This document shows positions 1 through 43,483 of a stretch of 43,483 nucleotides of DNA, piece after piece. The stretch's first letter is position 1. Every line of letters starts with the position of its first letter. A model generated the notes under the pieces. The model was not told the DNA's origin. It worked only from the letters and a program-made list of their open reading frames with translations, and made no database searches. The position numbers and the translations under genes are program-made. The stretch spans positions 1-43,483 of the forward strand of contig RGCG01000010.1 of assembly GCA_009919275.1 (NCBI GenBank). Reading direction: 5' to 3'. This stretch comes from Actinomycetota bacterium (GTDB taxonomy: Bacteria; Actinomycetota; Acidimicrobiia; Acidimicrobiales; Ilumatobacteraceae).

Positions 1-2
1 TT

Positions 3-1007
3 CGCATCGAAGGTTGGCGGTACGAGACGGTGTTGTACGGAGCCGATGCGTGGCGCGTACGCGACCGCATGCAGGGTGAGTCGGTGTTGATGTCGGCGAC
101 GCGTGAAGCGTGGAACGCATCGGTGTCGCGCTACAAGTTGGTGCGCCACATCGCAGGTCGACTCGACAACGTGGTGTTGGGCGGGGACTGGACGCAGGGC
201 TCCGCGCTGACACGTGCAACCAACAGGGTGCGGCGGCTCATCGTTCACGGCGCATCGTCGCTGCCACCGGCCGAGGCGTCGTTGCTGACAGGTCTTGTCA
301 TCGGCGACGACCGCTCTCAACCACGACAGATGCGAACGGCGTTCCGGGATTCGGGGCTTTCGCATCTCACCGCAGTGTCGGGTCAGAACATCGTGTTCGT
401 GCTCGCTGTCTTCGCACCGTTGATCACCCGATTGCGCCCGCGAGGACGGCTGGTCGCGACCCTGAGCGTGCTTGGTGCGTTCACCATGATGACGAGGGCA
501 GAGCCGTCGGTTCTACGAGCGGCAGCGATGGCGGGATTCGCTGCCATCGTGTTCACCCGCGGCGGGTCGATCCCGGCCGGTCGAACGCTCGCGGTGTCGT
601 CGTCGGTTCTTCTTCTCGCCGATCCATTCCTTGCGTGGTCGGTGGGGTTCTGGCTGTCGGTCTCGGCAACCGCGGGACTCATCGCCATTGGCCCGCGCTG
701 CGAGGCGCGTCTTCGTCGCCTCGGATGTCCGGGAATCGTCGCCGTGCCGTTGGCGGCTTCGCTCGCTGCGCAAGTGGCCACGCTTCCCGTGCTGGTTGTG
801 GTGTTCGGACGGGTTGCGCCGTGGGGCCTGCTTGCAAACCTGTTCGCGGTGCCCGTCGCGGGGGCGGTGATGTTGTGCGGGCTGCCCGTGTGCATCGCGT
901 CGGGTCTGGTTGGCGGTGCCGTGGCCGAAATTCTCACGGCACCGCTGCTGCTCGGTGTTCGGTGGGTGTGGTGGTGTGCGGCCGTGGCGGCGCGGTTGCC
1001 CGGCTAG
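3..1007 (+). CDS. comEC: ComEC/Rec2 competence channel, 5' partial
   Basis: The frame is open from the left edge, so the N-terminus lies outside the window. The visible part carries the polytopic competence domain of ComEC, the inner-membrane channel that passes single-stranded DNA into the cytoplasm. The signature block around a GDDRSQ motif followed by a SGLSHLTAVSGQN-type motif (about codons 90-115 of the visible part) is diagnostic, and hydrophobic segments follow to the end. The protein stops shortly after the last membrane segment, so the C-terminal metallo-beta-lactamase-like domain of many ComEC proteins is absent; shorter forms like this are known in some actinobacteria. holA follows within about 30 bases, the usual actinobacterial order. 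Family assignment is firm; whether the organism is transformable cannot be told. Confidence 0.93.
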   Translation, partial: RIEGWRYETVLYGADAWRVRDRMQGESVLMSATREAWNASVSRYKLVRHIAGRLDNVVLGGDWTQGSALTRATNRVRRLIVHGASSLPPAEASLLTGLVIGDDRSQPRQMRTAFRDSGLSHLTAVSGQNIVFVLAVFAPLITRLRPRGRLVATLSVLGAFTMMTRAEPSVLRAAAMAGFAAIVFTRGGSIPAGRTLAVSSSVLLLADPFLAWSVGFWLSVSATAGLIAIGPRCEARLRRLGCPGIVAVPLAASLAAQVATLPVLVVVFGRVAPWGLLANLFAVPVAGAVMLCGLPVCIASGLVGGAVAEILTAPLLLGVRWVWWCAAVAARLPG

Positions 1008-1035
1008 CGGTTTCACCCGTGTGCGACACTTGGGT

Positions 1036-2046
1036 GTGTCCGTGTTGTTGATCACCGGTGACGACGAGTCCCTGCTCGTCGAAGAACTGGGTACGCGCAT
1101 CCACGAGGCGCTCGGTGGCGCCGACCGATCCCTCGTGCTCGACGATTTCGACCTCGACCGACCCACCGTCGACGAGCGTGAACAGGTGGTTCGCGCCATC
1201 GTCGATGCCGCATCGACCGTGGCCCTCTTTTCCGACTACCGGGTCGTCGTTGCGCGGAACATCGGCAAGGCAACCGTCGAAACGGTGCAGCCGCTGGTTC
1301 ACTACCTCGAAAATCCGCTCGACAGCACCCGCCTCATTCTCACTTCATCGGGAAAGTTGGCGAAGAGCGTCTCCGACGCAATCAAGAAAGCGGGCGGAAC
1401 CACCGTCTCCACCTCGGTCGGTACCGATGCCAAACAGCGCGAGATGTGGTTCCGCGAGCAGTTGGAGACGGCCGGACTGCGACTCGACCCCGCAGCGATC
1501 GCCGCCATCGGAGAACGGCTCGGCGCCGACGTCGGACGGTTCCCGGGGATCATCGACACGCTCGTGTCGACATTCGGCACGTCGAAGAAGCTCAGCCGCG
1601 ACGACGTGGTGCCGTTTCTCGGCGAGGCCGGTTCGGTATCGATGTTCAAGCTCAGCGATGCAATCGACACGGGCAACGTCGCGGTGGCGCTCGAGGTTTT
1701 GCATCGCCTTGTCGGGGCGGGCGAGATGCATGCGATGCAGCTTCTCAAGTTTCTGCACACCCACTATTCGAAGATGCTGCGCCTCGACGGCGCCGACGTC
1801 TCATCGCACTTCGACGCGATGGAAATCCTCGGTGCGAAGAGCGAGTATCCCGCGAAGAAGGCAATGGAGCAGTTGAGCCGATTGGGCTCCGAGGGCGTCC
1901 GCGACGCTCTTCAGCTGCTTGCCGATGCCGACATTCACCTGCGCGGCGGACGCGACTGGCCCGACATTCTGGTGATGGAAGTTCTCGTCGCCCGACTGGC
2001 CAAACTCTCGGCGCGGAGGAGTCGACCTAGGCCTTCGAGGCGTTGA
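1036..2046 (+). CDS. holA: DNA polymerase III delta subunit
   Basis: This is the delta subunit of the clamp loader, which opens the sliding clamp during replication. The N-terminus reads SVLLITGDDESLLVEE, matching the family's opening strand and degenerate P-loop region. The length of about 336 residues is normal. Several starts are possible (GTG at 1021, 1036 and 1042, TTG at 1030); 1036 is chosen because it places the conserved LLITGDD strand close to the N-terminus, as in homologues. No strong ribosome-binding site helps decide. The 3' end overlaps the convergent rpsT gene by 20 bases, so the last codons of both genes share DNA. The neighbourhood comEC-holA-rpsT-lepA is typical of Actinobacteria. 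Confidence 0.92.
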   Translation: MSVLLITGDDESLLVEELGTRIHEALGGADRSLVLDDFDLDRPTVDEREQVVRAIVDAASTVALFSDYRVVVARNIGKATVETVQPLVHYLENPLDSTRLILTSSGKLAKSVSDAIKKAGGTTVSTSVGTDAKQREMWFREQLETAGLRLDPAAIAAIGERLGADVGRFPGIIDTLVSTFGTSKKLSRDDVVPFLGEAGSVSMFKLSDAIDTGNVAVALEVLHRLVGAGEMHAMQLLKFLHTHYSKMLRLDGADVSSHFDAMEILGAKSEYPAKKAMEQLSRLGSEGVRDALQLLADADIHLRGGRDWPDILVMEVLVARLAKLSARRSRPRPSRR

Positions 2047-2284
2047 TCTTCTTCATCAGGCGGCTCTTGCGACGGGCGGCCTGGTTGGGGTGAATGATGC
2101 CCTTGGAGGCGGCCTTGTCGAGGCGCTTCATTGCGAGACGGACATCTTCGCCGTTGGCATCGGAACCGACGCTGGCTGTCGCGGTCTTCACGCGGGTGCG
2201 GAGTTCGCTCTTGACGGCCTTGTTGCGCTCTTGGCGCTTGGCGTTGGTGAGGATGCGCTTCTTTTGGCTCTTGATGTTTGCCAC
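2027..2284 (-). CDS. rpsT: 30S ribosomal protein S20
   Basis: S20 is a small basic helical protein that binds 16S rRNA in the 30S subunit. The 85 residues begin (M)[20 protein letters not shown] and end [13 protein letters not shown], both typical of S20. The start is GTG at 2284. Upstream on this strand a TAGCCT hexamer (2293-2298) lies 8 bases before the GTG with no Shine-Dalgarno between, suggesting a leaderless transcript. The gene is convergent with holA (20-base overlap) and divergent from lepA. Confidence 0.97.
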
Positions 2285-2354
2285 GTTGAGCGAGGCTAAC
2301 AGCGGCTCTTCACGGCCCCAACCCCGCCGCACCCCTAGAATTTCGGCACCCCCC
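2285..2354. promoter_or_regulatory. Divergent rpsT/lepA promoter region
   Basis: This 70-base gap separates the starts of rpsT and lepA. On the minus strand TAGCCT at 2298-2293 fits a -10 box 8 bases before the rpsT GTG. On the plus strand TAGAAT at 2336-2341 is a near-consensus -10 box 13 bases before the lepA ATG, implying a 5' leader of only a few bases. No Shine-Dalgarno is seen before either gene. Calls are by eye from hexamer and spacing only. Confidence 0.5.
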
Positions 2355-4139
2355 ATGGAACTCTCCCGCATCCGGAATTTTTCGATCATCGCCCATATCG
2401 ACCATGGGAAGTCCACGCTGTCCGACCGCATCCTGGAATTGACCAAGGCGGTCGATGCCCGCGACATGCGGGCCCAGTACCTCGACTCAATGGACCTCGA
2501 GCGTGAGCGCGGGATCACAATCAAGGCCCAGAACGTGCGGGTCGACTGGAAAGGGTCGGTGCTGCACCTCATCGACACGCCCGGGCACGTCGACTTTGGC
2601 TACGAGGTCAGCCGTTCGCTCGCCGCCTGCGAGGGTGTCGTGTTGGTGGTCGACGCGGCACAGGGCATCGAGGCCCAGACACTTGCCAACTGTTATCTCG
2701 CTCTCGAGAACGACCTTGAGATCGTGGCGGCGCTCAACAAGATCGACCTGCCCGCAGCCAACCCCGACTATTACGCCGACGAGATCGAGCGGGTGCTTGG
2801 TATACCCGCCGACCAGATTCTGCGAATTTCGGCCAAGACGGGTGAGGGTGTGCCCGACCTGCTCGATGCGATCGTCGAGCGCATTCCCGCCCCGCAGGGT
2901 GACCCCGACCAGCCGTTGCAGGCGCTCATCTTCGACAGTCAGTTCGACCAGTACCGCGGGGTCGTCAGCTCGGTGCGTGTGATGAACGGTGTGCTCGACT
3001 CCCGCAGCAAGTTGATGTTCATGCAGGCGGGCGCCACGCATGAAGCAATCGAGATCGGCGTGCGTCGACCGGTCAACACTCCGGTCGACTCACTGGGGCC
3101 CGGGGAAGTGGGCTACCTGATCGCGGGCATCAAAGACGTCGCCGAAGCGCGAAGCGGTGAAACCGTCACCAAAGCCGACCGGCCCGCTGCCGACCCGTTG
3201 CCCGGTTACCGAGACCCGAAGCCGATGGTCTTTTGTGGTTTGTATCCGATCGACGGCGACGACTTCGAGAACCTGCGTGACAGCCTGCAAAAACTGAAGC
3301 TGAACGATGCATCGGTCACCTACGAACCCGAAAGTTCCGGGGCGCTCGGTTTCGGATTTCGCTGCGGTTTCCTCGGGCTTCTCCACATGGAGATCGTGAA
3401 AGAACGTCTCGAGCGCGAATTCAACCTTGCTCTCATCGCTACTGCACCGTCGGTCGAGTACCGCGTACACAGGACGAACGGCGAGGTCCAGTTGGTCGAT
3501 ACGCCCATGTCGCTGCCGGCCACCCAGCAAATCGCGTTCATCGAAGAGCCCTACTTCAAGGTCGGAATCGTCACGCCGAAGGACTACACGGGCACGCTCA
3601 TGGATCTGTGCCAGACACGCCGCGGTGAATTGCAGAAGATCGAGTACCTGTCGCCGGAACGTGTCGAGTTGATCTACTCCATCCCACTCGCCGAGGTGGT
3701 GGTCGACTTCTTCGATCAAATGAAGAGCCGTTCACAGGGTTACGCCAGTCTCGACTACGAACTCGAGGGATACCGCGAGTCGAATCTCGTGCGAGTCGAC
3801 CTGCTGCTGAACGGCCAGGCGGCCGACGCATTCAGCACCATCGTCCATCGCGACCGTGCCTTCGATTACGGCCGCAAGATGTGCGAGAAACTGAAAGAAC
3901 TGATTCCGCGGCAGATGTTCGACATTCCGATTCAGGCCGCGATCGGCGGCAAGGTTCTCGCGCGTGAAACGGTCAAGGCCAAGCGCAAGGACGTTCTTGC
4001 CAAGTGCTACGGCGGCGACATCACTCGAAAGCGCAAACTGCTCGAGAAGCAGAAAGAGGGCAAGAAGAAAATGAAGTCGATCGGCCGCGTCGAAGTGCCG
4101 GGAGACGTCTTCATCTCGGCCCTGAAACTCGACGACTGA
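2355..4139 (+). CDS. lepA: Elongation factor 4 (LepA)
   Basis: LepA is a translational GTPase related to EF-G that acts on ribosomes in initiation and back-translocation. The protein is 594 residues, the family norm. It starts [21 protein letters not shown], containing the P-loop [13 protein letters not shown] (G3) and NKIDLP (G4) follow within the first 130 residues. The C-terminal LepA-specific region includes [25 protein letters not shown] and [10 protein letters not shown], which are highly characteristic. The ATG at 2355 is chosen because the in-frame extension upstream lies in the promoter and antisense to rpsT. The next gene begins 7 bases after the stop. Confidence 0.98.
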
Positions 4140-4145
4140 CTCGAC

Positions 4146-5151
4146 ATGCCCTCAGCCTTCCGGTCGCTGCGGAACCGTAATGCGAAGTACTTCTTCGCGG
4201 GCGTGCTTGTCAGCAACGTGGGCACGTGGATGCAGTTCACTGCGTCTGCATTTCTGCTCTACCGACTCACGGGGAAAGCCACCGACCTCGGCCTGAACGT
4301 CATGTTCCAGTTCCTGCCGATGTTGCTCCTCGGGGCGTGGGCAGGGGCAATCGCCGACCGTCACAACCGTCGTCGGATGACACTGATCACGCAGACCGCC
4401 CTCGCATTGCAGTCGCTCGCCGCTTGCGGCAGCGCTGGTCGGCCCGCTCGGCACCGGCTGGCTCTTCGTCATCAACGGTCTGTCGTTCGCTGCAATTCTC
4501 CTCAGCATTGTCGTCATGGACACGTCGTCGCTGCGAGTGGCCCCACCGGCTCGACGTGGTGGCAAACCCGTGCGCGAGGCAATGGCGTTCATCCGTGACG
4601 ACCACGTTTTGCGGCCGCTTTTCATCGTGTTGGTCATCGTCAGTACCTTCGCGTTCAACTACAGCGTCGTTCTTCCGAAGCTCGCCGACTCGCGGTGGGG
4701 AAACGAGAACTCCTTCGGTTGGTTGCTGGCCGTCGTCAGCGTGGGCAGCCTCATCGGCAGTCTGCTCACGGCCGGGCGCGAGACGGTGTCGTTGCAGTGG
4801 TTCAACTCGAGCGTGTTCGTGTTGGCGATCAGCAACATCGCCCTTGCCTGGGCCCCGAACCTTGCCTTGGCGTTCGTCTTTTCGGTTCCTCTTGGTATCG
4901 GTGGAGCCGGATTCATCGCAAGTGTGAATTCCATCTCGCAGGTGATGTCGCCACCCGACATGCGCGGTCGCCTTCTCGCGCTCGGTGCGGTCGCATTCCT
5001 CGGCTCGACGCCGGTTGGCGGGCCCGTCACGGGTTGGATAGCCGACCATGTCAGTCCCGAATGGTCCCTGGGATACGGCGGAGTGATCGCACTTCTTTGT
5101 TGCGCTTGGATGGCGTCGGTCATGAAGCGTCAGCCACAATCGGTCGCATGA
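4146..5151 (+). pseudogene. MFS exporter gene with internal deletion and frameshift
   Basis: The 5' part (from ATG 4146) reads as the first two membrane segments and DRHNRRR loop of an EntS/DUF894-like major facilitator exporter. At about 4418-4430 the homology jumps to the +1 frame, where LAAALVGPLGTGWLFVING and the rest of a normal MFS C-terminal half continue to the stop at 5151. Both halves look intact, but roughly 75 residues (third to fifth membrane segments) appear missing at the join, judged against a usual length near 410. A short GCCGCT-like sequence at the join fits deletion between short repeats. A single functional protein cannot be made from this sequence. It may be a real pseudogene or an assembly deletion. 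The stop overlaps the photolyase start as ATGA. Confidence 0.8.
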
Positions 5152-6506
5152 CGAGTGTCATGTGGTTTCGCCGCGACCTGCGCGGCCACGACAACGAGGC
5201 GTTGGCTGCCGCGTGTGCCGAAGGGCAGTGCGTACCGTTGTTCGTCCTCGACCCGAAGTTTCTCTCACGTGCCGGTGACGCGCGGCTGTGGTTCTTGTTC
5301 GGTGCGCTCGAATCGTTGAACGAAACCCTCGGAGGTTCGCTCGTCATTCGCACGGGTGATCCCGTCGACGTTGTGCCCCGTGTTGCGCGCGAAGCGTCAG
5401 CCGAGACGGTTTTCGTCGCGAAGGATTTCGCTCCGTACGGGCGTCAGCGCGACATGGCTGTCGCTGCCGCGCTGAAGACGGCGGGCGCCCGTCTGCGTGG
5501 TGTCGGCAGCCCCTACGCAGTCGAGCCCGGCACGGTGACGAAGGATGACGGCACGCCCTACGCGGTGTTCACGCCGTTCTACAAACGTTGGTCGCCCGTG
5601 CTCACGCCGTTGCAAGAGAGTGACCCGGTGCACAGCCTTCTCGTTGCGCCCGGTGCCGTGGGTGGGGAAGAGATTCCCGCGCGGCCGCGCATCGACGCGG
5701 CGCTGCCGACGCCCAGCGAAGGTGCAGCCCACGAGCGGTGGGAGTGGTTCCACGACAATGCGTTGAACGGCTATTACGACGACCGCAACGCACCCGGTGT
5801 CGACGGCACCTCGAAGTTGTCGACGTACCTCCGTTTCGGTCTTTTGCATCCGAAGCAGTTGATTGCCGACCTTGTGCTCGACGGTACGAAGAACACGAAG
5901 GGTCACGAGCATTTCCGGTCCGAGCTGTGCTGGCGCGAGTTCTACGCCGACGTTCTCTTTCACCAGCCGCACAGTGCATGGCAAAACCTTCAGAAGAAGA
6001 TGGAAGCGATGCGTCTCGACACCGACAAGCGAGCCGAGTCACGCTTCGAGAAATGGTGCGCAGGGGAAACCGGCTATCCGATCGTCGATGCTGGTATGAG
6101 GCAGTTGTTGCGCACGGGTTGGATGCACAACCGCGTGCGAATGATCACCGCCAGTTTTCTCGTGAAGGACTTGCACCTGCCCTGGCAGTGGGGCGCGCGT
6201 CATTTCATGCGCCATTTGGTCGACGGTGACATTGCATCGAACAATCACGGGTGGCAATGGACCGCGGGCACGGGAACCGATGCGGCCCCGTATTTCCGTA
6301 TCTTCAATCCACAGAGCCAATCCGAGAAATTCGATCCTGACGGCAGTTACATCCGTGAGTTCGTACCCGAACTCGCGCAGTGTCCAACCTCGCAGATTCA
6401 CCAGCCCGGGGCGGGTGGATTCGCGGGGTATTCGGCGCCAATGGTTGACCACTCGGTCGAGCGCGAAGAAAGCCTCGCGCGCTACAAGGCGGTGTCAGGG
6501 AAGTAA
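5148..6506 (+). CDS. phr: Deoxyribodipyrimidine photolyase (class I CPD type)
   Basis: This FAD enzyme uses light to split cyclobutane pyrimidine dimers. It has 452 residues, normal for class I photolyases. The N-terminal alpha/beta antenna-binding domain begins MTSVMWFRRDLRGHDNEAL. The C-terminal helical FAD domain carries the WREFYADVLF block, the signature TGYPIVDAGMRQLLRTGWMHNR, and WQWTAGTGTDAAPYFRIFNP near the end. The start ATG at 5148 overlaps the previous stop (ATGA), so translation is probably coupled. Whether the antenna is a folate or a deazaflavin cannot be read off; actinobacteria make F420-type deazaflavins, so the latter is possible. A cryptochrome role is less likely given the clear photolyase blocks. 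Confidence 0.95.
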   Translation: MTSVMWFRRDLRGHDNEALAAACAEGQCVPLFVLDPKFLSRAGDARLWFLFGALESLNETLGGSLVIRTGDPVDVVPRVAREASAETVFVAKDFAPYGRQRDMAVAAALKTAGARLRGVGSPYAVEPGTVTKDDGTPYAVFTPFYKRWSPVLTPLQESDPVHSLLVAPGAVGGEEIPARPRIDAALPTPSEGAAHERWEWFHDNALNGYYDDRNAPGVDGTSKLSTYLRFGLLHPKQLIADLVLDGTKNTKGHEHFRSELCWREFYADVLFHQPHSAWQNLQKKMEAMRLDTDKRAESRFEKWCAGETGYPIVDAGMRQLLRTGWMHNRVRMITASFLVKDLHLPWQWGARHFMRHLVDGDIASNNHGWQWTAGTGTDAAPYFRIFNPQSQSEKFDPDGSYIREFVPELAQCPTSQIHQPGAGGFAGYSAPMVDHSVEREESLARYKAVSGK

Positions 6507-6519
6507 CCTGAGTCGCGAA

Positions 6520-7521
6520 ATGCTGGACGAGCGCAAGACCGCAATTCTCCGTGCAGTCGTGCAGGAGTACATCGCAACGGGGCAACCCGTCGGTTCGGCC
6601 CACGTTGCCGCATTCGCAGGTGTCAAGGTGTCGCCGGCCACCGTGCGCAACGACATGGCCATGCTCGAACAAGAGGGTTACCTCGTCCAGCCCCACACGT
6701 CGGCCGGGCGCATTCCCACCGACAAGGGCTACCGGTTTTTCGTCGATGCTCTCGAACCGGCGGGCCAGCCGAACAAAGTGACCGCCGAACGGGTCGGATC
6801 GTTTTTCAATCACGCCACGGGCCGGTTGGAGGAACTGTTGCAGCGCACGTCGGGCTTGCTCACCGACATGACCAACTACGCAGCCCTCGTCATGGGACCA
6901 AGCGCCGAGGTGGCGACGGTACGCAGTGTCCAGGTCGTGCGCTTGTCGCCCCGCATCGCCACGGTCGTCGCGGTGCTGTCGAACGGGGTGGTGCAAAGCG
7001 AGTCCGTCGACATCGACGAGGCCGTCTCCGATGCGCAGGTTGCCGCAGCCAGCGCCCATCTCAACGCCGCCGCGTACGGCCACGTTTTCAGTCAGGTGCA
7101 CCTTGCGCCTACCGGCGACGGGGGAGTCGACAAGGTTTGCGTCGACGCTCTCGCATCACTTCGTCCGCACCAAACCGATGCCAACGTGATTGTCGGTGGT
7201 GCCGCGGCGATGGCCCAGGCCTTCGATGCGGTCGACGTTGTGCGCTCGGTGCTCACCGCGCTCGAACAGCAGTACGTCGTCGTGTCTCTGGTCAAAGACG
7301 TCGTCGATAGGGGCCTCACGGTTGCCATCGGCAGCGAACACGGCATCGAACCGCTGTCAGCGTGTTCGGTCGTCGTGGCGCCCGTCATCGCAGAGGGTGA
7401 AAAACTCGGCACGGTGGGCGTTCTCGGCCCGACCCGCATGAACTACCCACAGGCGCTCGCCACCGTCGAGGCGGTGAGCACGCAACTCGGCCGTCGCCTG
7501 AGCGAGGGCGGGCAGGGCTGA
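6520..7521 (+). CDS. hrcA: Heat-inducible transcription repressor HrcA
   Basis: HrcA represses chaperone genes by binding CIRCE elements and is tuned by GroEL. The protein has 333 residues. The N-terminal winged helix reads MLDERKTAILRAVVQEYIATG and continues ATVRNDMAMLEQEGYLVQPHTSAGRIPTDKGYRFFVD, which is diagnostic. The GAF-like core and C-terminal region (VLGPTRMNYPQALATVEAVS) are complete. ATG 6520 is preferred; CTG at 6508 is a possible alternative. A TAACCT hexamer sits 10 bases upstream. I found no CIRCE repeat before this gene, so the operon may not be self-regulated through that site. dnaJ follows 12 bases after the stop. Confidence 0.96.
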   Translation: MLDERKTAILRAVVQEYIATGQPVGSAHVAAFAGVKVSPATVRNDMAMLEQEGYLVQPHTSAGRIPTDKGYRFFVDALEPAGQPNKVTAERVGSFFNHATGRLEELLQRTSGLLTDMTNYAALVMGPSAEVATVRSVQVVRLSPRIATVVAVLSNGVVQSESVDIDEAVSDAQVAAASAHLNAAAYGHVFSQVHLAPTGDGGVDKVCVDALASLRPHQTDANVIVGGAAAMAQAFDAVDVVRSVLTALEQQYVVVSLVKDVVDRGLTVAIGSEHGIEPLSACSVVVAPVIAEGEKLGTVGVLGPTRMNYPQALATVEAVSTQLGRRLSEGGQG

Positions 7522-7533
7522 CCCTCGGGGTCG

Positions 7534-8667
7534 ATGCGTATGGCCGACTTCTACGACATCCTTGGCGTTCCGCGCGGTGCATCCGCCGATGAAGTGAAGC
7601 GCGCGTATCGCAAGCGCGCGCGTGAATTGCACCCCGACGCCAACCCCGACGACCCCGCAGCCGAGGACAAGTTCAAGGAACTGAGTCGCGCTTACGAGGT
7701 TTTGTCCGATCCGCAGCAACGGGCCAACTACGACCGATTCGGTGAGGCGGGTGTTGGTGGTGCAGCGTCAGGCGACCCGTTCTCGGGTGGTGGCCTCGGC
7801 GACATTTTCGATGCGTTCTTCGGCGGCAACTCGCCCTTCGGCGGTGGCTTCGGCGGACGCACGCAGACAGGGCCCCCACGCGGCCAAGACATCGAAACCG
7901 TCGCTGACATCTCGTTCGAAAACGCCGTCTTTGGCGGCACGGTGCCGGTCACCGTCAAGACCGCGCTGCGCTGCGACGATTGCGGCGGAACCGGTGCGGG
8001 TGCGGGTACGAAGCCCGTCATGTGCGTCGACTGCGACGGTTCGGGCCAGGTCCGCCGTGTGCGGCAGAGCTTGCTCGGTCAAATGGTCACGTCCAGCCCG
8101 TGTCAACGTTGCGGCGGTATCGGTCAGGTCGTGGCCACGCCGTGCGGAACGTGCCGCGGCGACGGGCGACTCATCGACAACACCACCTATCAGATCGATG
8201 TGCCGGCCGGCGTCGACACCGGTGCGACGTTGCGCTTGACGGGTCGTGGTGCCGTTGGTCCGCGTGGTGGCTCACAGGGCGACCTCTACGTTCATGTTCG
8301 CGTCGCGCCGCACCCCACGTTGCAGCGCGACGACTACGACCTCGTCTACGTACTCGGTCTCGGTATCGCGCAGGCGGCGCTGGGTACAACGGCGACAATC
8401 GACACGCTCGATGGATCCGAAGAACTGGTGGTTCCCGCGGGAACTCAACACGGACAAGAGTTCACGTTGCGTGGCAGGGGGGTTCCCCACCTGAACGGCG
8501 GTGGTCGTCGACGCGGAGACCTGCGGGTCATCGCCCGTGTTGATGTGCCCACAAAGCTCACCGACGACGAGGCCAAACTGCTGCGCCAGTTTGCCGAACT
8601 GCGAGGCGACGCGGTGTCATCAGCCGACAAGGGCCTGAAGTCGCGCATCAAGTCGGCTTTCTCGTGA
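7534..8667 (+). CDS. dnaJ: Chaperone DnaJ
   Basis: DnaJ (Hsp40) delivers substrates to DnaK and stimulates its ATPase. The 377-residue protein has all domains in order: a J domain with the HPD motif at residues 33-35; a Gly/Phe-rich linker (about 70-110); a zinc-binding domain with four CxxCxGxG-type repeats (CDDCGGTG, CVDCDGSG, CQRCGGIG, CGTCRGDG); and the C-terminal substrate-binding region. ATG 7540 is an equally good start giving MADFYDILGVPRG. The hrcA-dnaJ pairing without dnaK/grpE is common in Gram-positive bacteria and actinobacteria. The end overlaps rsmE by 4 bases (GTGA). Confidence 0.97.
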   Translation: MRMADFYDILGVPRGASADEVKRAYRKRARELHPDANPDDPAAEDKFKELSRAYEVLSDPQQRANYDRFGEAGVGGAASGDPFSGGGLGDIFDAFFGGNSPFGGGFGGRTQTGPPRGQDIETVADISFENAVFGGTVPVTVKTALRCDDCGGTGAGAGTKPVMCVDCDGSGQVRRVRQSLLGQMVTSSPCQRCGGIGQVVATPCGTCRGDGRLIDNTTYQIDVPAGVDTGATLRLTGRGAVGPRGGSQGDLYVHVRVAPHPTLQRDDYDLVYVLGLGIAQAALGTTATIDTLDGSEELVVPAGTQHGQEFTLRGRGVPHLNGGGRRRGDLRVIARVDVPTKLTDDEAKLLRQFAELRGDAVSSADKGLKSRIKSAFS

Positions 8668-9332
8668 ATCCGGTGCTGCGGCATTCGGCGGCTCACGTGG
8701 TGGTCGACAACCTTGAAGCACCACAGCTTGATGAAACTGATCAACACCATCTCTTTCGTGTCCTGCGACTTCGAAGTGGAGCCGTGGTCACCGCAACCGA
8801 TGGCCGAGGTGCATGGCGTGAGTGTCGGGTAGATGCATCGAACACGCTCGTCGTCAACGGTGCGACGACCAACGAACCGGTGCGATCATCGACTTTCGGT
8901 GTCGCATTCGTGCCCGTGAAGGCCGAGAAACCCGAAACGACAATTCGTCAGTTGGTCGAGGTTGGCGTCGACGAAATCATCGTCATAGCTCCCACCAGGC
9001 GGGCGGTCGCGGGTGCCCGTGATCGTTTGGTTGACCGTGCCGAGCGCATCGTTCGCGAGGCGTGCATGCAGAGCCGACGTGTGTTTCTTCCCGCGGTTCA
9101 TCTCGGTCTCTCGCTCAACGACGTCTGTGCGCGTTCGGGCGCCGCACTTGCCGACCCCGAAGGAGCCCCTCTCGGTCACGCCCATCGACTCCTCATCGTC
9201 GGGCCCGAAGGAGGGTTCGATGACGGAGAGGTGCCCGGCTCGGTTCCGCGGGTTGGCATCGGCCCGGCGGTTCTTCGGGCCGAAACCGCTGCCTTGGTAG
9301 CGGGTGCGCGACTCGCCGCTCTCCACGCATGA
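8664..9332 (+). CDS. rsmE: 16S rRNA m3U1498 methyltransferase
   Basis: RsmE uses S-adenosylmethionine to methylate N3 of U1498 in 16S rRNA. The 222-residue length is slightly short but acceptable. The C-terminal SPOUT knot is clear: LLIVGPEGGFDDGE followed by GPAVLRAETAALVAGARLAAL, the cofactor-binding trefoil signature. The N-terminal PUA-like part has the HHLFRVLRLRSG motif. The GTG start at 8664 overlaps the dnaJ stop and the stop overlaps the next ATG, so it sits inside a coupled operon. dnaJ-rsmE adjacency is widespread in bacteria. Confidence 0.95.
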   Translation: MNPVLRHSAAHVVVDNLEAPQLDETDQHHLFRVLRLRSGAVVTATDGRGAWRECRVDASNTLVVNGATTNEPVRSSTFGVAFVPVKAEKPETTIRQLVEVGVDEIIVIAPTRRAVAGARDRLVDRAERIVREACMQSRRVFLPAVHLGLSLNDVCARSGAALADPEGAPLGHAHRLLIVGPEGGFDDGEVPGSVPRVGIGPAVLRAETAALVAGARLAALHA

Positions 9333-9859
9333 GAATGGGCTCGATGGCGAACGACGATTCCTTCGACGAATCTCCTTATTCGCGTTTGGTGGGTGAGCGC
9401 CTGCGCGCAATCCGCAAACAAAAGAAGCTGTCGTTGAACGAAGTCGAGGCCCAGACGAACGATGAGTTCCGCGCGTCGGTGTTGGGTGCATACGAACGTG
9501 GAGAACGGGTCATTTCGGTTCCCCGACTCGAGCGGCTTGCTCGCTTCTACGGCGTATCGATCGACCAGCTGTTGCCGCGCGATCCGCTGGCCGTCGAGCG
9601 CAACCAGCCCGGAGCCGCCGGTCCCACCAAGATCCGCATCGACGTTGCAAAGTTGTCGACATTTCCGGAGGAAAAGTTCCGCATGCTCGAACGATTCCTT
9701 CGCATGATCCAGGTGCAGCGCCAGGACTTCAACGGCAAGGTCATCACCGTCCGGGCACACGACACCCGCGCGATTGCGGTCATGCTCGACGTTCCGGTCG
9801 ACGAAGTCGCGGGGCAGCTCACACAACTCGGTCTCATCTTCGTTCCGCCCACCACATGA
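9329..9859 (+). CDS. bldD: BldD-like regulator with cyclic-di-GMP motif
   Basis: BldD is the actinobacterial master regulator that, in Streptomyces, holds back development when its C-terminal domain binds a cyclic-di-GMP tetramer. This 176-residue protein has the same plan. An XRE helix-turn-helix lies at about residues 18-83 (RLVGERLRAIRKQKKLSL, then AYERGERVISVPRLERLARFYGV), followed by a linker and a C-terminal domain at about 100-172. The cyclic-di-GMP motif RxD-x8-RxxD is intact as R131, D133, R142 and D145. Starts at 9329, 9335 and 9344 are possible; 9329 is kept because it forms an ATGA overlap with rsmE. It is embedded between rsmE and hemW. Orthology is inferred from motif and domain order; the regulon is unknown. 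Confidence 0.85.
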   Translation: MRMGSMANDDSFDESPYSRLVGERLRAIRKQKKLSLNEVEAQTNDEFRASVLGAYERGERVISVPRLERLARFYGVSIDQLLPRDPLAVERNQPGAAGPTKIRIDVAKLSTFPEEKFRMLERFLRMIQVQRQDFNGKVITVRAHDTRAIAVMLDVPVDEVAGQLTQLGLIFVPPTT

Positions 9860-10950
9860 CGGCGTGGCAACCCGAATTCGGGGTCTACATTCACGTACCG
9901 TTCTGTTCGCGACGCTGCGACTATTGCGCGTTTGCCACGTGGGACGACAAGGCATCGATCATCGATGAATACATGGATGCGCTCGCGCTCGAAATTCGCC
10001 GGGCCGTCGACTCCGGGCTGAGGAATGCGGTGTCGGTGTTTGTGGGCGGCGGAACTCCCTCGCTCGTGCCGGCGGAAGCGCTCGCGCGGGCGGTTTCTCT
10101 CGTGCCGATCGTTGATGGAGCGGAGATCACGGTGGAGTGCAATCCCGACAACGTCACCGATTCATTGCTTCGCACCTACCGCGACGCCGGCGTCAACCGC
10201 ATCAGCCTGGGTGTGCAGTCGATGGTGCCGCACGTCCTTGCGTCTCTCGGCCGTGAACACAACCCCGACAACGTCACGAATGCCGTCGAGACAATTCGTG
10301 CGGTCGGAATCCCCACGTTCAATCTCGATCTCATTTACGGCGCTCATGGCGAGAGCATCGCGGACTGGGAAGAAACCGTGCATGCCGCGCTCGCGCTCGA
10401 CCCGCCGCACGTGTCGGCCTATGCCCTCACTGTCGAGGCCGGCACGCCACTCTCTGGCGATCGTGCGCGCCACCCCGACGACGACGACCAAGCCGACAAG
10501 TACCCGATCGTCGATGCGATCCTCGAGAGTGGGGGACGTGCCAACTACGAGATTTCGAACTGGGCCCGCCCGGGTCACGAAAGTCGCCACAACGGTCTCT
10601 ACTGGGCACAATCCGACTACAGGGGATTCGGCTGTGCCGCACACTCCCATGCCGCGGGCCGCCGCTGGTGGAACGTGCGGACTCCCGAGCGTTACGTCGA
10701 GCTCGTGCGGCACGACGACAGCACCGAAGCCGCATTCGAACAACTGACCGCCGAACAGGTGGCAGCCGAACGAGTGCAACTTGCGATTCGACGCCGCGAA
10801 GGAGTCGCTCGAGGCGACATTTCGTCCGCCAAGCAGGAAGAAATCGACGTGTTCGTGAACGAGGGATTGCTTGTGGTCGAAAGCGACCGCGTGATGCTCA
10901 CGCAGCGGGGGAGGCTTCTTGCCAATGCGATTACGATTCGCCTCACATGA
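9856..10950 (+). CDS. hemW: HemW-like radical SAM protein
   Basis: HemW is a radical SAM heme chaperone, long misannotated as an oxygen-independent coproporphyrinogen oxidase. The 364-residue protein begins with VYIHVPFCSRRCDYCAF, giving the CxxxCxxC cluster ligands C17, C21 and C24. VFVGGGTPSL (SAM-binding GGE-like region) and the long RISLGVQSM block follow. The length is that of HemW rather than the longer HemN. The ATG overlaps the bldD stop (ATGA) and its own stop overlaps the next ATG. In many actinobacteria hemW lies directly between lepA and hrcA; here it is downstream of bldD. Confidence 0.93.
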   Translation: MTAWQPEFGVYIHVPFCSRRCDYCAFATWDDKASIIDEYMDALALEIRRAVDSGLRNAVSVFVGGGTPSLVPAEALARAVSLVPIVDGAEITVECNPDNVTDSLLRTYRDAGVNRISLGVQSMVPHVLASLGREHNPDNVTNAVETIRAVGIPTFNLDLIYGAHGESIADWEETVHAALALDPPHVSAYALTVEAGTPLSGDRARHPDDDDQADKYPIVDAILESGGRANYEISNWARPGHESRHNGLYWAQSDYRGFGCAAHSHAAGRRWWNVRTPERYVELVRHDDSTEAAFEQLTAEQVAAERVQLAIRRREGVARGDISSAKQEEIDVFVNEGLLVVESDRVMLTQRGRLLANAITIRLT

Positions 10951-11411
10951 CGGAAGCAATCTTTCTCGTTCGTCACGCCAAAGCCGGCAGTCGTGCGGCG
11001 TGGGTCGATGACGACGCGATGCGGCCACTCATCGAGGAGGGTCGCGAACAAGCCCGCATCATTGCGGCGCGCCTCGCGCCACTGCATCCCGTTCGTCTCG
11101 TGAGCAGCCCGTACCTGCGCTGTCGTCAGACGCTCGAGCCGCTCGGCGAACTTTTGTCCGTCCCGGTTGAGCCGACGGAGGCGCTGCGCGAGGGGGTCGA
11201 TACCGACGTTGCACTCGTGTTCCTCGAGGGGCTCGCCGACGGCACCGTGGCGTGCAGTCATGGCGACGTCATTCCCGCGGTCCTGAAGCGTCTCGAGTGG
11301 CACGGCCTCGACATCGTCGACTGGCCCGACACACGCAAGGGCTCGGTGTGCCGACTCGAACGCCACGCGGGCCGTTTCGTCCGCGCCCATTTTTCGCCAC
11401 CGCCCCGCTGA
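10947..11411 (+). CDS. SixA-like histidine phosphatase
   Basis: A 154-residue member of the histidine phosphatase superfamily, of the short SixA type that removes phosphate from protein histidines or small molecules. The catalytic N-terminal motif is LVRHAKAG (H10, the phospho-acceptor), the second arginine lies in SSPYLRCRQTLEPL, and the second histidine is H105 in CSHGDVI. The ATG overlaps the hemW stop, so it closes the lepA-hrcA-hemW string. The substrate cannot be assigned: SixA acts on histidine-containing phosphotransfer domains in E. coli, but none is encoded here. The tRNA follows after about 40 bases. Confidence 0.85.
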   Translation: MTEAIFLVRHAKAGSRAAWVDDDAMRPLIEEGREQARIIAARLAPLHPVRLVSSPYLRCRQTLEPLGELLSVPVEPTEALREGVDTDVALVFLEGLADGTVACSHGDVIPAVLKRLEWHGLDIVDWPDTRKGSVCRLERHAGRFVRAHFSPPPR

Positions 11412-11428
11412 ACTTTCTCTCCCTCCGC

Positions 11429-11434
11429 TATGCT
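11429..11434 (+). promoter_or_regulatory. Probable -10 box of tRNA-Val
   Basis: TATGCT lies 15 bases before the first base of the tRNA, the position expected for a transcript that starts a few bases upstream of the mature 5' end. A CTGAAC sequence at 11408-11413 is a weak -35 candidate with a short spacer of 15. Confidence 0.45.
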
Positions 11435-11449
11435 TCACGGTGCCTTTTA

Positions 11450-11523
11450 GGGCGCGTAGCTCAGTTGGTTAGAGCGCTACCATGACACGGTAGAGGTCCC
11501 GGGTTCGAGTCCCGTCGTGCCCA
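11450..11523 (+). tRNA. tRNA-Val (anticodon GAC)
   Basis: The 74 bases fold as a cloverleaf. The acceptor stem GGGCGCG pairs with CGTGCCC including one G-U. The D stem is GCTC/GAGC. The anticodon stem CTACC/GGTAG encloses the loop ATGACAC, giving anticodon GAC, read as valine. The T loop is TTCGAGT. The discriminator is A and CCA is not encoded (CAA follows). The T stem CCGGG/CCCGT has a C-T mismatch at its outer pair (49-65), which is unusual. Confidence 0.95.
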
Positions 11524-11528
11524 CAAAA

Positions 11529-11548
11529 TCGCAATTGGGGAATTGCGA
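11529..11548. other. Hairpin just downstream of tRNA-Val
   Basis: TCGCAATT and AATTGCGA form a perfect 8-bp inverted repeat around a GGGG loop, 5 bases after the tRNA and 15 bases before the next start codon. It could help end or process the tRNA transcript, or sit in the leader of the cupin-like gene. There is no T-tract, so it is not a classical terminator. Confidence 0.5.
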
Positions 11549-11563
11549 GTGGGGGGAAACACC

Positions 11564-12607
11564 ATGGCTACTGTTCCGGTTTCACTGTCAAAAGAGCGCT
11601 TGGGGCTCGATCTTCACATGTATGAAGGAGCCGGCCCCGTTGTCAGCGACACGTGGTCGTTCGGCGGTTGGAAGCTTTACTTCGTCCGTCTCGACGGTGG
11701 CCAGAAGGTGGATCTCAACCACGACGGCACCGTGTACGTCAAGGTCGTCACGGGTGCACTCACCTCACCGGCACGCGTTCCATATATCGCGGCGCGATCT
11801 CTTGCCGACACGCGTGTCACCGAAAAGGAACTCGTCGCGGGCGCCGCAGGTGCGCTTGTCACCGTCCTTGTGAAGACCGCGGGGGCTCCCGAGAAGGTGA
11901 CCTCGATGAACGACATTGCGCTCGTCGGTCCGCACGATGACCGCCTCGGATGGACCTCGTTCGGCGAACGCTTCGCTGCCTATACCGACTACTTCAACGG
12001 TCTCGATGCCGGTCTCACGCCGGGGTTCCACCTACTCGACGCCAAGGGCGAGGAGATCTGCTATCTCTACCTGTGGACGGCGGGCAAGGGAGTCGATCTG
12101 TCAACGCACAACCACGGTCGCCCGCCCGGCCCCACCAGTCCCGCCTTTGCCGAGGTGCACTGGGTCGTTTCGAACGGAACCGGCAAGGGCGGCATGTACG
12201 AAACCGCGGAACCGGGTGCAGTCCATCGCGATCGCCTGCCGGTACCCGAGGGTTTCGAACACGGACCGTTCTTCGAATTCGATGCGACAGGTGCGCCGAT
12301 CCTTCGTGAGAACGGCGCCGTTACGTACCCGTGGCACGGTTGGCAGGGCGGCGACGACGGCCAGCCAGGTGTCGTCGGCTCCGTAGGTCTTGATCTCAAG
12401 AACGTTGCCACTCGGGTCGACAAGAAATGCAGCCCTCTTCGAACTGAACTCTTCGGCGTCGTAAGTCGTCGGGGGAGACAACCACTTAACACCACGCGTC
12501 TCGAGGTCGCTCACGAACGCTTCGAAATCGTCCGTCGGCAGCGTGACGCCGAAGTGCCTCATCCCACTGTTGTCGCAAACGGTTGCGGTATCCGCCGCAA
12601 GTTGTAG
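11564..12607 (+). CDS. Cupin-like protein with chimeric C-terminus
   Basis: I do not recognise this family with certainty. It resembles cupin-type jelly-roll proteins such as the cupin domain of aldos-2-ulose dehydratases. The ATG at 11564 has a purine-rich Shine-Dalgarno (GGGGGGAA) just upstream. Two beta-rich halves are suggested (about residues 5-105 and 125-265); a cluster with THNHGRPPGP, FAEVHW and GGMYE could bind metal. After PWHGWQGGDDGQPG (near 12365) the reading frame enters sequence antisense to the convergent glyoxalase gene, so the last 80 or so residues are probably not genuine and the natural C-terminus of perhaps 15-25 residues is missing. See the 12.37 kb junction. Confidence 0.7.
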   Translation: MATVPVSLSKERLGLDLHMYEGAGPVVSDTWSFGGWKLYFVRLDGGQKVDLNHDGTVYVKVVTGALTSPARVPYIAARSLADTRVTEKELVAGAAGALVTVLVKTAGAPEKVTSMNDIALVGPHDDRLGWTSFGERFAAYTDYFNGLDAGLTPGFHLLDAKGEEICYLYLWTAGKGVDLSTHNHGRPPGPTSPAFAEVHWVVSNGTGKGGMYETAEPGAVHRDRLPVPEGFEHGPFFEFDATGAPILRENGAVTYPWHGWQGGDDGQPGVVGSVGLDLKNVATRVDKKCSPLRTELFGVVSRRGRQPLNTTRLEVAHERFEIVRRQRDAEVPHPTVVANGCGIRRKL

Positions 12608-12751
12608 GGAGAGCTGCATTCCAAAGAACCAGACGTCGAACCACGACTCGCGGACGCGGCCACGCTCGAGGCCCAGGGTCCCCACGTAGAACTCGTGCGT
12701 CGCGTCGAGGTCGACCACGGGAATCGAGAGGTGCAGGATCGGGCCGCCCAT
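12101..12751 (-). CDS. Glyoxalase/VOC-family protein with run-on C-terminus
   Basis: The first 130 residues form a complete vicinal-oxygen-chelate (glyoxalase/bleomycin-resistance/dioxygenase) protein. It begins MGGPILHLSIPVVDLDATHEFY and contains RHFGVTLPTDD and the closing strand AAFLVDPSGNVLEIKTY. The usual metal ligands H7, H66 and E119 are present. The substrate is unknown. The ATG at 12751 overlaps the glutamate dehydrogenase stop (TGATG), so the two are probably co-translated. Just past GADDTW, where such proteins normally end, there is no stop and the frame runs about 85 residues antisense through the cupin-like gene to 12101. That extension is probably an artefact of the junction near 12.37 kb. 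Confidence 0.82.
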   Translation of the reverse strand: MGGPILHLSIPVVDLDATHEFYVGTLGLERGRVRESWFDVWFFGMQLSLQLAADTATVCDNSGMRHFGVTLPTDDFEAFVSDLETRGVKWLSPPTTYDAEEFSSKRAAFLVDPSGNVLEIKTYGADDTWLAVVAALPTVPRVRNGAVLTKDRRTCRIEFEERSVFETLGYRQAIAMDCTRFRGFVHAALAGSVRNDPVHLGKGGTGGAGRATVVVR

Positions 12752-14040
12752 CACAGCACCTGCCCGCGCAGTGCGAGCGCCTCGACAACGCGTCTCACGG
12801 CAACGATGAAGGCACCCGTTCGCAAATCGCAGTTGTAGTGCGCGGTCTCGGCGCTCACGGCCCGATACGCCGCAGCGAGGCGTTTGTCCAATTCGCTTCG
12901 GAACGTCTCGAGCGGCCACTTGAATTCCTGGATGTTCTGGGTCCATTCGAAGTAGCTCCCCAGAACACCGCCACTGTTCGCAAGGATGTCGGGGATGACG
13001 GTCACACCGCCGTCGCCAAAGATTCGGTCGGCTTCGCCGTCGACCGGCTGGTTTGCCGCCTCGACGATCACTCGCGCGCGCACGTTCCGTGCGTTGGCTG
13101 CCGTGATGACGCCGCCCAGTGCCGCGGGAATGAGGACGTCGACGGCGGCGAACAGCGTCTGATCGGGATCGGATTCTTCGCCGGCTTCGATCTCGCTCAC
13201 CTGGCGAAACCCAGCCAGATCGTCGATCGAGGCGCCCTGAGCGAATCGACGCGCACCCGTGACATCGGATATCTCGACGACCCGCATGCCCGCAGCGATG
13301 GCTTCGAGCGCGGCGAATCGACCCACGTTGCCGAAGCCCTGAATTGCCACGGTCTTGTTGCGGGGGCCTCCGGCGAGATCGGTGAGAGCGGCTGACGTGA
13401 CGGCGATGACTCCTCGGCCGGTGGCCTCTTCACGACCCTCGGCGCCGAAGAGTGCGGTGGGTTTTCCCGTGACGCAAGCTGGTTGGAAACCTTCGATCCG
13501 ATGGAACTCGTCCATCAGCCACGCCATCGTTCGTGCGTCGGTTCCCATGTCGGGGGCCGGAATGTCGCGATGCGGTCCGAGCACGTGAACCATCACGCGG
13601 GTCCAGCGTCGAATGAGTTCTTCTGCTTCGCGGTCCGAGAGCGATCGGGGTTCAATGCGTACTCCGCCCTTGGCACCACCGAAGGGAACGTCGATCAACG
13701 ACGTCTTCCACGTCATCAAACTCGCAAGTGCCCTTACTTCGTTCAGGTCGACCGACGGGTGGAAACGGATGCCCCCTTTTCGTGGGCCCCGTGCACTCGA
13801 GTGTTGGACCCGGTATCCGGTCAGGATGTCCCTGTCACCGTCGTCGCGACTGAGAGGGATCGAAACCGTCACCTCGCGCTCGCACGAACACAGAATTTGG
13901 CGGGTGGACTCCGGCACGTCGAGGAAGTCGGACGCGCCGAGGACACGGGAGTTGACCTCGGCGAATGCGTCTTCCTCGGTGCCGTGGACGTTGGCCGACG
14001 CGCCGTTGTTGGCAGCGGTCGAGGCGAGTGAATTTGTCAT
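12751..14040 (-). CDS. gdhA: Glutamate dehydrogenase (Glu/Leu/Phe/Val family)
   Basis: This enzyme interconverts glutamate and 2-oxoglutarate plus ammonia with NAD(P). It has 429 residues, typical of the small hexameric class. The substrate domain has GGIRFHPSVDLNEVRALASLMTWK (ammonia and substrate lysines) and DVPFGGAKGGV with the catalytic lysine. The Rossmann domain has AIQGFGNVGRFAA. The C-terminal region VIPDILANSGGVLGSYFEW is characteristic. Specificity for glutamate rather than leucine or valine is inferred from length and overall similarity. A TACGAG hexamer 6 bases before the ATG is a weak leaderless -10 candidate, and a 5-bp inverted repeat AACGG/CCGTT lies at 14100-14116. Together with gltBD it gives the cell two glutamate routes. 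Confidence 0.93.
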   Translation of the reverse strand: MTNSLASTAANNGASANVHGTEEDAFAEVNSRVLGASDFLDVPESTRQILCSCEREVTVSIPLSRDDGDRDILTGYRVQHSSARGPRKGGIRFHPSVDLNEVRALASLMTWKTSLIDVPFGGAKGGVRIEPRSLSDREAEELIRRWTRVMVHVLGPHRDIPAPDMGTDARTMAWLMDEFHRIEGFQPACVTGKPTALFGAEGREEATGRGVIAVTSAALTDLAGGPRNKTVAIQGFGNVGRFAALEAIAAGMRVVEISDVTGARRFAQGASIDDLAGFRQVSEIEAGEESDPDQTLFAAVDVLIPAALGGVITAANARNVRARVIVEAANQPVDGEADRIFGDGGVTVIPDILANSGGVLGSYFEWTQNIQEFKWPLETFRSELDKRLAAAYRAVSAETAHYNCDLRTGAFIVAVRRVVEALALRGQVL

Positions 14041-14141
14041 GTCTCACTCGTAGTCCAGATGTCCGCGAGGGGGAACTGGCCCGGTCTCTTGTTCATCGAA
14101 ACGGAGTTGTACCGTTACTCGTTCGTCACCGAAAGAGCCGT

Positions 14142-15089
14142 TCAAAGCCACTTGTTCCGGCGGAACAGTCGAAACAGTAGACCGCAGGCGGATGCCATGA
14201 TTGCGACCACCACGTAGTAGCCCCAGCGAGTTTGCAATTCGGGCATGTTCTCGAAGTTCATGCCGTAGACGCCCGCGAGCATGGTGGGTACGGCTGCGAT
14301 GCCGACCCAAGCTGAGATCCGTCTCATGTCGGCGTTCTGTTGCACGGAAACGAGCGCAATGCTCGCCTGGAGTGTCGCGTCGACGATGCGCTCGGTTGAG
14401 TCGAGCAGATCGATGACCTTCAGAAGATGGTCGCGAACGTCGGAGAATTGGAACCTCTGTTGTTTGTCGATGAATCTGGCCGAGCCACTCGCGAGATGTG
14501 TGATGGGGTCGAGCAACGGAAGAACGGCGCGGCGGAATTCGACCACTTCGCGCTTCACGGTGTAGAGCAGTCGGGGCGGAGCGGAAGTCGATGCGCTGAA
14601 GACGACATCCTCGAGGTCGTCGACGTCGGCGCAGATCCGACTGGACACTTCGACGTATTGGTCGACGAGCCTGTCGAGTATCTCGTGAATTACCGCTGTC
14701 GTGCCCAATTTGAGTTTTTCCGGATGGGCCTCGAGGTCGGCACGTATCGTCTTCAGAGGCATTGCCTCACCATGTCGCACAGTCACGACCGTGCGCTCGG
14801 AATAGAAAATGCACACGTCGCCGATCGAAATTTCACGGGAATTCGAGTCGTACGAAACCGTCTTCGTTACCAGGAAGTCGTGGTCTTCGAAGCTGTCCAG
14901 TTTCGGGCGCTGCTGCCGTGCGACTGCGTCCTCGAGAGCGAGGTCGTTGAAGTGAAAATGGTGCTGGTAATCGACGAGTTCATCCGCGGTCGGGTCGAGA
15001 ATGCCGACCCAAGAGAATCCGGTGGTGCCGTCGGGGTCATGCCCCTCGTGTCTTATTCCCTCGATGTACACCGCTTCGTCAACGAGCAT
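14142..15089 (-). CDS. corA: CorA-family magnesium transporter
   Basis: CorA is a homopentameric Mg2+ (also Co2+) channel of the inner membrane. The 315-residue protein has the long cytoplasmic N-domain and two C-terminal membrane helices. The selectivity motif YGMNFENMPEL follows the first helix (GMN at 276-278), and a basic tail FRRNKWL ends the protein, as usual. The start ATG at 15089 is 6 bases downstream of a TATGGT hexamer, implying leaderless translation, although GGTGAG overlapping it could act as a weak Shine-Dalgarno. It is divergent from the metallophosphoesterase gene. Confidence 0.95.
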   Translation of the reverse strand: MLVDEAVYIEGIRHEGHDPDGTTGFSWVGILDPTADELVDYQHHFHFNDLALEDAVARQQRPKLDSFEDHDFLVTKTVSYDSNSREISIGDVCIFYSERTVVTVRHGEAMPLKTIRADLEAHPEKLKLGTTAVIHEILDRLVDQYVEVSSRICADVDDLEDVVFSASTSAPPRLLYTVKREVVEFRRAVLPLLDPITHLASGSARFIDKQQRFQFSDVRDHLLKVIDLLDSTERIVDATLQASIALVSVQQNADMRRISAWVGIAAVPTMLAGVYGMNFENMPELQTRWGYYVVVAIMASACGLLFRLFRRNKWL

Positions 15090-15138
15090 GTACTCACCAT
15101 ATTCCCCAACGTTGGATCGGTGTGCCTATGGTGAGGAA
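15090..15138. promoter_or_regulatory. Palindromic divergent leaderless promoter (corA / phosphoesterase)
   Basis: The 49-base gap holds a perfect 9-bp inverted repeat, CTCACCATA at 15093-15101 and TATGGTGAG at 15127-15135. In each direction the arm supplies TATGGT, a TAnnnT -10 hexamer, ending exactly 6 bases before the ATG of corA or the GTG of the phosphoesterase. An inner palindrome CCAACGTTGG (15106-15115) sits between. The geometry fits two leaderless transcripts and possibly one shared dimeric regulator. Confidence 0.6.
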
Positions 15139-15918
15139 GTGGCACGAGTCGTCATCGCACAGTTGTCTGACGTTCACATTCCGGGTGCACCCGCGGAGCA
15201 ATTGGCGGGTAGTAACCCGTCGGACCGATTGAAATCTGTACTCGCGGTTGCCTCGCGCCGGTCTTCTGCGGTGCTTCTCACGGGTGACCTCGCCGCGACA
15301 CGCGGCACGGATGACGAGTATCGGGCCCTGCGCGCACTCGTTGCCGATGTGCCCGTGCCCGTGTGGCCCGTTGCGGGAAACCATGACGAGGCCAACCGGC
15401 TCGCCGCACTCTTCGGCATCAGCGGCAGAAACGGCAGATGTGACTATTTCGTCGATCACTCGGGTGTTCGTGTCGTCGTTCTCGATTCGAGCAGGGACAA
15501 ACTCGTCGGCGGTCGACTCGACGCCGAACAAGTCGACTGGCTCGACACCGTGTTGGGAGGCGCGTCGGCGTCGTTGGTCGCGATCCACCATCCGTGTCTG
15601 GCGCACGACGTCGTCTCGTCGCCGTCGATGCGGCTCGACGACCCCTCACTCGAGGCCTTGGGCTCGGTGATTTCGTGTCACGAGGTTCACGCCGTGATCG
15701 GTGGTCACGCGCACGTTCCGCTCGTCGGGTCGTTCGCCGGTACCACCGCGATCGTGGCACCCTCGACTGCCTACGAATTCGGCGACCGCGTCGACGGTCG
15801 GCCGACGTACCGCGAGGGGCCGCTTCAGTATTTCGAGCATTCGTGGAACGATGATGGTTCGGGTTTTCTCAGCCGACTCGTCACCGTGTCGGATGAAGTG
15901 TGGCGTCCGCTGACGTGA
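15139..15918 (+). CDS. Calcineurin-like metallophosphoesterase (CpdA-like)
   Basis: A 259-residue dinuclear-metal phosphoesterase. The motif set is complete: QLSDVHI, LTGDLA, GNHDE, IHHPC and GGHAHVP. The order and length resemble CpdA/Icc-type 3',5'-cyclic nucleotide phosphodiesterases, which lower cAMP in the cytoplasm, but other substrates are possible. The GTG at 15139 is chosen because it begins just before VVIAQLSDVHI and follows a TATGGT -10 box by 6 bases. No signal peptide is seen, which favours a cytoplasmic enzyme. The stop is 1 base from the stop of the convergent YCII gene. Confidence 0.85.
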   Translation: MARVVIAQLSDVHIPGAPAEQLAGSNPSDRLKSVLAVASRRSSAVLLTGDLAATRGTDDEYRALRALVADVPVPVWPVAGNHDEANRLAALFGISGRNGRCDYFVDHSGVRVVVLDSSRDKLVGGRLDAEQVDWLDTVLGGASASLVAIHHPCLAHDVVSSPSMRLDDPSLEALGSVISCHEVHAVIGGHAHVPLVGSFAGTTAIVAPSTAYEFGDRVDGRPTYREGPLQYFEHSWNDDGSGFLSRLVTVSDEVWRPLT

Positions 15919-15919
15919 G

Positions 15920-16264
15920 TCAACCGCCCAAGAGGGGGCGTAGCTCGACCTTGCGATTGCATGCGCGCGAGCCGCGTCGCGCGAGTTCGTGCGCCGATGC
16001 AGCGTCGGGTGCTTCGATCAACCAAAAGCCGCTGACGTATTCGTGATTCGCATTCGTGGTGGGGTCGTGAAGCGGGCCGTCGATCGTGAGGCCGGCGCCG
16101 TCGCGGTTGTCGAACCGTGTTGCTGTTGATGGTGCGCCGAGCCCACCGGCGAAGATCCAATGGCCGTTTGCCATGAGAGAGTCATTGAACTCGTCGATGG
16201 CTTCGATCTCGTCCCTGCTTCCCGTGTTGGTCGCGGTGTCGATCACCGATATCAGGAACTTCAT
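15920..16264 (-). CDS. YCII-related (DGPF-type) domain protein
   Basis: This 114-residue protein begins MKFLISVIDTATNTG and contains a GPLHDPTT segment and GFWLIEAPDAASAHELA, the pattern of the YCII-related family (ferredoxin-like fold). In actinobacteria such proteins often accompany ECF sigma factors, but none is next to it here. The biochemical role is unknown. The ATG overlaps the stop of the aldo-keto reductase gene (ATGA), so it is probably co-translated with it. Confidence 0.8.
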   Translation of the reverse strand: MKFLISVIDTATNTGSRDEIEAIDEFNDSLMANGHWIFAGGLGAPSTATRFDNRDGAGLTIDGPLHDPTTNANHEYVSGFWLIEAPDAASAHELARRGSRACNRKVELRPLLGG

Positions 16265-17256
16265 CGGGCCGAGTCGCCGAAGCGGTACTCGCGGGTGAGT
16301 ACGTCGAGGCGCTTGGTGAGTTCGGCATCGAGCGGGGTCGACAGGGCGGTGACGGCGTCGGCGAGTTGTTCGGGCTTGCTGGCGCCGATGATGGGCGAGG
16401 TGATTGCAGGTCGGGTGAACTGCCAGGCGACGGCGAGTTGCGCCATCGTCATTCCTGCTTCCTTTGCGATCCCGCGGAGGGTCTCGACGGTTTCGAACAT
16501 ACGGTCCTGCCAGTAACGCTCTTGGTAGCGGCCGGCGGTGCCGTCGCCTTCGAGTGCAAAACGTGTGCCCTCGGTCGGTGTACCGGGATTGTGTTTTCCC
16601 GTGAGGAACCCGCCGGCGAGCGGGTTGTAGGGAATGATCGCGATGTTTTCCTGCTCGCAGAGCGGTAGCAGTTCGCGCTCGTTTTCACGGAAGAGCATGT
16701 TGTAGCGGGGCTGGATACTCGCGAATCGTGTCCAATGGTTCACGTCGCTACGCCCGAGGGCCGTGGCGAGTTGATACGCGAGATAGTTCGAGCAACCGAT
16801 GTAGCGGACCTTGCCCGACTTCACCAGGTCATCGAGCGCCGACAGCGATTCGTCGTGTGAGACACGCGGGTCGTAGAAGTGCAGTTGGTAGAGGTCGATG
16901 TAGTCGGTCTGCAAGCGGCGCAGTGATGCGTCGACGGCGCGGACGATGTTCTTGCGGCTGTTGCCCTGGTCCCACGGGTTCGGGCCGGTGGGGGCGAAGC
17001 ACTTCGTGGCGACGATGAAGTTGTCGCGTTGGCCCTTCATCCAGCGGCCGATGATGCTTTCGGTTGCGCCGTATGCGCCGGTCATGTTGCCGATGGGATA
17101 GACGTCGGCGGTATCGATGAACGTGAAGCCGTGATCCTTCGCCTTGTTCAGGATCGCGACCGACTGTTCTTCGCTGCACTGATGACCGAATGTCATCGTG
17201 CCCAGGCACAGTTTCGAAACCATCATGCCGGTGCGGCCGAATCTCACGTGTTCCAT
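16261..17256 (-). CDS. Aldo/keto reductase
   Basis: A 331-residue NADPH-dependent aldo/keto reductase with a TIM barrel. The catalytic tetrad is visible as D48, Y53, K85 (IVATK) and H126 (YQLHFYD). C-terminal cofactor-binding elements include ITSPIIGASKPEQL. The pattern GRTGMMVSKLCLGTMTFG and the length fit the AKR11/AKR12-like group acting on sugars or small aldehydes; the substrate is unknown. The start ATG at 17256 lies 7 bases after a TACGGT hexamer (17269-17264), which supports this start over upstream extensions and implies leaderless translation. Confidence 0.92.
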   Translation of the reverse strand: MEHVRFGRTGMMVSKLCLGTMTFGHQCSEEQSVAILNKAKDHGFTFIDTADVYPIGNMTGAYGATESIIGRWMKGQRDNFIVATKCFAPTGPNPWDQGNSRKNIVRAVDASLRRLQTDYIDLYQLHFYDPRVSHDESLSALDDLVKSGKVRYIGCSNYLAYQLATALGRSDVNHWTRFASIQPRYNMLFRENERELLPLCEQENIAIIPYNPLAGGFLTGKHNPGTPTEGTRFALEGDGTAGRYQERYWQDRMFETVETLRGIAKEAGMTMAQLAVAWQFTRPAITSPIIGASKPEQLADAVTALSTPLDAELTKRLDVLTREYRFGDSAR

Positions 17257-17281
17257 GGCGCTGACCGTAGTCTGAAGCCCC
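17257..17281. promoter_or_regulatory. Overlapping divergent leaderless promoters
   Basis: Only 25 bases separate two divergent starts. On the minus strand TACGGT (17269-17264) precedes the aldo/keto reductase ATG by 7 bases. On the plus strand TAGTCT (17268-17273) precedes the EamA GTG by 8 bases. The two -10 hexamers overlap by two bases, so transcription in one direction should compete with the other. Confidence 0.55.
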
Positions 17282-18118
17282 GTGGCCGTTGTATTCGCAC
17301 TTCTCACGGCCGTCGTCTACGGCATCGCCGATTACTCCGGCGGCCGTGGAAGCCGACTGGCTTCGTCGTTCACGGTGACGTTTGTCGGGCAATGCGCGGG
17401 GTTCATCGGAGCGTTGTCGTTGGCGTTGTTCCTCGGTGATCCCGTCCCGTCGGGCCACGACCTATTGATCAGCGCGGCGGCGGGTGTTGCGGGCTCACTC
17501 GGGCTGTTGGGTTTCTACCGAGCGATGGCCTCGGGTTCGATGACGATTGTCGCGCCGATCACGGCGTTGGTGGGCACGACCATTCCGGTTGTGTGGGGCC
17601 TCGTCGAAGGCGAGAGGCCGGGTTTCATCGCATATGTCGGCATGGTGATTGCCGTGTTTGCCGTTGTCCTTGTCACCGACGCACTCGGGGTGCAGGACAA
17701 GCGCACTCCGGCAAACATCGTCGTGCTTGCCGTGATTGCAGGTACGTGCTTCGCCACCATCTTCATCGCCTTCGATCATGTTTCGTCCGATGCTGGGTTA
17801 TGGCCGTTGGTGGCACTTCGTTCGGTCAGTCTCCCGATCGTCTTCGCAGTGGTTCTGGCGACCCGTCATCCGCTGCGCACGAAGGGTGAGGCAACCCGCT
17901 GGGCGTTGACCAGCGGCATCCTCGACTCGGCTGCGAACGGTTTTTATCTTGTTGCTGCGCGACATGGCCTGTTGTCGGTGGTTGCCGTCATCGCGTCGTT
18001 GTATCCGGTCAGCACGCTGGTGTTGGCAACGTCGCTCGACAAAGAGAAACTGCATCCCGCCCAATGGGTGGGAGTTGGCTTGGCGCTGGTTGCGCTGGTG
18101 TTGGTCAGCGCCGGTTGA
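17282..18118 (+). CDS. EamA/DMT-family transporter
   Basis: A 278-residue integral membrane protein with about ten hydrophobic segments arranged as two EamA repeats, the plan of drug/metabolite exporters. The motif GFYRAMASGSMTIVAPITAL ends the first repeat and a similar A.RHGLLSVVAVIASLYPV block ends the second, both typical of EamA. The substrate is unknown (amino acids, nucleosides and toxic metabolites are all known in the family). The GTG start follows TAGTCT by 8 bases. The 3' end overlaps the convergent hydrolase gene by 14 bases. Confidence 0.9.
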   Translation: MAVVFALLTAVVYGIADYSGGRGSRLASSFTVTFVGQCAGFIGALSLALFLGDPVPSGHDLLISAAAGVAGSLGLLGFYRAMASGSMTIVAPITALVGTTIPVVWGLVEGERPGFIAYVGMVIAVFAVVLVTDALGVQDKRTPANIVVLAVIAGTCFATIFIAFDHVSSDAGLWPLVALRSVSLPIVFAVVLATRHPLRTKGEATRWALTSGILDSAANGFYLVAARHGLLSVVAVIASLYPVSTLVLATSLDKEKLHPAQWVGVGLALVALVLVSAG

Positions 18119-19412
18119 TGCGCTGCGATTCTTTCGACGCCGCAGCGAAAATCCCCTTGGCCATCAACGACAGTTCGGCTTTGCGTCGACGTTCGTAGAT
18201 CTCGGCCCGAATGCCGTGGACGTCGGGATCATCGGGTGCAGCCCAGCCCGCAAAGTCGGCAAGGTGACATGCGAGTCGGACGTCGCCCTGTTCGGCCAGC
18301 TTCTGCGCACGACGTACGAGAACGTCGGCACCGCCGGCCAGCGCCGCGACTTCTGCACCAACGGCGGCGTCGGGTGCGGGCTTCAGGCGCGACGCGGCGC
18401 CGTCCCACCAGCCACCGAACTGGCGCCACACGTTGTGGACGATGAACTCGGGCTCGTCGTACATCGGGCGCAGGTACGGCTTGCCGAGCGTTGCATCGGG
18501 AACCTTCACGGCGTGGATGATCGTGTCGAGGGTTTCGCCCTGGTTCATCATCTGCAGCACCTCGCGCACAAGGTTCTCGAGCGCCGTTGCAATCTCGTCG
18601 AGAACGCGCGCGATGCGAGCCTTGCCTTCGATCGGCAGTCCGTGCGCGGGCAAGAGAAGCTCGGGTTCCTGCGCGATCATTCGCCGAAGTGCAGCCGCCC
18701 ATTCGATGGGCCAGCGCTGCACCTTCTGCGGATTGCCGGCGTTGGGGAAGTTCCAGATGATGAAGTCACCGGTGGCGATCCACCTGCGGTCGGGGAAAAA
18801 TGCCCATAGGTGGTCGTCGGTTTCGCCGCGTGCATGGTGAAATTCGACGGTGTCGTCGCCGATCTTCATCGAGGTGAAGTCGCCCAGGCTCTCGTTCACC
18901 TCGAGAACGCTTTCGTGCAGGAACGTCGGGTGCTTCTTGCCGACCTGGGACGTGTTGGAAACGAGTCCGTAACCGTGTTCCTCGCGGACGCCCCCGAACT
19001 GGCGTGCATTGATGATGCGGTTCCAGTCGCTGGTGTCGCGGTAGCGCGTGAAACGTCGTTCGACGTTTTCGTGGCCGATGACGCGGACTCTTTTGCCGGG
19101 CGCGGCGAGGGTGGCGGCAATCGGGCCGCTGCCGCCAACGTGGTCGACATGGCCGTGGGTGTAGACGATGGCATGCAGTGGTGCATTGGTCCACGTACGA
19201 ATCTGGTCGGCGACCTTCTGACCGTTGTCGTAGGTGCCCGTGTCGAAGATGACGAGACCCTCGGGGCTGTTCCACGTGACCGCGTGGCTGAACGACTCGA
19301 CGATGGCCAGGTCGGATGTCAATTCGGAGATCTCGTTGATGATCCGGTTCACCGGCTGATCGACGATGCCGGAGTCGATGATCTTCGTGGAAAGTGAAAG
19401 CAGGTCGGCCAT
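18105..19412 (-). CDS. Alkyl-sulfatase-like metallo-beta-lactamase hydrolase
   Basis: The N-terminal metallo-beta-lactamase domain has THGHVDHVGG with H86, H88, D90 and H91, then HARGETDDHLW and LLPAHG. The middle resembles the alkyl sulfatase dimerisation domain (DVLVRRAQKLAEQGDVRLACHLADFAGWAAPDDPDVHGIRAEIYE is characteristic in pattern). This matches the SdsA1/Pisa1 group of zinc sulfatases that cleave alkyl sulfates. At 435 residues it is shorter than SdsA1 and lacks the C-terminal sterol-carrier-like domain, and no signal peptide is seen, so the substrate may differ. A TAGGGT box 6 bases before the ATG suggests its own leaderless promoter between it and the acyl-CoA dehydrogenase gene upstream. 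Confidence 0.82.
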   Translation of the reverse strand: MADLLSLSTKIIDSGIVDQPVNRIINEISELTSDLAIVESFSHAVTWNSPEGLVIFDTGTYDNGQKVADQIRTWTNAPLHAIVYTHGHVDHVGGSGPIAATLAAPGKRVRVIGHENVERRFTRYRDTSDWNRIINARQFGGVREEHGYGLVSNTSQVGKKHPTFLHESVLEVNESLGDFTSMKIGDDTVEFHHARGETDDHLWAFFPDRRWIATGDFIIWNFPNAGNPQKVQRWPIEWAAALRRMIAQEPELLLPAHGLPIEGKARIARVLDEIATALENLVREVLQMMNQGETLDTIIHAVKVPDATLGKPYLRPMYDEPEFIVHNVWRQFGGWWDGAASRLKPAPDAAVGAEVAALAGGADVLVRRAQKLAEQGDVRLACHLADFAGWAAPDDPDVHGIRAEIYERRRKAELSLMAKGIFAAASKESQRINRR

Positions 19413-19424
19413 GTGCCGACCCTA
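19413..19424 (-). promoter_or_regulatory. Leaderless -10 box for the sulfatase-like gene
   Basis: In the 20-base gap behind the acyl-CoA dehydrogenase stop, TAGGGT (19424-19419) ends 6 bases before the ATG at 19412. No Shine-Dalgarno is present. The gene may therefore be transcribed both by read-through and from this site. Confidence 0.45.
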
Positions 19425-19432
19425 GTTCGCGA

Positions 19433-20542
19433 TTACTTACCCGGTTCTTTCGGCAGGCCGAGGACGCGCTCGCCGAGGATGTTGCGCATCACGTTCGAGG
19501 TACCGCCCATGATGGTGTAGCCAGGCCCGTACATCAGGCCAGCGGTCACGTCGTCCCACAGCGTCGCTTCAAGGCCAAAGGTCTTCGCGACGAAATGTGC
19601 AACTCGCTGTTCGTGTTCGGTGCAGAAGCACTTCGTGGCGGCGGAGAAGCCGGCTGGCGCCTGACGCAGGACTTCACGAATGACGAGGATGCGGCCGATG
19701 CGGTAGCCCGTCTCGAGCCGTGCAACTTCTTGTCGCACACGTGGGTCGGTCAGGTCGGCGCGTTCGAGAGCCATTGCATAAAGCGCGTAGTTCGAGACCA
19801 GTCGGTCGATGCCGCCTCGTTCATGCTCGAGTTGGCGCATCGTTTGTTTGAACGCGCCACCTTGCAGTCCGACCAGGTTGTCCTTGGGAACACGCGCGTC
19901 GGTGAAAAACACCTCGCAGAAGTGACGGTTCGTCGTCATGTCCTGAATCTCGCGGGCCTCGATGCCCGGGGTGTTCATCGGTACGACGATTTCGCTGATG
20001 CCGGCGTGGGGTGGCCCGTCGGTTGACGTGCGGCAGATCAAGTAGCAGTAGTCGGCAACCGCACCGAACGACGTCCAGATCTTCTGGCCGTTGATGACCC
20101 ACTCGTCGCCATCGAGAACGGCACTTGTCTTCAGCGAGGCAAGGTCGCTTCCCGCGTTCGGCTCGGACATCCCAATGCACCATGTGTCGGCACCCGAAAG
20201 AATTCCGGGCAGGAACTTGGCTTGCTGTTCGGGAGTTCCGTAGGTCATGAGGGTCGGACCCATCTGTCGATCGCCGAACCACGATGCAGCAATCGGAGCG
20301 CCCGCCTTGATCATTTCTTCGCCGACGATGAGTCGATCGATCGGAGGGCGACCGCCACCGCCAAACTCTTTCGGCCAGGTCATTCCGATGAAGCCGTGCT
20401 CGCCGAGTTCTCGTGAGAACTCCTTCGAGTAGCCGTTCATCCATGCGTCGTTGTGGCGGCCGTAGCGGGCAACGGCATCTTCGGCGATCTTTCGGGCATG
20501 CTCGCGGAGGTCGATCTGATCGGGCGTCCAGGCGAAGTCCAT
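19433..20542 (-). CDS. Acyl-CoA dehydrogenase
   Basis: A 369-residue FAD-dependent acyl-CoA dehydrogenase, which introduces the alpha-beta double bond in acyl-CoA. It has the helical N-domain ([22 protein letters not shown]), the beta-domain signature [19 protein letters not shown] with FAD-contacting residues, [12 protein letters not shown], and the C-terminal domain ending [21 protein letters not shown]. The place where MCAD-type enzymes carry the catalytic Glu (EGT) reads GGT; this is common in actinobacterial FadE proteins, including partners in alpha2-beta2 enzymes, so the base may be elsewhere or in a partner. The start follows TACGAT by 7 bases. The sulfatase-like gene is directly downstream. 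Confidence 0.92.
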
Positions 20543-20666
20543 GGCGCAGATCGTACGTTCATCGTCGGCGCCGGGAAGACACCAGCACCCCATTCCGGCG
20601 GCGGTTCGCTCGACGTCACGTTTACAAGTAACGTACAAGTTGAAATCCAATCGAAAGGGCCGAAAC
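20543..20666. promoter_or_regulatory. Divergent acyl-CoA dehydrogenase / icd promoter with TACAAGT repeats
   Basis: On the minus strand TACGAT (20555-20550) precedes the acyl-CoA dehydrogenase ATG by 7 bases. On the plus strand the icd leader has two direct TACAAGT boxes, 20623-20629 and 20634-20640, one helical turn (11 bases) apart, and a Shine-Dalgarno AAAGGG (20654-20659) 7 bases before the icd ATG. The same 7-mer occurs as an inverted pair in the acn-gntR intergenic region. The boxes could bind a regulator or overlap the icd -10 region. Confidence 0.5.
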
Positions 20667-21884
20667 ATGGCAAAGATCAAGGTCGACAATCCGGTCGTCG
20701 AACTCGACGGCGACGAAATGACGCGCATCATCTGGCAGTTCATCAAGGACCGTCTCATCCTCCCGTACCTCGACATTCAGCTCGAGTACTACGACCTCGG
20801 CATCGAGTACCGCGACAAGACCGATGACCAGGTGACCATCGACTCGGCCAACGCGATTCTCAAGCACGGTGTCGGCGTGAAGTGCGCCACCATCACCCCC
20901 GACGAGGCCCGCGTCGAAGAGTTCAAACTGAAGAAGATGTGGAAGTCGCCCAATGGCACCATCCGCAACATCCTCGGCGGCGTGGTCTTCCGCGAGCCCA
21001 TCATTTGCAGCAACATCCCGCGTCTCGTGCCGGGTTGGACCAAGCCGATCGTCATCGGCCGTCACGCCCACGGCGACCAGTACAAGGCGACCGACTTCAA
21101 GGTGCCGGGTGCCGGCACGGTCACCATCACCTACACGCCCGCCGACGGCAGCAAGCCCGTCGAGATGGAAGTCGCCAAGTTCGGCAAGGACGGCGGCGTC
21201 ACAATGGGTATGTACAACTTCAATGACTCGATCCGCGACTTCGCCCGCGCCTCGCTGCGCTACGGCCTGCAGCGCAATTACCCCGTCTACATGTCGACGA
21301 AGAACACGATCCTGAAGGCCTATGACGGCCAGTTCAAGGACATCTTCGAGGACATCTACGAAAAAGAGTTCAAGGCCGACTTCGAAAAGGCCGGGCTCAC
21401 CTACGAGCACCGTCTCATCGACGACATGGTCGCCTGCGCCATGAAGTGGGAGGGCGGCTACGTGTGGGCCTGCAAGAACTACGACGGCGACGTACAGTCC
21501 GACACCGTTGCGCAGGGCTTCGGCTCGCTCGGCCTCATGACCTCGGTTCTCATGACTCCCGACGGCCGGACGGTTGAAGCCGAGGCCGCGCACGGCACGG
21601 TGACACGTCACTACCGCGAACACCAGAAGGGCAACAAGACCTCGACGAACCCGGTTGCTTCGATCTTCGCCTGGACGCGCGGTCTCGAGCACCGTGGCAA
21701 GCTCGACAACAATCCCAAGCTCGTCGAGTTCGCAACGACCCTCGAGAAGGTGTGCGTCGAGGCAATCGAGGCCGGTGAGATGACGAAGGACCTTTCGATC
21801 CTCATCTCGAAAGATCAGCCGTGGCTCACGACCGAGGGCTTCCTCGAAGCACTCGACGTGCGTCTGCAAAAGAAGATGGCGTAA
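20667..21884 (+). CDS. icd: NADP-dependent isocitrate dehydrogenase
   Basis: This TCA-cycle enzyme oxidises isocitrate to 2-oxoglutarate, giving NADPH. The 405 residues match the dimeric, eukaryote-like class: [21 protein letters not shown] at the start, [17 protein letters not shown] (phosphate/substrate serine loop), [23 protein letters not shown] with the metal aspartates, and [22 protein letters not shown] 20667 is fixed by the AAAGGG Shine-Dalgarno and by homologue starts. A quinone-oxidoreductase-like gene begins 5 bases after the stop. The TACAAGT boxes in its leader suggest regulation shared with acn. Confidence 0.97.
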
Positions 21885-21889
21885 CCGCC

Positions 21890-22822
21890 GTGCGCGCAGT
21901 CGTGCTCACCGAATTCGGCGGGCCCGAAGTTCTGCGCATCGCCGAAGTTCCCGCACCGACCCCCGGACCGGAAGAGGTTCTGGTGTCGGTGCGGGCCACG
22001 GCCCTCAACCGCGCGGACTTGCTCGAGCGCATGGGGATGTACCCCAACCCTTTCCCGTCGCAACACCAGATTCCGGGACTCGAATTCTCGGGTGTCGTCG
22101 AGTCGGTGGGCGAGCGGGTGCGTGACTGGAAGCCCGGCGACGCGGTCATGGGCATCGTCAGTGGTGGTGGATACGCCGAGAAGTTGGTGATCCACGAACG
22201 CCAGGCAATTCGCGTGCCCCATGGCATCGACGTCGCCGAAGCCGCGGCGATTCCCGAGGTGTTCATTACCGCGTGGGACGCACTCGTCGTTCAGGGTGGG
22301 CTCACCAGTGGTCGTACTGCCCTCGTGCACGCCGGTGCCTCGGGCGTCGGCACCGCAGCCATCCAGATCTGCCGCGCCATCGGTGCGTGCGTGATTGTCA
22401 CGTGTTCGACGTCGAAGATGGCCGCATGTCGTCACCTCGGTGCAGATCTCATCATCGATTACAGCCAGACCGACTTCGTGGACGCGGTGAAAACCTTCAC
22501 GAAGAACAGGGGAGTCGACGTGGTTCTCGACGTCGTCGGCGGCGACTACGTCGACCGCAACATCGCGTGTCTGGCGACCAAGGGTGCGATTGTCCAGGTC
22601 GGCACCATGGCGGGGCCGCCACCGGCGGTCAACGTCGGCGCACTTATGTTCAAACGCGCCCGCATCATCGGAACCGTCCTGCGTGCACGACCCGTCGATG
22701 AAAAGATTGCAATCAGCCGACGATTCGCCGATGAGATGTTGCCGCTGTTCGATTCCGGTGCGCTGAAGCCCGTGATCGATTCTCGCTACGGCATCGACGA
22801 CATCGCAAAGGCGCACGAATGA
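21890..22822 (+). CDS. NADPH:quinone oxidoreductase-like protein, C-terminus truncated
   Basis: A zinc-independent medium-chain dehydrogenase/reductase of the PIG3/quinone oxidoreductase type. It starts VRAVVLTEFGGPEVLRI (GTG at 21890, 5 bases after icd), has ALNRADLLERMGMYP, PGLEFSGVVESVG, and the nucleotide-binding VHAGASGVGTAAIQ. The substrate is probably a quinone or enone, unproven. It has 310 residues and ends abruptly at YGIDDIAKAHE: relatives continue for roughly 15-25 residues with the EA..H..ME.....GKIVL strand. The stop codon arises at a join with the convergent Doc toxin fragment, which is itself cut. Function may be impaired. Confidence 0.85.
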   Translation: MRAVVLTEFGGPEVLRIAEVPAPTPGPEEVLVSVRATALNRADLLERMGMYPNPFPSQHQIPGLEFSGVVESVGERVRDWKPGDAVMGIVSGGGYAEKLVIHERQAIRVPHGIDVAEAAAIPEVFITAWDALVVQGGLTSGRTALVHAGASGVGTAAIQICRAIGACVIVTCSTSKMAACRHLGADLIIDYSQTDFVDAVKTFTKNRGVDVVLDVVGGDYVDRNIACLATKGAIVQVGTMAGPPPAVNVGALMFKRARIIGTVLRARPVDEKIAISRRFADEMLPLFDSGALKPVIDSRYGIDDIAKAHE

Positions 22823-23046
22823 TTGTTGACCACCGAAATGAGCAGCGCGGCTGCCTTCTCCCATATGTTCGGATACGCATCCAAACCTCCGACGCTTGTC
22901 TGTGGCCGAGCCAGCGCCGAGCCCAAGAGACCGACGTCCCTCAAAGGGGCGGGTGCGCCGAACAGTTTTTCGGCGATCGTCAGCGCGTCGTCAAGGTCGA
23001 GGTATTCGAACTTCGCAGCGGTTGGCCGGGATCGGCGCGCGGTCAC
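22786..23046 (-). pseudogene. Doc/Fic-type toxin fragment, active site missing
   Basis: From a GTG at 23046 (overlapping the antitoxin stop as GTGA) the frame encodes about 75 residues of a Doc toxin: YLDLDDALTIAEKLFG, then LRDVGLLGSALARPQ and EKAAALLISVVNNH. Doc proteins phosphorylate EF-Tu through an HxFxxGNKR-type Fic motif. Here the homology stops exactly at the NNH that begins this motif, and the frame runs into antisense of the quinone oxidoreductase gene to a stop at 22786. The catalytic motif and the following helices are missing, so the toxin should be inactive. It may be a natural decay product or an assembly deletion. Confidence 0.78.
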
Positions 23047-23246
23047 TGTCCGAGACGTTCGATTGCATCGGCGTGTACGGAAAGAATGAGGTCGGCGGCA
23101 TTCGAGACTCGCTCCCGGTGTTCCGATCGGATCAGATACTCGCGGATCGCCTGCCTTGCCGCATCCTGCATCGACACGCCCGATCGGCTGGCGCGATCAC
23201 GCAGGGCTTCGAGTTCGCTTTCAGAAAGTCGCAGTGTCATCGCCAT
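23043..23246 (-). CDS. Ribbon-helix-helix antitoxin
   Basis: A 67-residue protein with the CopG/Arc ribbon-helix-helix pattern: strand MTLRLSESELEALRDRASRSG, then SMQDAARQAIREYLIR. It overlaps the start of the Doc-like toxin fragment by 4 bases, the classic antitoxin-first arrangement, so it most likely neutralises Doc and represses the pair. ATG 23246 is 6 bases behind a TACCAT hexamer that lies within a long operator palindrome, which favours this start and leaderless translation; ATG 23240 is an alternative. The antitoxin appears intact although the toxin is cut. Confidence 0.85.
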   Translation of the reverse strand: MAMTLRLSESELEALRDRASRSGVSMQDAARQAIREYLIRSEHRERVSNAADLILSVHADAIERLGQ

Positions 23247-23248
23247 GG

Positions 23249-23277
23249 CGGAATGGTATCAAATTGATACCGTTCCG
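23249..23277. promoter_or_regulatory. Operator palindrome of the toxin-antitoxin pair
   Basis: CGGAATGGTATCAA and TTGATACCGTTCCG form 14-bp arms around a single central A, with one mismatch. The inner 17 bases GGTATCAAATTGATACC are perfectly symmetric. The palindrome fills the space between the SDR stop (23280) and the antitoxin ATG (23246) and contains the TACCAT -10 hexamer (23258-23253), so a bound ribbon-helix-helix dimer would block transcription directly. Confidence 0.78.
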
Positions 23278-23279
23278 AA

Positions 23280-23999
23280 TCAGTCGACGCGGGCGATGAA
23301 GTTGGCGTCGTCGGTGAGCGTGTAGAGCAGGCCCGAGCCGCTTGATTCGGACACCGCGATCAGCGCGCGGGCCACGTCGTGGGGTGGCCTGAAGGTGGTT
23401 GCAGGCATCGATGAGCGCAACGGGTCGGGCACGATGTTTGTATCGATCCCGCCGGGGCACAACGCGTTGATGCGCTGGCCGCGCGCGGCGAACACCGCGC
23501 CGAGGCTCTTTACGTAGCCCGCGACGGCGTGCTTGGTGGCCGCGTAGTAGGGGTCGAAGGGAAGCGCGCCGAGGGCGGCCGTGGAAGCCGTGACGGTGAT
23601 GGATCCGCTCGCTGCAAGTAGCGGGGCAAGGGCGGTGGCGCCGAAGATGACACCGTCGACGTTGACGGCAAAGACCTTGCGGTAGCCGTCGTCGGTCGCG
23701 AGTGCGACGGGATCATCGTCGATGGGCTGCGATGGGCTTCTCGTCATGACCCCGGCGTTCAGGAAGACAATGTCGATCGAGTCGAGCAGGCTCGACGCCG
23801 AGCGTGCGGCTGTGTGCCAGTTCTCGATGCTGGTGACGTCGCAGGCGACGAAACTCGCACCGGTCGATTCCACCTTTGCTTGGCGATCGGCGCCCGCGAG
23901 GTCGATTCCGACGACACTGTCACCACGGTCGACAAGCAACTTCGCAAGGGCGTTCCCCAGCCCCGAGGCGGCACCGGTGACGATTGCTCCGCGTGCCAT
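23280..23999 (-). CDS. Short-chain dehydrogenase/reductase
   Basis: A 239-residue classical SDR with a Rossmann fold. TGAASGLG (residues 8-15) binds the nucleotide, an acidic D33 after the second strand suggests NAD(H) preference, NAG is at 81-83, and the catalytic pair is Y152 and K156 (YYAATK). A serine or threonine of the catalytic triad is available in TASTAA near 139. The substrate is unknown. It begins 15 bases after the gltA stop on the same strand, so it may be co-transcribed with citrate synthase. Its stop lies 3 bases from the toxin-antitoxin operator, so the -35 of that promoter would fall in its last codons. Confidence 0.9.
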   Translation of the reverse strand: MARGAIVTGAASGLGNALAKLLVDRGDSVVGIDLAGADRQAKVESTGASFVACDVTSIENWHTAARSASSLLDSIDIVFLNAGVMTRSPSQPIDDDPVALATDDGYRKVFAVNVDGVIFGATALAPLLAASGSITVTASTAALGALPFDPYYAATKHAVAGYVKSLGAVFAARGQRINALCPGGIDTNIVPDPLRSSMPATTFRPPHDVARALIAVSESSGSGLLYTLTDDANFIARVD

Positions 24000-24014
24000 G
24001 TCGATTGTTCGAGG

Positions 24015-25283
24015 TCAGCGAGCAGCGATGGGCACGTAGTCGCGGGCGTCGGGGCCCTTGTACCACTGGCGCGGACGACTGATCTTTTGCTCTTTGTCAC
24101 CGAGCAGTTCGGCGAAGTGCGCAAGCCAACCGGCGGTGCGCGGAATGGCGAAGAGCACCGTGAACATGTCGACCGGGAAACCGAGCGCTTGGTAGATGAG
24201 GCCCGAGTAGAAATCGACGTTCGGATACAACTTGCGCTGCACGAAGTAGTCGTCCTTCAGGGCCGTTTCCTCGAGCTTCAATGCGATGTCGAGGAGCGGG
24301 TTCTTACCGGTGACGGCAAACACGTCGTACGCGGTCTTCTTGATGATGGTCGCACGCGGGTCGTAGTTCTTGTAGACGCGGTGACCGAAACCCATGAGGC
24401 GACCCTTGCCTTCCTTCACCGATTGGATGAAGGCGGGAACGTTCTCGAGGGATCCGATCTCTTCGAGCATGCGGACGACCGCCTCGTTGGCACCGCCATG
24501 AAGCGGGCCGTAGAGGGCAGCCGAAGCACCGGCCGCAGCCGAGTACGGGTCGGCGTTGGACGAAGCGATGACGCGCATCGCGGTGGTGCCGCAATTCTGT
24601 TCGTGGTCGGCGTGGAGAATAAAGAGGATGTCCATCGCGCGGGCGAGAACCGGGTCGACGGTGTCGTCGTTGCCGATCTTGAACATCATGTTGAGGAAGT
24701 TCGCCGAGTACGACAGCGAGTTTTCCGGCTGAACGAAGGGGAGACCCTTGCTGAAGCGGTAGGCCATCGCTGCCAAAGTGGGAACCTTGGCGATGAGTCG
24801 CAGGGTCTGGCGATCGAGCGCCGGCTTGTTGAAGATGTCCTTGGCGTCGTCATAAAAGGTGCCGAGAGCGGCGACCGACGAGATGAACATGCCCATCGGG
24901 TGGGCGTCGTAGTGGAATCCATCGACAAACCTCTTGCGCATGTTCTCGTGGATCATCGTGTGGTGTGTCACGTCGTAGGTCCACTTGGCGAGCTCGTCGG
25001 ACGTGGGAAGGTTGCCGTTCAAGAGGAGATAGGCGACTTCGAGGAACGTGCTCTTCTCAGCAAGTTGCTCGATCGGGTATCCCCGGTAGCGCAGGATGCC
25101 GGCGTCGCCATCGAGGTACGTGATTGCCGATGAGCACGCTGCGGTGCTGAGGTAGGCCGGGTCGTACACCCGCAGGTCGGGGTCGAGCTCGCGGAGTGCG
25201 GAGGAAGGGAACACACCATCTGTGATGGGAACCGTGACCTTCTTGCCAGTGCGGTCGTCAATGATCGTGATGGTTTCGGCCAT
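24015..25283 (-). CDS. gltA: Citrate synthase
   Basis: Condenses acetyl-CoA and oxaloacetate to citrate. The 422-residue length and an N-terminal beta-domain (ITIIDDRTGKKVTVPITDGVF) match the hexameric bacterial GltA class that is often NADH-sensitive. Active-site motifs are present: LHADHEQNCGTTAMR, GPLHGGANEAV with the catalytic His, GFGHRVYKNYDPRA with the second His, and RPRQWYKGP near the end. An ATG at 25283 follows a GAAGGG Shine-Dalgarno by 8 bases, and TATCCT about 47 bases upstream is a likely -10 box. Confidence 0.97.
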   Translation of the reverse strand: MAETITIIDDRTGKKVTVPITDGVFPSSALRELDPDLRVYDPAYLSTAACSSAITYLDGDAGILRYRGYPIEQLAEKSTFLEVAYLLLNGNLPTSDELAKWTYDVTHHTMIHENMRKRFVDGFHYDAHPMGMFISSVAALGTFYDDAKDIFNKPALDRQTLRLIAKVPTLAAMAYRFSKGLPFVQPENSLSYSANFLNMMFKIGNDDTVDPVLARAMDILFILHADHEQNCGTTAMRVIASSNADPYSAAAGASAALYGPLHGGANEAVVRMLEEIGSLENVPAFIQSVKEGKGRLMGFGHRVYKNYDPRATIIKKTAYDVFAVTGKNPLLDIALKLEETALKDDYFVQRKLYPNVDFYSGLIYQALGFPVDMFTVLFAIPRTAGWLAHFAELLGDKEQKISRPRQWYKGPDARDYVPIAAR

Positions 25284-25354
25284 CGCTGTATCCCTTCAGT
25301 TTTCCAAGGGGGCTTCCTCCCCGTCGGCAAGGATAGGCGAGACGGTGCCGTTGG
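25284..25354 (-). promoter_or_regulatory. gltA promoter and leader
   Basis: This 71-base gap lies between the carboxyltransferase stop and gltA. On the minus strand TATCCT (25335-25330) is a good -10 hexamer, giving a leader of roughly 40 bases with Shine-Dalgarno GAAGGG (25297-25292). Unlike icd and acn there is no TACAAGT box, so if a shared regulator exists it does not use this promoter through that motif. Confidence 0.5.
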
Positions 25355-26734
25355 CTACAACGGAGTGTTGTCGTGCTTGCGGGCCTGCAGTCGTTCACGT
25401 TTGTGCTCGAGTGCACGAAGTGCCGAGGCGATCTCGCGGCGCGTGTCAGCCGGCTCGACGACCCCGTCCACCAAGCCGCGGTCGGCGGCAACGTAAGGGT
25501 TGAGGAGACGTTCGGTGTAGTCGGCCTCGAAGGCTGCTCGTTCTTCGGGGCTTGCCCGGCGTTGAAGAATCGCCGCAGCCTGCCCCGCGCCCATGACGGC
25601 CAGCTCCGACCAAGGCCAGGCGAGGCACAGGTCGTTACCCATCGTCTTCGAGTCCATCACGATGTACGCCCCGCCGTACGACTTGCGAAGGATGACGCAA
25701 ATGCGTGGTACCGAGGCCCGTGCGTATGCGAACACCAACTGGGCACCGTGGCGGATCATGCCGCGCCACTCGAGGTCTTTCCCGGGATAGAAGCCCGGGG
25801 TATCGACGAGGGTGAGGATGGGAACATTGAAGGCATCGCAGAATGCGACGAAACGAGCGGCTTTCTGCGAGGCGGGAATGTCGAGCGTGCCGGCCAGGAC
25901 CATTGGCTGGTTCGCGACAATTCCGATGACGCGTCCATCGATTCGGGCGAGTGCCGTCACGACGTTGCCCGCCCACCTCGCGCGAAGTTCGAGGAAGTCG
26001 CCGTCGTCGACGAGTGACGCGATGACCTTGCGCACGTCGTACGAACCGGTTGAGGACGCGGGGATGCATTCACCCGCTTCCGGCGTGGCGCGATCCGCGG
26101 GATCGTCGGTCTCGAGGAGCGGAGAAAGTTCGTCGACGTTGTCGGGAAGATATGCGAGAAGTTGCTCGGCTGCCGCAACGGCAGCATCGAGATCGGGCAC
26201 GATGATCGACGCAACGCCGCTCGCGCGGGCATGCGTGGTGGCACCACCGAGTTCGTCGTTGCTCACCACTTCGCCCGTGAACTCGGCAACCATTGTCGGC
26301 CCTGAAACGAATGCGTACGCCTCGTCGGTCATGATGACGAAGTCCGCCAACCCAATGAGAAGCGCGGGTCCGGAAACGGCGGGACCCTTCACGATGTGGA
26401 TCGTCGGCACGACTCCCGAGCAACGTGCGAGCGCCTTGGCGGCCGAACCCCAGCCGTGCAGTGCCGCAATACCTTCGACGATGTCGGCACCCGACGAGCC
26501 GACGACCATCACGAGTGGGATCTTCTTTTCGACCGCGGCACGTGCGCCGGTTTCGATGACAAGCGAGGCATCAGCCGACAGTGCGCCACGGCGGACCGTC
26601 TCTTCGATCTCGATCCACATCACCCGACGCGGCGCATCGGGGTCGAGGGTGTCGAAGGTGCGCACCTCCGCGCGGGCGGCGCCCTTGACGGCCCTCACCA
26701 ACTGAACGGCCGACTTCGGCGCGAGCATCGACAT
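25355..26734 (-). CDS. Acyl-CoA carboxylase carboxyltransferase subunit
   Basis: The protein has two crotonase-like halves of a biotin-dependent carboxyltransferase, which transfers CO2 from carboxybiotin to an acyl-CoA. The C-half is clear: LVDTPGFYPGKDLEWRGMIRHGAQLVFAYA, then KSYGGAYIVMDSK, the oxyanion-hole glycines typical of acetyl/propionyl-CoA carboxylase beta subunits. At 459 residues it is shorter than the usual 510-550, mainly in a less conserved N-half. No biotin carboxylase or biotin carrier is encoded here, so the partner is elsewhere. The acyl-CoA substrate (acetyl, propionyl or other) cannot be fixed. It lies 12 bases downstream of the LysR gene; TAATCT, overlapping the lysR stop, is 9 bases before the ATG, and GGAG is a possible Shine-Dalgarno. 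Confidence 0.87.
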   Translation of the reverse strand: MSMLAPKSAVQLVRAVKGAARAEVRTFDTLDPDAPRRVMWIEIEETVRRGALSADASLVIETGARAAVEKKIPLVMVVGSSGADIVEGIAALHGWGSAAKALARCSGVVPTIHIVKGPAVSGPALLIGLADFVIMTDEAYAFVSGPTMVAEFTGEVVSNDELGGATTHARASGVASIIVPDLDAAVAAAEQLLAYLPDNVDELSPLLETDDPADRATPEAGECIPASSTGSYDVRKVIASLVDDGDFLELRARWAGNVVTALARIDGRVIGIVANQPMVLAGTLDIPASQKAARFVAFCDAFNVPILTLVDTPGFYPGKDLEWRGMIRHGAQLVFAYARASVPRICVILRKSYGGAYIVMDSKTMGNDLCLAWPWSELAVMGAGQAAAILQRRASPEERAAFEADYTERLLNPYVAADRGLVDGVVEPADTRREIASALRALEHKRERLQARKHDNTPL

Positions 26735-26746
26735 GACGCTCCGAGA

Positions 26747-27682
26747 TTAGGCGCGAGCGAAGGGGAACGCCCCCTTCCCGACATGAACACCCGGTTGGCG
26801 CGGCCCGCTTCGGCTCACCACCTCGAGGGCGACCTCGAGCGCCGCGAGCGTGGCGCGGTTCGGCTGCGGGCGGTAGCGCTGCGCCCAGCCCACCACGCGA
26901 CGGGGAAGTTCGGGTACTTGCACGCGGGTGAAGTCACCCTTCAGCCATCCGGGGATGGCGCTTGCGGGAACGATTGCGGCACCGAAACCCTCGAATGCCA
27001 TCGACGCGAGGAGTCGAACGCCGTCGATTTCGGCCTGTGACTGCAACACAACGCCTTTGTTGGCCGCGGCACGATCGACGATGCGTCGAAACGCCGTGCT
27101 GCGCGGAGGCAAAAGAATTGGGACACGGGCAAGTTCTTGCAACGTGATCGATTCGTATGACGAAAGTTCGTGTTTGTTCGGCGCGATCAACAACATGTCC
27201 TCGGCAAAGAGTGGCTCGACGCGGAATTCGGCGTCCTCAACGGGGAGGTGAACGATCGCGGCATCGATGTTGCCGTTCTGCAGGCGCGGCGTCAGCGACG
27301 AGGTGCTGCCTTCGTGGATGACTGCGCGCACGTCGGGGTGCGCTTTGGCGAGTGCCACCAGCATTCGCGGCATCAACCACCGGGCGGTGGTGCCGAGCAC
27401 GCCGATACGCGTGTCGCCTGTGATGTGGTTGTCGCGGGACTTGATGTCCGTCTCGATGTCGTCGAGTTCGTGAAGAATCCGGCGGGCCCGCTCGGCCACG
27501 ATCTCGCCGTCGTCGGTGAGCCGTCCCGAGAGGCGATCGACGAGGACCACCCCGAGGTCCTTTTCCAGCCGTCCAATGTGGGCCGAGACGTTGGACTGGA
27601 CGGTCCCGAGGGCCCGAGCCGCCCCGGAAAACGATCCCTGTTCGGAAATCGCGACAAGGCTGGCCAATTGGCGCAGTTCCAT
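26747..27682 (-). CDS. LysR-family transcriptional regulator
   Basis: A 311-residue LysR-type regulator. The N-terminal winged helix-turn-helix reads MELRQLASLVAISEQGSFSGAARALGTVQSNVSAHIGRLEKDLG, followed by the linker helix and a periplasmic-binding-like effector domain (RIGVLGTTARWLMP, IDAAIVHLP, FGAAIVPASAIPGWL). The effector is unknown. The carboxyltransferase gene follows immediately on the same strand, so this regulator may control acyl-CoA carboxylation and its own operon. A 19-base inverted repeat 29 bases upstream of the start is a likely binding site. Confidence 0.92.
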   Translation of the reverse strand: MELRQLASLVAISEQGSFSGAARALGTVQSNVSAHIGRLEKDLGVVLVDRLSGRLTDDGEIVAERARRILHELDDIETDIKSRDNHITGDTRIGVLGTTARWLMPRMLVALAKAHPDVRAVIHEGSTSSLTPRLQNGNIDAAIVHLPVEDAEFRVEPLFAEDMLLIAPNKHELSSYESITLQELARVPILLPPRSTAFRRIVDRAAANKGVVLQSQAEIDGVRLLASMAFEGFGAAIVPASAIPGWLKGDFTRVQVPELPRRVVGWAQRYRPQPNRATLAALEVALEVVSRSGPRQPGVHVGKGAFPFARA

Positions 27683-27710
27683 AGGGGAGGTTTACCACAA
27701 TCGGTGACTC

Positions 27711-27729
27711 TCATCACAAAATATGATGA
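27711..27729. promoter_or_regulatory. Probable LysR-type operator
   Basis: TCATCACAAAATATGATGA has perfect 6-bp arms (TCATCA/TGATGA) around 7 bases, including the ATCA-N7-TGAT form common in LysR boxes. It is 29 bases upstream of the LysR start and about 20 bases before the -35 of the 6C promoter, so it could affect both. Confidence 0.55.
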
Positions 27730-27749
27730 CAAGTATCACGCCGTTCGCC

Positions 27750-27780
27750 TTGAGTGTTCACGCACTCACGTGTCAAGATA
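27750..27780 (+). promoter_or_regulatory. Promoter of 6C RNA with embedded palindrome
   Basis: TTGAGT (27750-27755) and CAAGAT/AAGATA (27774-27780) are plausible -35 and -10 elements with 18-19 bases between. The spacer holds a perfect 6-bp inverted repeat, TGAGTG at 27751-27756 and CACTCA at 27763-27768, that overlaps the -35 box and looks like an operator. The regulator is not known; it is not a CIRCE element, which has the arms in the opposite order. Confidence 0.5.
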
Positions 27781-27786
27781 GAAGCA

Positions 27787-27892
27787 CATCAGCAAAGCCC
27801 TTCCCCCCCAAGGGCAATGCGAGAACCCATATCGGTCCCCCACCGAGGGTTCGAAGGTTGAGAGGCCCCGCGTCCCCCACGCGGGGCCTTTC
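27787..27892 (+). ncRNA. 6C-type small RNA
   Basis: Hairpin 1: GCCCTT/AAGGGC (27797-27802, 27810-27815) with a loop of seven C. Hairpin 2: GAACCC/GGGTTC (27823-27828, 27847-27852) with inner CGGT/ACCG and a loop of five C flanked by T and A. A 10-bp terminator hairpin with loop TCCCCCA follows. Paired hairpins with C-rich loops define the actinobacterial 6C RNA, which in mycobacteria and streptomycetes also lies upstream of a HAD-IB phosphatase gene, exactly as here. The C loops are thought to pair with G-rich mRNA sites. The 5' end is estimated from the promoter. Confidence 0.8.
27863..27891 (+). terminator. Rho-independent terminator of 6C RNA
   Basis: AGGCCCCGCG (27863-27872) pairs perfectly with CGCGGGGCCT (27880-27889) around loop TCCCCCA, followed by a short TTT. 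It is the strongest hairpin in the gap and ends the 6C transcript before the promoter of the next gene. Confidence 0.75.
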
Positions 27893-27928
27893 CCGTTCTC
27901 GGGGCGGCCGCTCGTCGGGTCGGGGTCC

Positions 27929-27934
27929 TACAGT
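27929..27934 (+). promoter_or_regulatory. Leaderless -10 box of the HAD-PlsC gene
   Basis: TACAGT ends exactly 6 bases before the ATG at 27941, with TCGCCC between and no Shine-Dalgarno. Together with the terminator just upstream this separates the gene from the 6C transcript. Confidence 0.5.
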
Positions 27935-27940
27935 TCGCCC

Positions 27941-29323
27941 ATGGCCGGCGCCGCCTTTTTCGACCTCGACCGCACCCTCCTCGGCGAGGCGTCGGGCCCC
28001 GTTCTGTCGCGTGCGCTTCGTGGCGCCGGTATCGGGGGCTCGGAGTTTCCTCTCGAGCCCCTTCTCTACAAAGTGTTCAACACGGTTGGTGAAACCCTGC
28101 CGAGCATGGTGCTCGCGCGTCAGGGTGCGGCGATCCTCGCCGGAACACGCCAGGCCGATGTGTGCGCTGCAGCGACTAATGCGGTGCACGGTTTGCGTTC
28201 GCTACTGCAGCCGTACGCGTCGCAAGTGATGGAGTCGCATCGTGCGGCGGGTGAGCGAATCGTCATGGCCACGACGACGCCGTACGACTTCATCTTTCCG
28301 TTCGCGCACGACCTCGGATTCGACGATGTCATTGCGACGAAGTTTGCTGTCGATGCCGAAGGCAGGTACACGGGCGAGCTTGATGGGCCATTTGTGTGGT
28401 CGCAAGGAAAATTGAATGCGGTCAAAGCGTGGGCCGCCGCAAACGGTGTCTCGCTCGCCGAGAGTACGGCATACTCCGACAGTTTCTACGATGCGCCGCT
28501 GCTGTCGGCCGTCGGCACTCCCTTTGCGGTCAACCCTGATCCACGTTTGTCCTTGCTGGCGGCTGCGCGCCGTTGGCGGGTGAAGAACTTCGACGTTGCC
28601 GACGGCATCAGCAAGGTCCCTGTTGTCGGGCTTGAGGTGCAGCGCCTTGCTTTGGCACTGACACGACCGTCAACGTTTCCGTTCGCCCGATTCAGTATCA
28701 AAGGGGTCGAAAACATTCCGCGAACCGGCCCCGCGATCCTTGTCGGCAACCATCGCAGTTATTTCGACGTCGCTGCCGTGGCAATGGTTGTTGCACGATC
28801 GGGTCGGACGGTGCGTTTTCTCGGCAAGAAGGAAGTCTTCGATGCGCCGATCATCGGCCAAATCGCAACAGCGATGGGCGGTATTCGCGTCGATCGTGGA
28901 ACCGGGAGCGACGAACCATTGTTGGCAGCCGCCGACGCGTTGTCGGTGGGTGAGATGGTGGCGATCATGCCGCAGGGAACGATTCCGCGCGGACGGGCCT
29001 TTTTCGATCCGGTACTGAAAGGAAAGTGGGGTGCGGCCCGTCTGGCCGCCCATGCTCGCGTCCCGGTCGTGCCGATCGGGTTGTGGGGAACGGAAGAAGT
29101 GTGGCCACGATGTTCGCGACTGCCGAACGTGCTCAACATTGCCAAGCCGCCACTCGTGCGCATCACGGTCGGCTCGCCCGTGGCGTTGGCCTACGACGAC
29201 GTCGATGCAGATACCACCCGCATCATGAACGCGATCATGAACCTACTGCCCGACGAATCGAGGTGGCATGTCGAGCCGACCGACGAGCAGATCCGTCGGG
29301 CGTCTCCGCCTGCGAAGAAGTAA
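27941..29323 (+). CDS. HAD-IB hydrolase fused to PlsC-like acyltransferase
   Basis: The 460-residue protein joins two enzymes. Residues 1-225 form a HAD-IB (SerB-like) phosphatase with FFDLDRTLL (nucleophile D8, D10), the motif II threonines in MATTTPYDF, and the acidic motif AYSDSFYDAPLL. Residues 235-440 form a 1-acylglycerol-3-phosphate acyltransferase domain with NHRSYFD (H271-x4-D276) and MPQGTIPRG in place of the usual EGTR. Such fusions are known in actinobacteria and proteobacteria and suggest paired phosphatidic-acid or lysophospholipid chemistry at the membrane; the true substrates are unknown. It lies downstream of 6C RNA, and its TAA shares a perfect palindrome with the acn stop. 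Confidence 0.9.
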   Translation: MAGAAFFDLDRTLLGEASGPVLSRALRGAGIGGSEFPLEPLLYKVFNTVGETLPSMVLARQGAAILAGTRQADVCAAATNAVHGLRSLLQPYASQVMESHRAAGERIVMATTTPYDFIFPFAHDLGFDDVIATKFAVDAEGRYTGELDGPFVWSQGKLNAVKAWAAANGVSLAESTAYSDSFYDAPLLSAVGTPFAVNPDPRLSLLAAARRWRVKNFDVADGISKVPVVGLEVQRLALALTRPSTFPFARFSIKGVENIPRTGPAILVGNHRSYFDVAAVAMVVARSGRTVRFLGKKEVFDAPIIGQIATAMGGIRVDRGTGSDEPLLAAADALSVGEMVAIMPQGTIPRGRAFFDPVLKGKWGAARLAAHARVPVVPIGLWGTEEVWPRCSRLPNVLNIAKPPLVRITVGSPVALAYDDVDADTTRIMNAIMNLLPDESRWHVEPTDEQIRRASPPAKK

Positions 29324-29335
29324 CTACTTCTTCGC
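29312..29335. other. Palindrome spanning both convergent stop codons
   Basis: GCGAAGAAGTA (29312-29322) and TACTTCTTCGC (29325-29335) form perfect 11-bp arms around AC. The palindrome encodes Ala-Lys-Lys-stop at the ends of both the HAD-PlsC gene and acn, whose stop codons are directly adjacent. It may act as a bidirectional transcription end hairpin, though T-tracts are poor. Confidence 0.6.
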
Positions 29336-31588
29336 GACCTTTTGGCGCACGATGTTGAGGGCGGAGCCCGCCTTGAACCACTCGACTTGTTCGGGGCTGA
29401 AGGTGTGTTTCGCCTCGAACTCGATCTTCGTGCCGTCGGGCTTGGTGATGACGCACTTCACGTTCTTGTCGGGAACGGGTGGCAGATTCAGGACACTGAT
29501 GCGGTCGTCTTCACCGATCTTGTTGTAGGTATCGGGGTCGGCGAAGGTGAGGGGCACCATGCCCTGCTTTTTCAGGTTGGTCTCGTGAATGCGCGCGAAT
29601 GAGCGGGCGAAGATGACGACTCCGCCACGGAACCGCGGCTCCATCGCGGCGTGTTCGCGCGATGATCCTTCGCCGTAGTTCTGGTCGCCGATCGCACACC
29701 ACTTGATGCCGGCCTGCGAATAGCGCTTGGCAATGTCGGGGTATGAACGTGTCCCGCCGTCGGTGATGTCCTTGCCTTCGCCCACCGCGTCGTTGTACGC
29801 GTTGACGGCACCGATGAACAGGTTGCCGGAGATGTTCTCGAGGTGTCCGCGGTAGGTGAGCCACTTGCCGGCCGCCGAGATGTGGTCGGTCGTGCACTTG
29901 CCCTTGGCCTTCATCAACACGGGAAGGTCGAGGTAGTCCTTGCCGTCCCAGGCGGGGAATGGATCGAGCAACTGCAGGCGATCGGAGCTGGGTGACACCT
30001 CGACTTTGATGTTGCTGCGCTCGGCAGGTGGGGCGGTGAAGGTGTTGCTGCCCGGGTCGTAACCCTGCGAGGGAAGAACCTCGCCGACCGGCGGATCAAG
30101 CTTCACCTGCGTGCCATCGGGTGCGGTGATGGTGTCGACCGTTGGGTCGAAATCGAGGCGGCCGGACAGTGCGATCGCGATGACCGTGTCGGGGCTGGTG
30201 ACGAACGAAAGCGTGTTTGCCGAGCCATCGGCGCGCTTCGGAAAGTTGCGGTTGAACGAGTTGACGATGCTGTTTGGCTTGGCCGTCTTGTCGGCGGCGC
30301 GCTCCCACTGGCCGATGCACGGCCCGCAGGCGTTGGCGAGCACGGTGGCGCCGATCGCCTCGAGATCGGCCATCAATCCATCGCGCTCGATGGTTGCGCG
30401 GATCTGTTCGGAACCGGGCGAGATGAGCAGTTCGACTTTTGCCTTCAGCCCTTTCGCGGCGGCCTGACGGGCAACCGAAGCCGCACGCGTGATGTCTTCG
30501 TACGACGAGTTCGTGCAGCTGCCGATGAGCGCGGCCGACACTTCGAGCGGCCAATCGTTCTCGCGTGCAGCCTTGCCGACTCCGTCCTTGCCCACCTTGT
30601 GGGCGCGGTCGGGGGAGTGCGGACCGTTGATGAGCGGCTTCAACGAGGAGAGGTCGATCGTGATGGTTTGGTCGTACTGCGCACCTTCGTCGGGACGCAG
30701 ATCGACGGCCACCTTGTCGGCCGCGTCGGCAATTGCCTCACGGCCGGTTGCCTTCAGGTACATCGCCATGTTGTGGTCGTAACCAAACACCGAACATGTC
30801 GCTCCGATCTCGGCGCCCATGTTGCAGATCGTCGCCTTGCCGGTTGCCGAGATGCTGTCGGCGCCCGGGCCGAAGTACTCGACGATTGCGCCCGTGCCGC
30901 CTTCGACGGTGAGTTGGCGTGCGACTTCGAGGATGACGTCCTTCGGGCTCGACCAGCCCGAGAGCTCGCCGGTCAACTTCACGCCGATGACCTTTGGCCA
31001 GCGAACGTTGAAGGGGAAGCCGGTCATTACGTCGACGGCGTCGGCGCCGCCGACACCGATGGCGACCATTCCGAGACCACCGGCGTTCGGCGTGTGGCTG
31101 TCGGTGCCGATCATCATGCCGCCCGGAAACGCGTAGTTCTCGAGCACGACCTGGTGAATGATGCCGCTGCCAGGGCCCCAGAAACCGATTCCGTACTTCG
31201 CCGAGACCGACCGAAGGAAGTCGTAGACCTCTTTGTTCGTGTCGATGGCAACACCCATGTCGATCTTCGCGCCCACCTTGGCGGTGATGAGGTGGTCGCA
31301 GTGCACCGTTGACGGAACTGCTGCCTCGGGGAGCCCCGCGGTCATGAACTGCAACAGCGCCATCTGCGCCGTGGCGTCTTGCATTGCAACGCGGTCGGGA
31401 TTGAAGTCGGCGTAGCTGCGTCCACGTTCCATCTCCTGGTTCGCGGGATCGACGAGATGGTTGATGAGAATCTTCTCGGCAAGCGACAAAGGACGACCAA
31501 GGCGCTTGCGCCCAAGGGCAACGCGCTCGCCGAGGGTGCCGTACACCTTGTTCACGAGTTCGATGGGGGTACCTGCAGAAACGGCCAC
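29324..31588 (-). CDS. acn: Aconitate hydratase (mitochondrial-type)
   Basis: Isomerises citrate to isocitrate through a [4Fe-4S] cluster. The 754-residue protein resembles the mitochondrial-type aconitases more than the roughly 900-residue AcnA. The N-part has TVHCDHLI and [13 protein letters not shown]. Cluster cysteines lie in [11 protein letters not shown] (about residue 353) and [10 protein letters not shown] (about 419-422). The C-terminal swivel domain has [22 protein letters not shown] start at 31588 follows a strong AAGGAG Shine-Dalgarno. It is divergent from a GntR regulator, with paired ACTTGTA/TACAAGT boxes between. Its stop is adjacent to that of the HAD-PlsC gene. Confidence 0.97.
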
Positions 31589-31662
31589 GGCGGCTCCTTC
31601 ACTTTCGAGCGTTCACTCTGGGGGTTGCAATTTGTCGACTTGTAGACAACTCTAATACAAGT
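31589..31662. promoter_or_regulatory. acn / gntR divergent control region
   Basis: ACTTGTA (31638-31644) and TACAAGT (31656-31662) form an inverted 7-bp pair separated by 11 bases; the second overlaps the gntR start codon. The first is part of the near-palindrome ACTTGTAGACAACT (31638-31651), of the TTGT-AG-ACAA kind bound by HutC-type GntR proteins. The acn side has Shine-Dalgarno AAGGAG. Autoregulation of gntR and control of acn are inferred. Confidence 0.55.
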
Positions 31663-32392
31663 GCGTTCGATCCGCTATCAGCAAATCGCCGAGGAACTGC
31701 GCGGCCGCGTGCTTGCCGGTGACTTTGCGGCCGGACGCATGTTGCCGAGCGAGTCGGAGCTTTCCGCCGAATTCTCTGCGAGTCGCGTCACCGTTCGACG
31801 TGCGCTCGAGGTGTTGCGTGACGAAGGTCTTGTCGACGCGCGGCAGGGATTCGGATGGTTCGTTGCGGGTGACCCACTGCGTCAACCGCTCGGGCGTCTC
31901 GCCACGATCGAAGAGCAGATGGCCGAAAGCGGCGTCGTATCCGAACGGCGCATCCTCGAGTTCGCGTTCGAGCGTGCGCCGAAGTTCGTGACGCGGGTGT
32001 TGAACACACCGCAGGTGCTGCGCGTGAAGCGTCTCAACATGGCTGACGGCGAGCCGTTTGCCATCGTCACCGTGTGGTGTCCTGCCGACCTCGGTCAACA
32101 CCTCTCCCGTCGAGATGTCGAACAGTCGCCGTTCTACGAACTGCTCGACATCCCGTTACAAGGAGCGACGCAGACGATCGCCGCTGATGCGGCAACCGAT
32201 GATGACGCGAAGTTGTTGCAGGTGCCCGTCGGTTCACCCGTCTTGCGATGCGAGCGGGTGACATCCGATGCGACGGGTCGCGCGGTGTTGCTGTCGCGAC
32301 ATGTCTTCCCGGGGCATCGCACCGAGTTCGTGGTGGACCTGCCGCAGGCTGCGCCGTCGATCGCGCCGACGGGCCTGCGCCTCGTCGACTAA
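31661..32392 (+). CDS. GntR/HutC-family regulator
   Basis: A 243-residue regulator with an N-terminal GntR winged helix (IRYQQIAEELRGRVLAGDFAAG, LPSESELSAEFSASRVTVRRALEVLRDEGLV, about residues 3-70) and a C-terminal UTRA effector domain (about 90-235) containing LRVKRLNMADGEPFAI. UTRA domains usually bind sugars, amino acids or other small metabolites; the ligand here is unknown. The GTG start sits on one of the TACAAGT boxes. Being divergent from acn, and given the same box before icd, it is a candidate TCA-cycle regulator; this is inference. Confidence 0.9.
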   Translation: MRSIRYQQIAEELRGRVLAGDFAAGRMLPSESELSAEFSASRVTVRRALEVLRDEGLVDARQGFGWFVAGDPLRQPLGRLATIEEQMAESGVVSERRILEFAFERAPKFVTRVLNTPQVLRVKRLNMADGEPFAIVTVWCPADLGQHLSRRDVEQSPFYELLDIPLQGATQTIAADAATDDDAKLLQVPVGSPVLRCERVTSDATGRAVLLSRHVFPGHRTEFVVDLPQAAPSIAPTGLRLVD

Positions 32393-32401
32393 AACCCAAA
32401 G

Positions 32402-32452
32402 GGTTCTCGGTGTGTAATTACCCGATTTTCGGGTAATTACACACCGAGAACC
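32402..32452. repeat. 51-bp palindromic element, copy 1
   Basis: Arms of 24 bases, perfectly complementary, around TTT. The ends are GGTTCTCGGTGTG and CACACCGAGAACC, and the inner arm includes TAATTACCCGA. It lies 9 bases after the gntR stop and 14 bases before the convergent nitroreductase stop, so it could end transcription both ways, but it lacks a T-tract and its length and ends match the element at 34086-34136. Confidence 0.8.
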
Positions 32453-32466
32453 GTGGAGAGAGAGCG

Positions 32467-33126
32467 TTAGCGGGAGCCCCAGGTGTCCCAGTGCATCACC
32501 GTGTCGAGAGGCAGGCGCTTGGCCACCTTGAAGTCTGTTCCTTGTGTGTACGCGATGGGGAAGAGGCCGGCCTGTGAAACGGTGTCGTACGGGATGCCGA
32601 GAACTTCGGCGGCTTGCTTTTCGCCTTCGCCAATGAGGTGAATCGTTGTCCACGCCGAGCCGATGCCGCGCTCGCGCAACGCGAGCATGAACGACCACAC
32701 CGCGGGAAGAATCGATCCCCATGCAGACGCACCCATGAAAACGGAGGCATTGTCGAGACGTCCGGTGATGCAGGGCACCAACATCAATGGCACACGGTGG
32801 AAGTTCTCCGTGAGATAGGTCGCGGACTCGGTGATCTTGTCGCGCTGTTCGGCGCGCAGGTCGCCGTCCTCGTACTGGGCGCTGCGCGGGTTCTTTGCGT
32901 AGATCGAGAAGTTCGCCTTGTATATGTCGGCGAGAGCCTTCTTCTTCGCTGCATCCTCGACGATGACGAATTGCCAGCCTTGGCTGTTCGAGCCGGTCGG
33001 AGCCTGGAGTGCGATGTGGAGGCACTCTTCAACGACCGAACGCTCGACCGGTTTGTCGAAGTCGAGGCGTTTGCGAACGCTGCGGGTGGTTGTGAGGACT
33101 TCGTCTGCGGTGAGGTTCAACTTCAT
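32467..33126 (-). CDS. Nitroreductase-family protein
   Basis: A 219-residue FMN-dependent nitroreductase-fold protein. The FMN-binding start TTRSVRKRLDFDKPVERSVVEECLHIALQAPTGSNSQGWQFVIV is typical (Arg and Ser/Asn contacts), and GIGSAWTTIHL with the C-terminal region complete the fold. Physiological substrates are uncertain: the family includes quinone and nitro-compound reductases and enoate-type enzymes. It is divergent from a crotonase gene behind a palindromic promoter, which hints at joint regulation. Confidence 0.9.
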   Translation of the reverse strand: MKLNLTADEVLTTTRSVRKRLDFDKPVERSVVEECLHIALQAPTGSNSQGWQFVIVEDAAKKKALADIYKANFSIYAKNPRSAQYEDGDLRAEQRDKITESATYLTENFHRVPLMLVPCITGRLDNASVFMGASAWGSILPAVWSFMLALRERGIGSAWTTIHLIGEGEKQAAEVLGIPYDTVSQAGLFPIAYTQGTDFKVAKRLPLDTVMHWDTWGSR

Positions 33127-33171
33127 TGGGGCAGTGTGTCACGGTTCCGAGCCACGTGACACACTGGGGCC
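33127..33171. promoter_or_regulatory. Palindromic divergent promoter (nitroreductase / crotonase)
   Basis: CAGTGTGTCACG (33132-33143) and CGTGACACACTG (33155-33166) are perfect 12-bp arms 11 bases apart. Each arm ends so that the hexamer CACACT lies 6 bases before the ATG of its gene, the same geometry as the corA/phosphoesterase region. The hexamer keeps the A2 and T6 of a -10 box but lacks T1. Its symmetry makes a dimeric repressor site likely. Confidence 0.55.
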
Positions 33172-33993
33172 ATGACCTTCGAGCAGAGAGTGACCGTGAA
33201 CGTCAGCGGGGGAATTGCCGACGTCCGAATGAACCGTCCGGACAAGCGAAACGCCCTCGACGGGGCGATGTTCGCCGCATTGGTCGAGGCGGGCGAGGAA
33301 TTGAAGTCACGCAAGGACGTACGAGTCGTGGTCTTGTCGGGTGAGGGCTCGTCATTCTGCGCCGGGCTCGACTTCGGTTCGTTCCAGCAGATGGCGGGTG
33401 GCGCAAAGTCCGACGCCGGGCGCGAGCCAGCCGCCTCCGACATGGCGCCGGGTCGCATCACTCACCTGGGCCAGCAGTCGGCGTGGGTGTGGCAGGAAAT
33501 TCCGGTGCCCGTCATCGCGGCGGTCCATGGGCATGCTCTCGGCGGCGGCATCCAGGTTGCGCTCGGAGCCGACATCCGCATCGTGCATCCCGACACGCAG
33601 ATGTCGGTGCGCGAAGTGCACTGGGGTCTCGTGCCCGACATGACCGGCACGTTGGTGCTTTCGCGCCTGGCGCGACCCGATCTCGTCAAGGACATCGTTT
33701 TCACCGCGCGGGTGTTCAGCGGTCTCGAGGCCTACGAAATGGGGTTGGCAACCCGGATCTCAGACAAGCCCCTCGACGATGCGTTGGCGATGGCGGCGGA
33801 AATTGCCGACCGCAGCCCCGATGCGGTGCGCGGTGCCAAGGCCCTCATCAATCGACTTTTCACCCAGCAGGCGGCCGAGCAGTTTGCCGAGGAACGCCGC
33901 ATCATCGGAGCCCTGATCGGCAAGCCGAACCAGGTCGAGGCCGTCATGGCCAACTTCGAAAAGCGCAAAACGGCTTTCTCCGACCCCGCCTAG
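33172..33993 (+). CDS. Enoyl-CoA hydratase/isomerase (crotonase) family
   Basis: A 273-residue crotonase-fold protein acting on acyl-CoA. It has the CoA-binding NRPDKRNALDGAMF, the oxyanion-hole FCAGLDF (about 62-68) and HGHALGGGIQVALGADIRI. The expected hydratase glutamates are arranged differently: SVREVHWGLVPDMTG gives E148 and D156, 8 apart, as in dienoyl-CoA isomerase (ECH1), but the third ECH1 acid is replaced by Q128. Function may thus be dienoyl-CoA isomerisation or a related reaction rather than simple hydration. No beta-oxidation operon surrounds it; the divergent nitroreductase is its nearest partner. Confidence 0.9.
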   Translation: MTFEQRVTVNVSGGIADVRMNRPDKRNALDGAMFAALVEAGEELKSRKDVRVVVLSGEGSSFCAGLDFGSFQQMAGGAKSDAGREPAASDMAPGRITHLGQQSAWVWQEIPVPVIAAVHGHALGGGIQVALGADIRIVHPDTQMSVREVHWGLVPDMTGTLVLSRLARPDLVKDIVFTARVFSGLEAYEMGLATRISDKPLDDALAMAAEIADRSPDAVRGAKALINRLFTQQAAEQFAEERRIIGALIGKPNQVEAVMANFEKRKTAFSDPA

Positions 33994-34046
33994 GGCGGTA
34001 GCCTGATCCAACCGCTCGGGCCAGCGTCGTCCCCTGTGGCTACATA

Positions 34047-34064
34047 GACCGGACCAGTCCGGTC
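34047..34064. promoter_or_regulatory. Inverted repeat in the gltB upstream region
   Basis: GACCGGAC and GTCCGGTC form perfect 8-bp arms around CA, 54 bases after the crotonase stop and 92 before gltB. It may be an end hairpin of the crotonase transcript or an operator for gltB. Nearby GCTACAT (34039-34045) can pair with ATGTAGC (34101-34107), enclosing it. Confidence 0.5.
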
Positions 34065-34085
34065 ACCAGCCCCTCTCGGGCGAAA

Positions 34086-34136
34086 AGTTCTCGGTGCACC
34101 ATGTAGCAAAAACCGAGTCTTTTCACACCGAGAACC
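34086..34136. repeat. 51-bp palindromic element, copy 2
   Basis: Ends AGTTCTCGGTGCA and CACACCGAGAACC enclose a 25-base core, giving the same total length and almost the same ends as the element at 32402-32452 but a different, non-palindromic core. GTTCTCGGTG (34087-34096) pairs perfectly with CACCGAGAAC (34126-34135). An internal ACCGAG (34112-34117) offers an alternative partner for CTCGGT. It lies 19 bases before the gltB start. Confidence 0.75.
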
Positions 34137-34155
34137 CTCGAATGAGAGGTCAGTT

Positions 34156-37100
34156 GTGACGACGCAAACCGATTCCCCCTTTTACCGTCCCGCGACGGGT
34201 CTCTATGACCCGCGGTTCGAACACGACGCATGTGGCGTCTCGTTCGTGGCAAACATGAAGGGAGTCGCGAGCCGCGAGATCGTCTCGCTCGGCATCGGCG
34301 CACTCTGCAACATGGAACACCGCGGCGCAACGGGCGCCGAGGCTGACACCGGCGACGGCGCGGGCATCCTCATTCAAGTTCCCGACAAGTTCCTGCGCGC
34401 TGTTGCGGGTTTCGAGCTTCCCGAATCCGGCGCGTACGCCTGCGGCATGGCGTTCCTTCCCGCAAACGCCAACGACGCCGAAAAGGCAGTCGAGGCAATC
34501 GAGCGGATTCTCGGCGAAGAGGGCCTGCGCCCGCTTGGTTGGCGCAACGTACCGATCAACCCCGAGTGCCTCGGTAAGACCGCGCGTGACGTCATGCCGT
34601 CGTTCCGCCATCTCTTCGTCACCGATGCCGACACGAACACAACCGGTATCGCTCTCGACCGCAAACTGTTCGTCGCACGCAAGCGCATCGAACACGAACT
34701 GCCCGGCGAGCAGCGCACCTACTTCCCGTCGCTTTCGTCACGCACGCTCGTCTACAAGGGCATGTTCACCACGCCCGAACTCGGCGCGTTCTATCCCGAT
34801 CTGTCCGATGAACGAATGGAGTCGGCGCTCGCCCTCGTTCACAGTCGCTTCAGTACCAACACGTTTCCTTCATGGCCGCTCGCACACCCGTACCGATTCA
34901 TTGCACACAACGGTGAGATCAACACGGTGCAGGGAAACCGCAACTGGATGCGCACACGCGAGTCGCTGATGCAAAGTGACCACCTGCCCGGTCTCGACCG
35001 TGCGTACCCCATCTGCACCGCGGGCGGATCCGACTCGATGTCCTTCGACGAGGTGCTCGAAGTCATCCACCTCGGTGGTCGTTCGTTGCCGCACGCCGTG
35101 TTGATGATGATTCCCGAAGCGTGGGAAAACAACGACCGCATGGACCCGAAGAAGCGCGCCTTCTACGCCTACCACAGCGCATTGATGGAACCGTGGGACG
35201 GCCCGGCGAGCGTCGCGTTCACCGACGGCACGGTCATCGGTGCGGTGCTCGACCGCAACGGGCTGCGCCCCAGCCGTTACTGGGTCACCGACGACGATCT
35301 GGTTGTGATGGCGAGCGAGGTCGGCGTGCTCGACATCGACCCGTCGAAGATCGTGAAGAAGGGCCGCCTGCAGCCGGGCCGCATGTTCCTCATCGACACT
35401 GCGCAGGGGCGCATCATCGACGACGAGGAAGTGAAGGCCGACCTCGCTGCAGCTGCCCCGTACGAGGAGTGGTTGGCCGAGGGCATGGTGGCTCTCGACG
35501 ACCTGCCCGAGCGCGAGCACGTCATCTACAGCCACGACAGCGTCCTGCGCCGCCAGCAGGTGTTCGGCTACACGCACGAAGAGTTGAAGATCATCGTCGC
35601 ACCGATGGCAAAGGCCGGCGCCGAACCCATCGGCTCGATGGGAACCGACACCCCGATTGCGGTGCTGTCGAAGCGTCCGCGCCTGTTGTTCGATTATTTC
35701 CAGCAACTCTTCGCCCAGGTCACGAACCCGCCGCTCGACGCGATCCGCGAGGAAGTCGTCACGGCGGTCAGCCGCACCGTTGGGCCCGAAGCCAACCTTC
35801 TCGCCGAAGGACCCGATGCGTGTCGCCAACTGGAACTGCCGTTTCCGATCATCGACAACCACGACCTCGCGAAGATCATTCACATCAACGATGACGGCAC
35901 GATGCCGCACCTCGCCTCCGCGGTGATCAGCGGCCTCTACCGTGTTGCGGGTGGCGGTGCCGCGTTGCGCGAAGCGCTCGACCGCGTGCGTGCGGAAACC
36001 GTCGAGGCCATCGATGATGGTGCCCGCATCATCATCTTGTCCGACCGCAACAGCGACGCGGCGAACGCGCCCATCCCTTCGTTGTTGCTCACCAGCGCAG
36101 TGCACCACCATCTCATCCGACAGAAGAAGCGCACGCTCGTCGGCCTCATCGCCGAATGCGGCGATGCCCGGGAAGTGCACCACATGGCACTGCTCATCGG
36201 CTACGGCGCGGCAGCGATCAACCCATATCTTGCGTTCGAGTCGATCGACGACATGATCCTGAACGAGGACGGTCTTGGTCTGCACGGCCTTGGTGGTATG
36301 GATCCGGCAAAGGCCCGCAAGAACTACATCAAGGCGGCGGGCAAGGGCGTTTTGAAGGTGATGTCGAAGATGGGGGTTTCGACGGTTGCCTCGTACACGG
36401 GCGCCCAGATTTTCGAAGCGATCGGCTTGTCGAATGATCTCGTCGATGAATTCTTCACGGGAACGGTCTCGCGGCTCGGCGGCATTGGTCTCGACGATGT
36501 TGCGGCCGAAGTTGCGGCACGCCACGCCACCGCCCACCCGTCGCGTCCCGCCGAGCGGGCACATCGCAAGCTCGAACTCGGCGGTGAGTATCAATGGCGC
36601 CGCGAAGGCGAGTTCCATCTCTTCAACCCCGAGACCGTCTATCGCCTACAGCACAGCACGCGCTCGGGTCGCTACGACATCTTCAAGCAGTACACCGCGG
36701 CGGTCGACGACCAGTCGCGCGAGCTTGCAACGTTGCGCGGTCTCTTCAAGCTGAAGACCGGAATGCGGCCGGCCGTCCCGATCGACGAAGTCGAACCGGT
36801 GAGCGAGATCGTCAAGCGATTCTCGACGGGCGCAATGAGCTATGGATCGATCTCGGCCGAGGCACACGAAACCTTGGCGATCGCGATGAACCGTCTCGGC
36901 GGCAAAAGCAACACGGGCGAGGGCGGTGAGGATGCCGAGCGGTTCATTCCGCTACCGAACGGTGATTCGAAGCGGTCGGCCATCAAGCAGGTGGCTTCCG
37001 GGCGCTTCGGCGTGACGAGCGAGTACCTGGTCAACGCCGACGATCTGCAGATCAAGATGGCCCAGGGCGCAAAGCCGGGTGAGGGTGGTCAGTTGCCGGG

Positions 37101-38745
37101 ACACAAGGTCTATCCATGGATCGCAAAGACACGCCACAGCACGCCGGGTGTCGGTTTGATCTCGCCACCGCCGCACCACGACATTTATTCCATCGAAGAC
37201 CTGAAGCAGCTCATCCATGACCTGAAGAACTCGAACCCCGCAGCGCGTGTGCACGTGAAGCTCGTCGCCGAAGTTGGTGTCGGGACGGTCGCCGCAGGCG
37301 TCAGCAAGGCAAAAGCGGACGTCGTTCTTATCTCCGGCCACGACGGCGGAACGGGCGCATCCCCGCTGACGTCACTGAAGCATGCAGGGGCGCCGTGGGA
37401 ACTCGGTCTCGCCGAGGCGCAGCAGACCCTCATGTTGAACGGCTTGCGCGACCGCATCGTCGTTCAGGCCGACGGCCAAATGAAGACCGGTCGCGACGTC
37501 GTGATTGCCGCACTGCTTGGTGCAGAGGAGTTCGGCTTCGCCACCGCACCGCTGGTGGTGAGTGGTTGCATCATGATGCGTGTTTGTCACCTCGACACGT
37601 GCCCGGTGGGTGTTGCGACACAGAACCCGGAGCTGCGCAAGCGTTTCACGGGCAAGCCCGAATTCGTTGTCAACTTCTTCGAATACATCGCCGAAGAAGT
37701 TCGCGAGTATCTCGCTGCGCTCGGATTCAAGTCGATCAAGGAAGCCGTCGGTCATGTCGAAGTGATCGATGCCGTCGAAGCGATCGACCACTGGAAGGCG
37801 AGCGGTCTCGACATTTCGCCGTTGCTCGCCGTGCCGCAGAACCCGTACGACCAGACGTTGCACCACAGCGTCGGTCAGAACCACGAACTTGACCAAGCGC
37901 TCGACAACCAGCTCATCGCCGAGTGTCAGCCCGCGATCATGGATGGCAAGTCGGTCGACATCGCGGTACGCATCAACAACGTCAACCGCACGGTGGGCAC
38001 GATGCTCGGCAGCGAGGTCACGAAGAAGTGGGGCGGTGCGGGACTTCCCGACGGCACCATCAAGATCCACTTCACCGGCTCGGCGGGGCAGTCGTTCGGC
38101 GCGTTCGTGCCGAAGGGAATCGAGATACGCCTCGAGGGTGATGCGAACGACTACGTCGGCAAGGGTTTGTCGGGTGGTCGGCTCATCGTCCATCCCAACG
38201 CCAAGTCGAAGTTCGTGGCCGAAGAGAACGTGATTGCCGGCAACGTCATCGCCTACGGCGCCACGGGAGGCGAGATTTTCCTGCGCGGAGTCGTTGGTGA
38301 ACGGTTCTGTGTCCGTAACTCGGGCGCCACGGCAGTGGTTGAAGGTGTTGGTGACCACGGATGTGAATACATGACCGGTGGTCGCGTCGTGGTGCTCGGC
38401 CCGACGGGACGCAACTTCGCGGCCGGTATGTCGGGCGGTATCGCATATGTGTACGACCGTGACGGAGAATTTGCGTCTCGAGTCAACTACGAGCTCGTGG
38501 AAATCGAGCCGCTCGACGACGACGATCTTGCCTGGCTGAAAAAGACAGTGGAAGACCACAAGCGTCACACCGGATCGGCGGTTGCCGAGCGCCTTCTGAA
38601 CGGTTGGAACGTCGAGATCTCAAAGATCCGAAAGGTCATGCCGCGTGACTACCGCAGTGTGCTCAACGTCATCGCAAAGGCGAAGGCCGAGGGCCTGAAC
38701 GAAGACCAAACCAACGAACGAGTGATGGAGGCCGCCCGTGGGTGA
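34156..38745 (+). CDS. gltB: Glutamate synthase, large subunit
   Basis: GltB hydrolyses glutamine and transfers the ammonia to 2-oxoglutarate, making glutamate. The 1529 residues are the usual size. After a 25-residue propeptide comes C26 in [11 protein letters not shown], the N-terminal nucleophile of the class II amidotransferase domain. The central domain, the FMN/2-oxoglutarate synthase domain ([20 protein letters not shown]), the 3Fe-4S cysteines in [15 protein letters not shown] (about residue 1138 onward) and the C-terminal beta-helix ([14 protein letters not shown]) follow in order. GTG 34156 is preceded by GAGAGG. It overlaps gltD by 8 bases. The upstream region is unusually structured. 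Confidence 0.98.
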
Positions 38746-40189
38746 GGCAACAGGTTTTCTGAAGTGGGGACGCCAGGGCCCGCAAAGGCGCGAGGTGCCG
38801 GTTCGTCTGCGCGATTGGAAAGAGGTCTACAACCCGTTCGACCGCGACGAGTTGAATCGTCAGGCCGGCCGTTGCATGGACTGCGGCATTCCGTTCTGCA
38901 ACAACGGCTGTCCGCTCGGCAACCTCATTCCCGACTGGAACGATCTCGTCTACCGCGGTGCGTGGCGTGACGCGATCGACCGTCTCCACGCAACGAACAA
39001 TTTCCCCGAGTTCACGGGTCGCCTGTGCCCGGCGCCATGTGAGTCGGCGTGCGTTCTTGGCATCAGTCAGGACCCGGTTGCCATCAAGCAGGTCGAGGTC
39101 GAAATCATCGACCACGCGTGGAACAACGGCTGGGTCGTTCCCGAAAAGCCGACCGTCAAAACCGGCAAGCGCGTCGCGGTCATCGGCAGCGGCCCCGCAG
39201 GCCTTGCCGCTGCGCAGCAGCTCACACGAGCCGGCCACGACGTTGTCGTGCTTGAACGCGCCGATCGCATCGGCGGCCTTCTGCGCTACGGCATTCCCGA
39301 GTTCAAGATGGAAAAGCGACACATCGACCGACGTCTCGACCAGATGAAGGAAGAAGGAACCGAGTTCCGGACGAACGCCATCGTCGGCGAGAACATCGAC
39401 ATCGACGTACTGCGCGCCAGTAACGACGCGGTCGTTCTCGCTTGTGGCGCCACGGCGTGGCGCGATCTCAACGTGCCCGGACGCGAACTGAAGGGCATTC
39501 ATCAGGCGATGGAGTACCTGCCGATCGCCAACAAGGTGCAAGAGGGCGACCTCGACAACCATCCGATCGATGCAAGCGGCAAGCACGTCGTCATCATCGG
39601 CGGAGGTGACACAGGTGCGGACTGTCTCGGCACCGCACTGCGTCAGGGTGCCGAGTCGGTGACGTCGCTTGAGATCATGCCGAGGCCGCCTCAGGAACGT
39701 GGTGGCAACAATCCGTGGCCGCAGTACGCGATGGTTTATCGCGTTGCCAGTGCCCACGAAGAGGGAGGCGAGCGCGTCTACAGCGTCAACACCGAACGCT
39801 TCGTCGATGACGGGAGCGGCAACGTGCGCGCGCTGCTCATCCACGAAGTGACAATGGTCGACGGCAAGTTCCAGAAGGTTGAAGGATCCGACCGTGAACT
39901 GCCCGCCGACCTCGTCTTTCTTGCCCTCGGATTTCTGGGACCCGAGAAGGGCAGTTGGCTCGAGCAGCTCGGGGTTGTCCTCGATGAACGCGGCAACGTA
40001 AAGCGCAACGACGACTACGCCACCAACGTCGACGGTGTTTTCGTTGCAGGCGACATGGGCCGTGGCCAGAGCCTCATCGTGTGGGCAATCGCCGAGGGTC
40101 GTGCCGCCGCGGCCGGTGTGGATCGTTACCTCATGGGTGAGACCATCCTGCCGAAACCCATTCCACCGACGGCCCGACCGTTGGTGTGA
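38738..40189 (+). CDS. gltD: Glutamate synthase, small subunit
   Basis: GltD passes electrons from NADPH through FAD and two [4Fe-4S] clusters to GltB. The 483-residue protein has the N-terminal cysteine region [17 protein letters not shown] (residues 46-62) and CPAPCESAC, then two Rossmann sites: [15 protein letters not shown] for FAD and [15 protein letters not shown] for NADPH. The C-terminal [25 protein letters not shown] is the usual flavin motif. The GTG start overlaps the gltB stop by 8 bases, so translation is coupled, keeping the subunits near equal amounts. Confidence 0.98.
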
Positions 40190-40228
40190 CGCGGTGAGGT
40201 ACGTGTCGGCACCTACGCTGACCTGGCA

Positions 40229-40834
40229 ATGAGGTTTGGCCCCCGATTCACCACGATCGCCCTTGGCGTCGTCACCGCTCCGCTGTTGGTGCTCGGCATT
40301 TCTGCATGCGGAGGCGATGTCGGAGGTACCGCGACGACCATTGTGCCGATCGCTCCAACAGACTTTGCGACGATTCCACCCGTCATCACCACGGCTCCGG
40401 TTTCGAATACGACCTTGCCACCGGGGTCGGTGGGTGTCGAGCAGAGTTATGTGGTCGAACTCGGAGACTCGCCGATCAAGTTGGCAACGATGTATGGAAT
40501 CAGCGTGGAGGAATTGCTGATGTACAACGGTTGGGTCTCCGTAACGCAGTTTCCTTATCCGGGCCAGACTCTTCGCATTCCGCCCACGGCCAAGGCGACC
40601 ACCGACCAAGCGATGTCGCAGACCACACTGACGCCACAAGGGCCGGCGGGCCAGGGATGCGGCGCACGTCCAGCGGGAACGTACGAAATTCAGCCAGGTG
40701 ATTCTTTGTCGCTGATCGGTTCGAAGTTCTGTGTGAAGATCGCTGCCCTGATGGCAGCGAACGGATGGTTCGACGCGAACTCCGTGCAACTCTTCGCAGG
40801 TCAGGCGATTGTCATTCCCGCCGTGGGTGGCTGA
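40229..40834 (+). CDS. Lipoprotein with two LysM domains
   Basis: A 201-residue secreted protein. The signal peptide has a basic N-end (MRFGPRF), a hydrophobic core and a lipobox ISAC with lipidated C27. A Thr/Pro-rich linker follows. Two LysM peptidoglycan-binding modules are visible at about 72-117 (YVVELGDSPIKLATMYGIS...GQTLRIP) and 150-197 (YEIQPGDSLSLIGSKFCV...GQAIVIP). No catalytic domain is present, so it is probably a cell-wall-binding anchor or adaptor. Cysteines in and before the second LysM could form a disulfide. TACGCT lies 9 bases before the ATG. The gene ends 15 bases before the convergent plsC. Confidence 0.88.
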   Translation: MRFGPRFTTIALGVVTAPLLVLGISACGGDVGGTATTIVPIAPTDFATIPPVITTAPVSNTTLPPGSVGVEQSYVVELGDSPIKLATMYGISVEELLMYNGWVSVTQFPYPGQTLRIPPTAKATTDQAMSQTTLTPQGPAGQGCGARPAGTYEIQPGDSLSLIGSKFCVKIAALMAANGWFDANSVQLFAGQAIVIPAVGG

Positions 40835-40849
40835 TTTGCGAGAACTCCG

Positions 40850-41887
40850 TCAGCCGAGGTCCGGCCAGCGGCGCTTCTGGCGTCGGCGCTGACCAGCGAC
40901 GCCTGTCTTGCGGTGGTCGTACAGCGCCCACTGACGGCGCCAACCCGTGTAGTCCGGGCCGGTGAGCGGTGTCGAGTTCCCACTTGCTGCACGGCGGCGT
41001 GCTGTCCAGAAATCAGTCGATGATTCGTCGCCGAGAAGCGTGACCGCACGTTCGATACGTTCGCTGTAGCGGCGGCTGTTCTCGTTCTCGTCGGGCCACA
41101 GCGGGGCGCCGAAGACCACGCGCGTGTGACCGCGCTTCGGGCGCTTCATTCCCTTGCCGAAGATCGCACCGGTTCCGTCGATGAAGACCGGAACCACGGG
41201 GGCACCGGTCTTCGCGCTGAGGTACGCCGCACCGGCCTTGAACTCTTGGCCCCAACCGTCGGGAGAGCGACCGCCCTCGGGGTAGATGACGAGGCTCCAG
41301 TCGCGGGCGAGGAGGCGGCGCAGTTCGTCGGATGACTTGCGACTCGTCGTCTCCCGGTCGATGGGGATCGCATTCAGCGCGATGGCGGCGACTGTGCCCT
41401 TCACGCGCTTGTCGAAGAAATAGTCGGCAGCCGCGGCGACAACGAGACGGTCACGCCACGGTTTGGGAACCGCGGTGACCATGAGTGGGGTGTCGAGATG
41501 CGAGTGGTGGTTGGGGGCGAAGATGACGCCACTGATTGACTCGTTGTTGGCGAGGTCGGCCAGGCGATCGACGCCCTCGACCTTTGGTCGTGCGAGGAAT
41601 TGCACCATGCCCGTCACCGGGCCGGCAACGAGCAGCCGACGCAGGAAGCGCGCACCGGGACCGCGAGCGAAGTCGGTGTCGAAGTTTGCACCGAGCGTCG
41701 ACTCTTTTGCGGGTACTGCGACGCCGCGCGGGACGCTGGGTGCACGGTACGGGAATCCTTTCGTGCGCCAGATCTTCACCGGTTTGCGGGCGAGGGTCTC
41801 GAGGCCCTCGGCAACACCCGCGGCACGTTGCAACACGCGACGCGACGCGGCGCTGCGAACGTTCTGCTTCGGGTAGTCGCGGGCCAT
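40850..41887 (-). CDS. PlsC-like 1-acylglycerol-3-phosphate acyltransferase
   Basis: A 345-residue acyltransferase of phospholipid synthesis or a related lipid pathway. The HX4D motif is N126-H127...D132 (NHHSHLD), followed by substrate-binding NAIPIDRE and YPEGGRSPDGWGQEFKAGAAYLS. It is longer than classical PlsC, with about 80 extra basic N-terminal residues and a basic C-terminal tail rich in Arg and Lys. The acyl acceptor is uncertain. It follows the LarA-like gene by 13 bases on the same strand, so the two may share a transcript. This is the second PlsC-type domain in the window. Confidence 0.9.
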   Translation of the reverse strand: MARDYPKQNVRSAASRRVLQRAAGVAEGLETLARKPVKIWRTKGFPYRAPSVPRGVAVPAKESTLGANFDTDFARGPGARFLRRLLVAGPVTGMVQFLARPKVEGVDRLADLANNESISGVIFAPNHHSHLDTPLMVTAVPKPWRDRLVVAAAADYFFDKRVKGTVAAIALNAIPIDRETTSRKSSDELRRLLARDWSLVIYPEGGRSPDGWGQEFKAGAAYLSAKTGAPVVPVFIDGTGAIFGKGMKRPKRGHTRVVFGAPLWPDENENSRRYSERIERAVTLLGDESSTDFWTARRRAASGNSTPLTGPDYTGWRRQWALYDHRKTGVAGQRRRQKRRWPDLG

Positions 41888-41900
41888 GATCGGTGGGTTC

Positions 41901-43483
41901 CTATTTCACGTCCGCGACCATGATCGGCGGGGTATGGAGGTGGGTGATGGTTGGGCTGCGACCGACGACATCGCTGGCGATCTCGAGCGCATCGTTCAGC
42001 GTGGATGCCGGGGTGAATCCCAGTCGGCGAACCGTGGGCGCGTCTCCTCCGACGATGATGACCTTTCCGCAATGCTGCAGTCCGTGACTGCCCCAGTACC
42101 ACATGTAGAACGGATGCACGCCGTGGTACGCGTAGCTGGTGCGATAGAGGTGGCGATACCAGTCGTCCTCGGCGAACTGCTTTTCGAACCGTGCCTCCAA
42201 TTCGTGCGGCACGGTGGTTTCGGTCAGTACCTGTTCGAAGAAGTCGATGTAGCTGGGGTGGTGAACGGGGTGGAACTCGTTCGTCGTCGGATGCGTCATG
42301 ATGACGACGCCGCCCTCGCGCACGAGTGGCTTGCCGCGGTACAGGTTGAAGAAGTACCCGAGGCCCGTGCACATGACCAGAATCGGGTTCATGATCGAGT
42401 TGACGTTGTAGGGACAGATGAAGGGGATACCCATCGTGAGGATGTCGGTTTGACCCTGCACTTCGACGAGTTGCTGTTTCCACACGTTTTCGGTGGTGAT
42501 CTTGTGCACCGCTTCGACCTCACCGCACTGGATGCTCGTCATGTTGTGCGGGGCCTCGATGCCGTGGAAGATGTTGCGCGCCATGCGGGCCGGCGTACGG
42601 TTGAGCCCGGCCTGCGCGGCGATGAACTTGGCCCGGTCACGGCCGTTCCACTCCCACTCGCGCTTGGCGAGGAAGTCGAAGGGCTTCGGGAAGGTGTCGT
42701 TGTTGACGGTGGTCTCGATCTGGAAGATCTTCGGGCCGTGTTTGCGCATCACCTCGCCCATGCGCCAGTTGCTCTTGTGCAGCTCACTCTTGTGGGCATC
42801 CATGAACGAGCGGCTGTTCTGCATGGTGTGGGTGTTGTGGTGGTGGCGCAGCGAGCGGTACGAGGCCAGGCCGGTCGCCGTGCTCTTCCAGCCGCCGTCC
42901 ATCGCAACGAGGTTGATGTTCACGTACACCAAAAGGTCGCTCTCGGCCGCCCGCTTGTTGATTTCGACTTCTTCGCCGTGCGGTGTCTCGCCGAGCAGCA
43001 CGAGGTTGTCGGGGTCTTCGGCGTCGTGCTGGTACAGCATCCCGCGGGGTGCAAAGGCGTCGTAGATGCGGTCGCCGAGTTGATGGCGCAGTTCGTCTTC
43101 GGTCATGCGGCGATGCAGGGCGAGTGCGGCGATGATGTGCACGTCGTCGACGCCAGCTTCGGCCGCCATGTCGAGAACGGCTTCGATGATTCGCTGGCGG
43201 ATGTCGGGCCTCGTCATCTTCGGCAGTGGCAGGCTGATGTCGTCGAACGCAATCGTCAATTTCATGCCGGCAAACAAGAGAGTCGGCAGCGGATCCATGT
43301 CGATGGGGTTCAGCAAGGAGTGGCGGATCGCCCCGTCGATGTCGTCGATCACCTTGTGGGGCTCGGGGGCGTAGATCACTCGCGAGCGGTCGGCGGGCAG
43401 CTTTTCGAGCGAGAAGTTCTCGCCCCGCCAGAAGAGAATCGGGGGCGTCGAACGGTCGACTTCGAGGACGAAACCGGGACGTG
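41901..43483 (-). CDS. LarA-like (DUF2088) protein, 5' partial
   Basis: The frame is open to the right edge, so the N-terminus is missing; GTG at 43379 is internal because about 34 coding-like residues (including ILFWRGENFSLEKLP) precede it. The body resembles LarA, the lactate racemase that uses a covalent nickel-pincer nucleotide. Counting from that GTG, LKLTIAFDD begins the domain, H89 in ALALHR matches the catalytic His108 of LarA, and K165 in DGGWKS matches the cofactor lysine. The DD-x-x-R-P arginine is Leu (DDISLPLP) and the second catalytic His (H174 of LarA) is not found. The C-terminal half, rich in His, Trp and Tyr, is unlike typical LarA. At 526 or more residues it is long. It is probably an epimerase or racemase on another hydroxy acid, or something new. 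Confidence 0.78.
   Translation of the reverse strand, partial: RPGFVLEVDRSTPPILFWRGENFSLEKLPADRSRVIYAPEPHKVIDDIDGAIRHSLLNPIDMDPLPTLLFAGMKLTIAFDDISLPLPKMTRPDIRQRIIEAVLDMAAEAGVDDVHIIAALALHRRMTEDELRHQLGDRIYDAFAPRGMLYQHDAEDPDNLVLLGETPHGEEVEINKRAAESDLLVYVNINLVAMDGGWKSTATGLASYRSLRHHHNTHTMQNSRSFMDAHKSELHKSNWRMGEVMRKHGPKIFQIETTVNNDTFPKPFDFLAKREWEWNGRDRAKFIAAQAGLNRTPARMARNIFHGIEAPHNMTSIQCGEVEAVHKITTENVWKQQLVEVQGQTDILTMGIPFICPYNVNSIMNPILVMCTGLGYFFNLYRGKPLVREGGVVIMTHPTTNEFHPVHHPSYIDFFEQVLTETTVPHELEARFEKQFAEDDWYRHLYRTSYAYHGVHPFYMWYWGSHGLQHCGKVIIVGGDAPTVRRLGFTPASTLNDALEIASDVVGRSPTITHLHTPPIMVADVK

Follow-up and report, generated by a model that had tools for sequence, protein, structure and literature searches.

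Dispersed 51-bp palindromic repeats are associated with an AbiEi-like, DUF559-containing nuclease gene in an actinobacterial genus

A family of dispersed 51-bp palindromic repeats was found to be associated with a nuclease gene of the AbiEi-like + DUF559 kind in the genus studied here, and similar palindromes flank homologous nuclease genes across the wider order. The starting point was a window of 43,483 nucleotides (the whole stretch of DNA that was analysed), in which two of the repeats lie on either side of a nitroreductase and a crotonase gene (Table 1). On balance, we favor the explanation that these REP/MITE-like repeats are derived from the ends of a unit of about 1 kb, in which the nuclease gene is bounded by palindromes that the nuclease would bind and cleave, and which would have been mobile.

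Table 1. Positions of the two palindromic elements and the surrounding genes in the window.
Feature	Position	Strand	Description
GntR-family regulator gene	31661..32392	+	Terminates 9 bp before copy 1; synteny kept in every genus genome examined
Element copy 1	32402..32452	.	Perfect palindrome of 51 bp with two X arms (X-X), GGTTCTCGGTGTGTAATTACCCG / loop ATTTT / reverse complement; between the convergent gntR and nitroreductase genes
Nitroreductase gene	32467..33126	-	Convergent with gntR
Crotonase (enoyl-CoA hydratase family) gene	33172..33993	+	Divergent from the nitroreductase gene
Element copy 2	34086..34136	-	51-bp imperfect palindrome upstream of gltB
gltB (glutamate synthase large subunit)	34156..38745	+	Starts 19 bp past copy 2

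The two palindromes of the window belong to a dispersed family of fixed length

An earlier note on this DNA had described two 51-bp palindromes with shared ends around the divergent nitroreductase and crotonase genes, and both were confirmed. Copy 1 consists of two fully complementary (100%) arms of 24 bp around a loop of 3 nt, and its single-stranded DNA fold has an energy of −28.5 kcal/mol (z = −14 versus shuffles). Copy 2, which is paired in its outer GTTCTCGGTG/CACCGAGAAC (10 bp) and has a core unlike that of copy 1, gave about −9 kcal/mol (z about −3). Searching this assembly (G000; 2.18 Mb, 237 contigs) for the two-arm pattern with a spacing of 5–35 returned seven matches versus none for the reversed control, and allowing up to three arm mismatches returned 19 versus none for the controls. 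Since the reversed controls gave no match, the two-arm pattern is beyond chance. Furthermore, a covariance model raised the family in this genome to about 22 loci, all of 51 bp, and relatives were found across the genus. The palindromes are thus not an isolated pair without relatives, the outcome that the note had named as refuting its reading, and the proposal that they represent a family of small REP- or MITE-like elements was borne out.

Every copy has the layout arm(23)-loop(5)-arm(23), and each genome has two arm types, X and Y. In the species of G000, the X arms are composed of GGTTCTCGGTGTG followed by TAATTACCCG, AATTGACTCG, AAAAGACTCG or AAATTACCCG, and the Y arms of NNTTCTCGGTGC followed by NNNNTGTAGC. 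The outer half of each arm, TTCTCGG[T/C]G, is constant genus-wide and the inner half differs by clade; the elements end in GGTT/AACC, with flanks that are mostly AG..CT. Copy 2 turns its X arm (34114–34136, read on the − strand) toward gltB and its Y arm (34086–34108) toward the crotonase gene. X-X copies are near-perfect palindromes located mostly in convergent gaps, and X-Y copies occur in all gene contexts. X arms usually start 1–15 nt past a stop codon, and the majority of the dispersed copies are located at gene 3′ ends, often convergent ones, rather than at promoters. A perfect Y-Y palindrome, the counterpart of the X-X copies, was observed near one end of c62 in G003 (L138, 670–720).

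All exact GGTTCTCGGTGTG arms in G000 lie inside elements, with the exception of one at a contig end (C193, 10092–10109), which is probably a truncated element. Because this contig ends inside an arm, short-read assemblies are probably interrupted at the repeats, and the copy numbers given here are to be taken as lower bounds. The reading of the arms as uptake sequences was rejected, as exact single arms were not found outside elements. We also set aside a reading of the elements as integron attC sites, for which we take their orientation and end sequence to be unfit. An Rfam scan of the window returned only a tRNA, and searching the literature with the motif yielded nothing but unrelated papers, in which the matches were apparently primer sequences.

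The perfect hairpins of the X-X copies, lying mostly between convergent genes and 1–40 bp from stop codons, raise the question of whether the family is an ordinary set of lineage-specific, bidirectional transcription terminators with a standardized sequence. The X-X stems moreover differ from copy to copy and from species to species in a compensated manner (e.g., TAGATACCCG/CGGGTATCTA), as terminator stems might. However, the hairpins are followed by no T tract, and the terminator scan did not pick up the elements. Neither the exact 51-bp length nor the fixed primary sequence is needed for termination, some copies are situated between divergent genes or directly before a gene start (gltB, c9/c10, c35/nuclease), and homologous palindromes specifically flank the nuclease gene across families, as described below. 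We consider termination a quite improbable explanation of the family as a whole.

Gene order around the two copies is conserved in the genus

The order acn-gntR-nitroreductase-crotonase-gltB is kept in 9/9 genus genomes (G000, G001, G003, G004, G005, G007, G010, G011, and G012), the nitroreductase genes of G012 and G010, which were merged or missed by the automatic gene calls, having been placed by tblastn. Copy 2 is located shortly upstream of gltB in all nine genomes, always with a length of 51 bp and a turned-over core. Copy 1 has an ortholog in G003, an imperfect X/Y-like version in G001, and a diverged 51-bp hairpin at the same locus in G011; it is absent in G004, G005, G007, G010, and G012, in which the ends of gntR and the nitroreductase gene are 13 bp apart. 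As the gap is empty in five relatives whereas copy 2 is present in all nine genomes, copy 1 is, on this comparison, lineage-specific and copy 2 ancestral to the genus.

The earlier note had also raised the possibility that the nitroreductase and crotonase genes form a module bounded by the two palindromes. A mobile two-gene module is rejected on the conserved synteny, which includes the five genomes without copy 1. The idea of a bounded module holds to the extent that the elements often occur as inverted pairs of fixed polarity, and that two elements of the general X-outward/Y-inward layout lie on either side of the nitroreductase and crotonase genes in G011.

Two other features of this region were observed. 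An imperfect 21-bp inverted repeat (81%; AGTGTGTCACG...CGTGACACACT) at 33123–33175 spans the divergent starts of the nitroreductase and crotonase genes and is likely the operator of a divergent promoter. A block, GGGCCAGCGTCGTCCC, at about 34020–34045 upstream of gltB is kept in 9/9 genus genomes, its last C being replaced by T in G005, and is a possible promoter or leader element.

Elements persist at orthologous gaps while their arms turn over

Flank comparison revealed that most copies of G000 occupy the same gaps in G003 and G001, and gene-cluster maps extended the sharing of occupied gaps to G005, G009, and G011. At the shared loci the inner arms are clade-specific (TAATTACCCG/AATTGACTCG in G000, SGTATGTCCCG in G005/G009, and AGGTGCA in G011), and at many loci the inner halves change in concert, SGTATGTCCCG occurring with RAAATGTCGCG in G005/G009 and AGGTGCA with AAATCTTGACG in G011. 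Two sub-families coexist. In G003, the c55/c56 gap holds one element of the G000 type and, 4 bp away, one of the G011 type; in G011, a G011-type element is accompanied by a decayed second one in both the c7/c8 and the c54/c55 gap; and the c9/c10 gap of G000, G003, and G001 contains a decayed G011-type element. Judged from these sequences, the pattern resembles a succession of element families that later decayed, rather than one static terminator set. The copy positions are old and mostly vertical, with little sign of recent transposition.

Consecutive elements that enclose a gene or a short segment have their X arms outward and their Y arms inward in 22 of the 31 listings (about nine distinct loci). 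Eight further listings have an X-X call at one end; in G011, some of these calls probably reflect decayed Y arms that were misassigned. The only case of reversed polarity consists of an adjoining relic and a newer element. Apart from the nuclease gene described below, the bracketed genes are ordinary host genes, including trpG/pabA-like and aldehyde dehydrogenase genes.

Inverted pairs with ends of about 51 bp, some of them nearly empty brackets of about 134–167 bp (L121, L177, L185), are what would be expected of MITEs of a DDE insertion sequence with terminal inverted repeats of about 50 bp that is missing from the assemblies. With bacterial MITEs the elements do share their small size, the inverted ends, and pairs of 134–167 bp; unlike them, their ends are themselves palindromes, and no parent insertion sequence was found in the brackets examined. 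Against this origin, the brackets enclose host genes or the nuclease gene, no transposase was present among the bracketed proteins inspected, and the association with the nuclease across families would be left unexplained. In the flanks of the copies and in the occupied and empty gaps, sites that are too diverged for a clear reading, no clean target-site duplication was seen beyond one short match (CTCAAG, L002). An origin from a DDE insertion sequence is accordingly very unlikely.

The interpretation of the inverted pairs as mobile gene cassettes was weakened, as EamA (c8) and other genes keep their order in relatives without elements there. The aldehyde dehydrogenase gene c89 is located beside an X-X element in G000 (L115) and between X-Y and Y-X elements in G011 (L173), and it is missing beside an X-X element in G001 (L142, 3921–4062). 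Its precise excision in G001 was considered and rejected: the junction is inexact, and c89 is still present beside such an element in G000.

One bracket encloses a single-copy AbiEi-like + DUF559 nuclease gene

The bracket between the genes for homoserine dehydrogenase (c35) and c65 encloses one single-copy gene for an AbiEi-like + DUF559 nuclease. The Pfam domains of the protein are DUF559, of the PD-(D/E)XK-type/Vsr-like class, REase_MTES_1575, and AbiEi_1, with the AbiEi-like part in the middle of the protein. The AbiEi_1 match scored 22.1 bits, just below the cut-off of 22.2, PADLOC matched the nuclease to AbiEi with E = 5e-11, and the nearest solved chain is 3hrl, ‘Endonuclease-Like Protein’. 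The gene is present in seven genus genomes at the same c35-c65 locus; where inspected, it has an X-Y element on one side and a Y-X element on the other. As c35 was found in 13/13 genus genomes, absence of the nuclease could be checked at the locus. The results showed that the gene is gone in G002, G006, G008, G010, and G012, with c35 and c65 as neighbors, and that G011 retains a truncated pseudogene. One hybrid element is left at the emptied locus in G002, G006, G008, and G010, and a decayed remnant in G012; the hybrid element is consistent with a deletion between like-oriented 5′ arms. The losses are scattered on a two-gene tree in which several nodes are weakly supported, so that it is uncertain how many times the gene was lost independently. 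Comparison of the G000 and G005 clades gave 42% identity for the N-part of the protein versus 80% for its nuclease part, and these two clades also differ in their inner arm halves.

The covariance model, which was built mostly from G000, G001, and G003, gave 13.8–21.4 matches per Mb in the seven genomes with the nuclease versus 1.0, 7.8, 8.6, 9.5, 10.0, and 18.3 in the six without it (one-sided Mann-Whitney p = 0.011, phylogeny not corrected for). Elements without any arm mismatch numbered 1 in G011, 10 in G012, 13 in G000, 17 in G009, and 19 in G005. Genomes without the nuclease thus tend to have fewer elements, a trend in the expected direction that is not strict, as G002 (18 matches per Mb) and G012 (10 perfect elements) retain elements after loss of the nuclease.

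These features bring to mind the REPIN/RAYT systems (REPtrons), with which the elements share the character of short extragenic palindromes, copies in the tens, two inverted arms, sub-families, and a repeat-flanked single-copy enzyme gene. E. coli genomes with RAYT have higher REPIN numbers (PMC8049555), and here, too, copies are scarcer in most genomes without the enzyme. Such resemblance to REPIN/RAYT dynamics, which extends to the vertical persistence of the copies (PMC8049555), would allow that the repeats were mobilized by a RAYT (Y1 tyrosine transposase) that has since been lost. However, a RAYT-like transposase, for which the earlier note had proposed to look, is absent: PF01797 was found in none of the 13 genus genomes, whereas 5/14 control genomes were positive. 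The elements also differ from REPINs in their fixed 51-bp length and in lacking the GTAG end tag, and the gene that they flank encodes a different enzyme, the AbiEi-like + DUF559 nuclease. We therefore disfavor mobilization by a RAYT, which appears extremely unlikely. CGTC-type REPs have no dedicated transposase (PMC3733652) and resemble the present elements as palindromic repeats without a RAYT of their own; unlike them, the elements carry no CGTC end tag, and a candidate enzyme has been identified.

AbiEi binds two 23-bp inverted repeats that are 3 bp apart, bends the DNA, and autoregulates (PMC7319586). The palindromes beside the nuclease gene could by analogy be AbiEi-type autoregulation operators, and the dispersed copies a regulon or road-block sites of the same protein, with no mobility involved. 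The AbiEi-like domain of the nuclease, the geometry, near-identical to the 2 × 23 bp of the AbiEi operator (PMC7319586), the retention of elements at orthologous gaps, and their scarcity in most genomes without the nuclease all argue for such a role. The likeness to type IV toxin-antitoxin systems and their operators (AbiEi, Rv2827c) lies in the AbiEi-like domain and in the geometry, 23+5+23 here versus 23+3+23. In contrast to those systems, the AbiEi-like domain is fused to DUF559, no AbiEii toxin gene was recognized next to the nuclease gene, and palindromes are present on both sides of the gene as well as at about 20 other loci. An equal palindrome downstream of the nuclease gene, at near-constant spacing, is not accounted for by an operator; most dispersed copies are located at gene 3′ ends, often convergent, instead of at promoters; and the X-outward pairs and the leftover hybrid element would remain unexplained. 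Regulation alone is thus an unlikely, though not negligible, explanation.

Matched palindromes flank nuclease genes across the order

Nuclease matches were obtained in 140/298 genomes of the order. In a first set outside the genus, matched palindromes were found on both sides of the nuclease gene at 14/29 loci (permutation mean 0.55, maximum 3), two of the 14, L239 and L254, being weak or possibly duplicated segments, with another, better pair at L254. The flank test was designed after these 29 loci had been viewed, and the 40 loci fetched later serve as an independent check, in which 11/40 gave matched palindromes (permutation mean 0.43, maximum 2). As a control, 370 genes of 600–1500 bp from a few of the same genomes yielded four matches, all of which turned out to be nuclease genes. 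Pooled, matched pairs flank 25/69 nuclease loci versus 0/366 other genes (Fisher p = 1e-22), the remaining 44/69 nuclease homologs having no matched pair in this test. An association between the repeats and the nuclease is thereby shown.

The matched palindromes measure 39–57 bp in the 23 pairs re-examined (39–59 bp overall), and their sequence is genome-specific. The spacing of the pairs is 906–1072 bp in nearly all cases and 1273 in one, with L245 left out as its two palindrome copies are identical. The flanking palindromes are in direct orientation at some nuclease loci and inverted at others. TTCT occurs at ≥2 of the four palindrome ends in 9/23 pairs, and one relative in another family carries TTCTCGGTGCACCA, as does copy 2 of the window. 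In the DNA sampled from other genera, the palindromes are hardly dispersed: a single additional copy was seen in G033 (400 kb) and no additional one in G023 (280 kb). A REP-like spread may therefore be peculiar to the genus studied here.

A proposed origin of the repeats from the ends of a nuclease unit

Derivation of the repeats from the ends of the nuclease unit, the explanation favored above, can be set out as follows. The elements are probably bound by the AbiEi-like nuclease, by analogy with AbiEi. Two nuclease monomers would bind the two 23-bp arms via the AbiEi-like domain, as AbiEi binds its repeats, and the DUF559 domain would cut at the bound arms; this proposal draws on the 2 × 23-bp geometry of AbiEi and on the divergence of the N-part together with the change of the inner arms. 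Cleavage or recombination at the arms would have dispersed both the palindromes and the nuclease unit, and would now maintain them. Intrastrand (quasi-palindrome) template correction of X-Y copies is the probable source of perfect X-X copies such as copy 1, and a partly converted copy in G001 suggests that this can happen in situ. Where gene ends converge, the elements may have a secondary role as road-blocks or as terminators in both directions.

We also put forward, more tentatively and with somewhat less than an even chance of being correct, that the palindrome-nuclease-palindrome units of about 1.05 kb constitute a class of small mobile elements that is widespread in the order. The nuclease would recognize its own palindromic ends (two 23-bp half sites), and the units would spread through cutting and repair in a homing-like manner without a transposase; in the present genus, the ends would have become REP-like, with an inner sequence that changes along with the DNA-binding part of the protein. 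A conceptual parallel for insertion into palindromes is offered by IS1272, which has stem-loop ends, encodes a transposase, and targets inverted repeats without target duplication (PMC5678879); here, a DUF559 nuclease takes the place of the transposase, and no transposition was observed.

The association suggests a kind of repeat-plus-enzyme element for which the literature searched gave no description. No relevant link of DUF559 to palindromic repeats was found in that search, outside of which subscription journals mostly lay, and no established function of DUF559/REase_MTES_1575 proteins with an AbiEi-like front part was encountered. The matched flanking palindromes provide candidate, testable DNA targets for AbiEi-like/DUF559 proteins. 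If the proposed origin is true, the nuclease would be a second kind of enzyme, besides RAYT, for dispersed bacterial palindromes, which bears on the origin and persistence of repeats that have no RAYT.

At four nuclease loci from other families (L245, L249, L315, and L340), the flanking palindromes are identical or near-identical and in direct orientation, so that recombination between them could remove the unit and leave one palindrome behind.
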